Shown piece after piece: positions 1 through 34,645 of a DNA stretch of 34,645 nt. Source of the DNA: Lentisphaerota bacterium (GTDB lineage Bacteria > Verrucomicrobiota > Kiritimatiellia > PWTM01). Positions within the stretch are counted from its first letter, which is position 1. The number at the start of each line of letters is the position of its first letter. Made by a program: the position numbers and the translations under genes. The DNA lies in assembly GCA_016873715.1 (NCBI GenBank), contig VGWF01000043.1, positions 1 to 34,645 on the forward strand, in the 5' to 3' direction. A model generated the notes under the pieces. That model had not been told where the DNA came from and searched no databases. It saw only the letters and a list, made by a program, of their open reading frames with translations.

Positions 1-1
1 G

Positions 2-85
2 TGGGCCCTGCTTGGCGCCGCCGTCGCGATCGCCTGGCGCGCCGTGCGCGGTCGCGCGGAACTCCCGGCCTCCCCTCACGGCTGA
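2..85 (+). CDS. C-terminal tail of an unknown gene cut by the window start
   Basis: An open frame enters from the left edge and stops at a TGA at 83-85. The 27 visible residues start with a hydrophobic stretch (WALLGAAVAIAW) and continue with a basic segment, as at the end of a membrane protein with a short cytoplasmic tail. No family can be named from this. High GC makes chance open frames common, so this is only a plausible gene end. Confidence 0.3.
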   Translation, partial: WALLGAAVAIAWRAVRGRAELPASPHG

Positions 86-107
86 TCCGCCGCCCCGCCC
101 CGCGGTC

Positions 108-154
108 TTCCAACCCTTGGACGACTGTCCGTCCGCATCTTCCAATCCTTGGAA
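108..154. promoter_or_regulatory. Two TTCCAA-N3-TTGGAA palindromes, 32 bp apart
   Basis: The first copy is TTCCAACCCTTGGA at 108-121. The second, perfect copy is TTCCAATCCTTGGAA at 140-154 and runs into AAA. The starts are 32 bp apart, about three helical turns, so bound dimers would lie on the same DNA face. The pair sits 114 bp before the phosphatase start, in the only AT-containing part of the upstream region. It could be a two-site operator or a dispersed genomic motif. The binding factor is unknown. Confidence 0.45.
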
Positions 155-267
155 AACGCTTGAACGCCCCCGGCGCGGGGCGCAGCATTTCCTCCGGGAC
201 AAGCCGGCGGAGGAGGGAGGCCGGGGACAGGAACCGCTCCGCGCCGGGGAAAGGGCCAGCGTGCCGC

Positions 268-891
268 ATGACGACGATTCGAACCCTGTCCGTGGGATGC
301 ATGCTCGCCGGGGCCGTGCTCGCCGGGGAAACCCCCACGAACCGCCCGGCATCCTGGGCGCGGCCCGTAACGCTGGAAGGCGTCCCCAACCTGCATCAAG
401 TCTGCAGCAATCTCTACCGGAGCGCCCAGCCGACGGCGCAGGGCATGCGGAACCTCGAGAAGAAGGGTGTGGCGACGGTCGTCAATCTGCGGTCCTTCCA
501 CTCCGACCGCGACGAACTCCAAGGAACGCGGCTCGCGTTCGAACACCTCACCATGAAGGCGTGGCACCCCGAACGGCACGAGGTCGTCCGATTCCTCCGG
601 ATCGTCGCCGACCCGAAACGGACCCCCGTCCTCGTCCACTGCCAGCACGGGGCCGACCGCACCGGCACCCTGTGCGCGATGTACCGCGTCGCTGTTCAGG
701 GCTGGACGAAAGAGGAGGCCGTCCGCGAGATGACCCTGGGCGGATTCGGGTTTCATGAAGTCTGGCAGAACCTGCCCGCCTGGATCGCCGACCTCGATAT
801 CGAATCCATCCGGCGGGACGCGGGCATCGCGGCCGGCCCGCCCCCTTCAGAAGACGAAACCAAGGCAAAGGCAGGGACACAGACGCCGTGA
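268..891 (+). CDS. Secreted dual-specificity / tyrosine phosphatase-like protein
   Basis: This is a 207-residue protein with an N-terminal signal-like segment (about residues 1-20) followed by a cysteine-phosphatase domain. The catalytic loop HCQHGADRTG is visible, with nucleophile C125 and phosphate-binding R131 in the CX5R arrangement. Upstream, a YRSAQPT segment is typical of the bacterial DSP/PTP group (DUF442-like and SiW14-like proteins). The family dephosphorylates phospho-residues, phosphoinositides or other phosphoesters; the substrate here is unknown. The ATG at 268 was chosen because the frame before it encodes only Arg/Pro-rich translation of non-coding DNA, whereas this ATG begins a signal peptide. 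The gene stops inside sequence resembling a degenerate copy of the tandem repeat that follows, so its last residues (AKAGTQTP) may be repeat-derived. Confidence 0.75.
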   Translation: MTTIRTLSVGCMLAGAVLAGETPTNRPASWARPVTLEGVPNLHQVCSNLYRSAQPTAQGMRNLEKKGVATVVNLRSFHSDRDELQGTRLAFEHLTMKAWHPERHEVVRFLRIVADPKRTPVLVHCQHGADRTGTLCAMYRVAVQGWTKEEAVREMTLGGFGFHEVWQNLPAWIADLDIESIRRDAGIAAGPPPSEDETKAKAGTQTP

Positions 892-911
892 AGTCCATCT
901 GGACCTTTCGC

Positions 912-1719
912 CAGCCCGTTCCATAGAGATACGAGAGGACGGGTCTGGAGGGCGCCGCTCTGTCGGCGCCGTGCAGAAGGCCCTCGGAGCATCGTCCATT
1001 CCGGGACAGGGGGGACAGAGATGCGGTTCGGGCAACCCGTGTGAAGTACGCTTGGACACGGCCGCGACGGAGCGCGGCCCTCCAAGCCCGTTCCATGGAG
1101 ATACGAGAGGACGGGACTGGAGGGCGCCGCTCTGTCGGCGCCGTGCAGAAGGCCCTCGAAGCATCGTCCGTTCCGGGACAGGGGGACAGAGATGCGGTTC
1201 GGGCAACCCGTGTGAAGTACGCTTGGACACGGCCGCGACGGAGCGCGGCCCTCCAGGTCCGTACCATAGAGATACGAGAGGACGGGACTGGAGGGCGCCG
1301 CTCTGTCGGCGTCGTGCAGAAGGCCCTCGAAGCATCGTCCGTTCCGGGACAGGGGGACAGAGATGCGGTTCGGGCAACCCGTGTGAAGTACGCTTGGATA
1401 CGGCCGCGACGGAGCGCGGCCCTCCAGGTCCGTACCACAGAGATACGAGAGGACGGGACTGGAGGGCGCCGCTCTGTCGGCGCCGTGCAGAAGGCCCTCG
1501 AAGCATCGTCCGTTCCGGGACAGGGGGACAGAGATGCGGTTCGGGCAACCCGTGTGAAGTGCGCTTGGACACGGCCGCGACGGAGCGCGGCCCTCCAGGT
1601 CCGTACCATAGAGATACGAGAGGACGGGACTGGAGAGCGCCGCTCTGTCGGCGCCGTGCAGCAGGCCCTCGAAGCATCGTCCGTTCCGGGACAGGGGGAC
1701 AGAGATGCGGTTCGGGCAT
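912..1719. repeat. 171-bp tandem array of inverted hairpin pairs (BIME-like)
   Basis: Successive copies of the marker ATGCGGTTCGGGCA start at 1021, 1192, 1363, 1534 and 1705, an exact 171-bp period. The first unit has one extra G before the marker. Each unit holds hairpin A, with arms GGCGCCG/CGGCGCC around a 6-nt loop and a GGAG head (arms start at 951, 1123, 1294, 1465 and, mutated, 1636). It also holds hairpin B in the opposite orientation, with arms GGCCGCG/CGCGGCC and the same head on the other strand (starts at 1060, 1231, 1402, 1573). Read from their GGAG heads, A and B are alike except for two base pairs swapped in both arms and one loop base. This resembles REP/BIME elements mobilised by REP-associated tyrosine transposases, none of which is encoded here. 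Because 171 is a multiple of three, long false frames run through it on both strands. Confidence 0.85.
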
Positions 1720-1839
1720 CCGGTCGTCTCCGGTTGGCTGGATTGCATCTATTCGACCTCTCGTGGGTTGTGACAGATTTCGGAATTCCCGCCCGCCGTC
1801 TTCTTCCTATGGATGGGGCAAGGCCCCGGAGGTGGACGC

Positions 1840-2172
1840 ATGAAGGCGATGCTGAAGTGGGCGGTGGTGGCGGCGGCGGGCGTGGCCGGGTTTGCGGCGG
1901 CGGTGATGACCGTGCCGGCCCCGGCGGACCGGTCGGTGCCGGTGCAGTCGGTCGAGCCGGGCGTCTTCGCGGCGGCGGGCTACGACGCGCGGCGCGCGGT
2001 GCTGACGCTGGTCTTCCGGAACGGATACGCCTACGAGTTCCTGGGCGTGCCGCCGGCGCTCGCGTCGGAGTTCCTCGCGTCGGACAGCAAGGGCGCCTAC
2101 TACAACGAGAACATCCGCAATCTGCATACCGCGGTCCGCATCGGCGGCCCGGGGACGGCGCGGATCCCGTGA
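1840..2172 (+). CDS. KTSC-domain protein with N-terminal membrane/signal segment
   Basis: This is a 110-residue protein. Residues 5-25 are hydrophobic (WAVVAAAGVAGFAAAVM), consistent with a signal peptide or membrane anchor. The rest matches the small KTSC domain: a VPVQSVEPGVF opening, GYD, a strand ending in FRNGYAYEFLGVP, and a SKGAYYNENIRN close. KTSC domains occur alone or attached to lysyl-tRNA-synthetase-like and other proteins, and their function is not well defined. The start is supported by a strong ribosome-binding site, GGAGGTGG at 1828-1835, shortly before the ATG. It lies alone between the tandem array and the LamG gene. Confidence 0.7.
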   Translation: MKAMLKWAVVAAAGVAGFAAAVMTVPAPADRSVPVQSVEPGVFAAAGYDARRAVLTLVFRNGYAYEFLGVPPALASEFLASDSKGAYYNENIRNLHTAVRIGGPGTARIP

Positions 2173-2212
2173 GGGCTCGCCGGGGGGCGGACGGCGCGCT
2201 ATGCTCGCGCGC

Positions 2213-5200
2213 ATGAACGCGAACCGCACGTCGTTCCTTCCCGCCGCCCTGGCCTTGGCGCTCACGTCCTCCGTCCGCGCCGCAGTCTGCGAACCCTGGC
2301 TGGCGCCGTACGCCGGGGCCGATGCGACGGGCCGCCACGTGATCGCGCTCTGGCGCTTCGAGCCCGCCGCCGCGACGAACGACGCCGGTCCGAACGGACT
2401 GCACATGCGCTTCCAGGGTGCGGCCGCCTCGACGAACGGGCGTTTCGGCGGCGCGCTCGAGCCGCTGGCGGGCGCGCAGGAACTCGAGCGCAAGCACGGC
2501 GCCGTCGCGCCGGACCACCCCGCGCTCTCGCCCTCCGGCGCCTTCACGATCGAGGCGTGGCTGTGTCCGTCGGCGGCGTTCACGAACGCGGGCGAGGCGT
2601 TCCTTGTCGACAAGAAGTACGCGGGCCACACGGACTACCAGTTCACGATCGGCGCGCCGGACAAGGGTGGCCGGCGGACCCTGCACGCGCGGCTCGGCTT
2701 CGGGGAGGAGTCGGACGGGTTTGTCTCGGACACCGCCCTCCTCGCCCCCGGCGCGTGGGCTCACGTCGCGTTCACCTACGACGGCGAGGGGCGCGGCCGG
2801 TTCTTCCTCAACGGGTCACCGCTCGGCGGCGGGGACCGTCCCGGCCGCGGACCGGCCGTCCGCGGGAAGCTCGGCGTCACGATCGGCGACCGGACGGGCA
2901 GCTACTACCACGCGTTCCCGGGCCTGATCGACGAGGTCCGCATCTGCGCCGGCGTCCGCGAGTTCCGCCGCGCCGCGATCGCGCTGGTCTCCGACCGCAC
3001 CGCGTTCGTCCGCATGGAGCCCGCCGCGACGCTCCGCTTCGCGGTGACGAACCTGCAGCCGGCGTCCGTCGCGGGCGCGACGCTCGCGGTCGCGGTCGAC
3101 GGGGCGGGGGAGACCAACCTCGCGCTGGCCGCGATCGGCCACGGCGCGGCCGCGGAGGCGTCCGTCGTCTTCGACACGTCGCTGCGTCCCGCGACCTACC
3201 GCGTCCGCGCCACGGTGCGCCTTGCGGGCGACCCGCCGTGGACCGGCACCGAGCCGTTCGACGTCGCCCTCGTCCCCCGCCCTCCGCCGTTCCGCATGCC
3301 GGTCGTCATGTGGGGCGTCTACTCGCCCGACGGCGTGCTGAAGGAGCTGCCGCGACTGAAGGACCTCGGCTTCACGCATTGCCTCGGGCTCGGCGCCGAC
3401 TGCGGTGCTATCCGCAGGGCCGGCGCGGTCGTGCCGCCCGGGCCGGAGGACCGCGTCGCCCAGACGAAACGCATGCTCAACGAGGCCCTTGCGCAGGACT
3501 TCGGCATCCTCGCGACCCTCGCGCCCGGTGCCGAACTGAAGAACGATCCTGCGTCGGTCCGCGTCAACGCGAAGGGCGTGCCGCAGACGAACCGTCCCAA
3601 CACCTGCGCGCTCTCGCCGGGCCTCCGCGACTACTGCCGCAACGTCGGCGAGTCCGTCGCCCGCGCCTACGGCGCCTTCCCCGCCTTCCACGGCGCGCTG
3701 CTGCACACCGAGGTCCGCGACGGCGCGGCGCCCTGCTTCCACGAGCACGACCGCGCGGCCTGCCGCGCCGCGACCGGGGCGGACATCCCCGAGGGCGTCG
3801 GCAAGGGCGGAAGGAAGTGGGACACGATCGAGGGCTTCCCGGCGGACCGCGTCGTGCCCGACAACCATCCGCTGCTGACCTACCTGCGCTGGTACTGGAA
3901 GGAGGGCGACGGCTGGAACGGGCTCAACTCGGCGACCGCCACGGGCCTCAAGGCCGGCGGCGTGCGGCCGGACTTCTGGACCTTCCACGACCCCGCCGTG
4001 CGCGTCGCGAGCACGTGGAGCAGCGGCGGTGCGGTCGACGTGCTGTCGCAGTGGACCTACTCCTATCCCGACCCGATCCGCATCGGCCTGGCCACCGACG
4101 AGCTCTTCGCGATGGCCCGCGGCGCGACCCCGCCGCAGCGCGTGATGAAGATGACGCAGGTCATCTGGTACCGCTCGCAGACCGCGCCCGCCCGCGCCGC
4201 CGACACCGCACGCGCCGCCGCGCTGACCGCGTGGGAGGACACCGATCCCGACGCCGCGTTCCTGACGATCTCGCCGATGCACCTGCGTGAGGCGCTCTGG
4301 ACGGAGCTCTCGCGGCCCGTCGAGGGCGTCATGTACCACGGCTGGCAGTCGCTCGTGCCCTGCGAGGGCGGCGGCAGCTACCGCTTCACGCACCCCGAGA
4401 CGCGCCACGAGCTTCGCCGGATGGTGAGGGAGGTCGTCGAACCGCTCGGCCCGACGCTGCTGCAGGTGCCCGACGCCCCGGCGGACGTCGCGTTCCTCGA
4501 GAGCTTCGCCTCGCAGATGCTCGCCGGCCGCGGCACCTACGGCTGGGGCAGGGGCTGGGGCGCCGACGCGTGGCACGTGTTGCAGTACGCGCACCTCCAG
4601 CCCGAGATCGTCTACGACGAGACGGTGGTCCGCGACGGCCTCGAACGCTTCAAGGTGCTCTGCCTCTTCGACTGCGACGTGCTGACCGCGTCCGTCGCCG
4701 CGCGCATCCTCGAGTTCCAGAAGAAGGGCGGCCTCCTCGTCGCCGACGAGCGCCTCGCGCCGGCGATCAAGGCGGATGTCGTCGTGCCGAGTTGCGCGCG
4801 CACCGGGAAGGCGGAGGAAGACCAGCAGGCGCTGGTCGATCTGGCGAACACCCTCGGCAGAGATCTCGGGGGCCGGTACCGCCCGGCCGTCACGACCTGC
4901 CGGCGGATGGTGATCCCGCGGCTGCGGCGGTACGGGTCGACCGACTACATCTTCGCCGTCAACGACCGCCGCGCCTACGGCTCGTACGTCGGCCAGCACG
5001 GCCTGGTGATGGAGGCCGGGGAGCCGAGCCTGGCCGCGGTGACGCTCCGCAAGCCGGGCGGGTTCGTCTACGATCTCGTCGACGGCGTTCAGGTCGGGGC
5101 GAGCACGAACACGTCGGGCGTCGTCGTGAACTTCCTCCACTCCTTCGGGCCCGGCGAGGGGCGGGTCTTCATGGTGACGGACCGTCCGATCGCCGCGGCG

Positions 5201-5488
5201 CGGATCGAAGGACCGCGCGAGGCGAAACGCGGCGAAACCGCGAAGGTGCGCATCGAGGTGGTCGATCCGGACCGGAAGCCGGTCGACGCGGTGATCCCGC
5301 TGCGGGTCGACATCCGCGACCCCGACGGCCGCGTGGCGGAGCGGACCGGCTGGTACGGCGCAAAGGACGGCGTGCTCGAGCTGCAACTCGACTTCGCCGC
5401 CAACGACCTGCCCGGCGCGTGGGAGATCCGCGTCCGCGAACTCGCCTCCGGCCGCCGCGACGCGCGCTTCCTGACCCTCGTGCCGTAG
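2213..5488 (+). CDS. Large secreted LamG-domain, glycoside-hydrolase-like protein
   Basis: This is a 1091-residue protein with a signal peptide (about residues 1-24). Residues about 35-230 form a LamG/concanavalin-type jelly roll (ALWRFEPAAATNDAG, FTIEAWLCPS, AHVAFTYDGEGRGRFFLNG, GLIDEVRI). An Ig-like linker follows. A long central region begins at VVMWGVYSPDG and looks like a TIM-barrel glycoside-hydrolase fold. A segment resembling the GATase-like domain of beta-galactosidases comes next (FKVLCLFDCDVLTASVAARI), and the C-terminus is beta-sandwich-like (RGETAKVRIEVVDPDRKPVD). The protein is probably exported and acts on, or binds, polysaccharide. No catalytic pair can be assigned by eye. An in-frame ATG lies 12 bp upstream at 2201, but it overlaps a -10-like TATGCT at 2200-2205. 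Confidence 0.7.
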   Translation: MNANRTSFLPAALALALTSSVRAAVCEPWLAPYAGADATGRHVIALWRFEPAAATNDAGPNGLHMRFQGAAASTNGRFGGALEPLAGAQELERKHGAVAPDHPALSPSGAFTIEAWLCPSAAFTNAGEAFLVDKKYAGHTDYQFTIGAPDKGGRRTLHARLGFGEESDGFVSDTALLAPGAWAHVAFTYDGEGRGRFFLNGSPLGGGDRPGRGPAVRGKLGVTIGDRTGSYYHAFPGLIDEVRICAGVREFRRAAIALVSDRTAFVRMEPAATLRFAVTNLQPASVAGATLAVAVDGAGETNLALAAIGHGAAAEASVVFDTSLRPATYRVRATVRLAGDPPWTGTEPFDVALVPRPPPFRMPVVMWGVYSPDGVLKELPRLKDLGFTHCLGLGADCGAIRRAGAVVPPGPEDRVAQTKRMLNEALAQDFGILATLAPGAELKNDPASVRVNAKGVPQTNRPNTCALSPGLRDYCRNVGESVARAYGAFPAFHGALLHTEVRDGAAPCFHEHDRAACRAATGADIPEGVGKGGRKWDTIEGFPADRVVPDNHPLLTYLRWYWKEGDGWNGLNSATATGLKAGGVRPDFWTFHDPAVRVASTWSSGGAVDVLSQWTYSYPDPIRIGLATDELFAMARGATPPQRVMKMTQVIWYRSQTAPARAADTARAAALTAWEDTDPDAAFLTISPMHLREALWTELSRPVEGVMYHGWQSLVPCEGGGSYRFTHPETRHELRRMVREVVEPLGPTLLQVPDAPADVAFLESFASQMLAGRGTYGWGRGWGADAWHVLQYAHLQPEIVYDETVVRDGLERFKVLCLFDCDVLTASVAARILEFQKKGGLLVADERLAPAIKADVVVPSCARTGKAEEDQQALVDLANTLGRDLGGRYRPAVTTCRRMVIPRLRRYGSTDYIFAVNDRRAYGSYVGQHGLVMEAGEPSLAAVTLRKPGGFVYDLVDGVQVGASTNTSGVVVNFLHSFGPGEGRVFMVTDRPIAAARIEGPREAKRGETAKVRIEVVDPDRKPVDAVIPLRVDIRDPDGRVAERTGWYGAKDGVLELQLDFAANDLPGAWEIRVRELASGRRDARFLTLVP

Positions 5489-5593
5489 GTCCGGTGCCGA
5501 CCCGACCGTCACGTCTCACGACACCGGAACGCGGCTTGCCGACGTCCTCGGCGCCGCGCACGCCCGGAACGCCGGCGTTCAACGCCGGCGCGG

Positions 5594-5617
5594 CCGGCGG
5601 CCGGCTCACGCCGCCGG
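5594..5617 (+). terminator. GC hairpin after the LamG gene, possible terminator
   Basis: Arms CCGGCGGC (5594-5601) and GCCGCCGG (5610-5617) enclose an 8-nt loop. Just before it, GAACGCCGGCGTTC at 5567-5580 is a perfect 14-bp palindrome, followed by a second copy of its right part. No T-tract follows, so intrinsic termination is uncertain. The position, 105 bp after the LamG stop and directly before a TTGACA box, suits a boundary between two transcription units. Confidence 0.35.
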
Positions 5618-5619
5618 GC

Positions 5620-5658
5620 TTGACACCCGGGCCGAGATGGTCTAGTGGGTAAGCCACC
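5620..5658 (+). promoter_or_regulatory. Candidate promoter and GntR/HutC operator before the regulator gene
   Basis: A perfect TTGACA lies at 5620-5625. The best -10-like hexamer is TCTAGT at 5641-5646, with a short 15-bp spacer. Overlapping it, TGGTCTAG at 5638-5645 matches the left part of the known GntR/HutC (NagR/DasR-type) operator TGGTCTAGACCA; the right half is degenerate (TGGG). A second dyad, GTGG (5645-5648) and CCAC (5654-5657), runs up to the start codon. A repressor here would block the promoter of its own gene and of the operon. Confidence 0.4.
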
Positions 5659-6507
5659 ATGCATCATACGTCCAGCGGCGGGGCGGAGGCGGGCGGGGGG
5701 CTCGTGCGGGCCCCGGTGTACCTGCAGCTCAACCAGCTTCTGCGCGAGATGATCGGGCGGGAGGGGTTCAAGCCGGGGCAGCAGTTCCTCAGCGAGCGCG
5801 AGGTCGGCGAGCGGTTCGGCGTCAGCCGCGTGACGGCGAACAAGGCGCTGTCGCAGCTCGTTATCGCGGGGGACCTCGAGTTCCGCAAGGGCATCGGGAC
5901 GTTCGTGCGCGAGGGCGGACTGGACTACGACCTCCAGTCGCTCGTCAGCTTCACGCGGAAGGCGGAGGCGGCGGGGAAGCGGCCGGAGACCCGCGTGCTC
6001 GACTTCGCGACGATGCGCGCGGCCGACGCGGGCCCCGAGGTCCGCGAGGCGCTGGGGCTGTCGGGGGGCGACGCGGTCGTCCATTTCGAGCGCCTCCGGC
6101 TGGCCGACGGCGTCCCCTTCATCCTCGAGCGCCGCCACGTGGTCGCCGGCCTGTGCCCGGGCCTGACGAGGAAGAAGCTCGAAGGCTCGCTGTACGCGCT
6201 CTTCGTCCGCACCTACGGCCTCGCGGTGACCTCGGCGCGCCAGACGATCCGGGCGGTGAACCTGTCCGCCCGGGACGCCTCTCATCTCGGCGTCGCGCCC
6301 GGCTCGGCCGCACTCCGGGTGCACGCGGTCGGCGCGACCGGCCGCGGGCCGCTGTGGGTCGAGGACACCTACTACCGCGGCGACCTCTACGAGTTTCGAA
6401 ACGAACTGGGCGTCTCGGGACGGGCGCGGCCGGCGAGCCTGGCGATCGCAGGTCCTACGGACGACGGACGACGGAAGACGGAAGGGAAGAAACGGAGAAC
6501 CGCATGA
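5659..6507 (+). CDS. GntR/HutC-family transcriptional regulator (UTRA ligand domain)
   Basis: This is a 282-residue protein. Residues about 15-78 form the GntR winged helix (LREMIGREGFKPGQQF, LSEREVGERFGVSRVTANKAL, GIGTFV). Residues about 90-245 match the UTRA effector-binding domain (HFERLRLADGVPFILERRHV, closing with WVEDTYYRGDLYEFRNEL). HutC-type regulators are usually repressors released by a sugar phosphate, amino sugar or related metabolite. As first gene of the operon with an operator-like site before its ATG, it probably controls itself and the downstream catabolic genes. The last 35 or so residues (from about VSGRARPASL) lie beyond the usual end of the family. Part of this tail is translated from tandem heptamers at 6461-6495 and was probably added by repeat growth. 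Its stop overlaps the next start as ATGA. Confidence 0.85.
   Translation: MHHTSSGGAEAGGGLVRAPVYLQLNQLLREMIGREGFKPGQQFLSEREVGERFGVSRVTANKALSQLVIAGDLEFRKGIGTFVREGGLDYDLQSLVSFTRKAEAAGKRPETRVLDFATMRAADAGPEVREALGLSGGDAVVHFERLRLADGVPFILERRHVVAGLCPGLTRKKLEGSLYALFVRTYGLAVTSARQTIRAVNLSARDASHLGVAPGSAALRVHAVGATGRGPLWVEDTYYRGDLYEFRNELGVSGRARPASLAIAGPTDDGRRKTEGKKRRTA
6457..6495. repeat. Heptamer repeats in the regulator's 3' end
   Basis: Consecutive 7-mers ACGACGG, ACGACGG, AAGACGG, AAGGGAA and GAAACGG fill 6461-6495, preceded by a partial ACGG at 6457. They are purine-rich on the plus strand and end 8 bp before the next ATG. They encode a basic tail on the regulator. Confidence 0.6.
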
Positions 6508-7664
6508 GCCCGACACGATCCATCCGCGACCTGCGCGCCGGCGTCATCGGCACCGGCTTCATCGGCCCCGTGCATGTCGAGGCGCTGCGGCGGCTCGGCG
6601 TGGCCGTCACGGCGATCTGCGACGTCCCGGCCCAGGCGGAGGCCGCCGCGCGGCGCCTGGGCATCCCGCGCGCCTGCACGGACCACCGCGAACTGCTGAA
6701 GGCGGGCGACGTCGATGTCGTCCACATCGCCTCGCCGAACCGGTTCCACTGCGAGATGTCGCTGGCCGCGCTGGCGGCGGGCAAGCACGTCGTCTGCGAG
6801 AAGCCGCTGGCCATGACCACGGCCGAGACCGCGCGCATCGTCGCGGCCGCCGCGGCGAGCCGGACCGTCTTCGCGGTGAACTACAACGTCCGCTTCTACG
6901 CCGCCGTGCTGCAGATGCGCCGGATGGTCGAGGCCGGCGACCTGGGAGACATCATCCACGTCAACGGCTCCTACATGCAGGACTGGCTCTTCAAGGACAC
7001 CGACTACAACTGGCGCCTGCTGCCCGGCGAGGGCGGGAAGCTGCGGGCGGTGGCGGACATCGGAACGCACTGGATGGACCTCGTCACGTTCGTCACGGGC
7101 ACGCGGATCCGGTCCGTCCTCGCCGACCTCGGCACCTGCCACAAGACCCGGAAGCGCCCGCTCGGCGAGGTGCAGACCTTCGCGAAGTCCGACGCGAAGA
7201 TGCGCTACGCGACCTACCCGGTGAAGACCGAGGACTTCGCCTCCGTGCTGCTCGACTTCGCCAACGGAGCGCGAGGCAACCTCGGCGTGTCGCAGGTCGC
7301 CGCCGGCCGCAAGAACTGCATCCGCGTCGAGATCTACGGCTCGAAGAAGTCGGCCTGGTGGTGCTCCGAGGATCCCGAGATGCTGCACCTCGGCCACCGC
7401 GACGGCGCCAACGAGACCGCGGTCCGTGCGACGCCCGCCTTCGGCGACGGCGCCGCGGGCCTGATGGACTATCCGCCCGGCCACGTCGAGGGCTTCCCCG
7501 ACACGTTCAAGATGAACTTCCGCGCGATCTACTCGGCGATCGCCGCCGGCGGCGCGAAGCGTCCGCTGTTCGCGACCGCGAAGGACGGCCACGCCGAGGT
7601 CGCCGTGTGCGAGGCGATCCTGAGGAGCAACAAGGCCAGGGCATGGGTGAAGGTCGAGAAGTAG
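6504..7664 (+). CDS. Gfo/Idh/MocA-family NAD(P)-dependent oxidoreductase
   Basis: This is a 386-residue protein. The N-terminal Rossmann fold carries GVIGTGFIG (about residues 13-21), and the family motif EKPLAMT is present near residue 107. The C-terminal alpha/beta domain includes the conserved [13 protein letters not shown] segment and the YGSKKSAWW strand. Family members oxidise or epimerise sugars, inositols and related polyols with NAD(P)H. There is no signal peptide, so it acts in the cytoplasm. Its ATG overlaps the regulator stop (ATGA), which implies translational coupling. Together with the isomerase and aldolase downstream it probably processes an imported sugar or uronate; the substrate cannot be read from the sequence. 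Confidence 0.85.
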
Positions 7665-7730
7665 GGCGAGGGACGAGGGGCGGGGTGCGAGGGACGAGGG
7701 ACGAGGGGCGAGGGAAGAGGGACGGGGAAA
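7661..7730. repeat. Ten heptamers between dehydrogenase and isomerase genes
   Basis: Ten consecutive 7-mers run from 7661 to 7730, with consensus GAGGGAC and variants GAGGGGC, GGGGTGC, GAGGGAA and GGGGAAA. The strand is almost pure purine apart from the C ending most units. The first unit supplies the TAG stop of the dehydrogenase gene at 7662-7664. Confidence 0.7.
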
Positions 7731-7758
7731 GACCGGCGCAACCAGGGGAGATGAAACG

Positions 7759-8679
7759 ATGAAACTCGGGTTTGTAAGCGCGATCCTGCCGGAGCTGAGC
7801 CTTGACGCGGTGGCGAAGTTCGCCGCGGCCGAGGGGTTCGACTGCGTGGAGCTGATGTGCTGGCCGGTCGGCAAGGCCGAGCGGAAGTACGCGGGCGTCA
7901 CGCACGTCGATGTCACCGGGATGACGAAGACGCGGGCCGACGAGGTCAACGGCGTGATGAAGGCCCACGGCGTGGGCATCAGCGGGCTCGGCTTCTACCC
8001 GAACGCGCTGGATCCCGACGGGGCCGTCGCGCGCGCCGCGGTGACGCACATCCGCCGCGTGATCGTCGCGGCGCAGAAGCTGGGGCTCCGTCAGGTCAAC
8101 ACGTTCGTCGGCCGCGACTGGACGCGGAGCGTCGACGAGAACTGGCCCCGCTTCCTGAAGACGTGGAAGCCGCTGATCGCGTTCGCCGAGGACCACGGCG
8201 TGCGCATCGGCATCGAGAACTGCCCGATGCTCTTCACGCGCGACGAGTGGCCGGGCGGCAAGAACCTCGCCCACGCGCCGGCGGTGTGGCGCCGGATGTT
8301 CGCGGACATCCCGTCGAAGAGCTTCGGCCTCAACTACGACCCGTCGCACCTCGTGTGGCAGCAGATGGACTGGCTCGCGCCGGTGCGGGAGTTCAGGGAC
8401 AAGCTGTTCCACATCCACGCCAAGGACGTGCGCATCCGCCGCGACCGCCTGGCCGATTCGGGCATTCTCGCGACGCCGCTCACCTACCACGACCCGTGCA
8501 TCCCGGGCCTCGGCGAGATCGACTGGAGCCGGTTCGTCGGCGCGCTGATGGCGGCCGGATACACCGGCCCCGTCTGCATCGAGGTCGAGGACGACGCCTT
8601 CGGCAAGACCCTGGCCGGCCGCCGGCGCGCGCTGCGCACCGCCGGGCGGTTCCTGAGAACGTTCATTGCGGAGGGCTGA
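7759..8679 (+). CDS. Sugar phosphate isomerase/epimerase (xylose isomerase-like TIM barrel)
   Basis: This is a 306-residue protein of the AP-endonuclease-2 / xylose-isomerase-like TIM-barrel superfamily. The typical metal-site residues are visible: E153 in GIENCP, D194 and H197 in [10 protein letters not shown]220 in FHIHAKDV, and a C-terminal IEVED glutamate. These enzymes isomerise or epimerise keto sugars using a divalent metal in the cytoplasm. The start is supported by AGGGGAG at 7744-7750, 8 bp before the ATG. It lies after the heptamer tract and one base before the aldolase gene, and probably converts the product of the Gfo/Idh enzyme. Confidence 0.85.
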
Positions 8680-8680
8680 T

Positions 8681-9475
8681 ATGAAGTACACCTACGAAGA
8701 CCTCGCCAAGATGATCGACCACTCGCTCCTGCACCCGACCATGACGGACCGGGAGCTGGAGGACGGCTGCCGCCTCGCGGCGAAGTACGGCGTCGCGTCC
8801 GTCTGCATCAAACCCTACGCGGTGAAGCGCGCCGCCGAGCTGCTGCGCGGCACGGGCGTCAACGTCGGCTGCGTGATCGGCTTTCCCCACGGTCATTCCG
8901 CGACGGCGGTGAAGTGCTTCGAGACACGGACCGCGTGCGGGGACGGCGCCGTCGAGATCGACATGGTCATCAACATCGGGAAGGCGCTGTCGGGCGAGTG
9001 GGACTTCGTCGAGGCCGACGTAAAGGCGGTCTGCGACGAGGCCCACCGCCACGGCGCGAAGGTGAAGGTCATCTTCGAGAACGACTACCTGGCGAAGGGC
9101 GGGGCCGGGCTCGACGGCGATGCGTTCAAGGCCAGGCTCTGCGGCCTCTGCGAGCGCGCCGGCGCGGACTGGGTCAAGACGTCGACCGGCTACGGCTTCG
9201 TGAAGCAGCCGGACGGCTCCTACAACTACAAGGGCGCGACCGAGCACGACCTGGCGCTGATGCGCGCGAGCTGCTCGCCGAAGGTGCAGGTCAAGGCGGC
9301 CGGTGGCGTGCGGGACCTTGACGGGCTCATCAAGGTGCGCGACCTTGGCGGGACGCGCTGCGGCGCCACCGCGACCGCGGCCATGATGGACGAATACCGC
9401 CGACGCGAGGCCGCGGAGGCGGCCGGGCGGGCGACGGAGTCGGGTGGCGGAAAGATCGGAGCGGGCGGGTACTAG
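8681..9475 (+). CDS. deoC: Deoxyribose-phosphate aldolase family (DeoC-type)
   Basis: This is a 264-residue class I aldolase. The three catalytic positions of DeoC are all present: D94 in VEIDMVINIG, the Schiff-base lysine K166 in DWVKTSTGYG, and K205 in VQVKAAGGV. It opens with the family's ID-(H/L)-T/S-L-L segment as MIDHSLLHPTMTD. DeoC cleaves 2-deoxyribose 5-phosphate to glyceraldehyde 3-phosphate and acetaldehyde. In this operon, with no nucleoside phosphorylase or phosphopentomutase nearby, it may act on another deoxy-sugar phosphate. GGAGGG at 8670-8675 precedes the ATG. The last 20 or so residues (EAAEAAGRATESGG...) look like an unconserved tail leading into the heptamer tract. Confidence 0.85.
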   Translation: MKYTYEDLAKMIDHSLLHPTMTDRELEDGCRLAAKYGVASVCIKPYAVKRAAELLRGTGVNVGCVIGFPHGHSATAVKCFETRTACGDGAVEIDMVINIGKALSGEWDFVEADVKAVCDEAHRHGAKVKVIFENDYLAKGGAGLDGDAFKARLCGLCERAGADWVKTSTGYGFVKQPDGSYNYKGATEHDLALMRASCSPKVQVKAAGGVRDLDGLIKVRDLGGTRCGATATAAMMDEYRRREAAEAAGRATESGGGKIGAGGY

Positions 9476-9478
9476 GAC

Positions 9479-9605
9479 GGGAGTCGGGAGTGGGGAAAGG
9501 GGAGGCGGGAGTGGGGAATGGGGAGGCGGGAGTCGGGAGAGGCGAGGAACGGGTCGAGCTGGACTCGCGGGCTCCGGCTCCCCACTCCCGGATCCCGAAT
9601 CGACG
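9479..9605. repeat. Inverted pair of heptamer arrays before the glycyl radical enzyme
   Basis: Nine 7-mers of type GGGAGTC or GGGAGTG fill 9479-9541. A pyrimidine-rich array in the opposite sense (CTCCCCA, CTCCCGG, ATCCCGA) fills about 9572-9605. GGGAGTGGGGA on the left is the exact reverse complement of TCCCCACTCCC on the right, so the transcript could fold into a long stem just before the ribosome-binding site of the next gene. Confidence 0.65.
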
Positions 9606-9618
9606 GCGAGGTGATGTG

Positions 9619-12033
9619 ATGAAGAGACAACCGTTCGTCATGCGGTCCGGCCTTCGCCTCTCCCGCCGCGCCTTCCTCGGCGCGATCGGCGCGGCCGGGG
9701 CGGGGCGGCTGCTCGCGGGGGCGCCGTCGCCCTCGGCGGCCTCGATGGGCGCGCTGCGCCGCGAGGTGGTTGACTCGCCCTTCGCGGTCGCGCTGCACCG
9801 CGCGAGGGTGTTCACGAAGGTCTTCCAGGCCCGTGAGCGCGACCCGTGGGTCGTCCGCAAGGCCGCGGCGCTGCGCGAGTACTTCGAGACGGTTCCGCTG
9901 CACATCCGGTCCCACGACGGCATCGCCGGGACCATGTCCGAGAGACCCGGCGCAATGCCGGTGATGGTCGAACTCGGCATCGCGGAGAACCCGATCTGGA
10001 CGTCCGAGAACCCCGCGCGCGCCGGACACCTCGCCGGGCAGGTGCCGGAGGAGATCCGCGAGTACTGGGCGAACCGGAACCTGTGGGGCCTCTACCGCAC
10101 GGAGCTGATGGGCCAGCCGCCGGTCAAGTCCGCGGCCGACCTGCCGTCCGAGACGAGCTACAAGTTCATCTCGAACCAGGGGCACCTGAGCCCGTCCTAC
10201 GGCGAGCTGCTGCGCGCCGGGCTCGGCGGCGTGCTCGACGGGGTGAGGCGACGCAGGACCGCGGGGGCCGACGCCGAAGGCCTCGCCTTCCTCGGCGCGG
10301 CGGAGGATGCGCTGGCCGGCCTGTCCGCCTGGATCGCGCGCCACGCGGAGTTCCTCGCGTCCGAGGCCGGGCGATGCGACAACGCCGCGCGCGCCTCGGA
10401 ACTGCGCGAGATGGCGCGGATCGCGGGCCGCGTCGCGACGCAGCCGCCGGAGACGTTCCGCGAGGCGCTGCAACTGGTCTGGTTCGTCCACCAGGCGGTC
10501 CACATCGAGGGCCACGGCTACTCCTGCACGCCGGACCGGATCGACCAGCTTCTCCTCCCGTTCTACGAGCGCGACGTGAAGGCCGGCCGGCTCGACGACG
10601 CGGCGGCGCTGCGGCTCGCGGAGAACTTCGCGCTGAAACAGTACGACAACTCCTTCTGGGGGCCGGAGCACCACCTGACGCAGGGCCTGTGCGTCGGCGG
10701 CTCGACGCCCGACGGGCGCGACCAGACCAACCGCCTGAGCTGGCTCTTCGTCGAGGCCCACACGAACCTCGTGCTGCCCGAGCCGCTGCTGTGGATGCGC
10801 TGGCACCCGAAGATCGATCCGAAGTTCTTCGACTTCTGCCTCTCGCGACTGGAGCGCAGCACCTGCTTCCCGATGCTCTGGAGCGATGTCGCGATCCCGG
10901 CGGCGCTGCAGGAGCTCGGCATCGCGCGCGAGGACGCCTTCAACTACGTCCCGGTCGGCTGCAACGAGCTCGCCGTGCCCGGCAAGTGGTACTACAACCC
11001 CGGTGCCCATTGCGGCTACCTGCAAGCCGTCGAGGCCGCGATCACCGGCGGGGGCGGGCACAAGGGCCAGTGGAAGTGGCGCGACGTCGCCCCGGCGCCT
11101 GCGCAGCTCGCGACGTTCGACGCCTTCGCGGACGCCGTCGCCGCCTACATCCGCGCGGCCATGAAGAACGGCCGCGACAACCAGATGAAGGACCTCACCG
11201 CCCAGATCCGCTGGGGCAAGACGCCGCTGACCTCGTGCTTCTTCGACGGCTGCGTGACGCGGGCCCGCGACATGGCCGACGGCACGGCCTACAACTTCCT
11301 CTCCTGCGGCGGCATCGCGTTCGCCAATGCGATCGACTGCCTCGCCGCGGTGCGCGAGGTTGTCTACGAGAAGAAGCAGGCGACGCTCGACGAGGTCGCC
11401 GCCGCCTGCAAGGCCAACTTCGAGGGCCACGAGCGGCTGCGCGCGAAGCTGCTGGCTGCGCCGAAGCACGGCAACGACGACCCGCGGCTCGACGACGTGA
11501 TCCGCCTCGTCGAGCGCATGCGCGACCAGCCCCTGGCCGAGCTTTGCAGGGATCCGCGCGACGGCAGCCGCTTCGGCAACAGCCATGTCGTCCGCAGCGG
11601 GGCGGTCAAGCAGGGCCGCGTCACGCCCGCCACGCCCGACGGCCGGCTCGCCGGAACGCCGCTCGCGAGTTCCGTCGCGGCCTCGATGGGCTGCGAGCGC
11701 AACGGACCGACCGCGGTGCTGAACTCCGTCTGCAAGCTCGACTCGACCAAGAGCTGGCAGTGCGGATACCAAGTCAACATCCGCTTCCACGCCGGGATGG
11801 TCTCGAGCGAGGGCCAGCGCGCGAAGCTGCAGGCGATGCTGAACGCCTATTTCGCCAGGGGCGGGCAGGAGCTGCAGATCAACGTGGTCAGCGCCGACAC
11901 GCTGCGCGCCGCGCGGGCGAATCCCGATGCCTACCGCGACCTCGTCGTGCGCGTCGCCGGCTTCAGCGAGTTCTTCGTCCGCCTGACGCCGGACATGCAG
12001 GAGGAGATCATCGCGAGGACGGAGCACGGATGA
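9619..12033 (+). CDS. Glycyl radical enzyme (PFL/dehydratase family) with twin-arginine signal
   Basis: This is an 804-residue glycyl radical enzyme. The thiyl-radical cysteine is C448 in VGCNELAVPG and the glycyl radical residue is G781 in RVAGFSEFF, 24 residues from the C-terminus, as usual. The Glu two residues after the Cys (E450), used as acid/base in dehydratase-type members, is present, but the motif is GCNEL rather than GCVEP. Substrate is therefore not assignable; a dehydratase or C-X lyase is more likely than a pyruvate formate-lyase. Residues 13-40 look like a twin-arginine export signal (SRRAFLG at 15-21, then a weakly hydrophobic Ala/Gly stretch), which is unexpected because GREs and their activases are cytoplasmic. 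The start is supported by GAGGTGA at 9608-9614. The next in-frame ATG that would remove the signal, at 9745, has no comparable ribosome-binding site. The activase gene follows. Confidence 0.85.
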   Translation: MKRQPFVMRSGLRLSRRAFLGAIGAAGAGRLLAGAPSPSAASMGALRREVVDSPFAVALHRARVFTKVFQARERDPWVVRKAAALREYFETVPLHIRSHDGIAGTMSERPGAMPVMVELGIAENPIWTSENPARAGHLAGQVPEEIREYWANRNLWGLYRTELMGQPPVKSAADLPSETSYKFISNQGHLSPSYGELLRAGLGGVLDGVRRRRTAGADAEGLAFLGAAEDALAGLSAWIARHAEFLASEAGRCDNAARASELREMARIAGRVATQPPETFREALQLVWFVHQAVHIEGHGYSCTPDRIDQLLLPFYERDVKAGRLDDAAALRLAENFALKQYDNSFWGPEHHLTQGLCVGGSTPDGRDQTNRLSWLFVEAHTNLVLPEPLLWMRWHPKIDPKFFDFCLSRLERSTCFPMLWSDVAIPAALQELGIAREDAFNYVPVGCNELAVPGKWYYNPGAHCGYLQAVEAAITGGGGHKGQWKWRDVAPAPAQLATFDAFADAVAAYIRAAMKNGRDNQMKDLTAQIRWGKTPLTSCFFDGCVTRARDMADGTAYNFLSCGGIAFANAIDCLAAVREVVYEKKQATLDEVAAACKANFEGHERLRAKLLAAPKHGNDDPRLDDVIRLVERMRDQPLAELCRDPRDGSRFGNSHVVRSGAVKQGRVTPATPDGRLAGTPLASSVAASMGCERNGPTAVLNSVCKLDSTKSWQCGYQVNIRFHAGMVSSEGQRAKLQAMLNAYFARGGQELQINVVSADTLRAARANPDAYRDLVVRVAGFSEFFVRLTPDMQEEIIARTEHG

Positions 12034-12037
12034 AGAG

Positions 12038-12151
12038 GTTTCAGGTGTCAGGTTTCAGGACGGACCGAGGGAAGGCCTGCAATGGCAGCCCGCCCGGGTG
12101 GCGGGCGAAGGCGCGATGTCCGCTCGCGGCCTGCACCTGACACCCGACACC
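12038..12151. repeat. Inverted heptamer pair around a small hairpin
   Basis: GTTTCAG, GTGTCAG, GTTTCAG at 12038-12058 faces CACCTGACACCCGACACC at 12134-12151. GGTGTCAGG (12044-12052) is the reverse complement of CCTGACACC (12136-12144). Between them is a hairpin with arms GCCCGCC (12088-12094) and GGCGGGC (12100-12106). The structure occupies nearly all of the 130-bp gap between enzyme and activase genes and could adjust their relative expression. Confidence 0.6.
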
Positions 12152-12163
12152 GCGGGCGGACGC

Positions 12164-13069
12164 ATGAAGGGACGCATCTTCGACATCCAGCGCTTCTCGA
12201 TCCACGACGGACCCGGGATCCGGACGACGGTCTTCCTGAAGGGCTGTCCGCTGCGCTGCCTGTGGTGCGGGAACCCGGAGAGCCTGACTCTCGAACCTCT
12301 GCTGTCCTACATGCCCGACCGCTGCATCGCGTGCGGGGAGTGCGAGCGCGCCTGCCGGTTCGAGGCCGTGTCCGGCGGCACGGCCGGCGCGACCGCGGCG
12401 ATCGACCGCAAGGCCTGCACGGTCTGCGGCGAGTGCGTGCCGGTCTGCGACCCGAAGGCGCTGGAACGGGTCGGGCGCGACGCGACGATCGGCGAGGTCA
12501 TGGCGCTCGTCGAGCGCGACCGCGACTACTACGCCTCGTCCGGCGGCGGGATCACGCTGTCCGGCGGCGACCCGGTCTTCCAGCCGGATTTCGCGGCTGC
12601 CTTGCTCGAGGCGGCGCGAAGCGCGCGGCTGCACACGTGCGTCCAGACCTCCGGCCACGCGCCGTGGGGCGTGCTGGCGCGCCTCGCGCCGCTCACGGAC
12701 CTGTGGCTCTATGACTTCAAGGAGACCGACCCCGTTCTCCACAAGCGCTTCGTCGGGGAGTCGAACGAGACGATCGTCGACAACCTGCGCCGGCTCCACG
12801 GCACGGGCGCGAGGATCCTGCTGCGCTGCCCGATGATTCCCGGCCACAACGACCGCGACGCGCATCTCGACGGCATCGCCGCGCTTGCGCGGGAGCTGCC
12901 GAACCTGGTGGGCGTCGAGCTGCTGCCCTACTACGACCTCTGGCGCGCGAAGCTGCCGCGGCTCGGGCTGTCGACGACCTTCCCGGAGACCGTGAAGCCG
13001 CCGTCGCGCGAGACGATGAAGGCCTGGAACGAGCGGTTGCGGCGGCAGGCGGTGAAGGTGCAGGGCTGA
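12164..13069 (+). CDS. Glycyl radical enzyme activating enzyme (radical SAM)
   Basis: This is a 301-residue radical SAM protein. It opens with FDIQRFSIHDGPGIRTTVFLKGC, which is diagnostic for GRE activases. The SAM-cluster cysteines are C28, C32 and C35 (CX3CX2C). Two ferredoxin-type four-cysteine motifs follow (C54/57/60/64 and C85/88/91/95), placing it with the dehydratase-type activases rather than the short PFL activase. The glycine-rich SAM segment reads SGGDPVF instead of the usual SGGEP. It would abstract hydrogen from G781 of the enzyme encoded just upstream. It has no signal peptide, so activation must occur in the cytoplasm. The ATG at 12164 was preferred because it begins the conserved domain; upstream residues in this frame come from the repeat region. 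Confidence 0.9.
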   Translation: MKGRIFDIQRFSIHDGPGIRTTVFLKGCPLRCLWCGNPESLTLEPLLSYMPDRCIACGECERACRFEAVSGGTAGATAAIDRKACTVCGECVPVCDPKALERVGRDATIGEVMALVERDRDYYASSGGGITLSGGDPVFQPDFAAALLEAARSARLHTCVQTSGHAPWGVLARLAPLTDLWLYDFKETDPVLHKRFVGESNETIVDNLRRLHGTGARILLRCPMIPGHNDRDAHLDGIAALARELPNLVGVELLPYYDLWRAKLPRLGLSTTFPETVKPPSRETMKAWNERLRRQAVKVQG

Positions 13070-13085
13070 ACGGGAGGGAAGGAAC

Positions 13086-13271
13086 ATGACCGGGAAAGAC
13101 CTACGCGTGGCGTTTTCCGCGGGGGGTATCGGGATCGCAATCGTCGTCATCGAACACAACGGGGCCGTGGTGAACCGGGCCATCTGAATCCCGCTTGTCA
13201 TGAGTCTGCTCTTCAACGGTGCTGCGATGGTCGCCGCTCATGCTGTCCGGAAGAAAGGACCGGCACGGTGA
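13086..13271 (+). pseudogene. Small membrane-protein gene interrupted by an in-frame TGA
   Basis: A strong ribosome-binding site (GGGAGGGAAGGA, 13072-13083) precedes an ATG at 13086. The frame encodes 33 residues with a hydrophobic stretch (VAFSAGGIGIAIVVI), meets TGA at 13185-13187, then continues in the same frame for 27 more codons with a second hydrophobic stretch (IPLVMSLLFNGAAMVAAHAV) and a basic end, stopping at 13269-13271. That final stop overlaps the next gene's start as GTGA, the coupling seen elsewhere in this operon. This suggests a two-helix protein of about 60 residues broken by one nonsense change (TGG to TGA is one possibility). UGA readthrough or two separate tiny genes are alternatives. 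The family is not recognised. Confidence 0.4.
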
Positions 13272-14617
13272 AGCCGGGGCGGACCTCCAGGACGAGTGCT
13301 CGAGTTGCCGCTCTGGCGGTCGGTACGGCAACCTGGGCCTTTGCGGGGCCTGTCGGATCGCCGGAACACCCCAACGTCGTCCTGATCCTCTGCGACGACC
13401 TCGGCTACGGCGACGTGGGCTGTTACGGCGCGGCGGACCTGCGCACGCCGTACCTCGACCGCATGGCCGCGGAGGGGACGCGGTTCACGGACTTCGCCGT
13501 CGCCGCGCCGCTCTGCACGCCCTCGCGCGCGGCGCTGATGACCGGCCGTTATCCGGGCCGCAGCGGGCTGGCCACCGGCGTGCTGCGTCCGGACGCCACG
13601 AACGGCCTCGCCGCCGCCGAGGTCACGCTCGCGGAGATCGTGAAGCCCCGCGGCTACGCGACCGGCTGCATCGGCAAGTGGCACCTCGGGTTCAAGCCCG
13701 GCATGCGGCCGATGGACCAGGGCTTCGACAGCTATTTCGGCGTCCTGCACAACCTCGACAAGTTCGAGACCGTGCAGTTCGAGGCCGAGGGCGGCACGCC
13801 GGTGCTGCGCGGCGACGCCGTGGTGAAGCGTCCGGCCGTGCCCGCCGAGATGACCGGGATGTACACCGAGGAGGCGCTCCGGTTCATCGAGGCGAACCGC
13901 GCGCGCCCCTTCTTCCTCTACCTCGGCCACGCGATGCCGCACATCCCGTTCGACGCCTCGCCGCGCTTCAAGGGGCGGTCCGCGCGAGGTCTCTACGGCG
14001 ACGCGGTCGAGGAGCTCGACTGGAGCACGGGGGAGATCCTCGGCAAGCTGCGGGCGCTCGGCCTGGCGTCGAACACGATCGTCCTCTTCACCAGCGACAA
14101 CGGTCCCGAGCGCAACACGCCCGGGAGCGCCGCGCCGCTGCGCGGAACGAAGCACACGGTTTTCGAAGGCGGCCTGCGCGTGCCGTTCCTCGCCTGGGGT
14201 CCCGGCCGCGTGCCCGCGGGCCGCGTGTGCGGGGAGTTCGTCGCCGCCATGGACGTGCTGCCCACGCTGGCGGAGCTGTCCGGCGGTGCCGTGCCGGCGG
14301 AACGGACGGTCGACGGATCGAGCTTCGCCGCGCTGCTGCTCGGCCGGGAGGGCGCACCGTCGCCGCGGAGGGATCTCTACGCGCTCTACGGACTGAACCA
14401 GCGCCGCCAGCAGTCGATGCGCGACGGTCCGTGGAAGCTCCACCTCGGTGCCGCGCCCGAACTCTACAACCTCGACAGCGACCTCGGCGAAACGAACGAC
14501 GTTGCGGCCGCGCATGCGGACATTGTCGAGCGCCTGACCGGCCTCGCCGGCCGTATCCGCGATGTGACGCTCGGCGTCAGCGGCGACGGCGGGCTGCCCC
14601 CCGTGCCTCCCCGATGA
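13268..14617 (+). CDS. Secreted sulfatase (type I, CTPSR), first of three in the operon
   Basis: This is a 449-residue type I sulfatase with a signal peptide-like N-terminus (to about residue 28). PNVVLILCDDLGYGDVGCYG contains the paired metal-binding aspartates. CTPSR at residues 83-87 is the formylglycine signature, with C83 the residue to be modified. HLGFKPGMRPMDQGF and a later TSDNGPE segment are also typical. It hydrolyses sulfate esters, presumably on a polysaccharide, outside the cytoplasm. The GTG start at 13268 overlaps the preceding stop and has AAGAAAGGA at 13251-13259. No sulfatase-maturing enzyme is in the window. An aryl-sulfatase A-like fold is likely; the substrate cannot be assigned. 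Confidence 0.85.
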   Translation: MKPGRTSRTSARVAALAVGTATWAFAGPVGSPEHPNVVLILCDDLGYGDVGCYGAADLRTPYLDRMAAEGTRFTDFAVAAPLCTPSRAALMTGRYPGRSGLATGVLRPDATNGLAAAEVTLAEIVKPRGYATGCIGKWHLGFKPGMRPMDQGFDSYFGVLHNLDKFETVQFEAEGGTPVLRGDAVVKRPAVPAEMTGMYTEEALRFIEANRARPFFLYLGHAMPHIPFDASPRFKGRSARGLYGDAVEELDWSTGEILGKLRALGLASNTIVLFTSDNGPERNTPGSAAPLRGTKHTVFEGGLRVPFLAWGPGRVPAGRVCGEFVAAMDVLPTLAELSGGAVPAERTVDGSSFAALLLGREGAPSPRRDLYALYGLNQRRQQSMRDGPWKLHLGAAPELYNLDSDLGETNDVAAAHADIVERLTGLAGRIRDVTLGVSGDGGLPPVPPR

Positions 14618-14681
14618 TCCGCCCGCGATGTCACGCCCGTGCCGGCCGGGTCCCCGAAGCCCGGCGGCCCGCGCCACCCAT

Positions 14682-14723
14682 GTGTAACATTATCGGATGC
14701 GGTCGCATCGGCTAATGTTACAC
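14682..14723. promoter_or_regulatory. 42-bp nested dyad between two sulfatase genes
   Basis: Outer arms GTGTAACATTA (14682-14692) and TAATGTTACAC (14713-14723) are perfect 11-bp inverted repeats. Inner arms GATGCG (14696-14701) and CGCATC (14704-14709) share the same centre. In all, 18 of 21 opposed positions pair. It is conspicuously AT-rich for this genome and lies 147 bp before the next sulfatase. It could be an operator, an RNA hairpin that processes or attenuates the operon transcript, or a terminator; there is no T-tract. Confidence 0.6.
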
Positions 14724-14869
14724 TTCACCGCTCGCACGGCTTCGGTGGGTGGCGGAAACGGAGGTCGCTCGCGGATCTCTCTTCCGGCGGCCGGTGCAAT
14801 AACCCGCGGGTGCGGGCGTTAGCCGTGCGGTGTCCGCGCCGGGCGGCGTGACCACCGGGGAGCGTTTCC

Positions 14870-16288
14870 GTGAAGGCGATTCCAGCCGGGTTGATCTTCG
14901 TCGCGACCGTGATGGCGGCCGGGGTCGCGCAGACCGCGGCGCCGCGTCCGAACGTGCTCGTGATCCTGGCCGACGACCTGGGCTACCAGGATCTCGGCTG
15001 CCAGGGCAGCCCGGACATCCGCACGCCGCACATCGATTCGCTCGCGACGGGCGGCGTCCGGTGCACGAGCGGCTACGTCAGCTCGTGCATGTGTTCGCCG
15101 AGCCGCGCGGGGCTGCTGACGGGGCGGTCGCAGAGCCGCTTCGGGCACGAGATCAACTGGGAGGGCGAGGATCCGACCGGCCGCAAGGGCCTGCCGCTCG
15201 ACCAGCGCACGATCGCCGACCGCCTGAAGGCCGCCGGCTACCGCACGGGCATGGTCGGGAAATGGCACCTCGGCGACGCGCCGCAGTTCCATCCGCTGAA
15301 GCGGGGCTTCGACGAGGCGTTCGGCTTCGTGGGCGGCGGCCACGCCTATTTCTGCGACGAGTATCGCACGCCCGCCGGCGGCAAGCCGGTGCCGGGCTAC
15401 ATGATGCTGCTCGAACGGGACGGCAAACCGGAAAGGACCGGGGGCTACCTGACCGACCTCCTCGGCCGCGAGGCCGCCGCGTTCATCCACCGCAACCGCG
15501 CCGCTCCGTGGTTCCTCTACGCGGCCTTCAACGCGCCGCACACGCCGCTGCAGGCGACGTCGAACCTCCTCGAACGCGTGCGCCACATCCCGGAGGGCGA
15601 CCGCCGGACCTACGCGGCGATGGTCACCGGCCTCGACGATGCCGTCGGCGTCATCCTCGGACAGCTTCGCGCCGACGGCCTGGAGGAGTCGACGCTCGTC
15701 GTCTTCCTCAGCGACAACGGCGGACCGCTCGAGCGCAACGGCTCGCGCAACGTGCCGCTCAGCGGCGAGAAGGGTGGCATGCTCGAGGGCGGCATCCGCG
15801 TGCCGTTCCTCGTCCGGTGGAAGGGCCGGCTGCCCGCCGGCTCGACGTACGACCGGCCGGTCAGCAGCCTCGACCTGGCGCCCACCGCGCTCGCGATGGC
15901 CGGCGTCGCGCCGGAGGCGGACGGGAAGCCCGACGGAGTCGATCTCGTGCCGTTCCTGGCCGGGGAGAGGAGGGGCGATCCGCACGGCGCCCTCTTCTGG
16001 CGCATGAAGGCGCGATCCATCTGGGCGGTCCGCCGCGGCGACGACAAGCTGGTGATGCAACCGGAGCGGAAGGGGAAGCATCCCGGAGGCCCCGCCCCGC
16101 GCCTGATCGATCTCAAGGCCGACCTCGCGGAGACGACCGACCTCGCCCCGGCGCAGCCCGAACGGGCGCGGGCGATGCAGGCCGCCTACGACGCGTGGGC
16201 GGCGACCCTGCCCGAACCGCTATGGGGCGTCGAGAAGGACGAGACCCCGGTGCGCGTCCGCAAGAACGCGAAGGAGAGGAAGCCATGA
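14870..16288 (+). CDS. Secreted sulfatase (type I, CSPSR), second of the series
   Basis: This is a 472-residue sulfatase with a signal peptide (about residues 1-22). The domain opens with PNVLVILADDLGYQDLGCQG, has the formylglycine signature CSPSR at 75-79, then KWHLGDAPQFHPLKRGFDEAFG and FLSDNGGPLERNG. C-terminal LIDLKADLAETTDLA is the usual sulfatase tail. It acts on sulfate esters outside the cytoplasm. The GTG start is supported by GGGGAG at 14857-14862. Its stop overlaps the start of the third sulfatase (ATGA), so the two are coupled. It differs clearly from its neighbours in sequence, suggesting different linkages on the same or related glycans rather than a recent duplication. Confidence 0.88.
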   Translation: MKAIPAGLIFVATVMAAGVAQTAAPRPNVLVILADDLGYQDLGCQGSPDIRTPHIDSLATGGVRCTSGYVSSCMCSPSRAGLLTGRSQSRFGHEINWEGEDPTGRKGLPLDQRTIADRLKAAGYRTGMVGKWHLGDAPQFHPLKRGFDEAFGFVGGGHAYFCDEYRTPAGGKPVPGYMMLLERDGKPERTGGYLTDLLGREAAAFIHRNRAAPWFLYAAFNAPHTPLQATSNLLERVRHIPEGDRRTYAAMVTGLDDAVGVILGQLRADGLEESTLVVFLSDNGGPLERNGSRNVPLSGEKGGMLEGGIRVPFLVRWKGRLPAGSTYDRPVSSLDLAPTALAMAGVAPEADGKPDGVDLVPFLAGERRGDPHGALFWRMKARSIWAVRRGDDKLVMQPERKGKHPGGPAPRLIDLKADLAETTDLAPAQPERARAMQAAYDAWAATLPEPLWGVEKDETPVRVRKNAKERKP

Positions 16289-17658
16289 AGCCCGCGATCG
16301 CCCTCGCACTGTCCCTGGGCCTCGCCGTTGCGGCGCGCGCCGCGGACCGGCCGAACGTGCTCATCCTCTACATCGACGACCTGGGCTATGCCGACCTCGG
16401 CGTGACCGGCAATACGCAGTGCAAGACGCCCCACCTCGACTCGATCGCGAAGAACGGCGTGCGCTTCGAGAACAGCTACGTGACCGCGTGCGTGTGCAGC
16501 CCGAGCCGTGCCGCGCTGATGAGCGGCCGCTACCAGCAGCGGTTCGGTTTCGACGCCAATGCGGAGGGAAACCGTCCGCCGGTGAAGGGCGACGTGAAGG
16601 GGCTCGACCTTTCGGTCCGCACCTTCGCCGACCGCATGAAGGACCTGGGCTACGCGACCGGCATCGTCGGGAAGTGGCACATCGGCCAGGACAAGCCCGA
16701 GTACCTGCCCAACGCGCGCGGGTTCGACGAGTTCTACGGCCTGCTGCCGCACGGGATCGGCGCGGGGAAGGGCGGCGAGCCCGTTCCGATGTGGCGCAAC
16801 CGCGAGTCCGCGCCTGTGCCCGAGGACCACACGATCGCGTTCGGGCGGGAGGCGGAGGCGTTCATCGACCGCCGCAGGGACGGCCCGTGGTTCCTCTACT
16901 GCGCCTTCACCGCGGTGCACGGTCCCCACGTCTCGCCGAAGGACTACCTCGCGCGGTTCGCCGGCGTGACGCCGCCGGGGCGCGCGAACTACCTGTCGAT
17001 GCTGACGCTCCTCGACGACACGGTCGGCCGGATCCTCGGCAAGCTGCGCGAGCGCGGACTGGAGGAGAAGACGCTGATCCTCGTTGCCAGCGACAACGGC
17101 GGTCCGGGCGGCGCGGCGAGCAACGGCGTGTTCCGCGGCACGAAGTGGACGCTCTGGGAGGGCGGGATCCGCTCGCCGATCCTCATCCAGTGGAAGGGGC
17201 GCATCCCGGGCGGGCGGACGCTGCCGCACATGGTCACCCAGCTCGACTGGATGCCGACCGCCCTCGCGGCCGCGGGCGCCGGGGCGAAGGCCGAGTGGAA
17301 TCTCGACGGCGCGAACCTGCTCCCGCTGCTCGAGGGCGGGACCGACAAGGCCCCCCACGAGGCGCTGTTCTGGCGCTTCGGCATCCAGTACGCCGTTCGC
17401 GAGGGCGACTGGAAGCTCGTGAAGGCGCACATCTCGCATGCCGAGCCGATGCTGTTCAACCTCGCGAAGGACCCCGGCGAGCAGACCGATCTCGCGGCGC
17501 AGGAGCCGGCGAAGGCGAAGCGCCTCCAGGCGCTCTGGGACGCGTGGAACGCGAAGAACGAGCCCCCGCGCTGGATCGACGAGCGGTGGAACGGGGATGG
17601 CGCCGCGGCGCGCAAGGCGGCTGCGAAGCAGGCCGGCCCCGCCGCGAAGCGGCCCTGA
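16285..17658 (+). CDS. Secreted sulfatase (type I, CSPSR), third of the series
   Basis: This is a 457-residue sulfatase with a signal peptide (MKPAIALALSLGLAVAARA). It has PNVLILYIDDLGYADLGVTG, the signature CSPSR at 71-75, KWHIGQDKPEYLPNARGFDEFYG and ASDNGGPGG, the common layout of N-acetylgalactosamine-6-sulfatase / arylsulfatase-like proteins. Substrate specificity is not readable. AAGGAGAGGA at 16271-16280 precedes the ATG, and the start overlaps the previous stop. It is the last gene of the plus-strand run; the 28 bp before the convergent HepT gene contain only the palindrome CGGAACCGTTCCG at 17670-17682. Confidence 0.88.
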   Translation: MKPAIALALSLGLAVAARAADRPNVLILYIDDLGYADLGVTGNTQCKTPHLDSIAKNGVRFENSYVTACVCSPSRAALMSGRYQQRFGFDANAEGNRPPVKGDVKGLDLSVRTFADRMKDLGYATGIVGKWHIGQDKPEYLPNARGFDEFYGLLPHGIGAGKGGEPVPMWRNRESAPVPEDHTIAFGREAEAFIDRRRDGPWFLYCAFTAVHGPHVSPKDYLARFAGVTPPGRANYLSMLTLLDDTVGRILGKLRERGLEEKTLILVASDNGGPGGAASNGVFRGTKWTLWEGGIRSPILIQWKGRIPGGRTLPHMVTQLDWMPTALAAAGAGAKAEWNLDGANLLPLLEGGTDKAPHEALFWRFGIQYAVREGDWKLVKAHISHAEPMLFNLAKDPGEQTDLAAQEPAKAKRLQALWDAWNAKNEPPRWIDERWNGDGAAARKAAAKQAGPAAKRP

Positions 17659-17686
17659 TCCCGGCAGGACGGAACCGTTCCGAGTC

Positions 17687-18106
17687 TCACGGCCGGATCG
17701 TCGCGCCCATCTCGCTGCAGAAGACCACCAAGGACTTCCAGCCGTCCTGGGCAATCGTTCGCAGAATCCCGAGATCGAGCTCGCGGTACTCGTGGATCGC
17801 AACGTTCCGAAACCCCGTCATGGCAACCATGGCCCGCACGGTTGCGTCGGAGATGCGCCCTGCGCGGCCCAGAAGCACGAAAGCATCGGCGCTCGACTGC
17901 GGCATTCCCATGTGGGCGTGCGCCACCGTGTGCATGGCCAGGTCGATCGCCGCCTGGCACGCGCGTTCGAGATTGAGCGTCAGGGCATCCACGTGCGTGA
18001 AACTGTCCAGCGCCGGACAGGCGGCGTACTCCTCCCGCATCCGGCGGACGGAGCGCTCGATGATCGCCGCCTTGTTCAGCGTGACGTCGTCAGGCGGAGT
18101 AGGCAT
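17687..18106 (-). CDS. hepT: HepT-like toxin (HEPN domain) of an MntA-HepT pair
   Basis: This is a 139-residue HEPN-domain protein. The ribonuclease motif RX4HXY is intact: R100, H105 and Y107 in FRNVAIHEY. In characterised MntA-HepT systems the tyrosine of this motif is AMPylated by the antitoxin, which inactivates the RNase. Known HepT proteins of this family are of similar length. The start is supported by GGGAGGT on the minus strand 7 bp upstream (18112-18119). The first 17 bp overlap the end of the mntA-like gene, which is transcribed first. It could be an active toxin, since nothing appears broken. Confidence 0.85.
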   Translation of the reverse strand: MPTPPDDVTLNKAAIIERSVRRMREEYAACPALDSFTHVDALTLNLERACQAAIDLAMHTVAHAHMGMPQSSADAFVLLGRAGRISDATVRAMVAMTGFRNVAIHEYRELDLGILRTIAQDGWKSLVVFCSEMGATIRP

Positions 18107-18470
18107 GGACGACCTCCCTTCGATCGAGATCGAATTGCATCGACATGCCGAGAAGCGAGGCGGCGCGCAATTCCGCACGGCCCGGATCGCGACAGAAGAT
18201 TCGTGTCCCGCCGAGGAGGCACTGCCTGGAGTAGATCAGGTTGGCCGACGAAACCACGCCCAGATCCACGGGGCGCCGGAAGCTCACCGACAGATCCGCG
18301 GCCAGTTGCTGGATTTCCACCGCGGACAGGGAGTCGTCCCGGAACGGCAGGATGCCGATGTCGATGTCGCTGTCCGGACGCAGTGAGTTCCGGACTGCGC
18401 TGCCCAGTGCATACGCAGCCAGGATTCGAGCGTCGGCTGCCAGCCGTTCGGATGCTGGAGCAAAGTCCAT
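18090..18470 (-). CDS. mntA: MntA-like nucleotidyltransferase antitoxin
   Basis: This is a 126-residue minimal nucleotidyltransferase. The canonical GSX10DXD active site is visible as G23-S24 and D35-I-D37 (GSAVRNSLRPDSDIDIGI). In type VII toxin-antitoxin systems such proteins AMPylate HepT using ATP. The ATG at 18470 was chosen because it directly precedes the domain; the open frame continues about 400 bp further upstream through the neighbouring sulfatase region but without conserved sequence. The ribosome-binding site is weak. It is divergent from the fourth sulfatase, with 121 bp between them. Confidence 0.85.
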   Translation of the reverse strand: MDFAPASERLAADARILAAYALGSAVRNSLRPDSDIDIGILPFRDDSLSAVEIQQLAADLSVSFRRPVDLGVVSSANLIYSRQCLLGGTRIFCRDPGRAELRAASLLGMSMQFDLDRREVVHAYSA

Positions 18471-18533
18471 ATCGCAAACTCTATCACGACCGCGGGAAGG
18501 CGGCGAACGCGAACCGGTACGGAGAGGATGAGC

Positions 18534-18562
18534 CTGACATGCTGCCAAGCGTGGTCTATTCT
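18534..18562 (+). promoter_or_regulatory. Sigma-70-like promoter before the fourth sulfatase
   Basis: CTGACA (18534-18539), a 17-bp spacer and TATTCT (18557-18562) form a good sigma-70-type promoter. Transcription would start near 18569, leaving a short leader that includes GGGAGA before the ATG at 18592. Confidence 0.45.
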
Positions 18563-18591
18563 CGCCGCCGCTCATCGACGGGAGACGGATC

Positions 18592-20079
18592 ATGAAGCCA
18601 CGATACACCCCGGCATGGCTTGTCCTGCTTGCCGCTCTTGCGGTTACAGCCGCCGCCGCGCCGAAGCGGCCGAACGTCCTGTTCATCGCGATCGACGACC
18701 AGAACGACTGGGTCGGTCCGCTCGGCGGCCATCCGCTGGTCAAGACCCCGCACCTCGACCGGCTCGCCGCGCGCGGCACGACGTTCCTCAACGCGCACGT
18801 GCAGGCGCCGCTGTGCAACCCGTCGCGCACGAGCCTCATGCTCGGCCTCCGTTCCACGACAACCGGCATTTACGGTCTGGCACCGTGGTTTCGGAACCTG
18901 GAGAGCCTGAAGGACCGCGTCGCGATGCCGCAGCACTTCAAGGCGAACGGGTACCGCACCTTCACGACCGGCAAGATCTACCACGGCGCGGCCGGCGGGC
19001 CGGCCAAGCGGGCGGCCGAGTTCGACGTCTGGGGCCCCGCGGGCGGCATCGGCGCGAAGCCGCCGAAGAAGCTGATCCCGCCGACGCCGATGGGCGACCA
19101 CCCGCTGATGGACTGGGGGTGCTTCCCGCACAACGACGAGGACAAGGGCGACTACCAGATCACGACGTGGGCCGTCGACCGGCTTCGCGAGATGCCGGCG
19201 GAACAGCCGTTCTTCCTCGCCGTCGGCTACTTCCTTCCGCACGTGCCGTGCTACGCGACGCAGAAGTGGTTCGACCTCTATCCCGACGACGATTCCGTCC
19301 TGCCCCCGATGCAGCCCGGCGACCGCGGCGACACGCCGCGCTTCTCGTGGTACACGCATTGGAACCTGCCCGAGCCGCGGCTGAAGTGGGTTCGCGAGAA
19401 CAACCAGTGGCGGAACCTCGTCCGCTCCTACCTCGCATGCACCAGCTTCGTCGACTCGCAGATCGGACGGCTGCTCGACGCGCTCGAGGCCGCGGGGCAG
19501 GCGGAGAACACGGTCGTCGTCGTCTGGGGCGACCACGGCTGGCATCTCGGGGAGAAGGACATCACGGGCAAGAACACGCTGTGGGAGCGGTCGACGCGCG
19601 TCCCGCTGATCTTCGCCGGCCCCGGCGTCGCGAAGGCGGCGCGCTGCATGCGGCCGGCGGAGCTGCTCGACCTCTACCCGACGCTGGTCGACCTCTGCGG
19701 CCTGCCGCCGCGAACGGATCTCGAGGGCCTGAGCCTGAAGCCGCAGCTCGCGGACGCGAAGGCGCCGCGCGAGCGGCCCGCGATCACGTCGCACAACCAG
19801 GGCAACCACGGGATCCGCTCCGAGCGCTGGCGCTACATCCGCTACGCCGACCGCAGCGAAGAGCTCTACGACATGGTCGCGGATCCGAACGAGTGGACGA
19901 ACGTTGTCGGCGACGCGCAACATGCCGGGGTTCTGGGGGAACTGCGCGCGTGGCTGCCGAAGATCGACGTGCCGCTGGCCCCCGGCAGCTCCGACCGCGT
20001 GCTCACCTACGACGCCGCGACCGACGAGGCCGTCTGGGAGGGCAAACCGGTGCGGCGCGGCGATCCGATCCCGGAATGA
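18592..20079 (+). CDS. Secreted sulfatase, iduronate-2-sulfatase-like (CNPSR)
   Basis: This is a 495-residue sulfatase with a signal peptide (about 1-23). It opens PNVLFIAIDDQNDWVGPLGG, a variant typical of iduronate-2-sulfatase-like proteins. The formylglycine signature is CNPSR at 75-79, followed by GLRSTTTGIYG and the WGDHGWHLGEKD motif that characterises this subgroup. It removes sulfate from uronic acid or related residues in characterised relatives; the glycan here is unknown. It has its own promoter and is separated from the sulfatase series by the toxin-antitoxin pair. Its TGA (20077-20079) directly abuts the TCA (reverse stop) of the convergent gene. Confidence 0.88.
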   Translation: MKPRYTPAWLVLLAALAVTAAAAPKRPNVLFIAIDDQNDWVGPLGGHPLVKTPHLDRLAARGTTFLNAHVQAPLCNPSRTSLMLGLRSTTTGIYGLAPWFRNLESLKDRVAMPQHFKANGYRTFTTGKIYHGAAGGPAKRAAEFDVWGPAGGIGAKPPKKLIPPTPMGDHPLMDWGCFPHNDEDKGDYQITTWAVDRLREMPAEQPFFLAVGYFLPHVPCYATQKWFDLYPDDDSVLPPMQPGDRGDTPRFSWYTHWNLPEPRLKWVRENNQWRNLVRSYLACTSFVDSQIGRLLDALEAAGQAENTVVVVWGDHGWHLGEKDITGKNTLWERSTRVPLIFAGPGVAKAARCMRPAELLDLYPTLVDLCGLPPRTDLEGLSLKPQLADAKAPRERPAITSHNQGNHGIRSERWRYIRYADRSEELYDMVADPNEWTNVVGDAQHAGVLGELRAWLPKIDVPLAPGSSDRVLTYDAATDEAVWEGKPVRRGDPIPE

Positions 20080-21546
20080 TCAGGGCAGGCCGCGGAGTTG
20101 GACCGGCTTCCGGCCCTCGAGCTTCGGGATGAACATGTCCTTCCACGTCAGCTTCAACTCGCGCGCCATATCGAGGCAGTACTTCAGGCTGCCGATGTCC
20201 GCGTTGCGGTTGTTCGTGCCGAACGAGAACTTCGCGCCCGCGGCGCGCGCCAGTTTCAGGAACGCCGGACTCGGAAGCCGGCTGTTGCCGTTGATTTCGA
20301 TCGCGATGCCGTTCTTCACCGCGGCGTCCACGACGCGCCGCATGCGCTCCGGCGTCCAGAGCGCGTCGTAGTCGCCGGCGAGCGCCGGCGGCAGGTAGGT
20401 CGGGTTGACGTAGAGGTCGACCGGCTCGGTCTCGAAGATCCCGACCGTGCGCGCGACGAGCGTCTCCATGAACTCCTGCCTGTCGCCGACCTCCAGCTCC
20501 TCCTTGATCCACAGCCGCATCCGCTTCCCGCGGTTGTCGGTCCAGGTCATCGAGTCGGTGAAGACGTAGTCGAACTTCGCGACGACCTCCTTCGACACGA
20601 GCTTCACCCACTCGCGGCCCTCGGCCTGCATGCCGACGAAGCAGGGCTGTCCCTTGAGCGAGTCGAGGTAGGCCAGCAGCGCGGCGTCGTTGGTCGTCGG
20701 GAAGCCCCAGCCGAGGTTGATCGCGATGCCGTAGCCGACGCCCGTCGCGCGCGAGGACTCGAGGGCCTGCTCCAGCGTGAGCCCGCCCTTCAGGTGCACG
20801 TGGAGGTTCATCAGCGGGAAGTTGGCGGCCTGCATCTCGAGCATCTGGCGGTACGCGTCGTCCACGACCGGGGCCGGCCCGGGCGCGGGGTCGGGGGCGT
20901 CGTCCGGCAGCGGACGCACGCGCAGGTTGCGGAAGAGCGTCACGGTGTCCGCGTCGTGGCACTGCAGCGCGAACGTGCCGCGGTTCAGCACGCGGCCGGG
21001 CCGCTTCGCCGGCGCGACGGCGGGGGTGGGCTCGGTGTAGTCGACCAGCAGGGCGTCGTTGACCCACGTGCGGATGCGTTTGCCGACGACGGAGAAGCGG
21101 AGCGTGAACCACTCGCCGTCGCGCGCCATGGGCTTGTAGACGTTGCGGATGGCGTAGAGGCTGCCGGTCTTCTTGAGTTCGCGGTAGGCGTCGGTCCCGT
21201 CGTCGGGGCGGAGCGTGTTGTCGATCTGCACCTCGAACCCGTTCGTCAGCATCGCGCAGGCCTGCGGAGAGGTGTGGAAGAAGATGCCGGAGTTCGCCGC
21301 GTTGCTCGTCAGCACCTCGGCGGAAAACTCGAAGTTCCGGAAGCCCGCGCCGGCGCCGGTGAAGAACAGGTGCGCCTTCGGGCCGCCCGCGGCGATCGCG
21401 CCCTCGCGAACGACGAACGACGCCGGGTTCGTCGGCGCGGTCCAGCCCTCCAGGTCGCGGCCGTTGAACAGCGGAATCCAGTCGCCCGCCGGGGCGGACG
21501 CGACGGCGGCCAGCGCGCAGAGGGCCGAACGCAGGGATGTCTTCAT
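20080..21546 (-). CDS. DUF1080 (3-keto-disaccharide hydrolase-type) + PHP-like hydrolase fusion
   Basis: This is a 488-residue exported protein (signal about 1-20). Residues about 22-212 are a DUF1080 / 3-keto-disaccharide hydrolase-type jelly roll (WIPLFNGRDLEGW, NSGIFFHTS, GFEVQIDN, FRNLRVRPL). After a Pro-rich linker (213-228), residues 240-488 look like a PHP-type metal-dependent TIM barrel, with H249-V-H251 in MNLHVHLKGG, an IEINGNS strand and an FGTNNRNADIG segment. DUF1080 proteins hydrolyse or bind 3-keto glycosides made by Gfo/Idh-type enzymes. The PHP domain may act on a phosphoester or lactone, which is inferred from fold only. The ATG at 21546 is preferred to an upstream ATG because it starts the signal peptide. 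Confidence 0.75.
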   Translation of the reverse strand: MKTSLRSALCALAAVASAPAGDWIPLFNGRDLEGWTAPTNPASFVVREGAIAAGGPKAHLFFTGAGAGFRNFEFSAEVLTSNAANSGIFFHTSPQACAMLTNGFEVQIDNTLRPDDGTDAYRELKKTGSLYAIRNVYKPMARDGEWFTLRFSVVGKRIRTWVNDALLVDYTEPTPAVAPAKRPGRVLNRGTFALQCHDADTVTLFRNLRVRPLPDDAPDPAPGPAPVVDDAYRQMLEMQAANFPLMNLHVHLKGGLTLEQALESSRATGVGYGIAINLGWGFPTTNDAALLAYLDSLKGQPCFVGMQAEGREWVKLVSKEVVAKFDYVFTDSMTWTDNRGKRMRLWIKEELEVGDRQEFMETLVARTVGIFETEPVDLYVNPTYLPPALAGDYDALWTPERMRRVVDAAVKNGIAIEINGNSRLPSPAFLKLARAAGAKFSFGTNNRNADIGSLKYCLDMARELKLTWKDMFIPKLEGRKPVQLRGLP

Positions 21547-21553
21547 GCGGTTG

Positions 21554-21582
21554 CTGATAGTCCCGCCCGGGTGGAAAAGCAA
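21554..21582 (-). promoter_or_regulatory. Promoter directly before the DUF1080 fusion gene
   Basis: On the minus strand TTGCTT (21582-21577), a 17-bp spacer and TATCAG (21559-21554) precede the ATG at 21546 by only 7 bp. Transcription would start at or next to the ATG, giving an essentially leaderless mRNA. Confidence 0.35.
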
Positions 21583-21595
21583 GCGCCCGGCAGCC

Positions 21596-22393
21596 TCACT
21601 CCCGCCGGGTCAGGCGGGCGACGGCGAAGAGGGCGGCGTTGACGAGAACGATGGCCGAGCCGGCGGGCACATCGAAGAGGTAGGCGGCGGCGATGCCGGC
21701 GAGGATCGACCCGGTGCCGACGGCGACCGCGACCGCGAGTGCGCCGCGGAAGCTGCGCGCGACCTGCAGGGCCGTCGCCGCCGGGAAGATCAGGAGGCTC
21801 GAGACCAGCATCGTGCCGACCACGCGGATGCCGAGGACGACGGTCAGCGCCGTCAACGCCGCAAGGGCACGGTCGAGCCGCTTCACCGGGACGCCCGCGG
21901 TGCGCGCGTGTTCGGCGTCGAACGCCATCGCGAAGAGCTGACGGCGGAAGCGCAGCAGCACGGCGCCGACCGCCGCGGAGAGGCCGACGGCCACGCCGAC
22001 CTCCGCCCGGGTGACAGACAGGATGTCGCCGAAGAGATAGCTGAAGAGGTCGACGTTGAAGCCGCCGCCGAGGCTGGCGAAGAGGACGCCCGCCGCGACG
22101 CCGGTCGCGGAGACCATGCCGATGGCCGCGTCGCCGAACATCCCGCCGCGCTCCGGGAGCTTCAGGATGAGCAGCGAGGCCAGCACCGCCAGCGGCACCG
22201 CGACCGCGAGCGGCGGCAGAGAGAGCAGCAGCGCGAGGCCGACGCTTCCGAACGCGAAGTGGGCGAGGCCTTCGCCCATCATCGAGCAGCGGCGCAGCAC
22301 GAGGAAGACGCCGAGCAGCGCGCACGCGGCGGCGACGAACAGGCCCGCGGCCAGGGCGCGCTGCATGAAGCCGAACTGGAGGGCCTCGATCAT
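21596..22393 (-). CDS. znuB: Zinc/manganese ABC transporter permease (ZnuB-type)
   Basis: This is a 265-residue hydrophobic protein of the ABC-3 family with roughly seven to eight membrane segments. It starts MIEALQFGFMQRALAAGLFVAAACALLG and contains the conserved RRCSMMGEGLAH segment and VVGTMLVSSLLIFPAATA near the C-terminus. It forms the inner-membrane channel for a divalent metal, most likely zinc given the His-rich binding protein. It is last in the operon, and its ATG overlaps the ATPase stop by 4 bp. The alternatives are manganese or iron transporters of the same family. Confidence 0.88.
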   Translation of the reverse strand: MIEALQFGFMQRALAAGLFVAAACALLGVFLVLRRCSMMGEGLAHFAFGSVGLALLLSLPPLAVAVPLAVLASLLILKLPERGGMFGDAAIGMVSATGVAAGVLFASLGGGFNVDLFSYLFGDILSVTRAEVGVAVGLSAAVGAVLLRFRRQLFAMAFDAEHARTAGVPVKRLDRALAALTALTVVLGIRVVGTMLVSSLLIFPAATALQVARSFRGALAVAVAVGTGSILAGIAAAYLFDVPAGSAIVLVNAALFAVARLTRRE

Positions 22394-23184
22394 TGCGGGC
22401 CGAGGCCTCCGGGGCAGCCGTGCTGGTGGCAGACCATGTGCTGTTGGAATTCGCCAAAGCGTTGCGTCATGGCGGGCGAGGCGCAGAAGTCGGCGAACGA
22501 ACCGAAGAAGACCAGCGAGCGGTCGAGGTAGAGCAGCTTCGATGCATGGTGCCCGATCGTGGCGCTGTCGTGCGTGACGAGCAGGATCGTGGTCCCGCGC
22601 TCGCGGTTCCACGCGCCCAGGGTCCGGTAGAAGTCGTCCCGGTAGACCGGGTCGAGCGCGACGGTGGGCTCGTCGAGCAGCAGCAGGTCCGGCTCGGCGG
22701 CGAGGGCGCGCGCAACGAACACGCGCTGGCGCTGTCCTCCGGAGAGGCTGCCGACCGGCGTGCGGCGCAGGTCGGCGATGCCCGCGGCGGCCAGGGCGCG
22801 CTCGACCGCGGCGCGATCCGCCGCCGGAAGCCGCATGCGCCCGGCGGCGTGCGGCAGCCGTCCGCAGGCGACGATCTCCTCGACCGTCGCCGGGAAGCGC
22901 GGCATCGGCGGGGTGGTCGACTGGGGCAGGTAGCCGATCCGCCGCCACTGCCGGAACGAGGCGGCGGGCTCGCCGAACAGCTCCAGGCGGCCCTCCGGCG
23001 GCGGGGAGAGCCCGAGCAGCGCGCGGATCAGGGTGGTCTTGCCCGACCCGTTCGGGCCGACGACGCCGACGTAGTCGCCCGGCCCGACGCGGAAGCTGAC
23101 GCGGTCGAGAACCGCGGCGCCGCCGAACCGGACCGTGAGGTCTTTCGCCACGACCGGCGCGACCGGCTGGACGGGCGCCGTCAT
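22390..23184 (-). CDS. znuC: Zinc ABC transporter ATP-binding protein (ZnuC-type)
   Basis: This is a 264-residue ABC ATPase. Walker A is GPNGSGKTT, the Q-loop is GYLPQ, the signature LSGGQRQRV, Walker B LLLLDEP and the switch histidine lies in LVTHD. It powers metal uptake with the permease encoded next. The C-terminal extension QQHMVCHQHGCPGGLGPQ is rich in Cys and His and might bind metal, a possible local sensor or store. The start lies in the 4-bp overlap with the end of the binding-protein gene. A longer open frame upstream only reads through that gene. Confidence 0.9.
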   Translation of the reverse strand: MTAPVQPVAPVVAKDLTVRFGGAAVLDRVSFRVGPGDYVGVVGPNGSGKTTLIRALLGLSPPPEGRLELFGEPAASFRQWRRIGYLPQSTTPPMPRFPATVEEIVACGRLPHAAGRMRLPAADRAAVERALAAAGIADLRRTPVGSLSGGQRQRVFVARALAAEPDLLLLDEPTVALDPVYRDDFYRTLGAWNRERGTTILLVTHDSATIGHHASKLLYLDRSLVFFGSFADFCASPAMTQRFGEFQQHMVCHQHGCPGGLGPQ

Positions 23185-24137
23185 TTCGCGCCCAGGCTCT
23201 CCCGCAGCTTCGCCAGGTTGGCGCGTTGGAGGGACAGGTAGGTTGCGCCGGCCCGCTGCTCGTCGGCCGTGCGGTTGTGGATCCCGTGCAGCAGTTCGAG
23301 GCGCGCGCCGGCCTCGTCGGCCAGCACGCGGGCGACGCGCGGCTCGATCAGCTCCTCGTGGTAGACGACGCGGGTGCCGAGTTCGCGCATCCTTCGGACG
23401 AGGGAGGCGAGGGCGCGGGGGCCCGGCTTCGCGTCGGGCGAGAAGCCCTCGTAGGGCGACACGAAGTCGAGTCCGTAGCGCCGCGCGAAGCGGCCGAAGG
23501 CCGGATGGCCGCCGTAGACCACGGTACGGCTCGCCGCGCCGCGCACCAGGGTCTCGAAGTCCGCGTGAAGCGTGCGCAACTCCGCGACGTAGGCCTCGGC
23601 GCGCTGCCGGTAGCCGCCGGCGCCGTCCGGGTCGGCTGCCGCGAAGGCCGTGGCGAGCGCCTCGACGACCCCGGCCGCGGCGGGCGGATCGAGCCAGAAG
23701 TGCGGGTCGGTGTCCCCGGCCGGGCCGTGGGCATGGCCGTGGTCGCACGCCGGCCCGTGGAGGTGGGCGGCATCGGGCGGGGCGCCGGTGGACGCGAGCG
23801 GCGTCACGTGCCGGTCGGCCTGGAAGAGCCTCGCGCCGGCCAGTCCCGCGCCGGCGGCCAGGTCGGCGGCCCAGGGCTCCATGGCGGGGCCGCAGAAGAC
23901 GAAGAGTCCGGCATCGCGCAGGCGGGCGACGTCCCGCGGGCTCGGCGCGAACGTGTGGGCCTCGACCCCCGGCGGGAGCAGCTGGAGAACCTCCACGCGG
24001 TCGCCTCCGACGGCGCGCGCCCAGTCGGCCAGGGGGAAGATGGTGGTCACGACGCGGAGACGCGCTGCGTCCGGGGCCGCGACGACGGCGGTCGCGGCCA
24101 GGGCCAGGGCCGCCGCGGCATGGCGGGGGGCCCTCAC
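23181..24137 (-). CDS. znuA: Zinc-binding periplasmic protein (ZnuA-type)
   Basis: This is a 318-residue cluster A-I binding protein with a signal peptide (about 1-21). Metal-ligand positions include H61 in EAHTF and H146 in DPHFWLDP, with a third His in GGHPAFGRF. A His-rich loop (residues about 125-138, HLHGPACDHGHAHG) sits before the second ligand; such a loop marks zinc-specific members. It delivers zinc to ZnuBC. The GTG start at 24137 overlaps the stop of the ribbon-helix-helix gene (GTGA) and begins the signal peptide. Upstream residues in the same frame overlap that gene and are not conserved. Confidence 0.88.
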   Translation of the reverse strand: MRAPRHAAAALALAATAVVAAPDAARLRVVTTIFPLADWARAVGGDRVEVLQLLPPGVEAHTFAPSPRDVARLRDAGLFVFCGPAMEPWAADLAAGAGLAGARLFQADRHVTPLASTGAPPDAAHLHGPACDHGHAHGPAGDTDPHFWLDPPAAAGVVEALATAFAAADPDGAGGYRQRAEAYVAELRTLHADFETLVRGAASRTVVYGGHPAFGRFARRYGLDFVSPYEGFSPDAKPGPRALASLVRRMRELGTRVVYHEELIEPRVARVLADEAGARLELLHGIHNRTADEQRAGATYLSLQRANLAKLRESLGAK

Positions 24138-24424
24138 GAGCGGGGCCTCCGGTGGTGCGGTGCCGGGCGGTCCGCCGCGCAGACGAGGTGCAGCGCGTGG
24201 CAGTCGCCGCATTCCCTCATATCGTGGTGCTTGCGGAAGGTCTCCCAGTGCCGCTTCTGCTCCGGCGTGAAGACGCCGGAGCCGCCGCACAGCGGGCAGG
24301 CGTGCTCCAAGGCGTTCATCACGGCCGTGCGGATGAACTCCGAGCGGTTCGGGACCGCGCGCAGCGCGTCCAGCATCGCGGGCTCGGCCTTGAAGGTGAC
24401 GATCGACGGCTTTTTCGCGGGCAT
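24134..24424 (-). CDS. Ribbon-helix-helix regulator with Cys/His zinc-binding-like tail
   Basis: This is a 96-residue protein, first gene of the zinc transporter operon. Residues about 6-40 look like a CopG-type ribbon-helix-helix DNA-binding domain (SIVTFKAEPAMLDALRAV, then NRSEFIRTAVMNALE). Residues 43-82 carry CPLC (43-46), H66-H67, CGDC (72-75), H76, H79 and C82, a plausible zinc site. Position, overlap with znuA and an upstream dyad suggest a zinc-responsive repressor acting where Zur would act in other bacteria. That is inference; no Fur/Zur gene is in the window. The ATG at 24424 was preferred to one 45 bp upstream, because the upstream one lies across the operator. Confidence 0.75.
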   Translation of the reverse strand: MPAKKPSIVTFKAEPAMLDALRAVPNRSEFIRTAVMNALEHACPLCGGSGVFTPEQKRHWETFRKHHDMRECGDCHALHLVCAADRPAPHHRRPRS

Positions 24425-24442
24425 GGCGGTCTCCGCGGCCAG

Positions 24443-24461
24443 GGTAATACGAAGTGTTACC
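24443..24461 (-). promoter_or_regulatory. Operator-like dyad before the zinc operon
   Basis: GGTAATAC (24443-24450), a 3-bp spacer and GTGTTACC (24454-24461) form an inverted repeat with one mismatch, 18 bp upstream of the regulator ATG. On the minus strand it includes a -10-like TATTAC. It is AT-rich in a GC-rich setting, as expected for an autoregulatory site. Confidence 0.5.
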
Positions 24462-24623
24462 CCGCGCAAGCCCCAGGCCCCGGGAGACGAGGCCCGATCA
24501 TGCGCAGAGGGGCGGTCGGGCGGGAGGGTCCGAAGCAGTCCCCGCGCTACGCGCGAGGGTCATCTCCGGAATCCGGATCCGCCCCGGCGATGCGCTCCCG
24601 GGGGTGCTCGTCCCTCGCCGGGG

Positions 24624-24651
24624 TTGACCTGCGGCGGGGTTTCCGTACAGT
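24624..24651 (+). promoter_or_regulatory. Sigma-70-like promoter for purQ
   Basis: TTGACC (24624-24629), a 16-bp spacer and TACAGT (24646-24651) lie 43 bp before the purQ ATG. Confidence 0.5.
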
Positions 24652-24694
24652 CGGGCGCGAACGCCGCCCGGAGCGCGGCGCGGAACATCTCACG

Positions 24695-25495
24695 ATGAGC
24701 GCGAAACCACCGGTCCTGATCATCACCGGCTACGGCCTCAACTGCGAGGCCGAGTCGAAGCACGCGTGGGAGCTTGCGGGCGCGGCGCCGCAGCTCGTCC
24801 ACCTGAGCGACCTCCTGGAGAAGCCGGCCCGCCTGCACGACTTCGCGGCGCTGATGTTCATCGGCGGCTTCTCGTTCGGCGACCACATGGGATCGGGCCA
24901 CGTGTTCGCGTCGCGCGTCCGCCACCGCATGCGCGAGGACCTCGGGCGGTTCGTCGCGGACGGCAAGCTGATCCTCGGCGTCTGCAACGGCTTCCAGATC
25001 ATGGTGAAGCTCGGGCTGATCCCCGGGTTCGACGGCGACGTCTTCACGCAGAAACTCTCGCTGATGCAGAACGACGTCGGCACCTTCCGCAACCTTTGGG
25101 TGACGCTGCGGTTCGAGCCGAAGTCGCCCTGCGTCTTCACGCGCGGGCTCGACCGGATGCCGCTGCCGGTCCGCCACGGCGAGGGCAAGATCTTCACCCT
25201 CGACAAGGCGCTGGTCGAACGGATCGAGGCGGAGGGCTGCGTCGCGTGCCGCTACATCGACCCGGCGACCGGCGAGCCGGCGACGGCCTATCCCGAGAAT
25301 CCGAACGGCTCGCTCCACGCGATCGCGGGTCTTTGCGACCCGACCGGCCGCATCTTCGGCCTGATGCCGCATCCGGAGGCCTACCTGCACGCGGACAACC
25401 ATCCGCTGGCCGTGCGGCAGCGGATCGACGGCGTGCTGCCGGAACACGGACGGGGTCTCGAGATCTTCCGGAACGCCGTACGGCATCTATGCTGA
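24695..25495 (+). CDS. purQ: Phosphoribosylformylglycinamidine synthase, glutaminase subunit
   Basis: This is a 266-residue class I glutamine amidotransferase of the PurQ type. The nucleophile C97 lies in LGVCNGFQ, and the second active-site element is GLMPHPEAYLH. GFSFGDHMGSG near residue 58 is the PurQ-specific glycine loop. It supplies ammonia for conversion of FGAR to FGAM in purine synthesis, with the PurL subunit encoded elsewhere. It is in the size range of separate PurQ subunits. It overlaps the next gene's start by 7 bp, so the two are probably co-translated. Confidence 0.88.
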   Translation: MSAKPPVLIITGYGLNCEAESKHAWELAGAAPQLVHLSDLLEKPARLHDFAALMFIGGFSFGDHMGSGHVFASRVRHRMREDLGRFVADGKLILGVCNGFQIMVKLGLIPGFDGDVFTQKLSLMQNDVGTFRNLWVTLRFEPKSPCVFTRGLDRMPLPVRHGEGKIFTLDKALVERIEAEGCVACRYIDPATGEPATAYPENPNGSLHAIAGLCDPTGRIFGLMPHPEAYLHADNHPLAVRQRIDGVLPEHGRGLEIFRNAVRHLC

Positions 25496-26310
25496 CGACC
25501 AAGCGCTACGAGTACCTGGCCTTCGACGCGATCCGCTTCCACCCGTCGATCGAGAACCACCGCGCGCTGCGGTGGGAGAAGGTGCAACACTACGAGGCGG
25601 ACATCCTAAAGAACGGCCTGCTCGAGCCGCTCGTCGTCTGGGAGCGGAACCCCGGGGAATTCTACCTCGTCGGCGGCTTCCACCGGCACTCGGCCATCCG
25701 CGCGATCCGCGCGAAGAACCCCGGCTATTTCGACCGCGTCGACGTGCGGGTCGTCGCCGGCGACCCCGACGAGATCCGCGCGCTGAACCTCAAGCTCAAC
25801 GCCGACCGGCTCGACACGCGGATCACCGACTACTTCGACACGATCGTCTACCTGAACAACGCCAACTGGCCGACCGAGAAGATCGCCGCCTTCCTCGACC
25901 GCCGCGAGGCGTGGGTGGGCGAGATCCTTCGCTACGCGCCCGGGATGGACCCGCGCCTGCGCGTGCTCCTCGGCGAGGGCCGCGTGTCGTGGAACCGCGC
26001 GCGGGACATCTGCCGCGAGGCGCTCGCCGCCGCGCCGGGACGCGAGAAGGAGGCGGTGGACCGCGCGCTCGCCGAACTGGAATCCGGCCGCCCGGCGCCG
26101 CGCCCCGCACGCCTGCTGACGCCCCGGCGCGCCGCCCGGCGGCTCGCGCGGGAGCTGCCGGAACGGTCCGGAGAGACCCTCAAGGTCCGCTACGACGACC
26201 TCCTCGCCCTCGTCAACGTCATGGCCGGCCTCGATCCCGACGGCGGCCACGCCGAGGCCGTCCGCCGCGCCTTCCCCGGGCTGCTGCCGGACGAGGCGTC
26301 GGCCGACTGA
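25489..26310 (+). CDS. ParB/sulfiredoxin-fold nuclease-like protein
   Basis: This is a 273-residue protein. Residues about 10-110 form a ParB-like domain with the nucleotide-binding GxHR motif (G63-F-H65-R66) and a preceding EPLVVWERNPGEFYLVGG strand pair. Residues about 125-165 resemble the ParB helix-turn-helix (TEKIAAFLDRREAWVGEILRYA), followed by an Arg/Ala/Pro-rich linker and a short C-terminal domain. It is probably not the chromosomal ParB, because no parA or parS site is adjacent. It could be a transcriptional or DNA-modifying adaptor. The start overlaps purQ. Confidence 0.6.
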   Translation: MLTTKRYEYLAFDAIRFHPSIENHRALRWEKVQHYEADILKNGLLEPLVVWERNPGEFYLVGGFHRHSAIRAIRAKNPGYFDRVDVRVVAGDPDEIRALNLKLNADRLDTRITDYFDTIVYLNNANWPTEKIAAFLDRREAWVGEILRYAPGMDPRLRVLLGEGRVSWNRARDICREALAAAPGREKEAVDRALAELESGRPAPRPARLLTPRRAARRLARELPERSGETLKVRYDDLLALVNVMAGLDPDGGHAEAVRRAFPGLLPDEASAD

Positions 26311-26371
26311 ACCGCCGCAGACTCTTAACCCCTTGCAGCCGTGACGCCTGCGGATGGCCGCTCCGCCGGTC

Positions 26372-26400
26372 TTGTCCACCGGCCCCGGATCGGCCATAGT
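26372..26400 (+). promoter_or_regulatory. Promoter before the LpxC-family gene
   Basis: TTGTCC (26372-26377), a 17-bp spacer and CATAGT (26395-26400) precede the ATG at 26411 by 10 bp, so the transcript would have almost no leader. Confidence 0.4.
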
Positions 26401-26410
26401 TTCCGGCTCT

Positions 26411-27442
26411 ATGAGTTCGGATTCCATCTGGGGCAGGCTGCTTGGCGGACAGGCCGACGTGATGCGGCGGGCCTTCGACACCTGGAGCGCGCAGCCGGTC
26501 GACCTCGACGAAACCGCCACGCCCGGGCCGGCCTACGCCTCCGACCAGACCACCCTCGCCGCGCCCGTGACGGTCCAGGGCCCCGGCACGTTCCTCGGCC
26601 ACGAGACGCGCACGATCACCTTTGAGCCTTGCGCGCGCGAAGGCTGGTGGTTCGACCGGTCCGACCGGCCGGAGGACCTCCCGACGCGCGTGTCGGTCCG
26701 CAACGTGTGGACCACCGGCCAGATCGTCAGCAACATCGTCCTGCGCAGCGGCGATCCGCACAACTACTGCCGCATGGTCGAGCACATCATCGCGCTGATG
26801 CCCGGCCTCGGGCTGGACCGGCTCACGGTGAAGATCGACTCGGGCGATCCGCCCCTGTTCGAGCGCGGCAGCCTGGACCTCGTCGAGGCGATCGAGAAGG
26901 CCGGCACCGTCGGCACCGGCGTGCCCGCGCGCCACGTCACGGTTCGCGAGAAGGTCTGCGTGTGCGGCCCCAACGGCGCGTTCGTGATCCTCGCCCCGCC
27001 CTCCGGTCCGGAGCCGCGGCTGACGATCGACGCGGCGGTCGACTTCCCGACGGTGATCGGGAAGCAGCGGATCCGGTTCGTGATGAACCGCGACACCTTC
27101 CGCCGCGCCGCCGTCGCGCGCACCAACACGTCCGCCTCGAAGAAGCTCTACTGCCAGACGATCGGCCGCGTCTTCGCCGACATCCGGCACCTGGGCTACA
27201 ACCACCAGAACCTGCTGGTCGCGGGCCGCCACGGCTACCTCAACAAGCCGCGGCTCATCCACAACGGCAAGTCGCTCGAGGTCGCCTGGCACCGCGCCGC
27301 GCTCGACCTCGCCGCCGCGCTCGCGCTCGTCGAGGGCGGCCGGCTCGTCGGCGACGTCGCCAGCTACCGCGCCGGCCACGCCCTGGACGTGAAGCTGGTC
27401 TCCCTGCTGCACCTCCACGACCTGCTCGTGCCGTTCCCGTAG
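26411..27442 (+). CDS. lpxC: Divergent LpxC-family deacetylase
   Basis: This is a 343-residue protein resembling UDP-3-O-acyl-GlcNAc deacetylase, the committed step of lipid A synthesis. GPGTFLGHETRTITFEP matches the family's N-terminal G-x-G-x-H strand. E124-H125 in MVEHIIALMPGLGLD match the catalytic Glu and first zinc His, and GH at 322-323 fits the C-terminal GH-L motif. Two features are unusual. There is an extra N-terminal segment of about 50 residues. The HKxxDxxGD motif reads HRAALDLAAAL (H294, D299), with one added residue between zinc ligands and no GD. It may be a true but divergent LpxC or a paralogue with another substrate. It has no coding overlap with the ParB-like gene and has its own promoter. 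Confidence 0.65.
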   Translation: MSSDSIWGRLLGGQADVMRRAFDTWSAQPVDLDETATPGPAYASDQTTLAAPVTVQGPGTFLGHETRTITFEPCAREGWWFDRSDRPEDLPTRVSVRNVWTTGQIVSNIVLRSGDPHNYCRMVEHIIALMPGLGLDRLTVKIDSGDPPLFERGSLDLVEAIEKAGTVGTGVPARHVTVREKVCVCGPNGAFVILAPPSGPEPRLTIDAAVDFPTVIGKQRIRFVMNRDTFRRAAVARTNTSASKKLYCQTIGRVFADIRHLGYNHQNLLVAGRHGYLNKPRLIHNGKSLEVAWHRAALDLAAALALVEGGRLVGDVASYRAGHALDVKLVSLLHLHDLLVPFP

Positions 27443-27652
27443 ACCCGGGATCCCGCGGGTCGGCCGGAACCACGGATGGCGCGGGATCCCCCGGGCGCCC
27501 GCTGTCGCCACCCGGGACCCGGATCGCGAAGCACCGGACGGCGGAAGGCGAACGCAGGAGCCCGGAAGGATCCCCGGCCCCGGCGGTCGAGCGAAGGCCC
27601 CCGGGACAACCCACGAAACCCAGGGCCCCCCGCTGTTTCCCGTGGCCCGGCG
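27443..27652. other. Non-coding stretch after the LpxC-family gene
   Basis: There is no convincing gene here. A GC hairpin, GACCCG (27442-27447) with CGGGTC (27456-27461), begins at the lpxC stop and could end transcription, though no T-tract follows. The remaining bases are GC-rich with short CCCGGG and GGATCC palindromes and probably include decayed sequence of the BrnT toxin gene whose end follows. Confidence 0.35.
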
Positions 27653-27756
27653 ACGGACGGGAGCTGTTCGTTGCGTTCACCCTGCGCGGCCGTCGTCTGC
27701 GGGTGGTGTCGGCACGGGACATGAGCAGGAAGGAACGGAGAGCCTGCAGGTCATGA
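27653..27756 (+). pseudogene. C-terminal remnant of a BrnT-type toxin gene
   Basis: The frame reads GRELFVAFTLRGRRLRVVSA and then RDMSRKERRACRS before a TGA at 27754-27756. This matches the closing strands and the SARDMSRKERR motif of BrnT-like RNase toxins. The N-terminal two thirds, including the usual FEWDxxKxxxNxxKHG opening, are not present upstream. The stop overlaps the antitoxin ATG (ATGA), as in intact modules. Only a remnant remains, so the toxin cannot be active. Confidence 0.6.
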
Positions 27757-28039
27757 GCAAGAAGCGGATCCCAGCATTCAAGAACGAGGACGAAGAGCGG
27801 GAGTTCTGGGCGTCGCACGACTCCACCGGGTATCTCGACTGGTCCAAAGCACGGCGGGCGATCTTCCCGAATCTGAAGCCCTCCACAGGTCGATCTCGTT
27901 GCGATTGCCGGAGTCCATTCTCGTGGGCCTGAAGACACTGGCCAACAAGCGCGACGTGCCCTACCAGTCGCTGCTCTAGGTCTTCCTGGCGGAGAGGGCG
28001 GAGGAAGAGCTCCGGCGCGGCCACGCGAAGCCTGCCTAG
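27753..28039 (+). pseudogene. Broken BrnA/CopG-type antitoxin gene
   Basis: It begins MSKKRIPAFKNEDEEREFW, typical of BrnA-like ribbon-helix-helix antitoxins. Near 27888 the reading frame is lost by one base. The +2 frame then continues the family sequence RSISLRLPESILVGLKTLA, meets TAG at 27977-27979 in SLL-stop-VFLAERAEEEL, and ends at TAG 28037-28039. Two independent lesions (a frameshift and a nonsense change) mean the gene is dead unless one is a sequencing error. Restored length would be about 95 residues, as expected for the family. Confidence 0.7.
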
Positions 28040-28109
28040 GTGCCTGTCGGTCTCCTGCCCTCCGCTCTCTGCTTCGCCCGGCCCGCCCGATCCGCTACGA
28101 TGAGCCGTC

Positions 28110-31100
28110 ATGGCTGACCCGGGGGCGCAGATCGCCGGGCTTCCGCGCGGGGCGGCGGGGCTCGTGGCGGGGCTGGGCGCGTTTGCGGTGCTCGCGCAGA
28201 CGATTCTCTTCCGCGCCTTCTTCGAGACCTTCGAGGGAAGCGAGTTCGGCATCGCCGCCTTTTTCGCGTCGTGGCTGGTCTGGGTCGCCGCGGGCGCGGC
28301 GCCGGCCCGGACGCTCGCGCACCGCGCGGGCGCGTGGCCGCGGCTGGCCCTGCTGTCGCTGCTCTACATTCCCGCCGCGGCCGCGCAGCTCGTCCTGATC
28401 GCCCGAGCGCGCGACCTGGCGGGCGTCTCGCCGCACGATCTCTTTCCCGTGCTGCGGATGCTGCCGGCGGCCTTCGTCGTCAACGCGCCGGTGAGCCTGC
28501 TGACCGGTTTCCTCTTCACGGCGGCCTGCGCGGCGGCGCGAGGCACGCCGGGCGCCGTCGCGCGCGTGTATGCCCGGGAGGCACTGGGGGGCGCCGCGGG
28601 CGGGGCGACGGTCACCGTGCTGCTCGCGGCGGGGATCACGGACGAGCGCGCCCTCCTCGTCGGCGCTGCCTGCCTCGCGCTCTCCGCCGCCCCCGCTGCC
28701 GGCGGCACGCGCCGCGCCGCCGCGCCGCTGGCGCTGGCGGCCGGCATCGCGGTTGCGCTGTTCGCCGGGGCGGACGGCTGGTGGACCCGCGCCGCGGACC
28801 TGCGGGCCTGGTCACGCCTTCTCCCGGCGGAGTCCTTCGCCGGACGCTTCGCAACCCCGCAGGCGGTCTACCGCCTCGGCGAGCGCGACGGCGCATGGAT
28901 CGTCCAGTCGCGCGAGTCGGTCGTCGAGACGTTGCCCGCGGACGCGCATGACGCGGAGGTCGCCGCGCTGCATCTCGCCGCCGCGCCGCACGCGAGCCGC
29001 GTGCTCGTAATCGGCCCCGGCTCGCTTGGTGTCGCGCAGGCCTTCCTGCGCGTGCCGTCGGTCCGCGAGGTCGTCTGGCTCCCGCCCGATCCGCAGTATC
29101 CGGCCGCGCTGCTGGAGCGCCTGCCGCGCGGACTCCGCCCGGACTCCGCCCGTTTCAGCGCGCCCGCCCGCGAGACCCGCGCCTTCCTCTCCGGGAAAGG
29201 GCCCGCGTTCGATCTCATCGTCCTGCACGTGCCGGACCCGGTCAGCCTGTCGCTGAACCGCACCGTGTCGCAGGACTTTCTCCGCCTCACGGCCTCGCGC
29301 CTCGCCGAGGGCGGCGTGGCGGGGCTGCGGATGTCGGGCGGGGAGAACTACCTCGGGCCGGAGCTGGCCCGGCTGGGCGCATCGATGCTCGAGACGGCGG
29401 AATCGGTCTTCCGCCACGTGATGCTCAAGCCCGGCGACGAGAGCTGGCTCCTGATGACGGACCGTCTCTCGGACTTCAGCTCCCCGGACCGCATGTCGCG
29501 CCTCTACGCCGCGATCCCCGGCTCCGAGGCCCTGGCGCCGGGCGAGGTCGTCCGCGCCGCCTTCCCGGCGGGGCGCGCCGAGGCGCAGCTCGCGCGCTAC
29601 CGCGCCGCGCAGGAGACGGCGGCGCCCGGCTCGCTGCTCAACCGCGACGCCCATCCGCTGGCGCTCTCCGCGGCGCTCGCGATCGGGCTCAAGCACTCCG
29701 GCGCGCGGTCCGCCGCCGCGGCGTGGCCCGGCGCGGTCCGTCCGGCGGCCTGGGCGCTGGCGTCCGCCCTTGCGGCGCTGGCGCTCCTGCGTTGCGCCGC
29801 GCGGTGGCGGCGACGCGACCCGGGCGCGGCGGTCGTGCCGGCGGGCGACATCGCGCTGCTCGCCGCGGCCGCCGGTGCGGTGGGCATGGCGACGAGCCTT
29901 CTCCTGATGTGCGCGTGGCAGACGCTGCACGGCGGGCTCTTCCTCCACGCCGGCCTTCTCTCCGCGCTCTTCATGCTGGGCCTGTGGGGCGGGGCGGCGG
30001 TCTCCCGCGCCGTCGCAGCCCGCGCGCCGTCCGCGGTCCTGCTGTCGGCGATCCTGCTGCATGCGGCGGCCCTGGCGGTCTTCGCCGCGACGGGAGCGGC
30101 ATGGAGCCGCCCGGTGTTCGCGACGGCGTTCGCGGCGGCCGGAGCGCTGGGCGGTCTCTACGTGCCCGCGGCGGCGTCGCTTCTGGCGCGGCGCGGATCC
30201 GACGACGCATCGTCGGGCGCATGGATCGAGACGCTCGACCACCTCGGCGGCGCCGCGGGGAGCCTCGCGGCCGGGCTCGTCGCGCTGCCGGCGCTGGGCC
30301 TCGGCGGCTCGGCCGCGTTCGTCGGCGCGCTGGTGCTGCTCGTGCTGCCCGCCGCGCTGCCGTTCGCGACCGCGGCCCGGCGCGGCTGCGACGACGCGGC
30401 GGACGTCGCGCTCCGCCGCCTCGGCCTCGCGACGGGCGTCGCGCTGCTCGGCGCCCTCGTCTTCGGCGCGGCGTGGCGTGCCGACCGCGCGCGGGAGGGC
30501 GGCGACCCGCTCGTCCGCGCCGCGCGGGACATGGCGCCGGATGCGCTGTTCCGCCGCATCGACGTGGCGCTGCCCGGCGGACGCACCGCCGCGTGCCACG
30601 TCGCAGGGCCGGAGACGGCGCCCGGGGACCACGTGTTCTCCACCGCGGGGTTCGGCGCGCGGGTGCAGGGCTACGGCGGCACGATCGACCTGGCCCTGCG
30701 CGTCGGGCGCGACGGCGCGCTGCGGGACCTTCGCGTGCTGGCGTCGCGCGAGACACCGCGCTACTTCGCGCGCCTCGACCGCTGGTTCGAATCGCTGCGC
30801 GGACTGAACGTGGGCGATCCCGCGGAGCGGCGGAAGGTCGACGGCGTCAGCGGCGCGACGGTCTCCGCGAACGCGGTGGCCGACGCGATCTTCGCCGCCG
30901 GGCCCGTCTTCGCCGCGGCGGTGCTGGCCGGCGGGACGGGGCCCGGGACCGGGCCGGCGTCCGGCCCGCTGCGGCTCCCGCGCGAGACGCTGCTGCTGGC
31001 GCTCTTCGCCGCCGCGGCGATGGTCCTGCGCCGCTTCGAGGCGCGGGCGTGGGTGCGGCGGCTGTTCCTGATCGCCGTGGTCGGGGTCTTCGGGCTGTGG

Positions 31101-31997
31101 CTTAACGTCCAGTTCTCGCTGTTCCACCTGCGGATGTGGATCGATCCGCCCTGGCCGCGGCCTTCGTGGGGGCTCTCGTTCGTGCTGCCGTTCGCGATCC
31201 CGGCGGTCGTCCTGCTGGCGGGCAACCTCTACTGCGGGTGGCTCTGTCCGTTCGGCGCGCTGCAGGAGCTGGTGCTCGCGCTCCGCCCGCGCCGCTGGCG
31301 CACCGGGCCGCCGCCGTGGGCGTTCCGCTGGGGCCGGTGCGTGAAGTACGCGATGCTGGCCGCGGCCGCGACGGTGTGGGTGATGGAGCCGGCGGCGAGG
31401 CTGTTCGATGCCGATCCGCTGACGGTGGCGTTCTCCGGCGAGGCGACGCGCGGCATGGCGCTGCTGGTGCTGGGCGCGCTCGCGGCGTCGTGGCTCGTGC
31501 CCCGCTTCTGGTGCCGGGTGCTGTGTCCGTCGGGCGCGCTCCTTTCGATCGTCTCGGCGTTGCGTCCGGCGGAACGCCTGTGGCCGCGCGTGCGGCCGCG
31601 TTGCTGCGACCTTGGCGTTCGGGCGCGCAGCGACCTTGACTGCCTCGCCTGCGACCGGTGCAGGGTGGAGGGCGCGGCGGCGGTTCCGGCGGTCGCCCCG
31701 GCGTGGCGGGCCGCGCTCTTCGCGGTGACGGGCCTCGCGGCGTGCGGCGGACTGGTCTCGCTGGCGGCGAGGCACGCCGCGCCTCCGGCCGCCAGCCCGG
31801 CGCCGGAGGAGGCCGCACCCGCGGCAGAAACCGGCACGGCCCTCTCCGCGGACCAGATGCGGGAGATCCGTCGGCGGATGCAGGAAGGCCGGCTGTCGTC
31901 GCGCGAGGCGCTCTTCTACTCGGCGGCGACCAACACCCCGTCGCCGCCGGCCGGCGGCCGGCAGCGGCGGAGGGGGCTGGGACGGGATGAGCGATGA
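28110..31997 (+). CDS. Membrane fusion: spermidine-synthase-like + FMN-binding + NapH-like iron-sulfur
   Basis: This is a 1295-residue polytopic membrane protein. The N-terminal part has several hydrophobic segments, then a spermidine-synthase-like Rossmann domain (VLVIGPGSLGVAQAF, about 298-312), then further membrane segments. Residues about 840-935 form an NosR/RnfG-type FMN-binding domain; DGVSGAT (911-917) is the flavinylation motif, with T917 the likely covalent FMN site. After more membrane segments come NapH-like motifs: CGWLCP (C1042, C1046), CRVLCP (C1135, C1139) and a Cys-rich CLACDRC segment. It probably moves electrons across or along the membrane; partners are unknown. The C-terminal residues (PPAGGRQRRRGLGRDER) end in heptamer repeats. 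A -10-like TACGAT lies 8 bp before the ATG and there is no ribosome-binding site. Confidence 0.75.
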   Translation: MADPGAQIAGLPRGAAGLVAGLGAFAVLAQTILFRAFFETFEGSEFGIAAFFASWLVWVAAGAAPARTLAHRAGAWPRLALLSLLYIPAAAAQLVLIARARDLAGVSPHDLFPVLRMLPAAFVVNAPVSLLTGFLFTAACAAARGTPGAVARVYAREALGGAAGGATVTVLLAAGITDERALLVGAACLALSAAPAAGGTRRAAAPLALAAGIAVALFAGADGWWTRAADLRAWSRLLPAESFAGRFATPQAVYRLGERDGAWIVQSRESVVETLPADAHDAEVAALHLAAAPHASRVLVIGPGSLGVAQAFLRVPSVREVVWLPPDPQYPAALLERLPRGLRPDSARFSAPARETRAFLSGKGPAFDLIVLHVPDPVSLSLNRTVSQDFLRLTASRLAEGGVAGLRMSGGENYLGPELARLGASMLETAESVFRHVMLKPGDESWLLMTDRLSDFSSPDRMSRLYAAIPGSEALAPGEVVRAAFPAGRAEAQLARYRAAQETAAPGSLLNRDAHPLALSAALAIGLKHSGARSAAAAWPGAVRPAAWALASALAALALLRCAARWRRRDPGAAVVPAGDIALLAAAAGAVGMATSLLLMCAWQTLHGGLFLHAGLLSALFMLGLWGGAAVSRAVAARAPSAVLLSAILLHAAALAVFAATGAAWSRPVFATAFAAAGALGGLYVPAAASLLARRGSDDASSGAWIETLDHLGGAAGSLAAGLVALPALGLGGSAAFVGALVLLVLPAALPFATAARRGCDDAADVALRRLGLATGVALLGALVFGAAWRADRAREGGDPLVRAARDMAPDALFRRIDVALPGGRTAACHVAGPETAPGDHVFSTAGFGARVQGYGGTIDLALRVGRDGALRDLRVLASRETPRYFARLDRWFESLRGLNVGDPAERRKVDGVSGATVSANAVADAIFAAGPVFAAAVLAGGTGPGTGPASGPLRLPRETLLLALFAAAAMVLRRFEARAWVRRLFLIAVVGVFGLWLNVQFSLFHLRMWIDPPWPRPSWGLSFVLPFAIPAVVLLAGNLYCGWLCPFGALQELVLALRPRRWRTGPPPWAFRWGRCVKYAMLAAAATVWVMEPAARLFDADPLTVAFSGEATRGMALLVLGALAASWLVPRFWCRVLCPSGALLSIVSALRPAERLWPRVRPRCCDLGVRARSDLDCLACDRCRVEGAAAVPAVAPAWRAALFAVTGLAACGGLVSLAARHAAPPAASPAPEEAAPAAETGTALSADQMREIRRRMQEGRLSSREALFYSAATNTPSPPAGGRQRRRGLGRDER

Positions 31998-32013
31998 GGG
32001 ATGGAGGAGGAGG
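31979..32013. repeat. Heptamers at the end of the fusion gene
   Basis: GGGACGG, GATGAGC, GATGAGG, GATGGAG and GAGGAGG occupy 31979-32013. The gene's TGA at 31995-31997 lies inside the third unit. A separate pyrimidine/purine heptamer set (AACTTGA, AACTTGG, AACTTCC) follows at 32155-32175. Confidence 0.55.
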
Positions 32014-32154
32014 ACCGGGCGATGATCGCGGCTCGTCGGGGGAGGGGAAGGGTCGAAGGCTGGCGGGCATGAAACGAACCCCCGTGATTCCCGGAGTCCT
32101 CGCCGCGGCGGTGCCGCCGCGCGCGGCCGGTGCGCCGCCGCGCCCGAACCCTGC

Positions 32155-32175
32155 AACTTGAAACTTGGAACTTCC
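32155..32175. repeat. Three AACTTGG-type heptamers before the CpXC gene
   Basis: AACTTGA, AACTTGG and AACTTCC are consecutive 7-mers, 27 bp before the ATG of the CpXC gene. No other feature is visible in the 157 bp between the two repeat sets. Confidence 0.5.
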
Positions 32176-32201
32176 CCCGGTTTCCCCGACACTCCGCGGC
32201 C

Positions 32202-32867
32202 ATGTCGATCGCACGTCCCTATCCGATCCGATGCCCGAAGTGCGGCGCCGAGGCGGAGGTCCGCCTCTACGACTCGATCAACGTCGGCGAGGACCCGCAG
32301 CTCCGCGAGGATCTCATGGCCAACCGCCTCAACGCGGTGACCTGCGGCGCCTGCTCGTTCCAGTACCGCGTCGACAAGCCGCTGCTCTACATGGACCCCG
32401 CGCGCGAGTTCGCGGTGTGGTGGACCCCCGAGGGTGCGGCGGATCCGGCCAAGGCCGACGACGAATACCGTCGCATGCAGGATTCCCTCCGGGAGGCTCC
32501 GGGGCGGCCGGACCTGAAGCTGCACCTCGTCCACGAGCGCGTCGAACTCGTCGAGCGCATCTTCCTCCTCGAGGCCGGTCTCGACGAGCGGCTGATCGAG
32601 TACGTGAAGTACCTGATCTTCTCGAAGAACGCCCGCAAGGTGGACCCGCGGACCCGGCGGCTGCTCTTCAACGCGCAGGACTCCGACCCGGAGAGCCTCT
32701 GCTTCGTCGTGCAGGACGTCGAGAGCCGCCGCCTCGAGGGCGTCCTGAAGTACGACCGCAAGATGCTGTCGGATCTCGAGACGATGTTCGCCAACAACCC
32801 GACGCAGCCCCTCGCGGAGCTCTTCCCGCACCCCTACGTCAGCGCCCGGAAGCTGATGCTCGACTGA
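32202..32867 (+). CDS. CpXC-domain protein
   Basis: This is a 221-residue protein. Residues 1-60 match the CpXC domain: CPKC at 11-14 (C11, C14) and CGAC at 48-51 (C48, C51), which should form a zinc ribbon. A helical, acidic and hydrophobic remainder follows (LHLVHERVELVERIFLLEAGLDERLIEYVKYL). The domain's function is not established. There is no clear ribosome-binding site. It is preceded by heptamers and followed within 13 bp by a PIN-domain remnant. Confidence 0.75.
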   Translation: MSIARPYPIRCPKCGAEAEVRLYDSINVGEDPQLREDLMANRLNAVTCGACSFQYRVDKPLLYMDPAREFAVWWTPEGAADPAKADDEYRRMQDSLREAPGRPDLKLHLVHERVELVERIFLLEAGLDERLIEYVKYLIFSKNARKVDPRTRRLLFNAQDSDPESLCFVVQDVESRRLEGVLKYDRKMLSDLETMFANNPTQPLAELFPHPYVSARKLMLD

Positions 32868-32879
32868 CGCCGGGGATCC

Positions 32880-32993
32880 AACACGGACTTCCTCCTCTGT
32901 GCCGTCGCGATTCGGACCGGCATGGCCGTCTATACGCAGGACCGCGACTTCGCGCTCTTCGCCCGGCACCTTCCCGTCGTTCTTCACGCCCCC
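32880..32993 (+). pseudogene. C-terminal remnant of a PIN-domain (VapC-like) gene
   Basis: The frame encodes NTDFLLCAVAIRTGMAVYTQ then DRDFALFARHLPVVLH, the C-terminal half of a PIN domain, including the NDxL-type and DRDF motifs. No N-terminal part precedes it, since the CpXC stop is 13 bp upstream. The frame runs on to 33263 through repeat sequence, but this is not coding. It is probably the leftover of a VapBC toxin. Confidence 0.5.
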
Positions 32994-33047
32994 ACCGGGG
33001 GGCGCATCTCCGATCACGCGCACGACGACGACGCTCGCACGGGCTTT

Positions 33048-33132
33048 CCGTTCGGCCGGCCCGGCGGTCCGGCCCTACCCGCCGTGCCCATGGAATCCGT
33101 GGTAGGGCCGGGCCGCTGGCCCGGCCGAACGG
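33048..33132. repeat. Inverted pair of GTAG-headed hairpins (REP/BIME-like)
   Basis: The left arm (33048-33079) and right arm (33101-33132) are 32-bp inverted repeats matching at 29 positions, separated by 21 bp. The right arm contains GGCCGGGCC-GCT-GGCCCGGCC, a perfect 9-bp stem, preceded by GTAG. The left arm has the same element, slightly degraded, on the opposite strand. A weaker hairpin-like tract, GGGCCGCGGCTCCGTCGGC, follows near 33176-33194 and recalls hairpin B of the 171-bp array. No transposase gene is nearby. The rest of the 358-bp gap between genes shows no other feature. Confidence 0.65.
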
Positions 33133-33225
33133 ACGATCGACAAGCCGAGGATTTGGGGCCGGCCAAGGCCGATTCAGGGCCGCGGCTCCGTCGGCGGGTC
33201 GAGGAAGCGGAACGAGTCGGGCCGC

Positions 33226-34645
33226 CTACTCTTCGCGTCCGCCGAATCCGAGCGGCGCGGTGATGAACCAGGCGATGGTGGAGGCGAGGAGGACGGCCTT
33301 CACGCGCGCGAGGTCGGCGGCACCGGCGAGGCAGGCGAGGCCGGGGACGACGATGCCTGCAAGGGAGGCGTACGCGACGGCGCGGGCGAGGCGGCGGAAG
33401 CCGGCGGTCTCGTGGGCGCCGCGCTGGACCATCGCGCTCAGCGCGACGTAGAGGCCGGAGGCGATGAACCAGCCGGGGAGCGATACGAAGTAGATCTGGA
33501 ACCACGGCTTGCCGGAGAGCACGAGCGCGAGGCAGATCGCGACCGTCGCAAACCACGCGGCGGCGGCGGGGCCGTAGACCTTCCGGCCCGTCTCCGCGGC
33601 GAAGTTGGATCTCAGACCGAGGCGCGGCAGGACCCAGAAATCCATAAAGAGCACCGCGCCCATCGGCATCAGGATGAGGCCCCACAGCGCGACGAAGTCG
33701 AGCAGCTTCATCGCGACCAGCGGGAAGACGGCGGTCACGGTGGCGACGAGGCCGGTGCCGAGCGTGACGCGGAAGCGCGACCAGCCCGGCGAGACCGCCT
33801 GGAACGCGAGGCCCGCGCGGTAGAGCGTCGGCGTGGCCGTGGTCCAGCCGGCGATCACGACGCAGGCGAGGCCCGCGAGACCGCACGCGCCGTAGGCCAT
33901 CGGCCCCGGCAGCACGGCGGTGTTGGACGGGTCGCGGTGGAGCTGCAGCGCGAAGAGAATCGACGCCGCCACCCAGGCCATGTAGTGGCCGACGAACATG
34001 CCCGCCGCCGAGGCGAAGCCGTAGGAGGCCTTCCGCGCGTACCGCAGCACGGTCAGGTCCGCCATGCCGATGTGCCAGGCCATGTTGCAGAACCACGCGA
34101 AGAACATCACGTGCCAGATCGTGAACTTGACCTGGCCCGCCAGCGGCGCGCCGCCGGTCCAGATGCGCTCCTTCGCCAGCGGCCAGAAATCGGCGAACGA
34201 ATGGACGCCCAGCTCACGCAGTCCGACGAGGCCGAAGACGGCGAAGACGGCGATCATCCACGGCGCCGCCACCGCCGCGAAGCGCGACAGCGCCTTGTAG
34301 CCGAACGCGGCGGTGAGCGAGAAGAGGACGCCCATCGCGAGCACCGCCGCGACCCAGCCGGCGCTGTTCGGCAGCAGGTCGCCGAGGCCCGGCATGCGGA
34401 ACTGGAAGCCGACGCCGAGCGCCGTCGCCGCCACCGTGATCATCGCGCCGGCGAGGAACGTGAACATCACGCCGTTGGCCGTGTTGTAGAGCGTGACGAG
34501 GCTGCGGCCGCAGATCTTCTCGAGCTGGTAGTAGAGCGTCAGCCGCGCGCGCGCCGCGATCGGCGCGGTCATGAAACGCCACGAGAGCACGGCGAGCAGG
34601 TTGCCGGCCAGCAGGCCGAGCAGCAGGTCCACGGCGCCGACGCCG
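33226..34645 (-). CDS. NCS1-like permease, 5' end beyond the window
   Basis: There are 473 visible residues, strongly hydrophobic with roughly ten to twelve membrane segments. Features include an early MTAPIAARARLTLYYQLEKICGR segment, a long run of helices and a GWTTATPTLYRAGLAF segment, as in the nucleobase:cation symporter-1 (CodB/PurP-like) family. The open frame continues to the right edge, so the start (and first helix) is missing; a GTG at 34632 in this frame is only a candidate start. It probably imports a nucleobase, vitamin or related solute with a cation. The gene converges on the CpXC gene, with the repeats between them. Confidence 0.75.
   Translation of the reverse strand, partial: GVGAVDLLLGLLAGNLLAVLSWRFMTAPIAARARLTLYYQLEKICGRSLVTLYNTANGVMFTFLAGAMITVAATALGVGFQFRMPGLGDLLPNSAGWVAAVLAMGVLFSLTAAFGYKALSRFAAVAAPWMIAVFAVFGLVGLRELGVHSFADFWPLAKERIWTGGAPLAGQVKFTIWHVMFFAWFCNMAWHIGMADLTVLRYARKASYGFASAAGMFVGHYMAWVAASILFALQLHRDPSNTAVLPGPMAYGACGLAGLACVVIAGWTTATPTLYRAGLAFQAVSPGWSRFRVTLGTGLVATVTAVFPLVAMKLLDFVALWGLILMPMGAVLFMDFWVLPRLGLRSNFAAETGRKVYGPAAAAWFATVAICLALVLSGKPWFQIYFVSLPGWFIASGLYVALSAMVQRGAHETAGFRRLARAVAYASLAGIVVPGLACLAGAADLARVKAVLLASTIAWFITAPLGFGGREE

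Follow-up and report, generated by a model that had tools for sequence, protein, structure and literature searches.

An array of tandem repeats in the genome of a Lentisphaerota bacterium is very probably a BIME-like cluster of GGAG-headed REPINs that were dispersed by a RAYT encoded elsewhere in the genome and later amplified. The stretch of DNA that was analysed as a whole, here called the window, comprises 34,645 nucleotides. The array occupies its positions 916-1718 and sits between two Pfam-supported genes, a phosphatase-like gene that ends at 891 and a KTSC gene that starts near 1840. An earlier note on this DNA had described five units of 171 bp with two GGAG-headed hairpins, A and B, in opposite orientation. 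The period of 171 bp (97% matches, score 1499 in Tandem Repeats Finder) and the orientation of the hairpins hold; the array has 4.7 copies, in which five A hairpins on the + strand alternate with four B hairpins on the - strand. The features of the array and its two neighbours are the following.

268..891, + strand: dual-specificity/tyrosine phosphatase-like gene, upstream neighbour (Pfam PTP-NADK 62.9 bits, DSPc 37.6 bits; start codon approximate)
916..1718, no strand: tandem array
947..970, + strand: hairpin A copy 1, with GGAG head, 7-bp stem and CTCTGT loop; its B partner is missing
1035..1174, no strand: core of about 140 bp, B-linker-A with flanks; recurs singly at 88-90% identity (C26, C6, C3, C107)
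1060..1083, - strand: hairpin B copy 1
1084..1118, no strand: 35-nt linker of dimer 1, homologous to the linkers of dispersed dimers
1119..1142, + strand: hairpin A copy 2
1231..1254, - strand: hairpin B copy 2
1290..1313, + strand: hairpin A copy 3, with one G.T pair
1402..1425, - strand: hairpin B copy 3
1461..1484, + strand: hairpin A copy 4
1573..1596, - strand: hairpin B copy 4
1632..1655, + strand: hairpin A copy 5, with one A.C mismatch
1840..2172, + strand: KTSC-domain protein gene, downstream neighbour (Pfam KTSC 55.3 bits)

Read as pairs, the array consists of four complete B-linker-A dimers with 35-nt linkers and one A hairpin without B at the left edge, where the first unit begins just beyond a lost B hairpin. 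Hairpin A (GGAG-GGCGCCG-CTCTGT-CGGCGCC) and hairpin B (GGAG-GGCCGCG-CTCCGT-CGCGGCC) are both 24 nt long and have the GGAG head in common. As had been noticed before, two stem pairs are exchanged on both arms, and the loops differ at a single base (CTC[CT]GT). Each hairpin folds by itself with -9.7 kcal/mol as DNA (z -3.0 and -2.5). Rfam gave no match at gathering score anywhere in the window, and a promoter scan at the array found nothing. Elsewhere in the window, two short intergenic arrays with 7-bp and 21-bp units (7663-7728 and 9478-9547; AGGGACG and CGGGAGT) are unrelated to the hairpins, and positions 9490-14715 encode an enzyme of the glycyl-radical type (pyruvate formate lyase-like), what looks like its activating enzyme adjoining it, and then a run of sulfatases.

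The earlier note had named hairpins unique to this locus, or stem changes that break pairing as often as loop changes, as the cases against its reading. Neither is what the source genome holds. Used as a BLAST query against its own genome, the array matched itself at 100% and gave partial matches at about 100 further places. The pattern GGAGGGCNNNGCTCNGTCNNNGCC, in which three N pairs are not forced to be complementary, matched 185 times compared to 0 for a backward control, and a second pattern added nine matches with other stems, so that the hairpin is present in about 200 copies. The genome was sampled as 1.23 Mb of contig starts and selected stretches. In 1.6 Mb of sampled sequence, a census that required head and loop to match exactly at their proper distance but imposed nothing on the stem yielded 157 places, 138 of them with seven of seven Watson-Crick pairs, whereas control anchors gave at most 8 matches, never more than 5 pairs and no perfect stem. 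Among copies that deviate from A or B by one substitution, the changes numbered 17 in the loop (6 bases), 3 in the head (4 bases) and 4 in the stem (14 bases). Compensated stem changes on both sides were common. Essentially all copies have the GGAG head, which is directly preceded by CT in 101 of 146 copies. Further GGAG hairpins with another loop, TTCCAC (e.g. GGAG-GGCCGGG-TTCCAC-CCCGGCC), were observed in the source genome as well as in or beside RAYT genes of relatives (L262, L348, L350).

The dispersed hairpins also point to the unit from which the array is built. Among 46 head-facing pairs the commonest gap is 34-36 nt and the order is mostly B then A. As the dimers mostly follow this head-facing plan and their linkers are homologous between unlinked loci, the dimer is the copied unit, and the 171-bp unit would represent a tandem amplification of such a dimer with its heads facing across a 34-36 nt linker. 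Other arrays of the genome have periods of about 184-195 (C20), 185 (C63), 156 (C62) and 101 bp (C75), and tandem clusters occur on C119 and C40 as well. The asymmetry of A and B could in addition be a functional device like that of the y and z REPs of E. coli, in which weaker mutual pairing favours two small hairpins. This idea would add to the REPIN reading and is no alternative to it; most head-facing dimers indeed join B with A, and BIMEs of E. coli combine y with z REPs (PMC8266576). We nevertheless consider it doubtful, given that a single long hairpin (-27.6 kcal/mol) is still the more stable fold of the 83-nt dimer compared to two separate ones (-9.7 each), and that many of the dimers go back to one event that was copied in tandem.

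Covariation of the stem is not restricted to this genome. A scan of one genome per species across about 85,000 species matched at least 100 loci. Among the 100 matches listed, 44 belong to Verrucomicrobiota, 21 to Planctomycetota, 9 to Kiritimatiellota and 6 to Lentisphaerota, 19 come without a named phylum and 1 from a Myxococcota MAG. The latter (L238, JALOQD010000193.1) holds one exact GGAG hairpin match, which could reflect either a spread beyond the PVC group or a binning error. At the unforced double positions, where any G or C was allowed on both arms, 101 of 101 distinct matches were complementary and all four combinations occurred (80 of the listed loci). In the free-stem set of 99 distinct 24-mers, 80% of the inner pairs were complementary compared to 42% after shuffling (maximum 51% of 1000) and 23-41% in a slid control. 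Thirty perfect stem types share one head and loop; their two foot pairs are always G-C, while positions 3-7 vary. As judged from these sequences, stem covariation is genome-wide and cross-phylum, and GGAG-tagged hairpins extend through PVC bacteria. The five inner stem pairs would need only to pair and could thus drift by compensated change.

The earlier note had compared the layout to BIMEs moved by REP-associated transposases, while finding no such gene in the window. RAYT genes are indeed absent from the window and were identified elsewhere in the same genome, on C147, C170 and C11, each with GGAG-headed hairpins on both sides. This bears out the proposed layout and refines it to a GGAG head and a B-linker-A dimer. 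The gene on C147 scores 81.4 bits with NF047646 (REP_Tyr_transpos; cut-off 80), and the closest solved relative of its protein is E. coli TnpAREP (PDB match 4er8, E 5.8e-05). It is flanked by GGAGGGGCACG... hairpins (GGAG-GGGCACG-CTCCGT-CGTGCCC), two upstream and three downstream. These flanks represent mainly a third stem type, neither A nor B, and additionally hold GGAGGGCGCCGCTCCGTCGGCGCC, which equals hairpin A of the array but for one loop base. No RAYT with the exact A and B pair as its only flanks was found. The RAYT on C170 (L071, 1180-2480; 86.4 bits, above the cut-off) has at its sides a different family of GGAG hairpins, whose stems contain two G-A mismatches (GGCC-GA-GC-TAC-GC-GA-GGCC) that recall the bulge required in E. 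coli REPs. The gene on C11 remains below the cut-off with 73.2 bits and is accompanied by GGAG-GGCCCGC hairpins. Other Y1 genes (PF01797) on C27 and C8 were rejected as partner transposases as they are not flanked by the GGAG hairpin family. The one on C27 (L009, gene 1024-1803, + strand) encodes a more IS200-like Y1 protein with its own inverted repeats (CCCACCGGGACAAGCCCGGTGGGAGC) and represents a repeat system of its own within this genome.

GGAG hairpins are also found inside RAYT genes. In 131 measured RAYTs, the region between the HuH and WQ motifs was long in 23, of which 15 carry a headed hairpin there, whereas none of the 108 RAYTs with a short region does. The intragenic hairpins are nearly all GGAG-headed, often form inverted pairs and do not interrupt the reading frame. 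Compared to its two paralogues, the RAYT on C11 has an extra stretch of 32 residues that is made of a hairpin pair.

C11:47120-50572 (L073), gene 1468-2088, - strand: RAYT with in-frame REP pair
1648, - strand, and 1685, + strand: hairpins of this pair

Headed hairpins with different stems occupy the same site in 14 other RAYTs of this class. We take these in-frame REP pairs inside RAYT genes as evidence of movement.

Alternatively, the hairpins could be kept as RNA elements such as mRNA 3' stabilisers, attenuators or terminators, so that the covariation would reflect RNA folding and the spread by a transposase would be incidental. According to PMC3733652, most REPs lie downstream of genes and transcription of REPs is often assumed; the array directly follows a gene, and G.T pairs are present among the imperfect copies. 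However, the region 850-1850 contains no intrinsic terminator (GC hairpin and T run), and the hairpins point both ways in each unit. A function as RNA also gives no role to the conserved unpaired GGAG head, to the neighbouring CT or to RAYTs flanked by the same hairpins, and the in-frame copies inside RAYT genes speak against it as well. Overall, we regard this explanation as improbable. Still less probable is a passive minisatellite grown by recombination or slippage, with hairpins that have no link to a transposase: the units are 97% alike and array periods differ by locus, which suggests local amplification, but single copies of this dimer, with a homologous linker, are scattered over many unlinked loci, and its head and loop are found beside RAYTs in many genomes, so local amplification was probably the last step and not the origin.

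Dispersal of GGAG REPINs by a RAYT thus remains the preferred reading, and a mechanism can be proposed for it. The REPIN would be a non-autonomous miniature element in which the REP hairpins B and A, inverted relative to each other, face head to head across a linker of 34-36 nt. A RAYT (TnpAREP, Y1/HuH) encoded elsewhere would act on folded single-stranded DNA and recognise one of the two strands of each hairpin. From the biochemistry of TnpAREP we infer that recognition could proceed via the GGAG head, the paired foot and the CTC[CT]GT loop. The predicted cut lies at the CT next to the head, with the AG of GGAG selecting this site, and joining of the cut ends would disperse dimers. Subsequent amplification of a single dimer together with its flank could then have produced the tandem array. 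Since TnpAREP acts on single-stranded DNA, we tentatively favour this over RNA as the folded form under selection.

The GGAG head bears on how RAYTs read their tags and how new REP families arise. Structural data on tag reading by TnpAREP cover a single protein; tolerance of tag changes varies among its relatives (PMC8266576). We compared head and residue in those 69 RAYT loci whose head could be called unambiguously, with a focus on the position of E. coli H101, which is listed among the tag-contact residues of TnpAREP (PMC6006769). It was taken from an alignment with 4er8, and the E. coli row served as position anchor only. The aligned residue is His in 26 of 27 loci flanked by GT[AG]G, whereas 40 of 41 scorable GGAG-flanked RAYTs have Thr (29), Arg (9) or Val (2). 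The association between residue and head type is strong by Fisher's test (1e-16). The column with the highest mutual information lies in beta-1, a reported tag-contact region (PMC8266576), which is aromatic with GT[AG]G and Val, Ile or Leu with GGAG; the H101 column ranks second. Held-out loci from two further searches were scored in the same way, and 14 of 15 fitted (His in 6 of 6 with GT[AG]G, a residue other than His in 8 of 9 with GGAG). Exceptions are L319 and L440, with His and GGAG, and L284, with Arg and GTGG. The close pair L455 (Arg, GGAG) and L457 (His, GT[AG]G) differs in both residue and head. In a tree of 83 proteins from which these columns were left out, the head needs 5 changes, 4 of them forced by well supported branches, and the H101 position likewise needs 5. 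Independent pairs (about 2.5 agree, 0 disagree) are too few to reach significance. The match between H101 position and head is therefore a strong correlation with few independent switches, and with just 4-5 of these a code can only be hypothesised. We tentatively propose, as a reading that could well turn out either way, that GGAG REPs form a large PVC class whose RAYTs changed their specificity for the second guide base via the H101 position, where His would read T and Thr, Arg or Val would read G, with help from beta-1. If true, this would be a simple protein-DNA code of a single-strand transposase that arose several times. A natural set of close RAYT relatives that differ in their tag (GT[AG]G or GGAG), with one candidate reader position, makes tag reading directly testable.

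In comparison with known systems, the RAYTs described here share with TnpAREP (PMC6006769; 4er8) the HuH motif DHVH, the WQ...D...R motif and a tyrosine before NPV, and two genes of the source genome exceed the REP_Tyr_transpos cut-off. They differ in that GGAG-flanked RAYTs carry Thr, Arg or Val at the position of H101 and that the aromatic residue of beta-1 is replaced by Val, Ile or Leu in many of them. Published REP tags are GTAG/GTGG or CGTC (PMC3733652; PMC6006769), and we found no mention of GGAG as a REP tag in the REP/RAYT literature searched. When all 256 tetranucleotides were scored without preference at the base of the hairpins that flank RAYTs of this class on either side, GTAG and GGAG came out on top; GGAG was first in a larger set, in which GGAG RAYTs had served to build the query and were thereby enriched. 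GAGG was dropped as a competing head, as it results from reading GGAG with an offset of one base. TnpAREP cleaves at CT, for which the AG of the tag has been proposed as guide (PMC8266576), and this AG is retained in GGAG. The hairpin is a dispersed palindrome of 20-40 bp that forms inverted dimers and tandem clusters and flanks a RAYT, as REPs do, but its unpaired 5' head is GGAG instead of GTAG, GTGG or CGTC. It is a variant REP with the tag at the same place and not a GTAG REP. Membership in the CGTC superfamily (PMC3733652) was rejected: our hairpin has CGTC at the end of its loop, but in that superfamily CGTC is an unpaired terminal tag with no linked transposase, whereas here it extends from the loop into the stem, GGAG serves as the tag and there are linked RAYTs. 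The GTAG-20 REPs of Opitutus terrae (Verrucomicrobia; PMC3733652) likewise occur in a REP-rich PVC genome and have a modified head, but there the third head base is altered (GTGG) and here the second. With the GTAG superfamily, its REPINs and its BIMEs (E. coli y/z, Pseudomonas, Stenotrophomonas; PMC3733652, PMC8266576), our hairpins share the short palindrome with an unpaired 5' tetranucleotide, stem variants with compensated changes, the arrangement as inverted dimers at distances of 20-100 bp, tandem reiteration with flanking DNA, a RAYT flanked by its own hairpin family and CT beside the head. They differ by the head, which is GGAG and not GTAG/GTGG, and by a loop, CTC[CT]GT, that is common to several PVC phyla while the stem varies. 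Surveys that seek GT[AG]G heads only would miss this large REP class in PVC genomes. The BIME-like type of cluster was known before; new here are the GGAG head, its PVC-wide spread and the matching change in the transposase.

Follow-up and report, generated by a model that had tools for sequence, protein, structure and literature searches.

Glycyl radical enzymes with a predicted Tat leader form a distinct clade in Verrucomicrobiota and Planctomycetota

To our knowledge, all known glycyl radical enzymes (GREs) act in the cytoplasm or inside a microcompartment, since their radical is sensitive to oxygen and the radical SAM enzyme that makes it is cytoplasmic. GRE dehydratases convert a vicinal diol to a deoxy-aldehyde, and some microcompartment GREs bear N-terminal extensions. 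For the GRE described here, the closest solved relatives by sequence (1r8w, E 1.5e-97) and fold are the B12-independent glycerol dehydratase and 1,2-propanediol dehydratase. The 1,5-anhydrosugar-phosphate GREs YbiW and PflD give a similar alignment score, and in E. coli ybiW-ybiY-fsaA the GRE lies beside the aldolase gene FsaA, as the GRE described here lies beside DeoC. However, neither YbiW nor PflD groups with the GRE described here in the tree, and both are leaderless; the phosphate esters that they take as ligands are substrates of a cytoplasmic kind, and PDB titles list 1,5-anhydroglucitol-6-phosphate bound to YbiW. For export, the nearest likeness is the Zymomonas glucose-fructose oxidoreductase, a Gfo/Idh/MocA enzyme described as Tat-exported in folded form with its NADP (Halbig 1999, as cited in PMC6708511). 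Both would be sugar enzymes exported folded and with their cofactor via Tat, but the oxidoreductase holds NADP, while a GRE holds a protein radical that is destroyed by oxygen and is not renewable outside. Searches of the open literature turned up no account of a GRE that is exported, nor any relevant paper on GREs bearing a Tat or other signal; a 2024 examination of the GRE family uses neither signal peptide nor periplasm nor export as a term.

The window (the whole stretch of DNA analysed, 34,645 nucleotides of contig VGWF01000043.1 from a Lentisphaerota bacterium) encodes a GRE whose frame, opened by ATG9619, begins MKRQPFVMRSGLRLSRRAFLGAIGAAGAGRLLAGAPSPSAASM... (Table 1). Both the barrel domain and the Gly_radical domain are present (Pfam PFL-like, 2.9e-109; Gly_radical, 4.6e-24), and in Foldseek comparisons the fold is that of a GRE, resembling the glycerol, propanediol, and choline enzymes, with 1r8w as the best match (TM 0.72) and values of about 0.7 over the chain against solved GREs. 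The AF2 model (pLDDT 75.5) is sufficient for the fold and insufficient for active-site detail. The protein matches no NCBIfam GRE equivalog (CutC, HypD, sulfopropanediol dehydratase, PRK09983), the best score being 327 bits against a cut-off of 1000, and it scores 437 bits against subfamily TIGR01774, below the cut-off of 678. In a pairwise alignment, H164, C433, and E435 of glycerol dehydratase correspond to H189, C448, and E450, which we take to match the dehydratase catalytic set. The residues that bind substrate in glycerol dehydratase (H164, H281, S282, and D447, C. butyricum numbering) are only partly kept, as H189 and S302, while H281 and D447 align with Y301 and P461. On these profile and alignment results the protein is a GRE, yet none of the named ones. 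It differs further from glycerol and propanediol dehydratases in its predicted Tat leader and in the lack of a microcompartment shell gene in its own genome.

Table 1. Features of the GRE gene and its neighbours in the window (positions count from the first letter of the window)
Feature	Coordinates	Strand	Evidence
GntR/UTRA regulator of the cluster	5659..6507	+	Pfam UTRA 9.2e-35, GntR 1.1e-12; linked in 4 other loci
Gfo/Idh/MocA dehydrogenase, no leader	6504..7664	+	Pfam; linked in 6 other loci
Xylose-isomerase-like TIM barrel, no leader	7759..8679	+	Pfam AP_endonuc_2 1.7e-41; linked in 5 other loci
DeoC-type aldolase, no leader	8681..9475	+	TIGR00126 187 bits (cut-off 117); linked in 8 other loci
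Shine-Dalgarno-like GAGGTG, 5 bases 5' of ATG9619	9608..9613	+	Read directly
GRE gene, 804 aa, predicted N-terminal Tat leader	9619..12033	+	Pfam, 15 close homologues, Foldseek
Leader, residues 1-42: n-region, twin arginine, hydrophobic stretch, A-x-A sites	9619..9744	+	1r8w alignment, AF2, conservation
Twin-arginine motif S15-R-R-A-F-L20	9661..9678	+	R16, R17, and F19 invariant in 16 clade members
Catalytic cysteine C448, in G-C-N-E	10960..10962	+	Invariant across 16 clade members; aligned with the GCVE cysteine of glycerol dehydratase
Radical-bearing glycine G781, in RVAGFSEFF	11959..11961	+	Conserved in the clade; present in every member long enough to include the position
Radical SAM GRE activase, no leader	12164..13069	+	TIGR02494 321 bits (cut-off 174)
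Sulfatase, N-terminal Sec-like signal	13268..14617	+	Pfam Sulfatase 3.5e-61; 70-72% identity in four linked loci

Residue 43 of the window GRE aligns with residue 13 of the 1r8w chain, and because the alignment begins there, the first 42 residues are an addition to a complete GRE domain; residues 1-34 have an AF2 pLDDT below 50. An earlier note on this DNA had described SRRAFLG at residues 15-21, a hydrophobic stretch after it, and a full GRE with C448 and G781, all of which the sequence bears out, and had suggested that an activated enzyme could in principle be exported by Tat, with a membrane anchor or a later start as the alternative. The hydrophobic stretch is Ala/Gly-rich and contains A-x-A sites. 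A homologue scan of one genome per species, for which the query was the window protein aligned to its relative from G013, yielded 17 loci; G013, G108, and a truncated G127 copy came from further genome searches (G013 and L061 denote the same record). The count of N-termini leaves out L058, which has N's there, and L062 and L070, which lie at contig ends; in each of the 16 clade members whose N-terminus can be read, window included, [ST]RRxF[LM] is followed by a hydrophobic stretch, so that the homologues share the twin-arginine N-terminus, a point that the earlier note had left to a homologue search. Members are 64-73% identical and come from MAGs labelled Planctomycetota, Verrucomicrobiota/Lentisphaerae, Acidobacteriota, and Bacteroidota, although the Acidobacteria and Bacteroidales labels derive from MAG titles and may reflect binning errors.

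Beyond the three invariant positions of the motif, L20 and G24 stand at 94% and the remainder of the 16 leaders has diverged, with a mean top-residue identity of 51% in the leader versus 79% in the mature part of the clade alignment. Because leader length (31-45) and letters vary while R16, R17, and F19 are fixed and are written with varied codons (CGC/CGA/CGG for the first arginine, CGC/CGT/CGA/CGG for the second, and TTC/TTT for the phenylalanine), this is, at the sequence level, the pattern expected of selection for a Tat signal. Of ten clade N-termini, nine had NCBIfam TIGR01409 (TAT_signal_seq) as their top profile match, five of them above the cut-off of 16.7 bits, with the window leader slightly below it at 16.0 bits; Pfam TAT_signal does not match the window leader. 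None of nine N-termini from leaderless GREs was matched by TIGR01409; those matched GRE models instead. Shuffling the window leader yields [ST]RR.F[LM] in 0.07% of trials, and a chance twin arginine in a GC-rich frame is ruled out by this figure together with the homologues, the leaderless-GRE controls, and the varied codons. We regard the predicted Tat signal on the window GRE as almost certainly real.

The leader is also restricted to its clade. In a FastTree phylogeny of 123 GREs (local support only), the carriers occupy one side of a single branch with support of 100, and a scan of 133 GRE sequences with a loose rule on motif and hydropathy found a leader in the 16 clade members and one other protein, the remaining matches being of LRRA type inside the GRE fold or not leader-like. 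Of the roughly 110 further GREs from these groups, only this unrelated singleton carries a leader; the second GRE of the window genome (L035) has none. The singleton is the second GRE of a Pirellulaceae contig (L052:5992-8469, minus strand), with a strong Tat leader by TIGR01409 (23.3 bits, above cut-off). It shows 30% identity, sits on a long branch elsewhere in the tree, is convergent with the activase of the first GRE on that contig, and has no close relative among 398 planctomycete genomes; this GRE may have gained its Tat leader independently. A decayed copy of the window GRE occurs in G002, a genome of the same family (L034:7409-8259, minus strand), with about 400 residues missing, two TAG stops, and no Tat leader upstream, and a 44%-identical activase still adjoins it.

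The machinery for such export is encoded in the carriers. TatC was found in all 15 carrier genomes tested and also in the window genome, where one TatA/B gene precedes tatC by about 400 bases and another is located elsewhere, so the tat genes that the earlier note had proposed to locate are present. By profile search only, the window genome has 116 matches to TIGR01409, around 60 of them above the cut-off. Among 19 proteins scanned from its best Tat leaders (L168-L197), 12 are Gfo/Idh/MocA oxidoreductases and three are xylose-isomerase-like TIM barrels, so by annotation this organism appears already to export folded, cofactor-holding sugar enzymes via Tat, and a Tat-exported GRE would be a natural, though undescribed, addition. 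Conserved leader and Tat genes together support the export signal described in the earlier note, and we consider Tat export of the folded GRE likely on sequence grounds. Against it stands the high cysteine content of the mature protein, which is atypical for an exported protein; full-length members have 14-17 cysteines, and as a hint of disulfides this count gave nothing clear.

A leader recognised by Tat could nevertheless stay uncleaved, leaving the GRE anchored in the membrane and facing the periplasm, or making it a lipoprotein in some members. Four of the 16 leaders (L052, L064, L065, L066) lack an A-x-A after the h-region, and the L059 leader has a cysteine after it, but the other 12 have an A-x-A at a plausible place, where the leader would be cut; we judge an anchored form unlikely for the clade.

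Somewhat less likely still is that the GRE leaves the cell uncharged, or loses its radical, and acts outside as a non-radical protein. A live radical would be hard to maintain there, given oxygen and the absence of an external activase; once spent, it could not be restored outside, where activase, SAM, and reductant are lacking, which also counts against our preferred reading. A haem-copper oxidase is encoded in 10 of 15 carrier genomes, so some hosts may meet oxygen, the destroyer of GREs; the window genome has no COX1-family oxidase. However, the active-site neighbourhood is kept across phyla along with C448 and G781, and the activase, leaderless in the window as the earlier note had stated, adjoins the GRE in 13 other distinct loci and lies 4.3 kb off in L060, although none was found in the flank of the L055 GRE. 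A non-radical role is disfavoured because an unused radical would leave nothing to hold C448, G781, and the adjoining activase in place. Export of a charged, working radical enzyme, which the earlier note had put forward as possible in principle, is the leading explanation, and a fairly probable one.

Translation might instead begin later, at ATG9745 or so, which is close to the start of other GREs (about residue 38 in window numbering); the leader would then not be made and the protein would be an ordinary cytoplasmic GRE. The earlier note had raised this alternative and had named homologues that start there without the twin arginine as what would refute export, but all 16 readable N-termini of the clade carry the leader, L053, L056, L063, and L065 have no ATG near the equivalent position, and the RR-F residues are conserved at the protein level with varied codons. 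Inspection of the sequence revealed no Shine-Dalgarno-like sequence ahead of ATG9640 or ATG9745, leaving ATG9619 as the only start so preceded. We reject a late start as very improbable. GRE-associated microcompartments are known (PMC6325248), but the leader is even less likely to be an encapsulation peptide, since the window genome has no shell gene (PF00936) and the conserved feature, RRxFL plus an Ala/Gly hydrophobic stretch, is the Tat pattern.

The neighbourhood of the window GRE was compared by tblastn of window proteins over the homologue loci, where genes for DeoC, the TIM barrel, Gfo/Idh, GntR, and one sulfatase keep reappearing. The sulfatase, whose Sec-like N-terminus was read from the sequence without a predictor, has an orthologue directly upstream of the GRE in L033/L061, L069, and L055, and in L033, L069, and L055 there is a four-base overlap between its frame and the GRE start codon. 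In L033/L061 and L069, sulfatase, GRE, and activase are on one strand and GntR, Gfo/Idh, ROK, TIM barrel, and DeoC on the other; L055 shows the same divergent split without activase and ROK, and in L060 the GRE is divergent from Gfo/Idh-TIM-DeoC. The enzymes predicted to be exported are thus grouped in these loci, as are those predicted to be cytoplasmic. The nearest NCBIfam model for the window Gfo/Idh/MocA dehydrogenase is levoglucosan dehydrogenase, below cut-off. G-rich short tandem repeats of period 7/21 occupy intergenic gaps of the cluster (7663-7728 and 9478-9547), one of them directly upstream of the GRE.

Based on these observations, we propose that the clade is a distinct GRE subfamily that is probably exported by Tat, charged in the cytoplasm, and active in the periplasm as a dehydratase or eliminase. 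The GRE would be synthesised and folded in the cytoplasm, receive its glycyl radical there from the neighbouring signal-less activase, and pass the Tat translocase folded and charged, much as the NADP-loaded glucose-fructose oxidoreductase does. In the periplasm, the Sec-exported sulfatase of the same cluster would strip sulfate before the GRE carries out a cofactor-free dehydration or elimination on the desulfated polyol or sugar. As DeoC, the kinase, and the Gfo/Idh dehydrogenase look cytoplasmic, the product must then be imported, for which we identified no transporter, and could be handled by the dehydrogenase, the TIM-barrel isomerase, a ROK kinase in some loci, and the DeoC aldolase. We lean towards a radical that is installed in the cytoplasm, carried out by Tat, and used for periplasmic dehydration or elimination in sulfated-glycan breakdown, with the activase perhaps checking that only charged enzyme leaves.

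DeoC cleaves 2-deoxy-aldose phosphates. Because a GRE dehydratase yields a deoxy-aldehyde, a route from polyol or sugar to deoxy-aldehyde, then import, ROK phosphorylation, and DeoC cleavage is attractive, but it is a tentative guess that may well be wrong.

If the proposed export is correct, protein radicals can withstand passage through a membrane and then serve on the outside as a one-time charge. The clade would then offer a direct test of whether Tat proofreading senses a post-translational radical, and for Planctomycetota and Verrucomicrobiota it suggests that sugar breakdown in the periplasm includes a radical step.

Elsewhere in the window, a 171-bp unit is repeated in tandem at positions 916-1718 (4.7 copies with 97% matches), and a 1295-residue frame at 28110-31997 combines FMN_bind and Fer4_5 domains in an unusual fusion, with a long N-terminal part that by eye resembles a membrane spermidine-synthase-type protein.

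Follow-up and report, generated by a model that had tools for sequence, protein, structure and literature searches.

Described regulators of zinc import include the Fur-type protein Zur and the MarR-type protein AdcR (PMC6103462, consulted as partial text). Another metal-dependent repressor, the ribbon-helix-helix (RHH) protein NikR, has a delta-proteobacterial box that reads GTGTTAC-N13/14-GTAACAC, according to the available part of the comparative study of Rodionov and colleagues (2004; PMC545781). For three delta-proteobacteria (G. metallireducens, Desulfuromonas and D. psychrophila), that same part reports znuABC genes lacking both Zur and a Zur site, for which the authors suggested either that zinc-specific regulation is missing or that 'another regulatory mechanism' is at work.

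The locus described here lies in a window of 34,645 nucleotides (the whole stretch of DNA analysed) and encodes, ahead of znuABC, a small protein that we hold very likely to be a zinc-responsive, autoregulating repressor of that operon, in which an N-terminal RHH domain is followed by a Cys/His domain resembling a zinc ribbon; this is an inference, no binding or expression data being at hand. Its gene (24134..24424, reverse strand, 96 aa) starts with an ATG at 24424, and its stop codon ends at 24134; the longest open reading frame opens further upstream, at a TTG at 24469, but it is the ATG that is conserved as start. The gene leads a tightly packed operon on that strand: its terminal GTGA overlaps by 4 nt (24134-24137) the GTG start of znuA (23181..24137), which encodes a zinc-binding periplasmic protein with a His-rich loop and matches Pfam ZnuA with 228.6 bits. 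There follow znuC (22390..23184, reverse strand), for the transporter ATPase, and znuB (21596..22393, reverse strand), for the permease, each overlapping the preceding gene and both identified from their translations and from the homologous genes in the znuABC operons of relatives. The original prediction, made from the window alone, had described the regulator gene as the first of a zinc transporter operon and as overlapping znuA, and it was right on both counts. Note that another ZnuA-type ABC operon is present in the same genome (L167; G000:C14:41694-42620), without the operator described below and preceded by a gene whose product reads as a His-rich outer-membrane-like protein.

The protein falls into two parts, both encoded on the reverse strand: a putative RHH DNA-binding domain (TFKAE...PNRSEFIR; codons 1-41, 24302..24424) and a Cys/His domain of the form C43-x2-C46...H59...H67...C72-x2-C75...C82, which runs into a variable tail (codons 42-96, 24137..24301). 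The CPLC and CGDC motifs with neighbouring histidines, pointed out from the start, were both recovered, with six His residues close by (H41, H59, H66, H67, H76 and H79). The CopG-like label given to the N-terminal part fared less well for the window protein taken alone, which matches PF01402 with 13.8 bits (cut-off 20.5), and better for the family, 73 of whose 94 members match at E<=0.1. The profile of the archaeal RHH family aCcr1 is matched at E<=0.1 by 92/94 members, weakly and over the N-terminal 30-40 residues, and the part that follows matches the DnaJ_CXXCXGXG zinc-knuckle profile, at the same threshold, in 86/94. No Pfam or NCBIfam match of the family exceeds its cut-off. In the window protein, for which both collections gave sub-threshold matches only, the zinc-ribbon profiles reach 18.8 of 28.6 bits (Lar) and 15.8 of 32.7 bits (DnaJ). 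The RHH fold of the window protein remains putative, as it rests on sequence profiles that stay below their curated cut-offs in that protein.

Structure prediction and structure searches added little on this point. The AlphaFold2 model of the monomer (pLDDT 84, pTM 0.55) has helices at residues 15-21, 27-40 and 54-63 and strands at 67-71 and 78-82; the first two helices fall in confident stretches, and the strand of an RHH fold would pair only in a dimer. A PDB structure search with this monomer (Foldseek at E<=0.001, re-alignment with VIA-align at Z>=2) returned nothing; as a lone small RHH monomer makes a poor query, we conclude nothing from this. PDB sequence searches yielded weak matches only, namely anti-TRAP, DnaJ zinc knuckles and a ferredoxin oxidoreductase subunit with the family profile, and PrnB with the N-terminal 42 residues.

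In the alignment of 94 members, the putative metal ligands are strictly or almost strictly conserved: C43, C46, H67, C72, C75 and C82 are invariant (94/94), H59 is retained in 93/94, and further invariant residues include F11, K12, N26, S28, F30, R32, Q56 and W60. The peptides used for the database scan (CPLC[GK]G[TS]G[IV] and [AGS][VI][PRN]NRS[ESA]FIR) bias conservation at C43, C46 and N26-R32 (the NRS.FIR block); the residues from Q56 on lie outside them. Four cysteines arranged as CxxC...CxxC are typical of structural ribbons and, in the absence of binding data, the domain could merely hold a zinc of structural function, or else a redox-sensitive site, in which case the protein would be a metal-blind autorepressor that keeps znuABC at a fixed or redox-dependent level. 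We find this improbable: the near-invariant H59, H67 and C82 provide three ligands beyond a four-ligand site, and metal sensing is favoured both by the near-exclusive linkage to zinc uptake and by the way in which this gene and a Fur-family gene replace one another in close relatives (see below). For a zinc-responsive repressor, our guess is that C43, C46, C72 and C75 would have a structural role, and H59, H67 and C82 a sensory one.

At E<=0.1, the window protein has 5 listed Pfam families, and neither these nor the 25 of 31 shown for the 94 members include PF01475 (FUR), the NikR C-terminal domain or a MarR family. The protein shares with Zur its expected role, the control of znuABC, and sister genomes have a Fur-family gene beside the homologous operon, but it differs from Zur in lacking PF01475, in its architecture and in its operator. 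AdcR, too, regulates zinc uptake without belonging to the Fur family (PMC6103462, partial text); it is, however, a MarR-family protein, and no MarR domain was reported in the window regulator. With NikR, the protein shares the principle of an RHH metal-dependent repressor and, going by the accessible part of PMC545781, a similar half-site (GTGTTAC), whereas it has a Cys-rich zinc-ribbon-like tail and no reported NikR C-terminal domain, the half-sites are 3 bp apart in its family instead of 13-14 bp, and the linkage is to zinc rather than nickel transport. Finally, the archaeal regulators aCcr1 and CdrS, to which the N-terminal 30-40 residues bear a weak profile likeness, have no Cys/His domain and are cell-division or cell-cycle regulators (for CdrS, the part of PMC7439475 at our disposal; for aCcr1, its NCBIfam description).

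We then assembled a non-redundant set of 95 loci, 20 from a search of the phylum (the window included) and 75 from a named genome collection. The original prediction had proposed a search of PVC genomes for the same gene pair; the pair and the dyad in fact recur across phyla, the regulator gene lying immediately before znuA (79 loci) or znuC (3 loci), on the same strand, in 82/95 loci, as judged by BLASTP with the window's proteins. Among the 13 other loci, one (L026) encodes a ZnuA-like protein left unscored by BLASTP, followed by znuC, and in three (L028, L055 and L102) the sequence ends within 260 bp. At L108, a gene read as outer-membrane-like and then znuABC come after the regulator; L058, L070, L075 and L080 are spirochaete loci in which the regulator gene is not the leader of znuABC; and no znu link is present in the 518 bp available for L069. 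In three Planctomycetota loci (L043, L053 and L095), the regulator and operator are followed by the gene of an unnamed polytopic, His-bearing membrane protein, a candidate new zinc transporter. None of its three sequences matches Pfam over cut-off, and the two that were scanned against NCBIfam have no match there.

The linked transporters also bear on the identity of the metal. Manganese carriers exist among ZnuA-family transporters, and manganese-type members of that family have a Glu at the third ligand position. The zinc-type residue, His, occupies this position in 79/79 linked ZnuA proteins, and 43/79 have a His-rich loop. These residues, together with Cys-rich ligands in the regulator that fit zinc, speak against the possibility that the regulator senses another metal (manganese, iron or nickel) carried by the linked transporter, a possibility that we rate as very unlikely, even though an RHH regulator, NikR, does sense nickel and the half-site resembles the delta-proteobacterial GTGTTAC (PMC545781, partial text). 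We infer that zinc is the signal.

The predicted operator, GGTAATAC-GAA-GTGTTACC (24443..24461, no strand assigned), lies 18 bp upstream of the start codon, and its core (24444-24460) is GTAWTAC-N3-GTAWTAC with 1 mismatch. The near-perfect dyad noted earlier at this distance was confirmed, its arms being complementary at 7 of 8 positions. The dyad alone was rejected as evidence, since one of this quality (7 of 8, spacer 0-10) arises in 320/1000 shuffles of the 60 bp upstream, a chance level. It is conservation across loci that makes the predicted operator real, the dyad by itself being unremarkable. Indeed, GTAWTAC-N3-GTAWTAC occurs with <=2 of 14 mismatches within 250 bp upstream of the regulator in 88/95 loci, compared to 0.15 of 95 in dinucleotide shuffles, and no other spacing of the half-sites between 0 and 15 is found in more than 19/95 loci (4/95 and 5/95 at spacings 13 and 14, vs 88/95 at spacing 3). 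The misses are L067 (3 mismatches) and L058, L061, L069, L070, L075 and L080 (>=4 mismatches); L061, with 4 mismatches, is linked to znuA yet has no site, and L069 has neither site nor znuA.

Taken as a case of this conserved motif, the dyad does exceed chance: it is the sole match at <=3 mismatches in the window (0.07 expected) and the sole match at <=1 mismatch in the 5.13-Mb genome, and the 748,751 bases around the best 80 of 166 loci of the collection contain only 2 extra sites at <=1 mismatch, one of them the promoter of znuA at L080. There is no enrichment in the window genome at <=2 mismatches (2 matches vs 3 in the control), and the second site found in this way (G000 C15:17210, 2 mismatches) was dismissed as being at control level. 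At one locus of the collection, a perfect operator (L056:4015-4031) precedes the regulator by about 2 kb; it comes after a gene read as hisF and is close to a promoter-like TTGACA.

TTGAC begins 8-12 bp ahead of the operator in 39/88 sites, which places the operator in the spacer between the -35 and -10 elements. In addition, the half-site GTAWTAC is nearly self-complementary and the centres of the two half-sites are 10 bp, i.e. one helical turn, apart, from which we infer that the operator probably accommodates a pair of RHH dimers, next to each other on the same face of the helix. In some loci (L078, L086, L093 and L101), a tandem pair of operators is present in the promoter upstream of the regulator.

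The operator model was assessed on two sets of held-out loci. The first set comprised 13 loci found later by profile search, of which 2 were duplicates, leaving 11 loci, none of them used to define the motif: all 11 have a site at <=1 mismatch, and a ZnuA- or ZnuC-like gene is present in the approximately 3.3 kb fetched in 11/11. The second consisted of the four spirochaete genomes in which the regulator is not the znuABC leader. Scanning them whole at <=1 mismatch gave 2, 2, 2 and 1 sites, one per genome being just upstream of znuA (4/4); in the fourth genome, znuABC is on the opposite strand, with some 2 to 4 kb between it and the regulator. The other sites in these genomes (L127, L130 and L131) were put down to chance, as they fall inside a coding sequence that reads as SAM synthetase, in the stretch encoding GNTKYYVNP (in L130, SNTKYYVNP). 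In a scan of 15 genomes for the operator, two genomes lent the model no support: G411 (that of L069) has no site, and G412 (that of L061) has 6 sites vs 5 in the control. Away from znuABC, a perfect operator of Desulfocarbo indianensis (L134:4010-4026) lies just upstream of genes whose products read as a small, His-rich protein and as a TonB-dependent receptor, a possible sign of a wider zinc regulon in this organism.

In a sample of 97 genomes of relatives, 4 carry the regulator gene, namely the window genome and three others from its family. The window genome (97.6% complete) has no match to PF01475 or the Fur superfamily, and no Fur-family match was found in the three other carriers (G002, G006 and G007). 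Three further genomes of this family without the regulator (G003, G004 and G005) have one Fur-family gene each, beside znuABC, and their znuABC loci have no operator-like site at <=3 mismatches; their znu proteins are 48-63% (G003 and G005) or 29-37% (G004) identical to those of the window. Two more genomes lack the regulator: G001 (83% complete), which has two Fur-family genes on contigs other than that of znuA, and G008 (68% complete), in which neither Fur nor ZnuA was found. The RHH protein thus appears to replace Zur in this genome, as originally proposed, with zinc binding, DNA binding and the direction of the response all inferred; a Zur gene elsewhere combined with a Zur box here, which would have refuted the proposal, did not turn up.

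This exchange does not extend to the whole phylum. In the phylum sample, in which 21/387 genomes carry the regulator, Fur-family genes are present in 15/21 carriers and in 285/366 non-carriers, and mutual exclusion at this scale was rejected. Some of the carriers' Fur-family proteins may sense iron or peroxide instead. Their frequency leaves room for a reading in which a different regulator, e.g. a Fur-family protein, uses the operator and the small protein is a passenger. We give this scarcely any credence, because the operator is present, and a Fur-family gene absent, in the window genome and its three relatives, the sister znuABC operons beside a Fur-family gene lack the operator, and the half-site spacing is the one expected for RHH dimers.

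If the small protein is indeed the zinc-responsive repressor of its own operon, it would bind the operator as two RHH dimers, probably adjacent on one face of the DNA. Given that the operator is located just after the -35 box in many relatives, the bound protein would block RNA polymerase. When zinc is sufficient, the zinc-loaded protein would bind and shut off its own gene along with znuABC; when zinc is scarce, it would let go of the operator, and znuABC could be expressed. The direction of this response, with zinc loading favouring binding and thereby repression, is our inference; it is based on the autoregulated position, the overlap with the promoter and the analogy with Zur and NikR.

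The family extends well beyond the relatives of the window genome. The scan of the named collection gave 166 confirmed loci, and the titles of the best 80 of these 166, which were fetched, include Planctomycetota, Lentisphaerae, Spirochaetes, Zixiibacteriota, Deltaproteobacteria, Desulfo- genera, Bacillota and Myxococcota. Carriers include Desulfocarbo indianensis and a metagenome-assembled genome of Victivallis vadensis. In a sample around the Desulfocarbo genome, 13/247 genomes have the regulator, all with strong matches.

No description of an RHH regulator of zinc uptake was found in the open-access literature, as far as titles and the beginnings of abstracts reveal, subscription papers and database annotations being outside the scope of the search; the portion of PMC5387054 checked for 'CopG' only tabulates an unrelated-looking gene. 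Within this scope, the earlier remark that no zinc sensor of this type had been described still stands, and the novelty of the protein is probable, not proved. We think it likely that the family constitutes a third type of zinc-uptake regulator beside Zur and AdcR: RHH-zinc-ribbon repressors that have a 17-bp operator of their own and occur in Verrucomicrobiota/Lentisphaerae, Planctomycetota, Spirochaetota, Zixiibacteriota, Desulfobacterota, Myxococcota and some Bacillota. On this reading, which we hold likely as a whole, the repressor and a Fur-type protein have traded places at one and the same operon inside a single bacterial family, and the new type could explain the delta-proteobacterial znuABC operons for which no regulator could be recognized in 2004. 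If so, it would be a third solution to the control of zinc import and would provide a direct regulatory handle in phyla whose regulators are poorly known. It could fill the 2004 gap as stated in the available part of PMC545781; its presence in those very delta-proteobacteria is not established. With its specificity, the operator can serve to annotate zinc regulons and to find new zinc genes, such as that of the unnamed Planctomycetota membrane protein.

In a sample around one Planctomycetota genome, 16/246 genomes gave a match: 8 strong (E <=8.1e-32), 7 diverged (E 2.3e-13 to 1.2e-15) and 1 doubtful, which has internal stops. A diverged sister subfamily of Planctomycetota (L182, L184 and L185) has the pattern TFRVDxHLAEAL...CPxCxGxG...CxCC...CxHC..DHxH. 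The gene that comes next encodes a relative of the unnamed membrane protein of L043, L053 and L095 at L182, and a protein read as MerC-like at L185.

Follow-up and report, generated by a model that had tools for sequence, protein, structure and literature searches.

The window analysed here, i.e., the whole stretch of 34,645 nucleotides, encodes a genuine 1295-amino-acid (aa) fusion protein that is conserved among relatives, with its two halves co-occurring above chance. The explanation that we favour, and consider rather probable, assigns this protein to the AmmeMemoRadiSam (AMR) system as its membrane partner, built from an MFS-type carrier, an extracytosolic, catalytically repurposed spermidine-synthase-fold (SpeE-fold) domain and a lineage-specific fused electron wire. 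This reading is based on the conserved fusion, the folds, the invariant T917 and Cys residues, the presence of ApbE together with the flavin module and the operon-like linkage with AMR genes. AMR proteins are widespread, and Memo and AMMECR1 persist even in humans, where their roles are unclear; a membrane partner with readable chemistry could offer a handle on where AMR acts.

A conserved fusion in a single open frame

ORF calling placed the gene at 28110..31997 (+ strand, ATG start), and its product is arranged as MFS half 1, SpeE-fold domain, MFS half 2, a transmembrane (TM) segment, FMN_bind domain, NapH-like part and C-terminal tail. The tail carries, after the last TM segment, the motif LSxxEAxxY (31893..31919, + strand, aa 1262-1270), of which L1262, S1263, A1267 and Y1270 are invariant in 13/13 aligned full-length proteins. 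As a side observation, the window is GC-rich.

The original prediction of a fusion of SpeE-like, flavinylated and NapH-like parts was borne out by comparison with relatives, since both halves are present together in 25 of the 193 genomes of the class, in 22 of them in a single open frame, and one genome of another class likewise encodes the whole architecture in an uninterrupted frame. Because of this conservation, a false fusion through assembly error, for which a split of the gene in relatives had been named as a sign, is refuted, and we assign it a practically negligible probability. What could speak for such an artefact is confined to G004, the one relative with the FMN-NapH half alone (here beginning with a signal-peptide-like stretch), to G024, in which Fer4_5 was not detected, and to G151, whose two halves lie in two frames.

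Stand-alone members of the family consist of the transporter-SpeE part without the redox half. In the tree, which like the residue counts below comprised 61 rows after exclusion of module rows spanning fewer than 650 model positions, fusions and stand-alone forms fall on opposite sides of one branch with a support of 100, and the best reading is that FMN and Fe-S parts were added once, in one lineage. AMR linkage changes state 12 times on this tree, a quick one whose internal checks flagged a risk of long-branch attraction.

In the literature, as far as open PubMed Central papers cover it, no description of the fusion was found, including in papers on MFS/spermidine synthase proteins, which is no proof of absence. 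The earlier claim of an undescribed protein consequently holds for the fusion within these papers but not for the FMN-NapH half, which by itself corresponds to a described NapH-like flavinylated system (PMC8238504).

A transporter fold with an inserted spermidine-synthase fold

The N-terminal half comprises MFS half 1 with an extra helix A (28146..28772, + strand, aa 13-221, about 7 TM segments; structure model, fold matches, hydropathy) and, behind the SpeE-fold domain, an extra helix B with MFS half 2 (29706..30338, + strand, aa 533-743; model, fold match, topology). Its structure model (pLDDT 91.2, pTM 0.91) matched SV2A (Z 25.7, rmsd 4.3, 354 aligned), NorC (Z 21.4, rmsd 4.5, 322 aligned) and MtEfpA (Z 18.8, rmsd 4.7, 353 aligned), and fold comparison of the model revealed two six-helix halves in MFS arrangement. 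This half adopts an MFS transporter fold, apparently of 14 helices, into which the spermidine-synthase fold is inserted mid-way. At the level of Pfam MFS, the window protein had no match at E<=1, and the homologue L038 matched MFS_1 with an E-value of 1.9e-4 and 20.9 bits, below the cut-off of 33.4.

The SpeE-fold domain (28797..29699, + strand, aa 230-530) was delimited by profile, fold match and topology. For the window protein alone, both Pfam Spermine_synth (E 0.3) and NCBIfam PRK03612 (aminopropyltransferase; 7.6e-11 over 289-404) stayed under their cut-offs, whereas a profile of the 61 family rows matched the aminopropyltransferase of T. thermophilus (3anx) with an E-value of 7.1e-42, and the predicted fold matched 3anx_A with Z 24.8 (rmsd 3.6, 291 aligned). 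The SpeE-like assignment, weak from the single sequence, is thus firm at the family level. The spermidine-synthase-like domain of the original prediction stands in this sense, but key residues are lost in the window protein, in which P325 and H373 occupy the positions of the ribose-binding acid and of the first catalytic Asp, respectively. Across the family, the ribose-binding acid is retained in 5/23 fusions and 36/38 stand-alone members, and the first catalytic Asp is present in 1/23 fusions and 8/38 stand-alone forms.

Because both residues are lost, synthesis of polyamines by the window protein is unlikely. A membrane-bound polyamine synthase and exporter, making and moving spermidine-like molecules, would accord with the clear aminopropyltransferase fold and profile match; the residue counts, however, stand against it, as does the extracytosolic side predicted for the domain from hydropathy and charge bias, where a SAM-type substrate is not expected. 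We rejected this reading for the lost residues and consider it very improbable. The acid at the ribose position of 36/38 stand-alone forms would be in keeping with binding of a nucleotide and with a site in the cytosol, and this counts against an extracytosolic SpeE-fold domain.

The known families NF037959 (fused MFS/spermidine synthase) and PRK03612 likewise combine a spermidine-synthase domain with membrane helices in a single chain. In these families the SpeE domain is located at the end of the chain, whereas it sits between two MFS halves in the window protein, which moreover lacks the ligand and catalytic residues and has an added redox half. NF037959 did not match the window protein at E<=1, and L048 scored 35.2 against it, with a curated cut-off of 40.

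The predicted flavin and iron-sulfur half

A TM anchor (30393..30497, + strand, aa 762-796; topology, model) predicted to lead to the extracytosolic side precedes the FMN_bind domain (30669..30893, + strand, aa 854-928; Pfam 1.7e-10), and Fer4_5 was found in two stretches (2.8e-13). The motif DGVSGAT and the two CxxxCP motifs named in the original prediction are indeed present: the predicted FMN attachment site T917 (codon 30858..30860, + strand) aligns with the GAT motif of RnfG, and the CxxxCP motifs C1042-P1047 (31233..31250, + strand) and C1135-P1140 (31512..31529, + strand; Pro in at least 90% of rows) lie in predicted cytosolic loops. T917 and the four CxxxCP cysteines are invariant in 13/13 aligned full-length proteins and 26/26 C-modules. 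Equally invariant in 26/26 C-modules is the set C1166-x11-C1178-x2-C1181-x2-C1184 (31605..31661, + strand), whose residues are candidate ligands of one Fe-S cluster. This set was missing from the original prediction, as were the MFS fold and the AMR link.

Fold comparison of the C-terminal half, which covered model residues 10-166 and hence the FMN part, gave matches to RnfG (9eri_G; Z 13.3, rmsd 3.3, 144 aligned) and NqrC (Z 12.3). Although the FMN domain shares its fold and the flavinylation motif with these proteins, the chain that carries it is a multidomain membrane protein and not an Rnf/Nqr subunit. Charge bias and the signal-peptide-like start of G004 agree in predicting an extracytosolic FMN domain, and charge bias places the loops of both CxxxCP motifs, as well as the extra Cys set, on the cytosolic side.

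The flavin transferase ApbE, said in the original prediction to be required, is encoded in two copies in the window's genome, and it was found in 27/27 genomes with the FMN module versus 29/36 with the stand-alone form only; none of the ApbE genes listed for the 25 fusion genomes lies on the contig of the fusion gene. Overall, the C-terminal half is likely a flavinylated NapH-like module with a predicted covalent FMN on T917. The step from CxxxCP motifs to NapH-like clusters is less direct, as the motifs alone are no proof and the part of PMC5928378 consulted leaves open whether such cysteines hold a cluster or form a disulphide.

Among known systems, the NapH-like flavinylated ones (NosR, PceC/RdhC; eLife 2021, PMC8238504) have in common with the window protein an FMN_bind domain with Thr site, extracytosolic in the window protein by prediction, followed by a TM module of NapH type that bears two CxxxCP motifs, and ApbE in the genome. 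Unlike these, the window protein carries a transporter-SpeE half upstream of FMN/NapH and the single Cys set C1166...C1184 where theirs show two ferredoxin motifs, and its family is AMR-linked, with no linked reductase seen.

Linkage with AMR genes and possible directions of electron flow

Unbiased clustering of neighbours at 68 loci (63 genomes) yielded only two widely recurrent gene families, namely the AMR radical-SAM protein (rSAM; 34 genomes, including a few divergent copies) and Memo-AMMECR1 (23 genomes), with the next family at 8; the AMR families were confirmed on representatives by NCBIfam TIGR04337, TIGR04336 and TIGR04335. In relatives, the genes of these three proteins, which are not membrane electron carriers, adjoin the fusion gene and are mostly co-oriented with it, the block order being rSAM / Memo-AMMECR1 / transporter-flavin protein. 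AMR genes lie within 5 kb at 13/25 fusion loci, or in 14/25 fusion genomes if G132, whose 5' part (L152) is on another contig, is included, and at 25/40 stand-alone transporter-SpeE loci, a total reduced from 41 by counting L152 with the fusions and including two loci from G014, which spans two contigs. These counts are inflated by genome kinship, and the linkage binomials (12/23 and 24/38), which assume that chance alone gives 1.5% and 5%, make no correction for relatedness. Gene calling in the neighbourhoods used homologue-trained models. Two further N-modules of the same class (G051, G028), with no rSAM on the same contig, did not enter the linkage counts.

Counting against an AMR partner, 11/25 fusion genomes, several with short contigs, have no AMR genes within the examined flank. 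They include the window's own genome, in which Memo-AMMECR1 is on contig C146 and rSAM on C18 and C19, not adjacent to the window (C43). This lack of linkage could fit a generic NapH/NosR/PceC-like respiratory carrier serving an extracytosolic reductase, with the transporter-SpeE part as mere scaffold and the AMR linkage as a relic, and so could the description of the FMN-NapH half alone in PMC8238504, the match of NosR and RnfG models to this half, below cut-off, and a separate Nqr operon with ApbE in the window's genome. Yet the stand-alone form is AMR-linked in spite of having no redox part, the linkage recurs across many families and in other classes, and no reductase gene was a recurring neighbour in the 68 loci, so that we regard such a carrier as unlikely.

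Radical-SAM enzymes require a one-electron donor, and the FMN and Fe-S centres could alternatively feed the AMR enzyme from outside or from quinol. The cytosol-facing CxxxCP loops and extra Cys set would suit such an inward supply; against it, the redox half is absent from stand-alone members, and the FMN-NapH relatives named in PMC8238504 serve extracytosolic oxidoreductases. We judge this option to be quite improbable.

For the favoured membrane partner of AMR, electrons from quinone or the cytosolic side would enter the NapH-type Cys centres facing the cytosol, pass to FMN on T917 outside and be spent on, or be taken from, a molecule made by the cytosolic AMR enzymes, which the MFS/SpeE part would carry or hold at the outer face. 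Carrier fold, likely covalent flavin and Cys centres hint at the kind of reaction supported by AMR, for which open PubMed Central papers gave neither a function nor a membrane or electron-transfer partner. As a more tentative and rather doubtful extension, AMR in this phylum could be a membrane-coupled redox pathway: its radical-SAM-derived product would be moved by a dedicated MFS carrier whose spermidine-synthase-fold domain sits outside the cytosol, where a covalent flavin, connected across the membrane within that one polypeptide, would reduce or oxidise the product. The favoured membrane partner would also place a spermidine-synthase fold at work outside the cytosol and provide a new setting for protein flavinylation.

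AMMECR1 is on the same strand in all 10 fusion loci or fragments having it nearby, in 7/10 at a distance of at most 75 nt. Outside the class, N-modules stand beside rSAM in 5/5 cases, and in one of these genomes (G230, locus L163) three consecutive genes encode rSAM, a Memo-AMMECR1 of 499 aa and a fusion of 1324 aa.

Architecture and predicted topology of the fusion

The fusion gene (28110-31997, + strand; 1295 codons, ATG start) encodes two halves of an MFS-type transporter around a spermidine-synthase-like (SpeE-like) domain, followed by an FMN_bind domain and a NapH-like module. It is overlapped by an even longer antisense ORF of 1403 aa (28812-33023, - strand), a GC-rich shadow frame. In the window protein, Pfam matched FMN_bind at aa 854-928 (E = 1.7e-10) and Fer4_5 in two stretches (E = 2.8e-13), and the motifs named in the original prediction, DGVSGAT with T917 and two CxxxCP, were confirmed. 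The spermidine-synthase-like domain claimed there stood at the family level, where the profile matched the solved aminopropyltransferase 3anx with an E-value of 7.1e-42; in the single window sequence it stayed below the Pfam cut-off, as did PRK03612 (7.6e-11) below that of NCBIfam.

AlphaFold2 models were obtained for the N-terminal 802 residues (mean pLDDT 91.2, pTM 0.91) and for the C-terminal half (pLDDT 81.6, pTM 0.78). The best solved-structure matches of the N-terminal model were of two kinds, namely MFS transporters covering nearly the whole model, i.e., SV2A (Z 25.7, rmsd 4.3, 354 aligned), NorC (Z 21.4, rmsd 4.5, 322 aligned) and MtEfpA (Z 18.8, rmsd 4.7, 353 aligned), and spermidine synthases (3anx_A; Z 24.8, rmsd 3.6, 291 aligned). 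Together, these matches argue that the modelled helices flanking the SpeE-like domain are one MFS unit, with this domain inserted in its middle. Hydropathy across 61 rows fits a layout in which two extra helices, A and B, flank the SpeE domain, with six helices ahead of A and another six after B; the stretch taken as TM11 shows weak hydrophobicity (median 1.07). Among the matched carriers, NorC and EfpA have 14 helices.

Lysine and arginine outnumber aspartate and glutamate in the predicted inside loops 2-3 (3.3 vs. 0.5), 6-A (2.6 vs. 0.2), B-7 (3.9 vs. 1.0) and 8-9 (3.3 vs. 0.8) and are scarce in the clear outside loops 1-2 (0.0 vs. 1.5) and 7-8 (0.2 vs. 0.1), while the counts in loops 3-4, 4-5 and 9-10 favour neither side decisively. 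This pattern suggests that the SpeE-like and FMN domains would lie outside the cytosol, with the CxxxCP loops and the C1166-C1184 cysteines on its inner side.

Active-site residues, flavin site and cysteines

Two positions of the SpeE-like domain, which we take to be the ribose-binding acid and the first Asp of the catalytic DxxDP motif, are largely lost in the fusions. The former is retained in 36/38 stand-alone rows (transporter-SpeE half without the FMN-NapH half) vs. 5/23 fusions, the latter in 8/38 vs. 1/23; the window protein carries P325 and H373, respectively. Judged from these residues, aminopropyl transfer by this domain is unlikely.

All 26 C-terminal rows share T917, the predicted site of covalent flavinylation, and eight cysteines, which are putative cluster ligands. 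The FMN part adopts an RnfG fold in the model (9eri_G; Z 13.3, rmsd 3.3, 144 aligned). ApbE, proposed originally as a requirement for flavinylation, occurs in 27/27 genomes with the FMN module vs. 29/36 in which the stand-alone form is the only one; two ApbE genes are present in the window's genome, one of them within a block of Nqr genes. In the tail beyond the last helix, an LSxxEAxxY motif (aa 1262-1270; 31893-31919) has four residues invariant in 13/13.

Distribution of fusion and stand-alone forms

Used as query against 38 genomes, its own included, the window protein gave some match in 28 and a near-full-length match in 13, and a profile built from these 13 proteins matched 63 of 193 genomes in this class. 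In 25 genomes, the N-terminal module is accompanied by a complete FMN-NapH module. The original prediction regarded a split gene in relatives as the sign of a false fusion; the C-terminal half does stand alone in genome G004, with a signal-peptide-like stretch at its start, yet 22 of the 25 encode both modules in a single open frame, and in G132, G144 and G151 the sequence is broken where a contig ends or the frame changes. The remaining 38 matched genomes mainly carry the N-terminal half by itself, the exceptions being G004 and G024, which has FMN_bind and no Fer4_5 match. A fusion of 1324 aa was also found in G230, from a different class of the same phylum.

In a quick tree of 61 N-terminal modules, which carries a long-branch warning, 23 fusion and 38 stand-alone rows fell on opposite sides of one branch with support of 100, so that a single fusion event would be the simplest reading. 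The G024 protein (locus L046, 4016-7039), which joins the transporter-SpeE part to FMN_bind, formed the earliest branch among the fusions when the quick tree was midpoint-rooted.

Linkage to AmmeMemoRadiSam genes and proposed role

Unbiased clustering of neighbours at 68 loci from 63 genomes yielded only two widely recurrent families, a radical-SAM family (34/63 genomes, a few divergent copies included) and Memo-AMMECR1 (23/63); the third reached 8 genomes. NCBIfam named representatives above cut-off as TIGR04337 (AmmeMemoRadiSam radical SAM enzyme), TIGR04336 (protein B, Memo) and TIGR04335 (protein A, AMMECR1). Such genes lie within 5 kb of 13/25 fusion loci, or in 14/25 genomes including G132, where the 5' part of the fusion is on another contig, and within 5 kb of 25/40 stand-alone loci. 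AMMECR1 near the fusion is always on the same strand, and within 75 nt in 7/10 cases; the radical-SAM gene beside stand-alone forms is often on the opposite strand. G230 shows the complete row of radical SAM, Memo-AMMECR1 and fusion, and beyond the class the radical-SAM gene adjoins the N-module in 5/5 genomes. No such gene was found within the fetched flanks, some of them short, in 11/25 fusion genomes, including the window's own, where Memo-AMMECR1 and the radical-SAM gene are on contigs other than the fusion's. Genome-wide, Memo was present in 18/18 genomes tested, and the radical-SAM gene in 18/18 and 45/46 genomes of two tested sets.

The stand-alone transporter-SpeE protein is the commoner neighbour of the AmmeMemoRadiSam genes, with the predicted flavin and Fe-S electron wire at the C-terminus in one lineage. 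We propose that the fusion could serve as membrane carrier and electron-transfer partner of AmmeMemoRadiSam. Electrons from a quinol or cytosolic donor would pass via the NapH-type centres to the FMN outside, which may act on the molecule handled by the carrier part; outward flow appears likelier than inward.

Both halves are of known kinds. One report places the FMN domain of PceC outside the membrane and leaves cluster binding by CxxxCP motifs undecided (PMC5928378), and FMN-NapH proteins are described as a widespread system with mostly unknown partners (PMC8238504). The available text of the latter does not mention spermidine, spermine or polyamine, nor does that of PMC11334425 mention spermidine, polyamine or NapH. 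Consistent with the combination having been called undescribed, searches of open PubMed Central found no description of the fusion or of a membrane partner for AmmeMemoRadiSam; within the scope of these searches, the combination and its genomic setting are new.

Further neighbours were seen in relatives. A divergent radical-SAM protein, far below the TIGR04337 cut-off in L049 (2876-4006) and L050 (10501-11583), adjoins a divergent clade of stand-alone proteins there and in L111, L117 and L132, hinting that the transporter-SpeE module pairs more widely with radical-SAM enzymes. Another radical-SAM protein, of 325 aa with a BATS domain (Pfam on the L044 copy only), adjoins or lies near the fusion in L044 (6318-7295) and four more genomes, all of one family. 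In two close relatives, a small gene starts inside the fusion's stop (L034, 11956-12303, with a DUF3221 match; L035, 7649-8005), and the window has only an unrelated-looking 55-aa ORF at this position. Two other genes, for a glycosyltransferase and a lipid A acyltransferase-like protein, were seen repeatedly in the vicinity of stand-alone forms, in 5 genomes each (e.g., L112, 1243-2862; Pfam on L112 copies). The window itself also encodes two sulfatases (14870-16288 and 18592-20079, both + strand), suggesting breakdown of sulfated polysaccharides.
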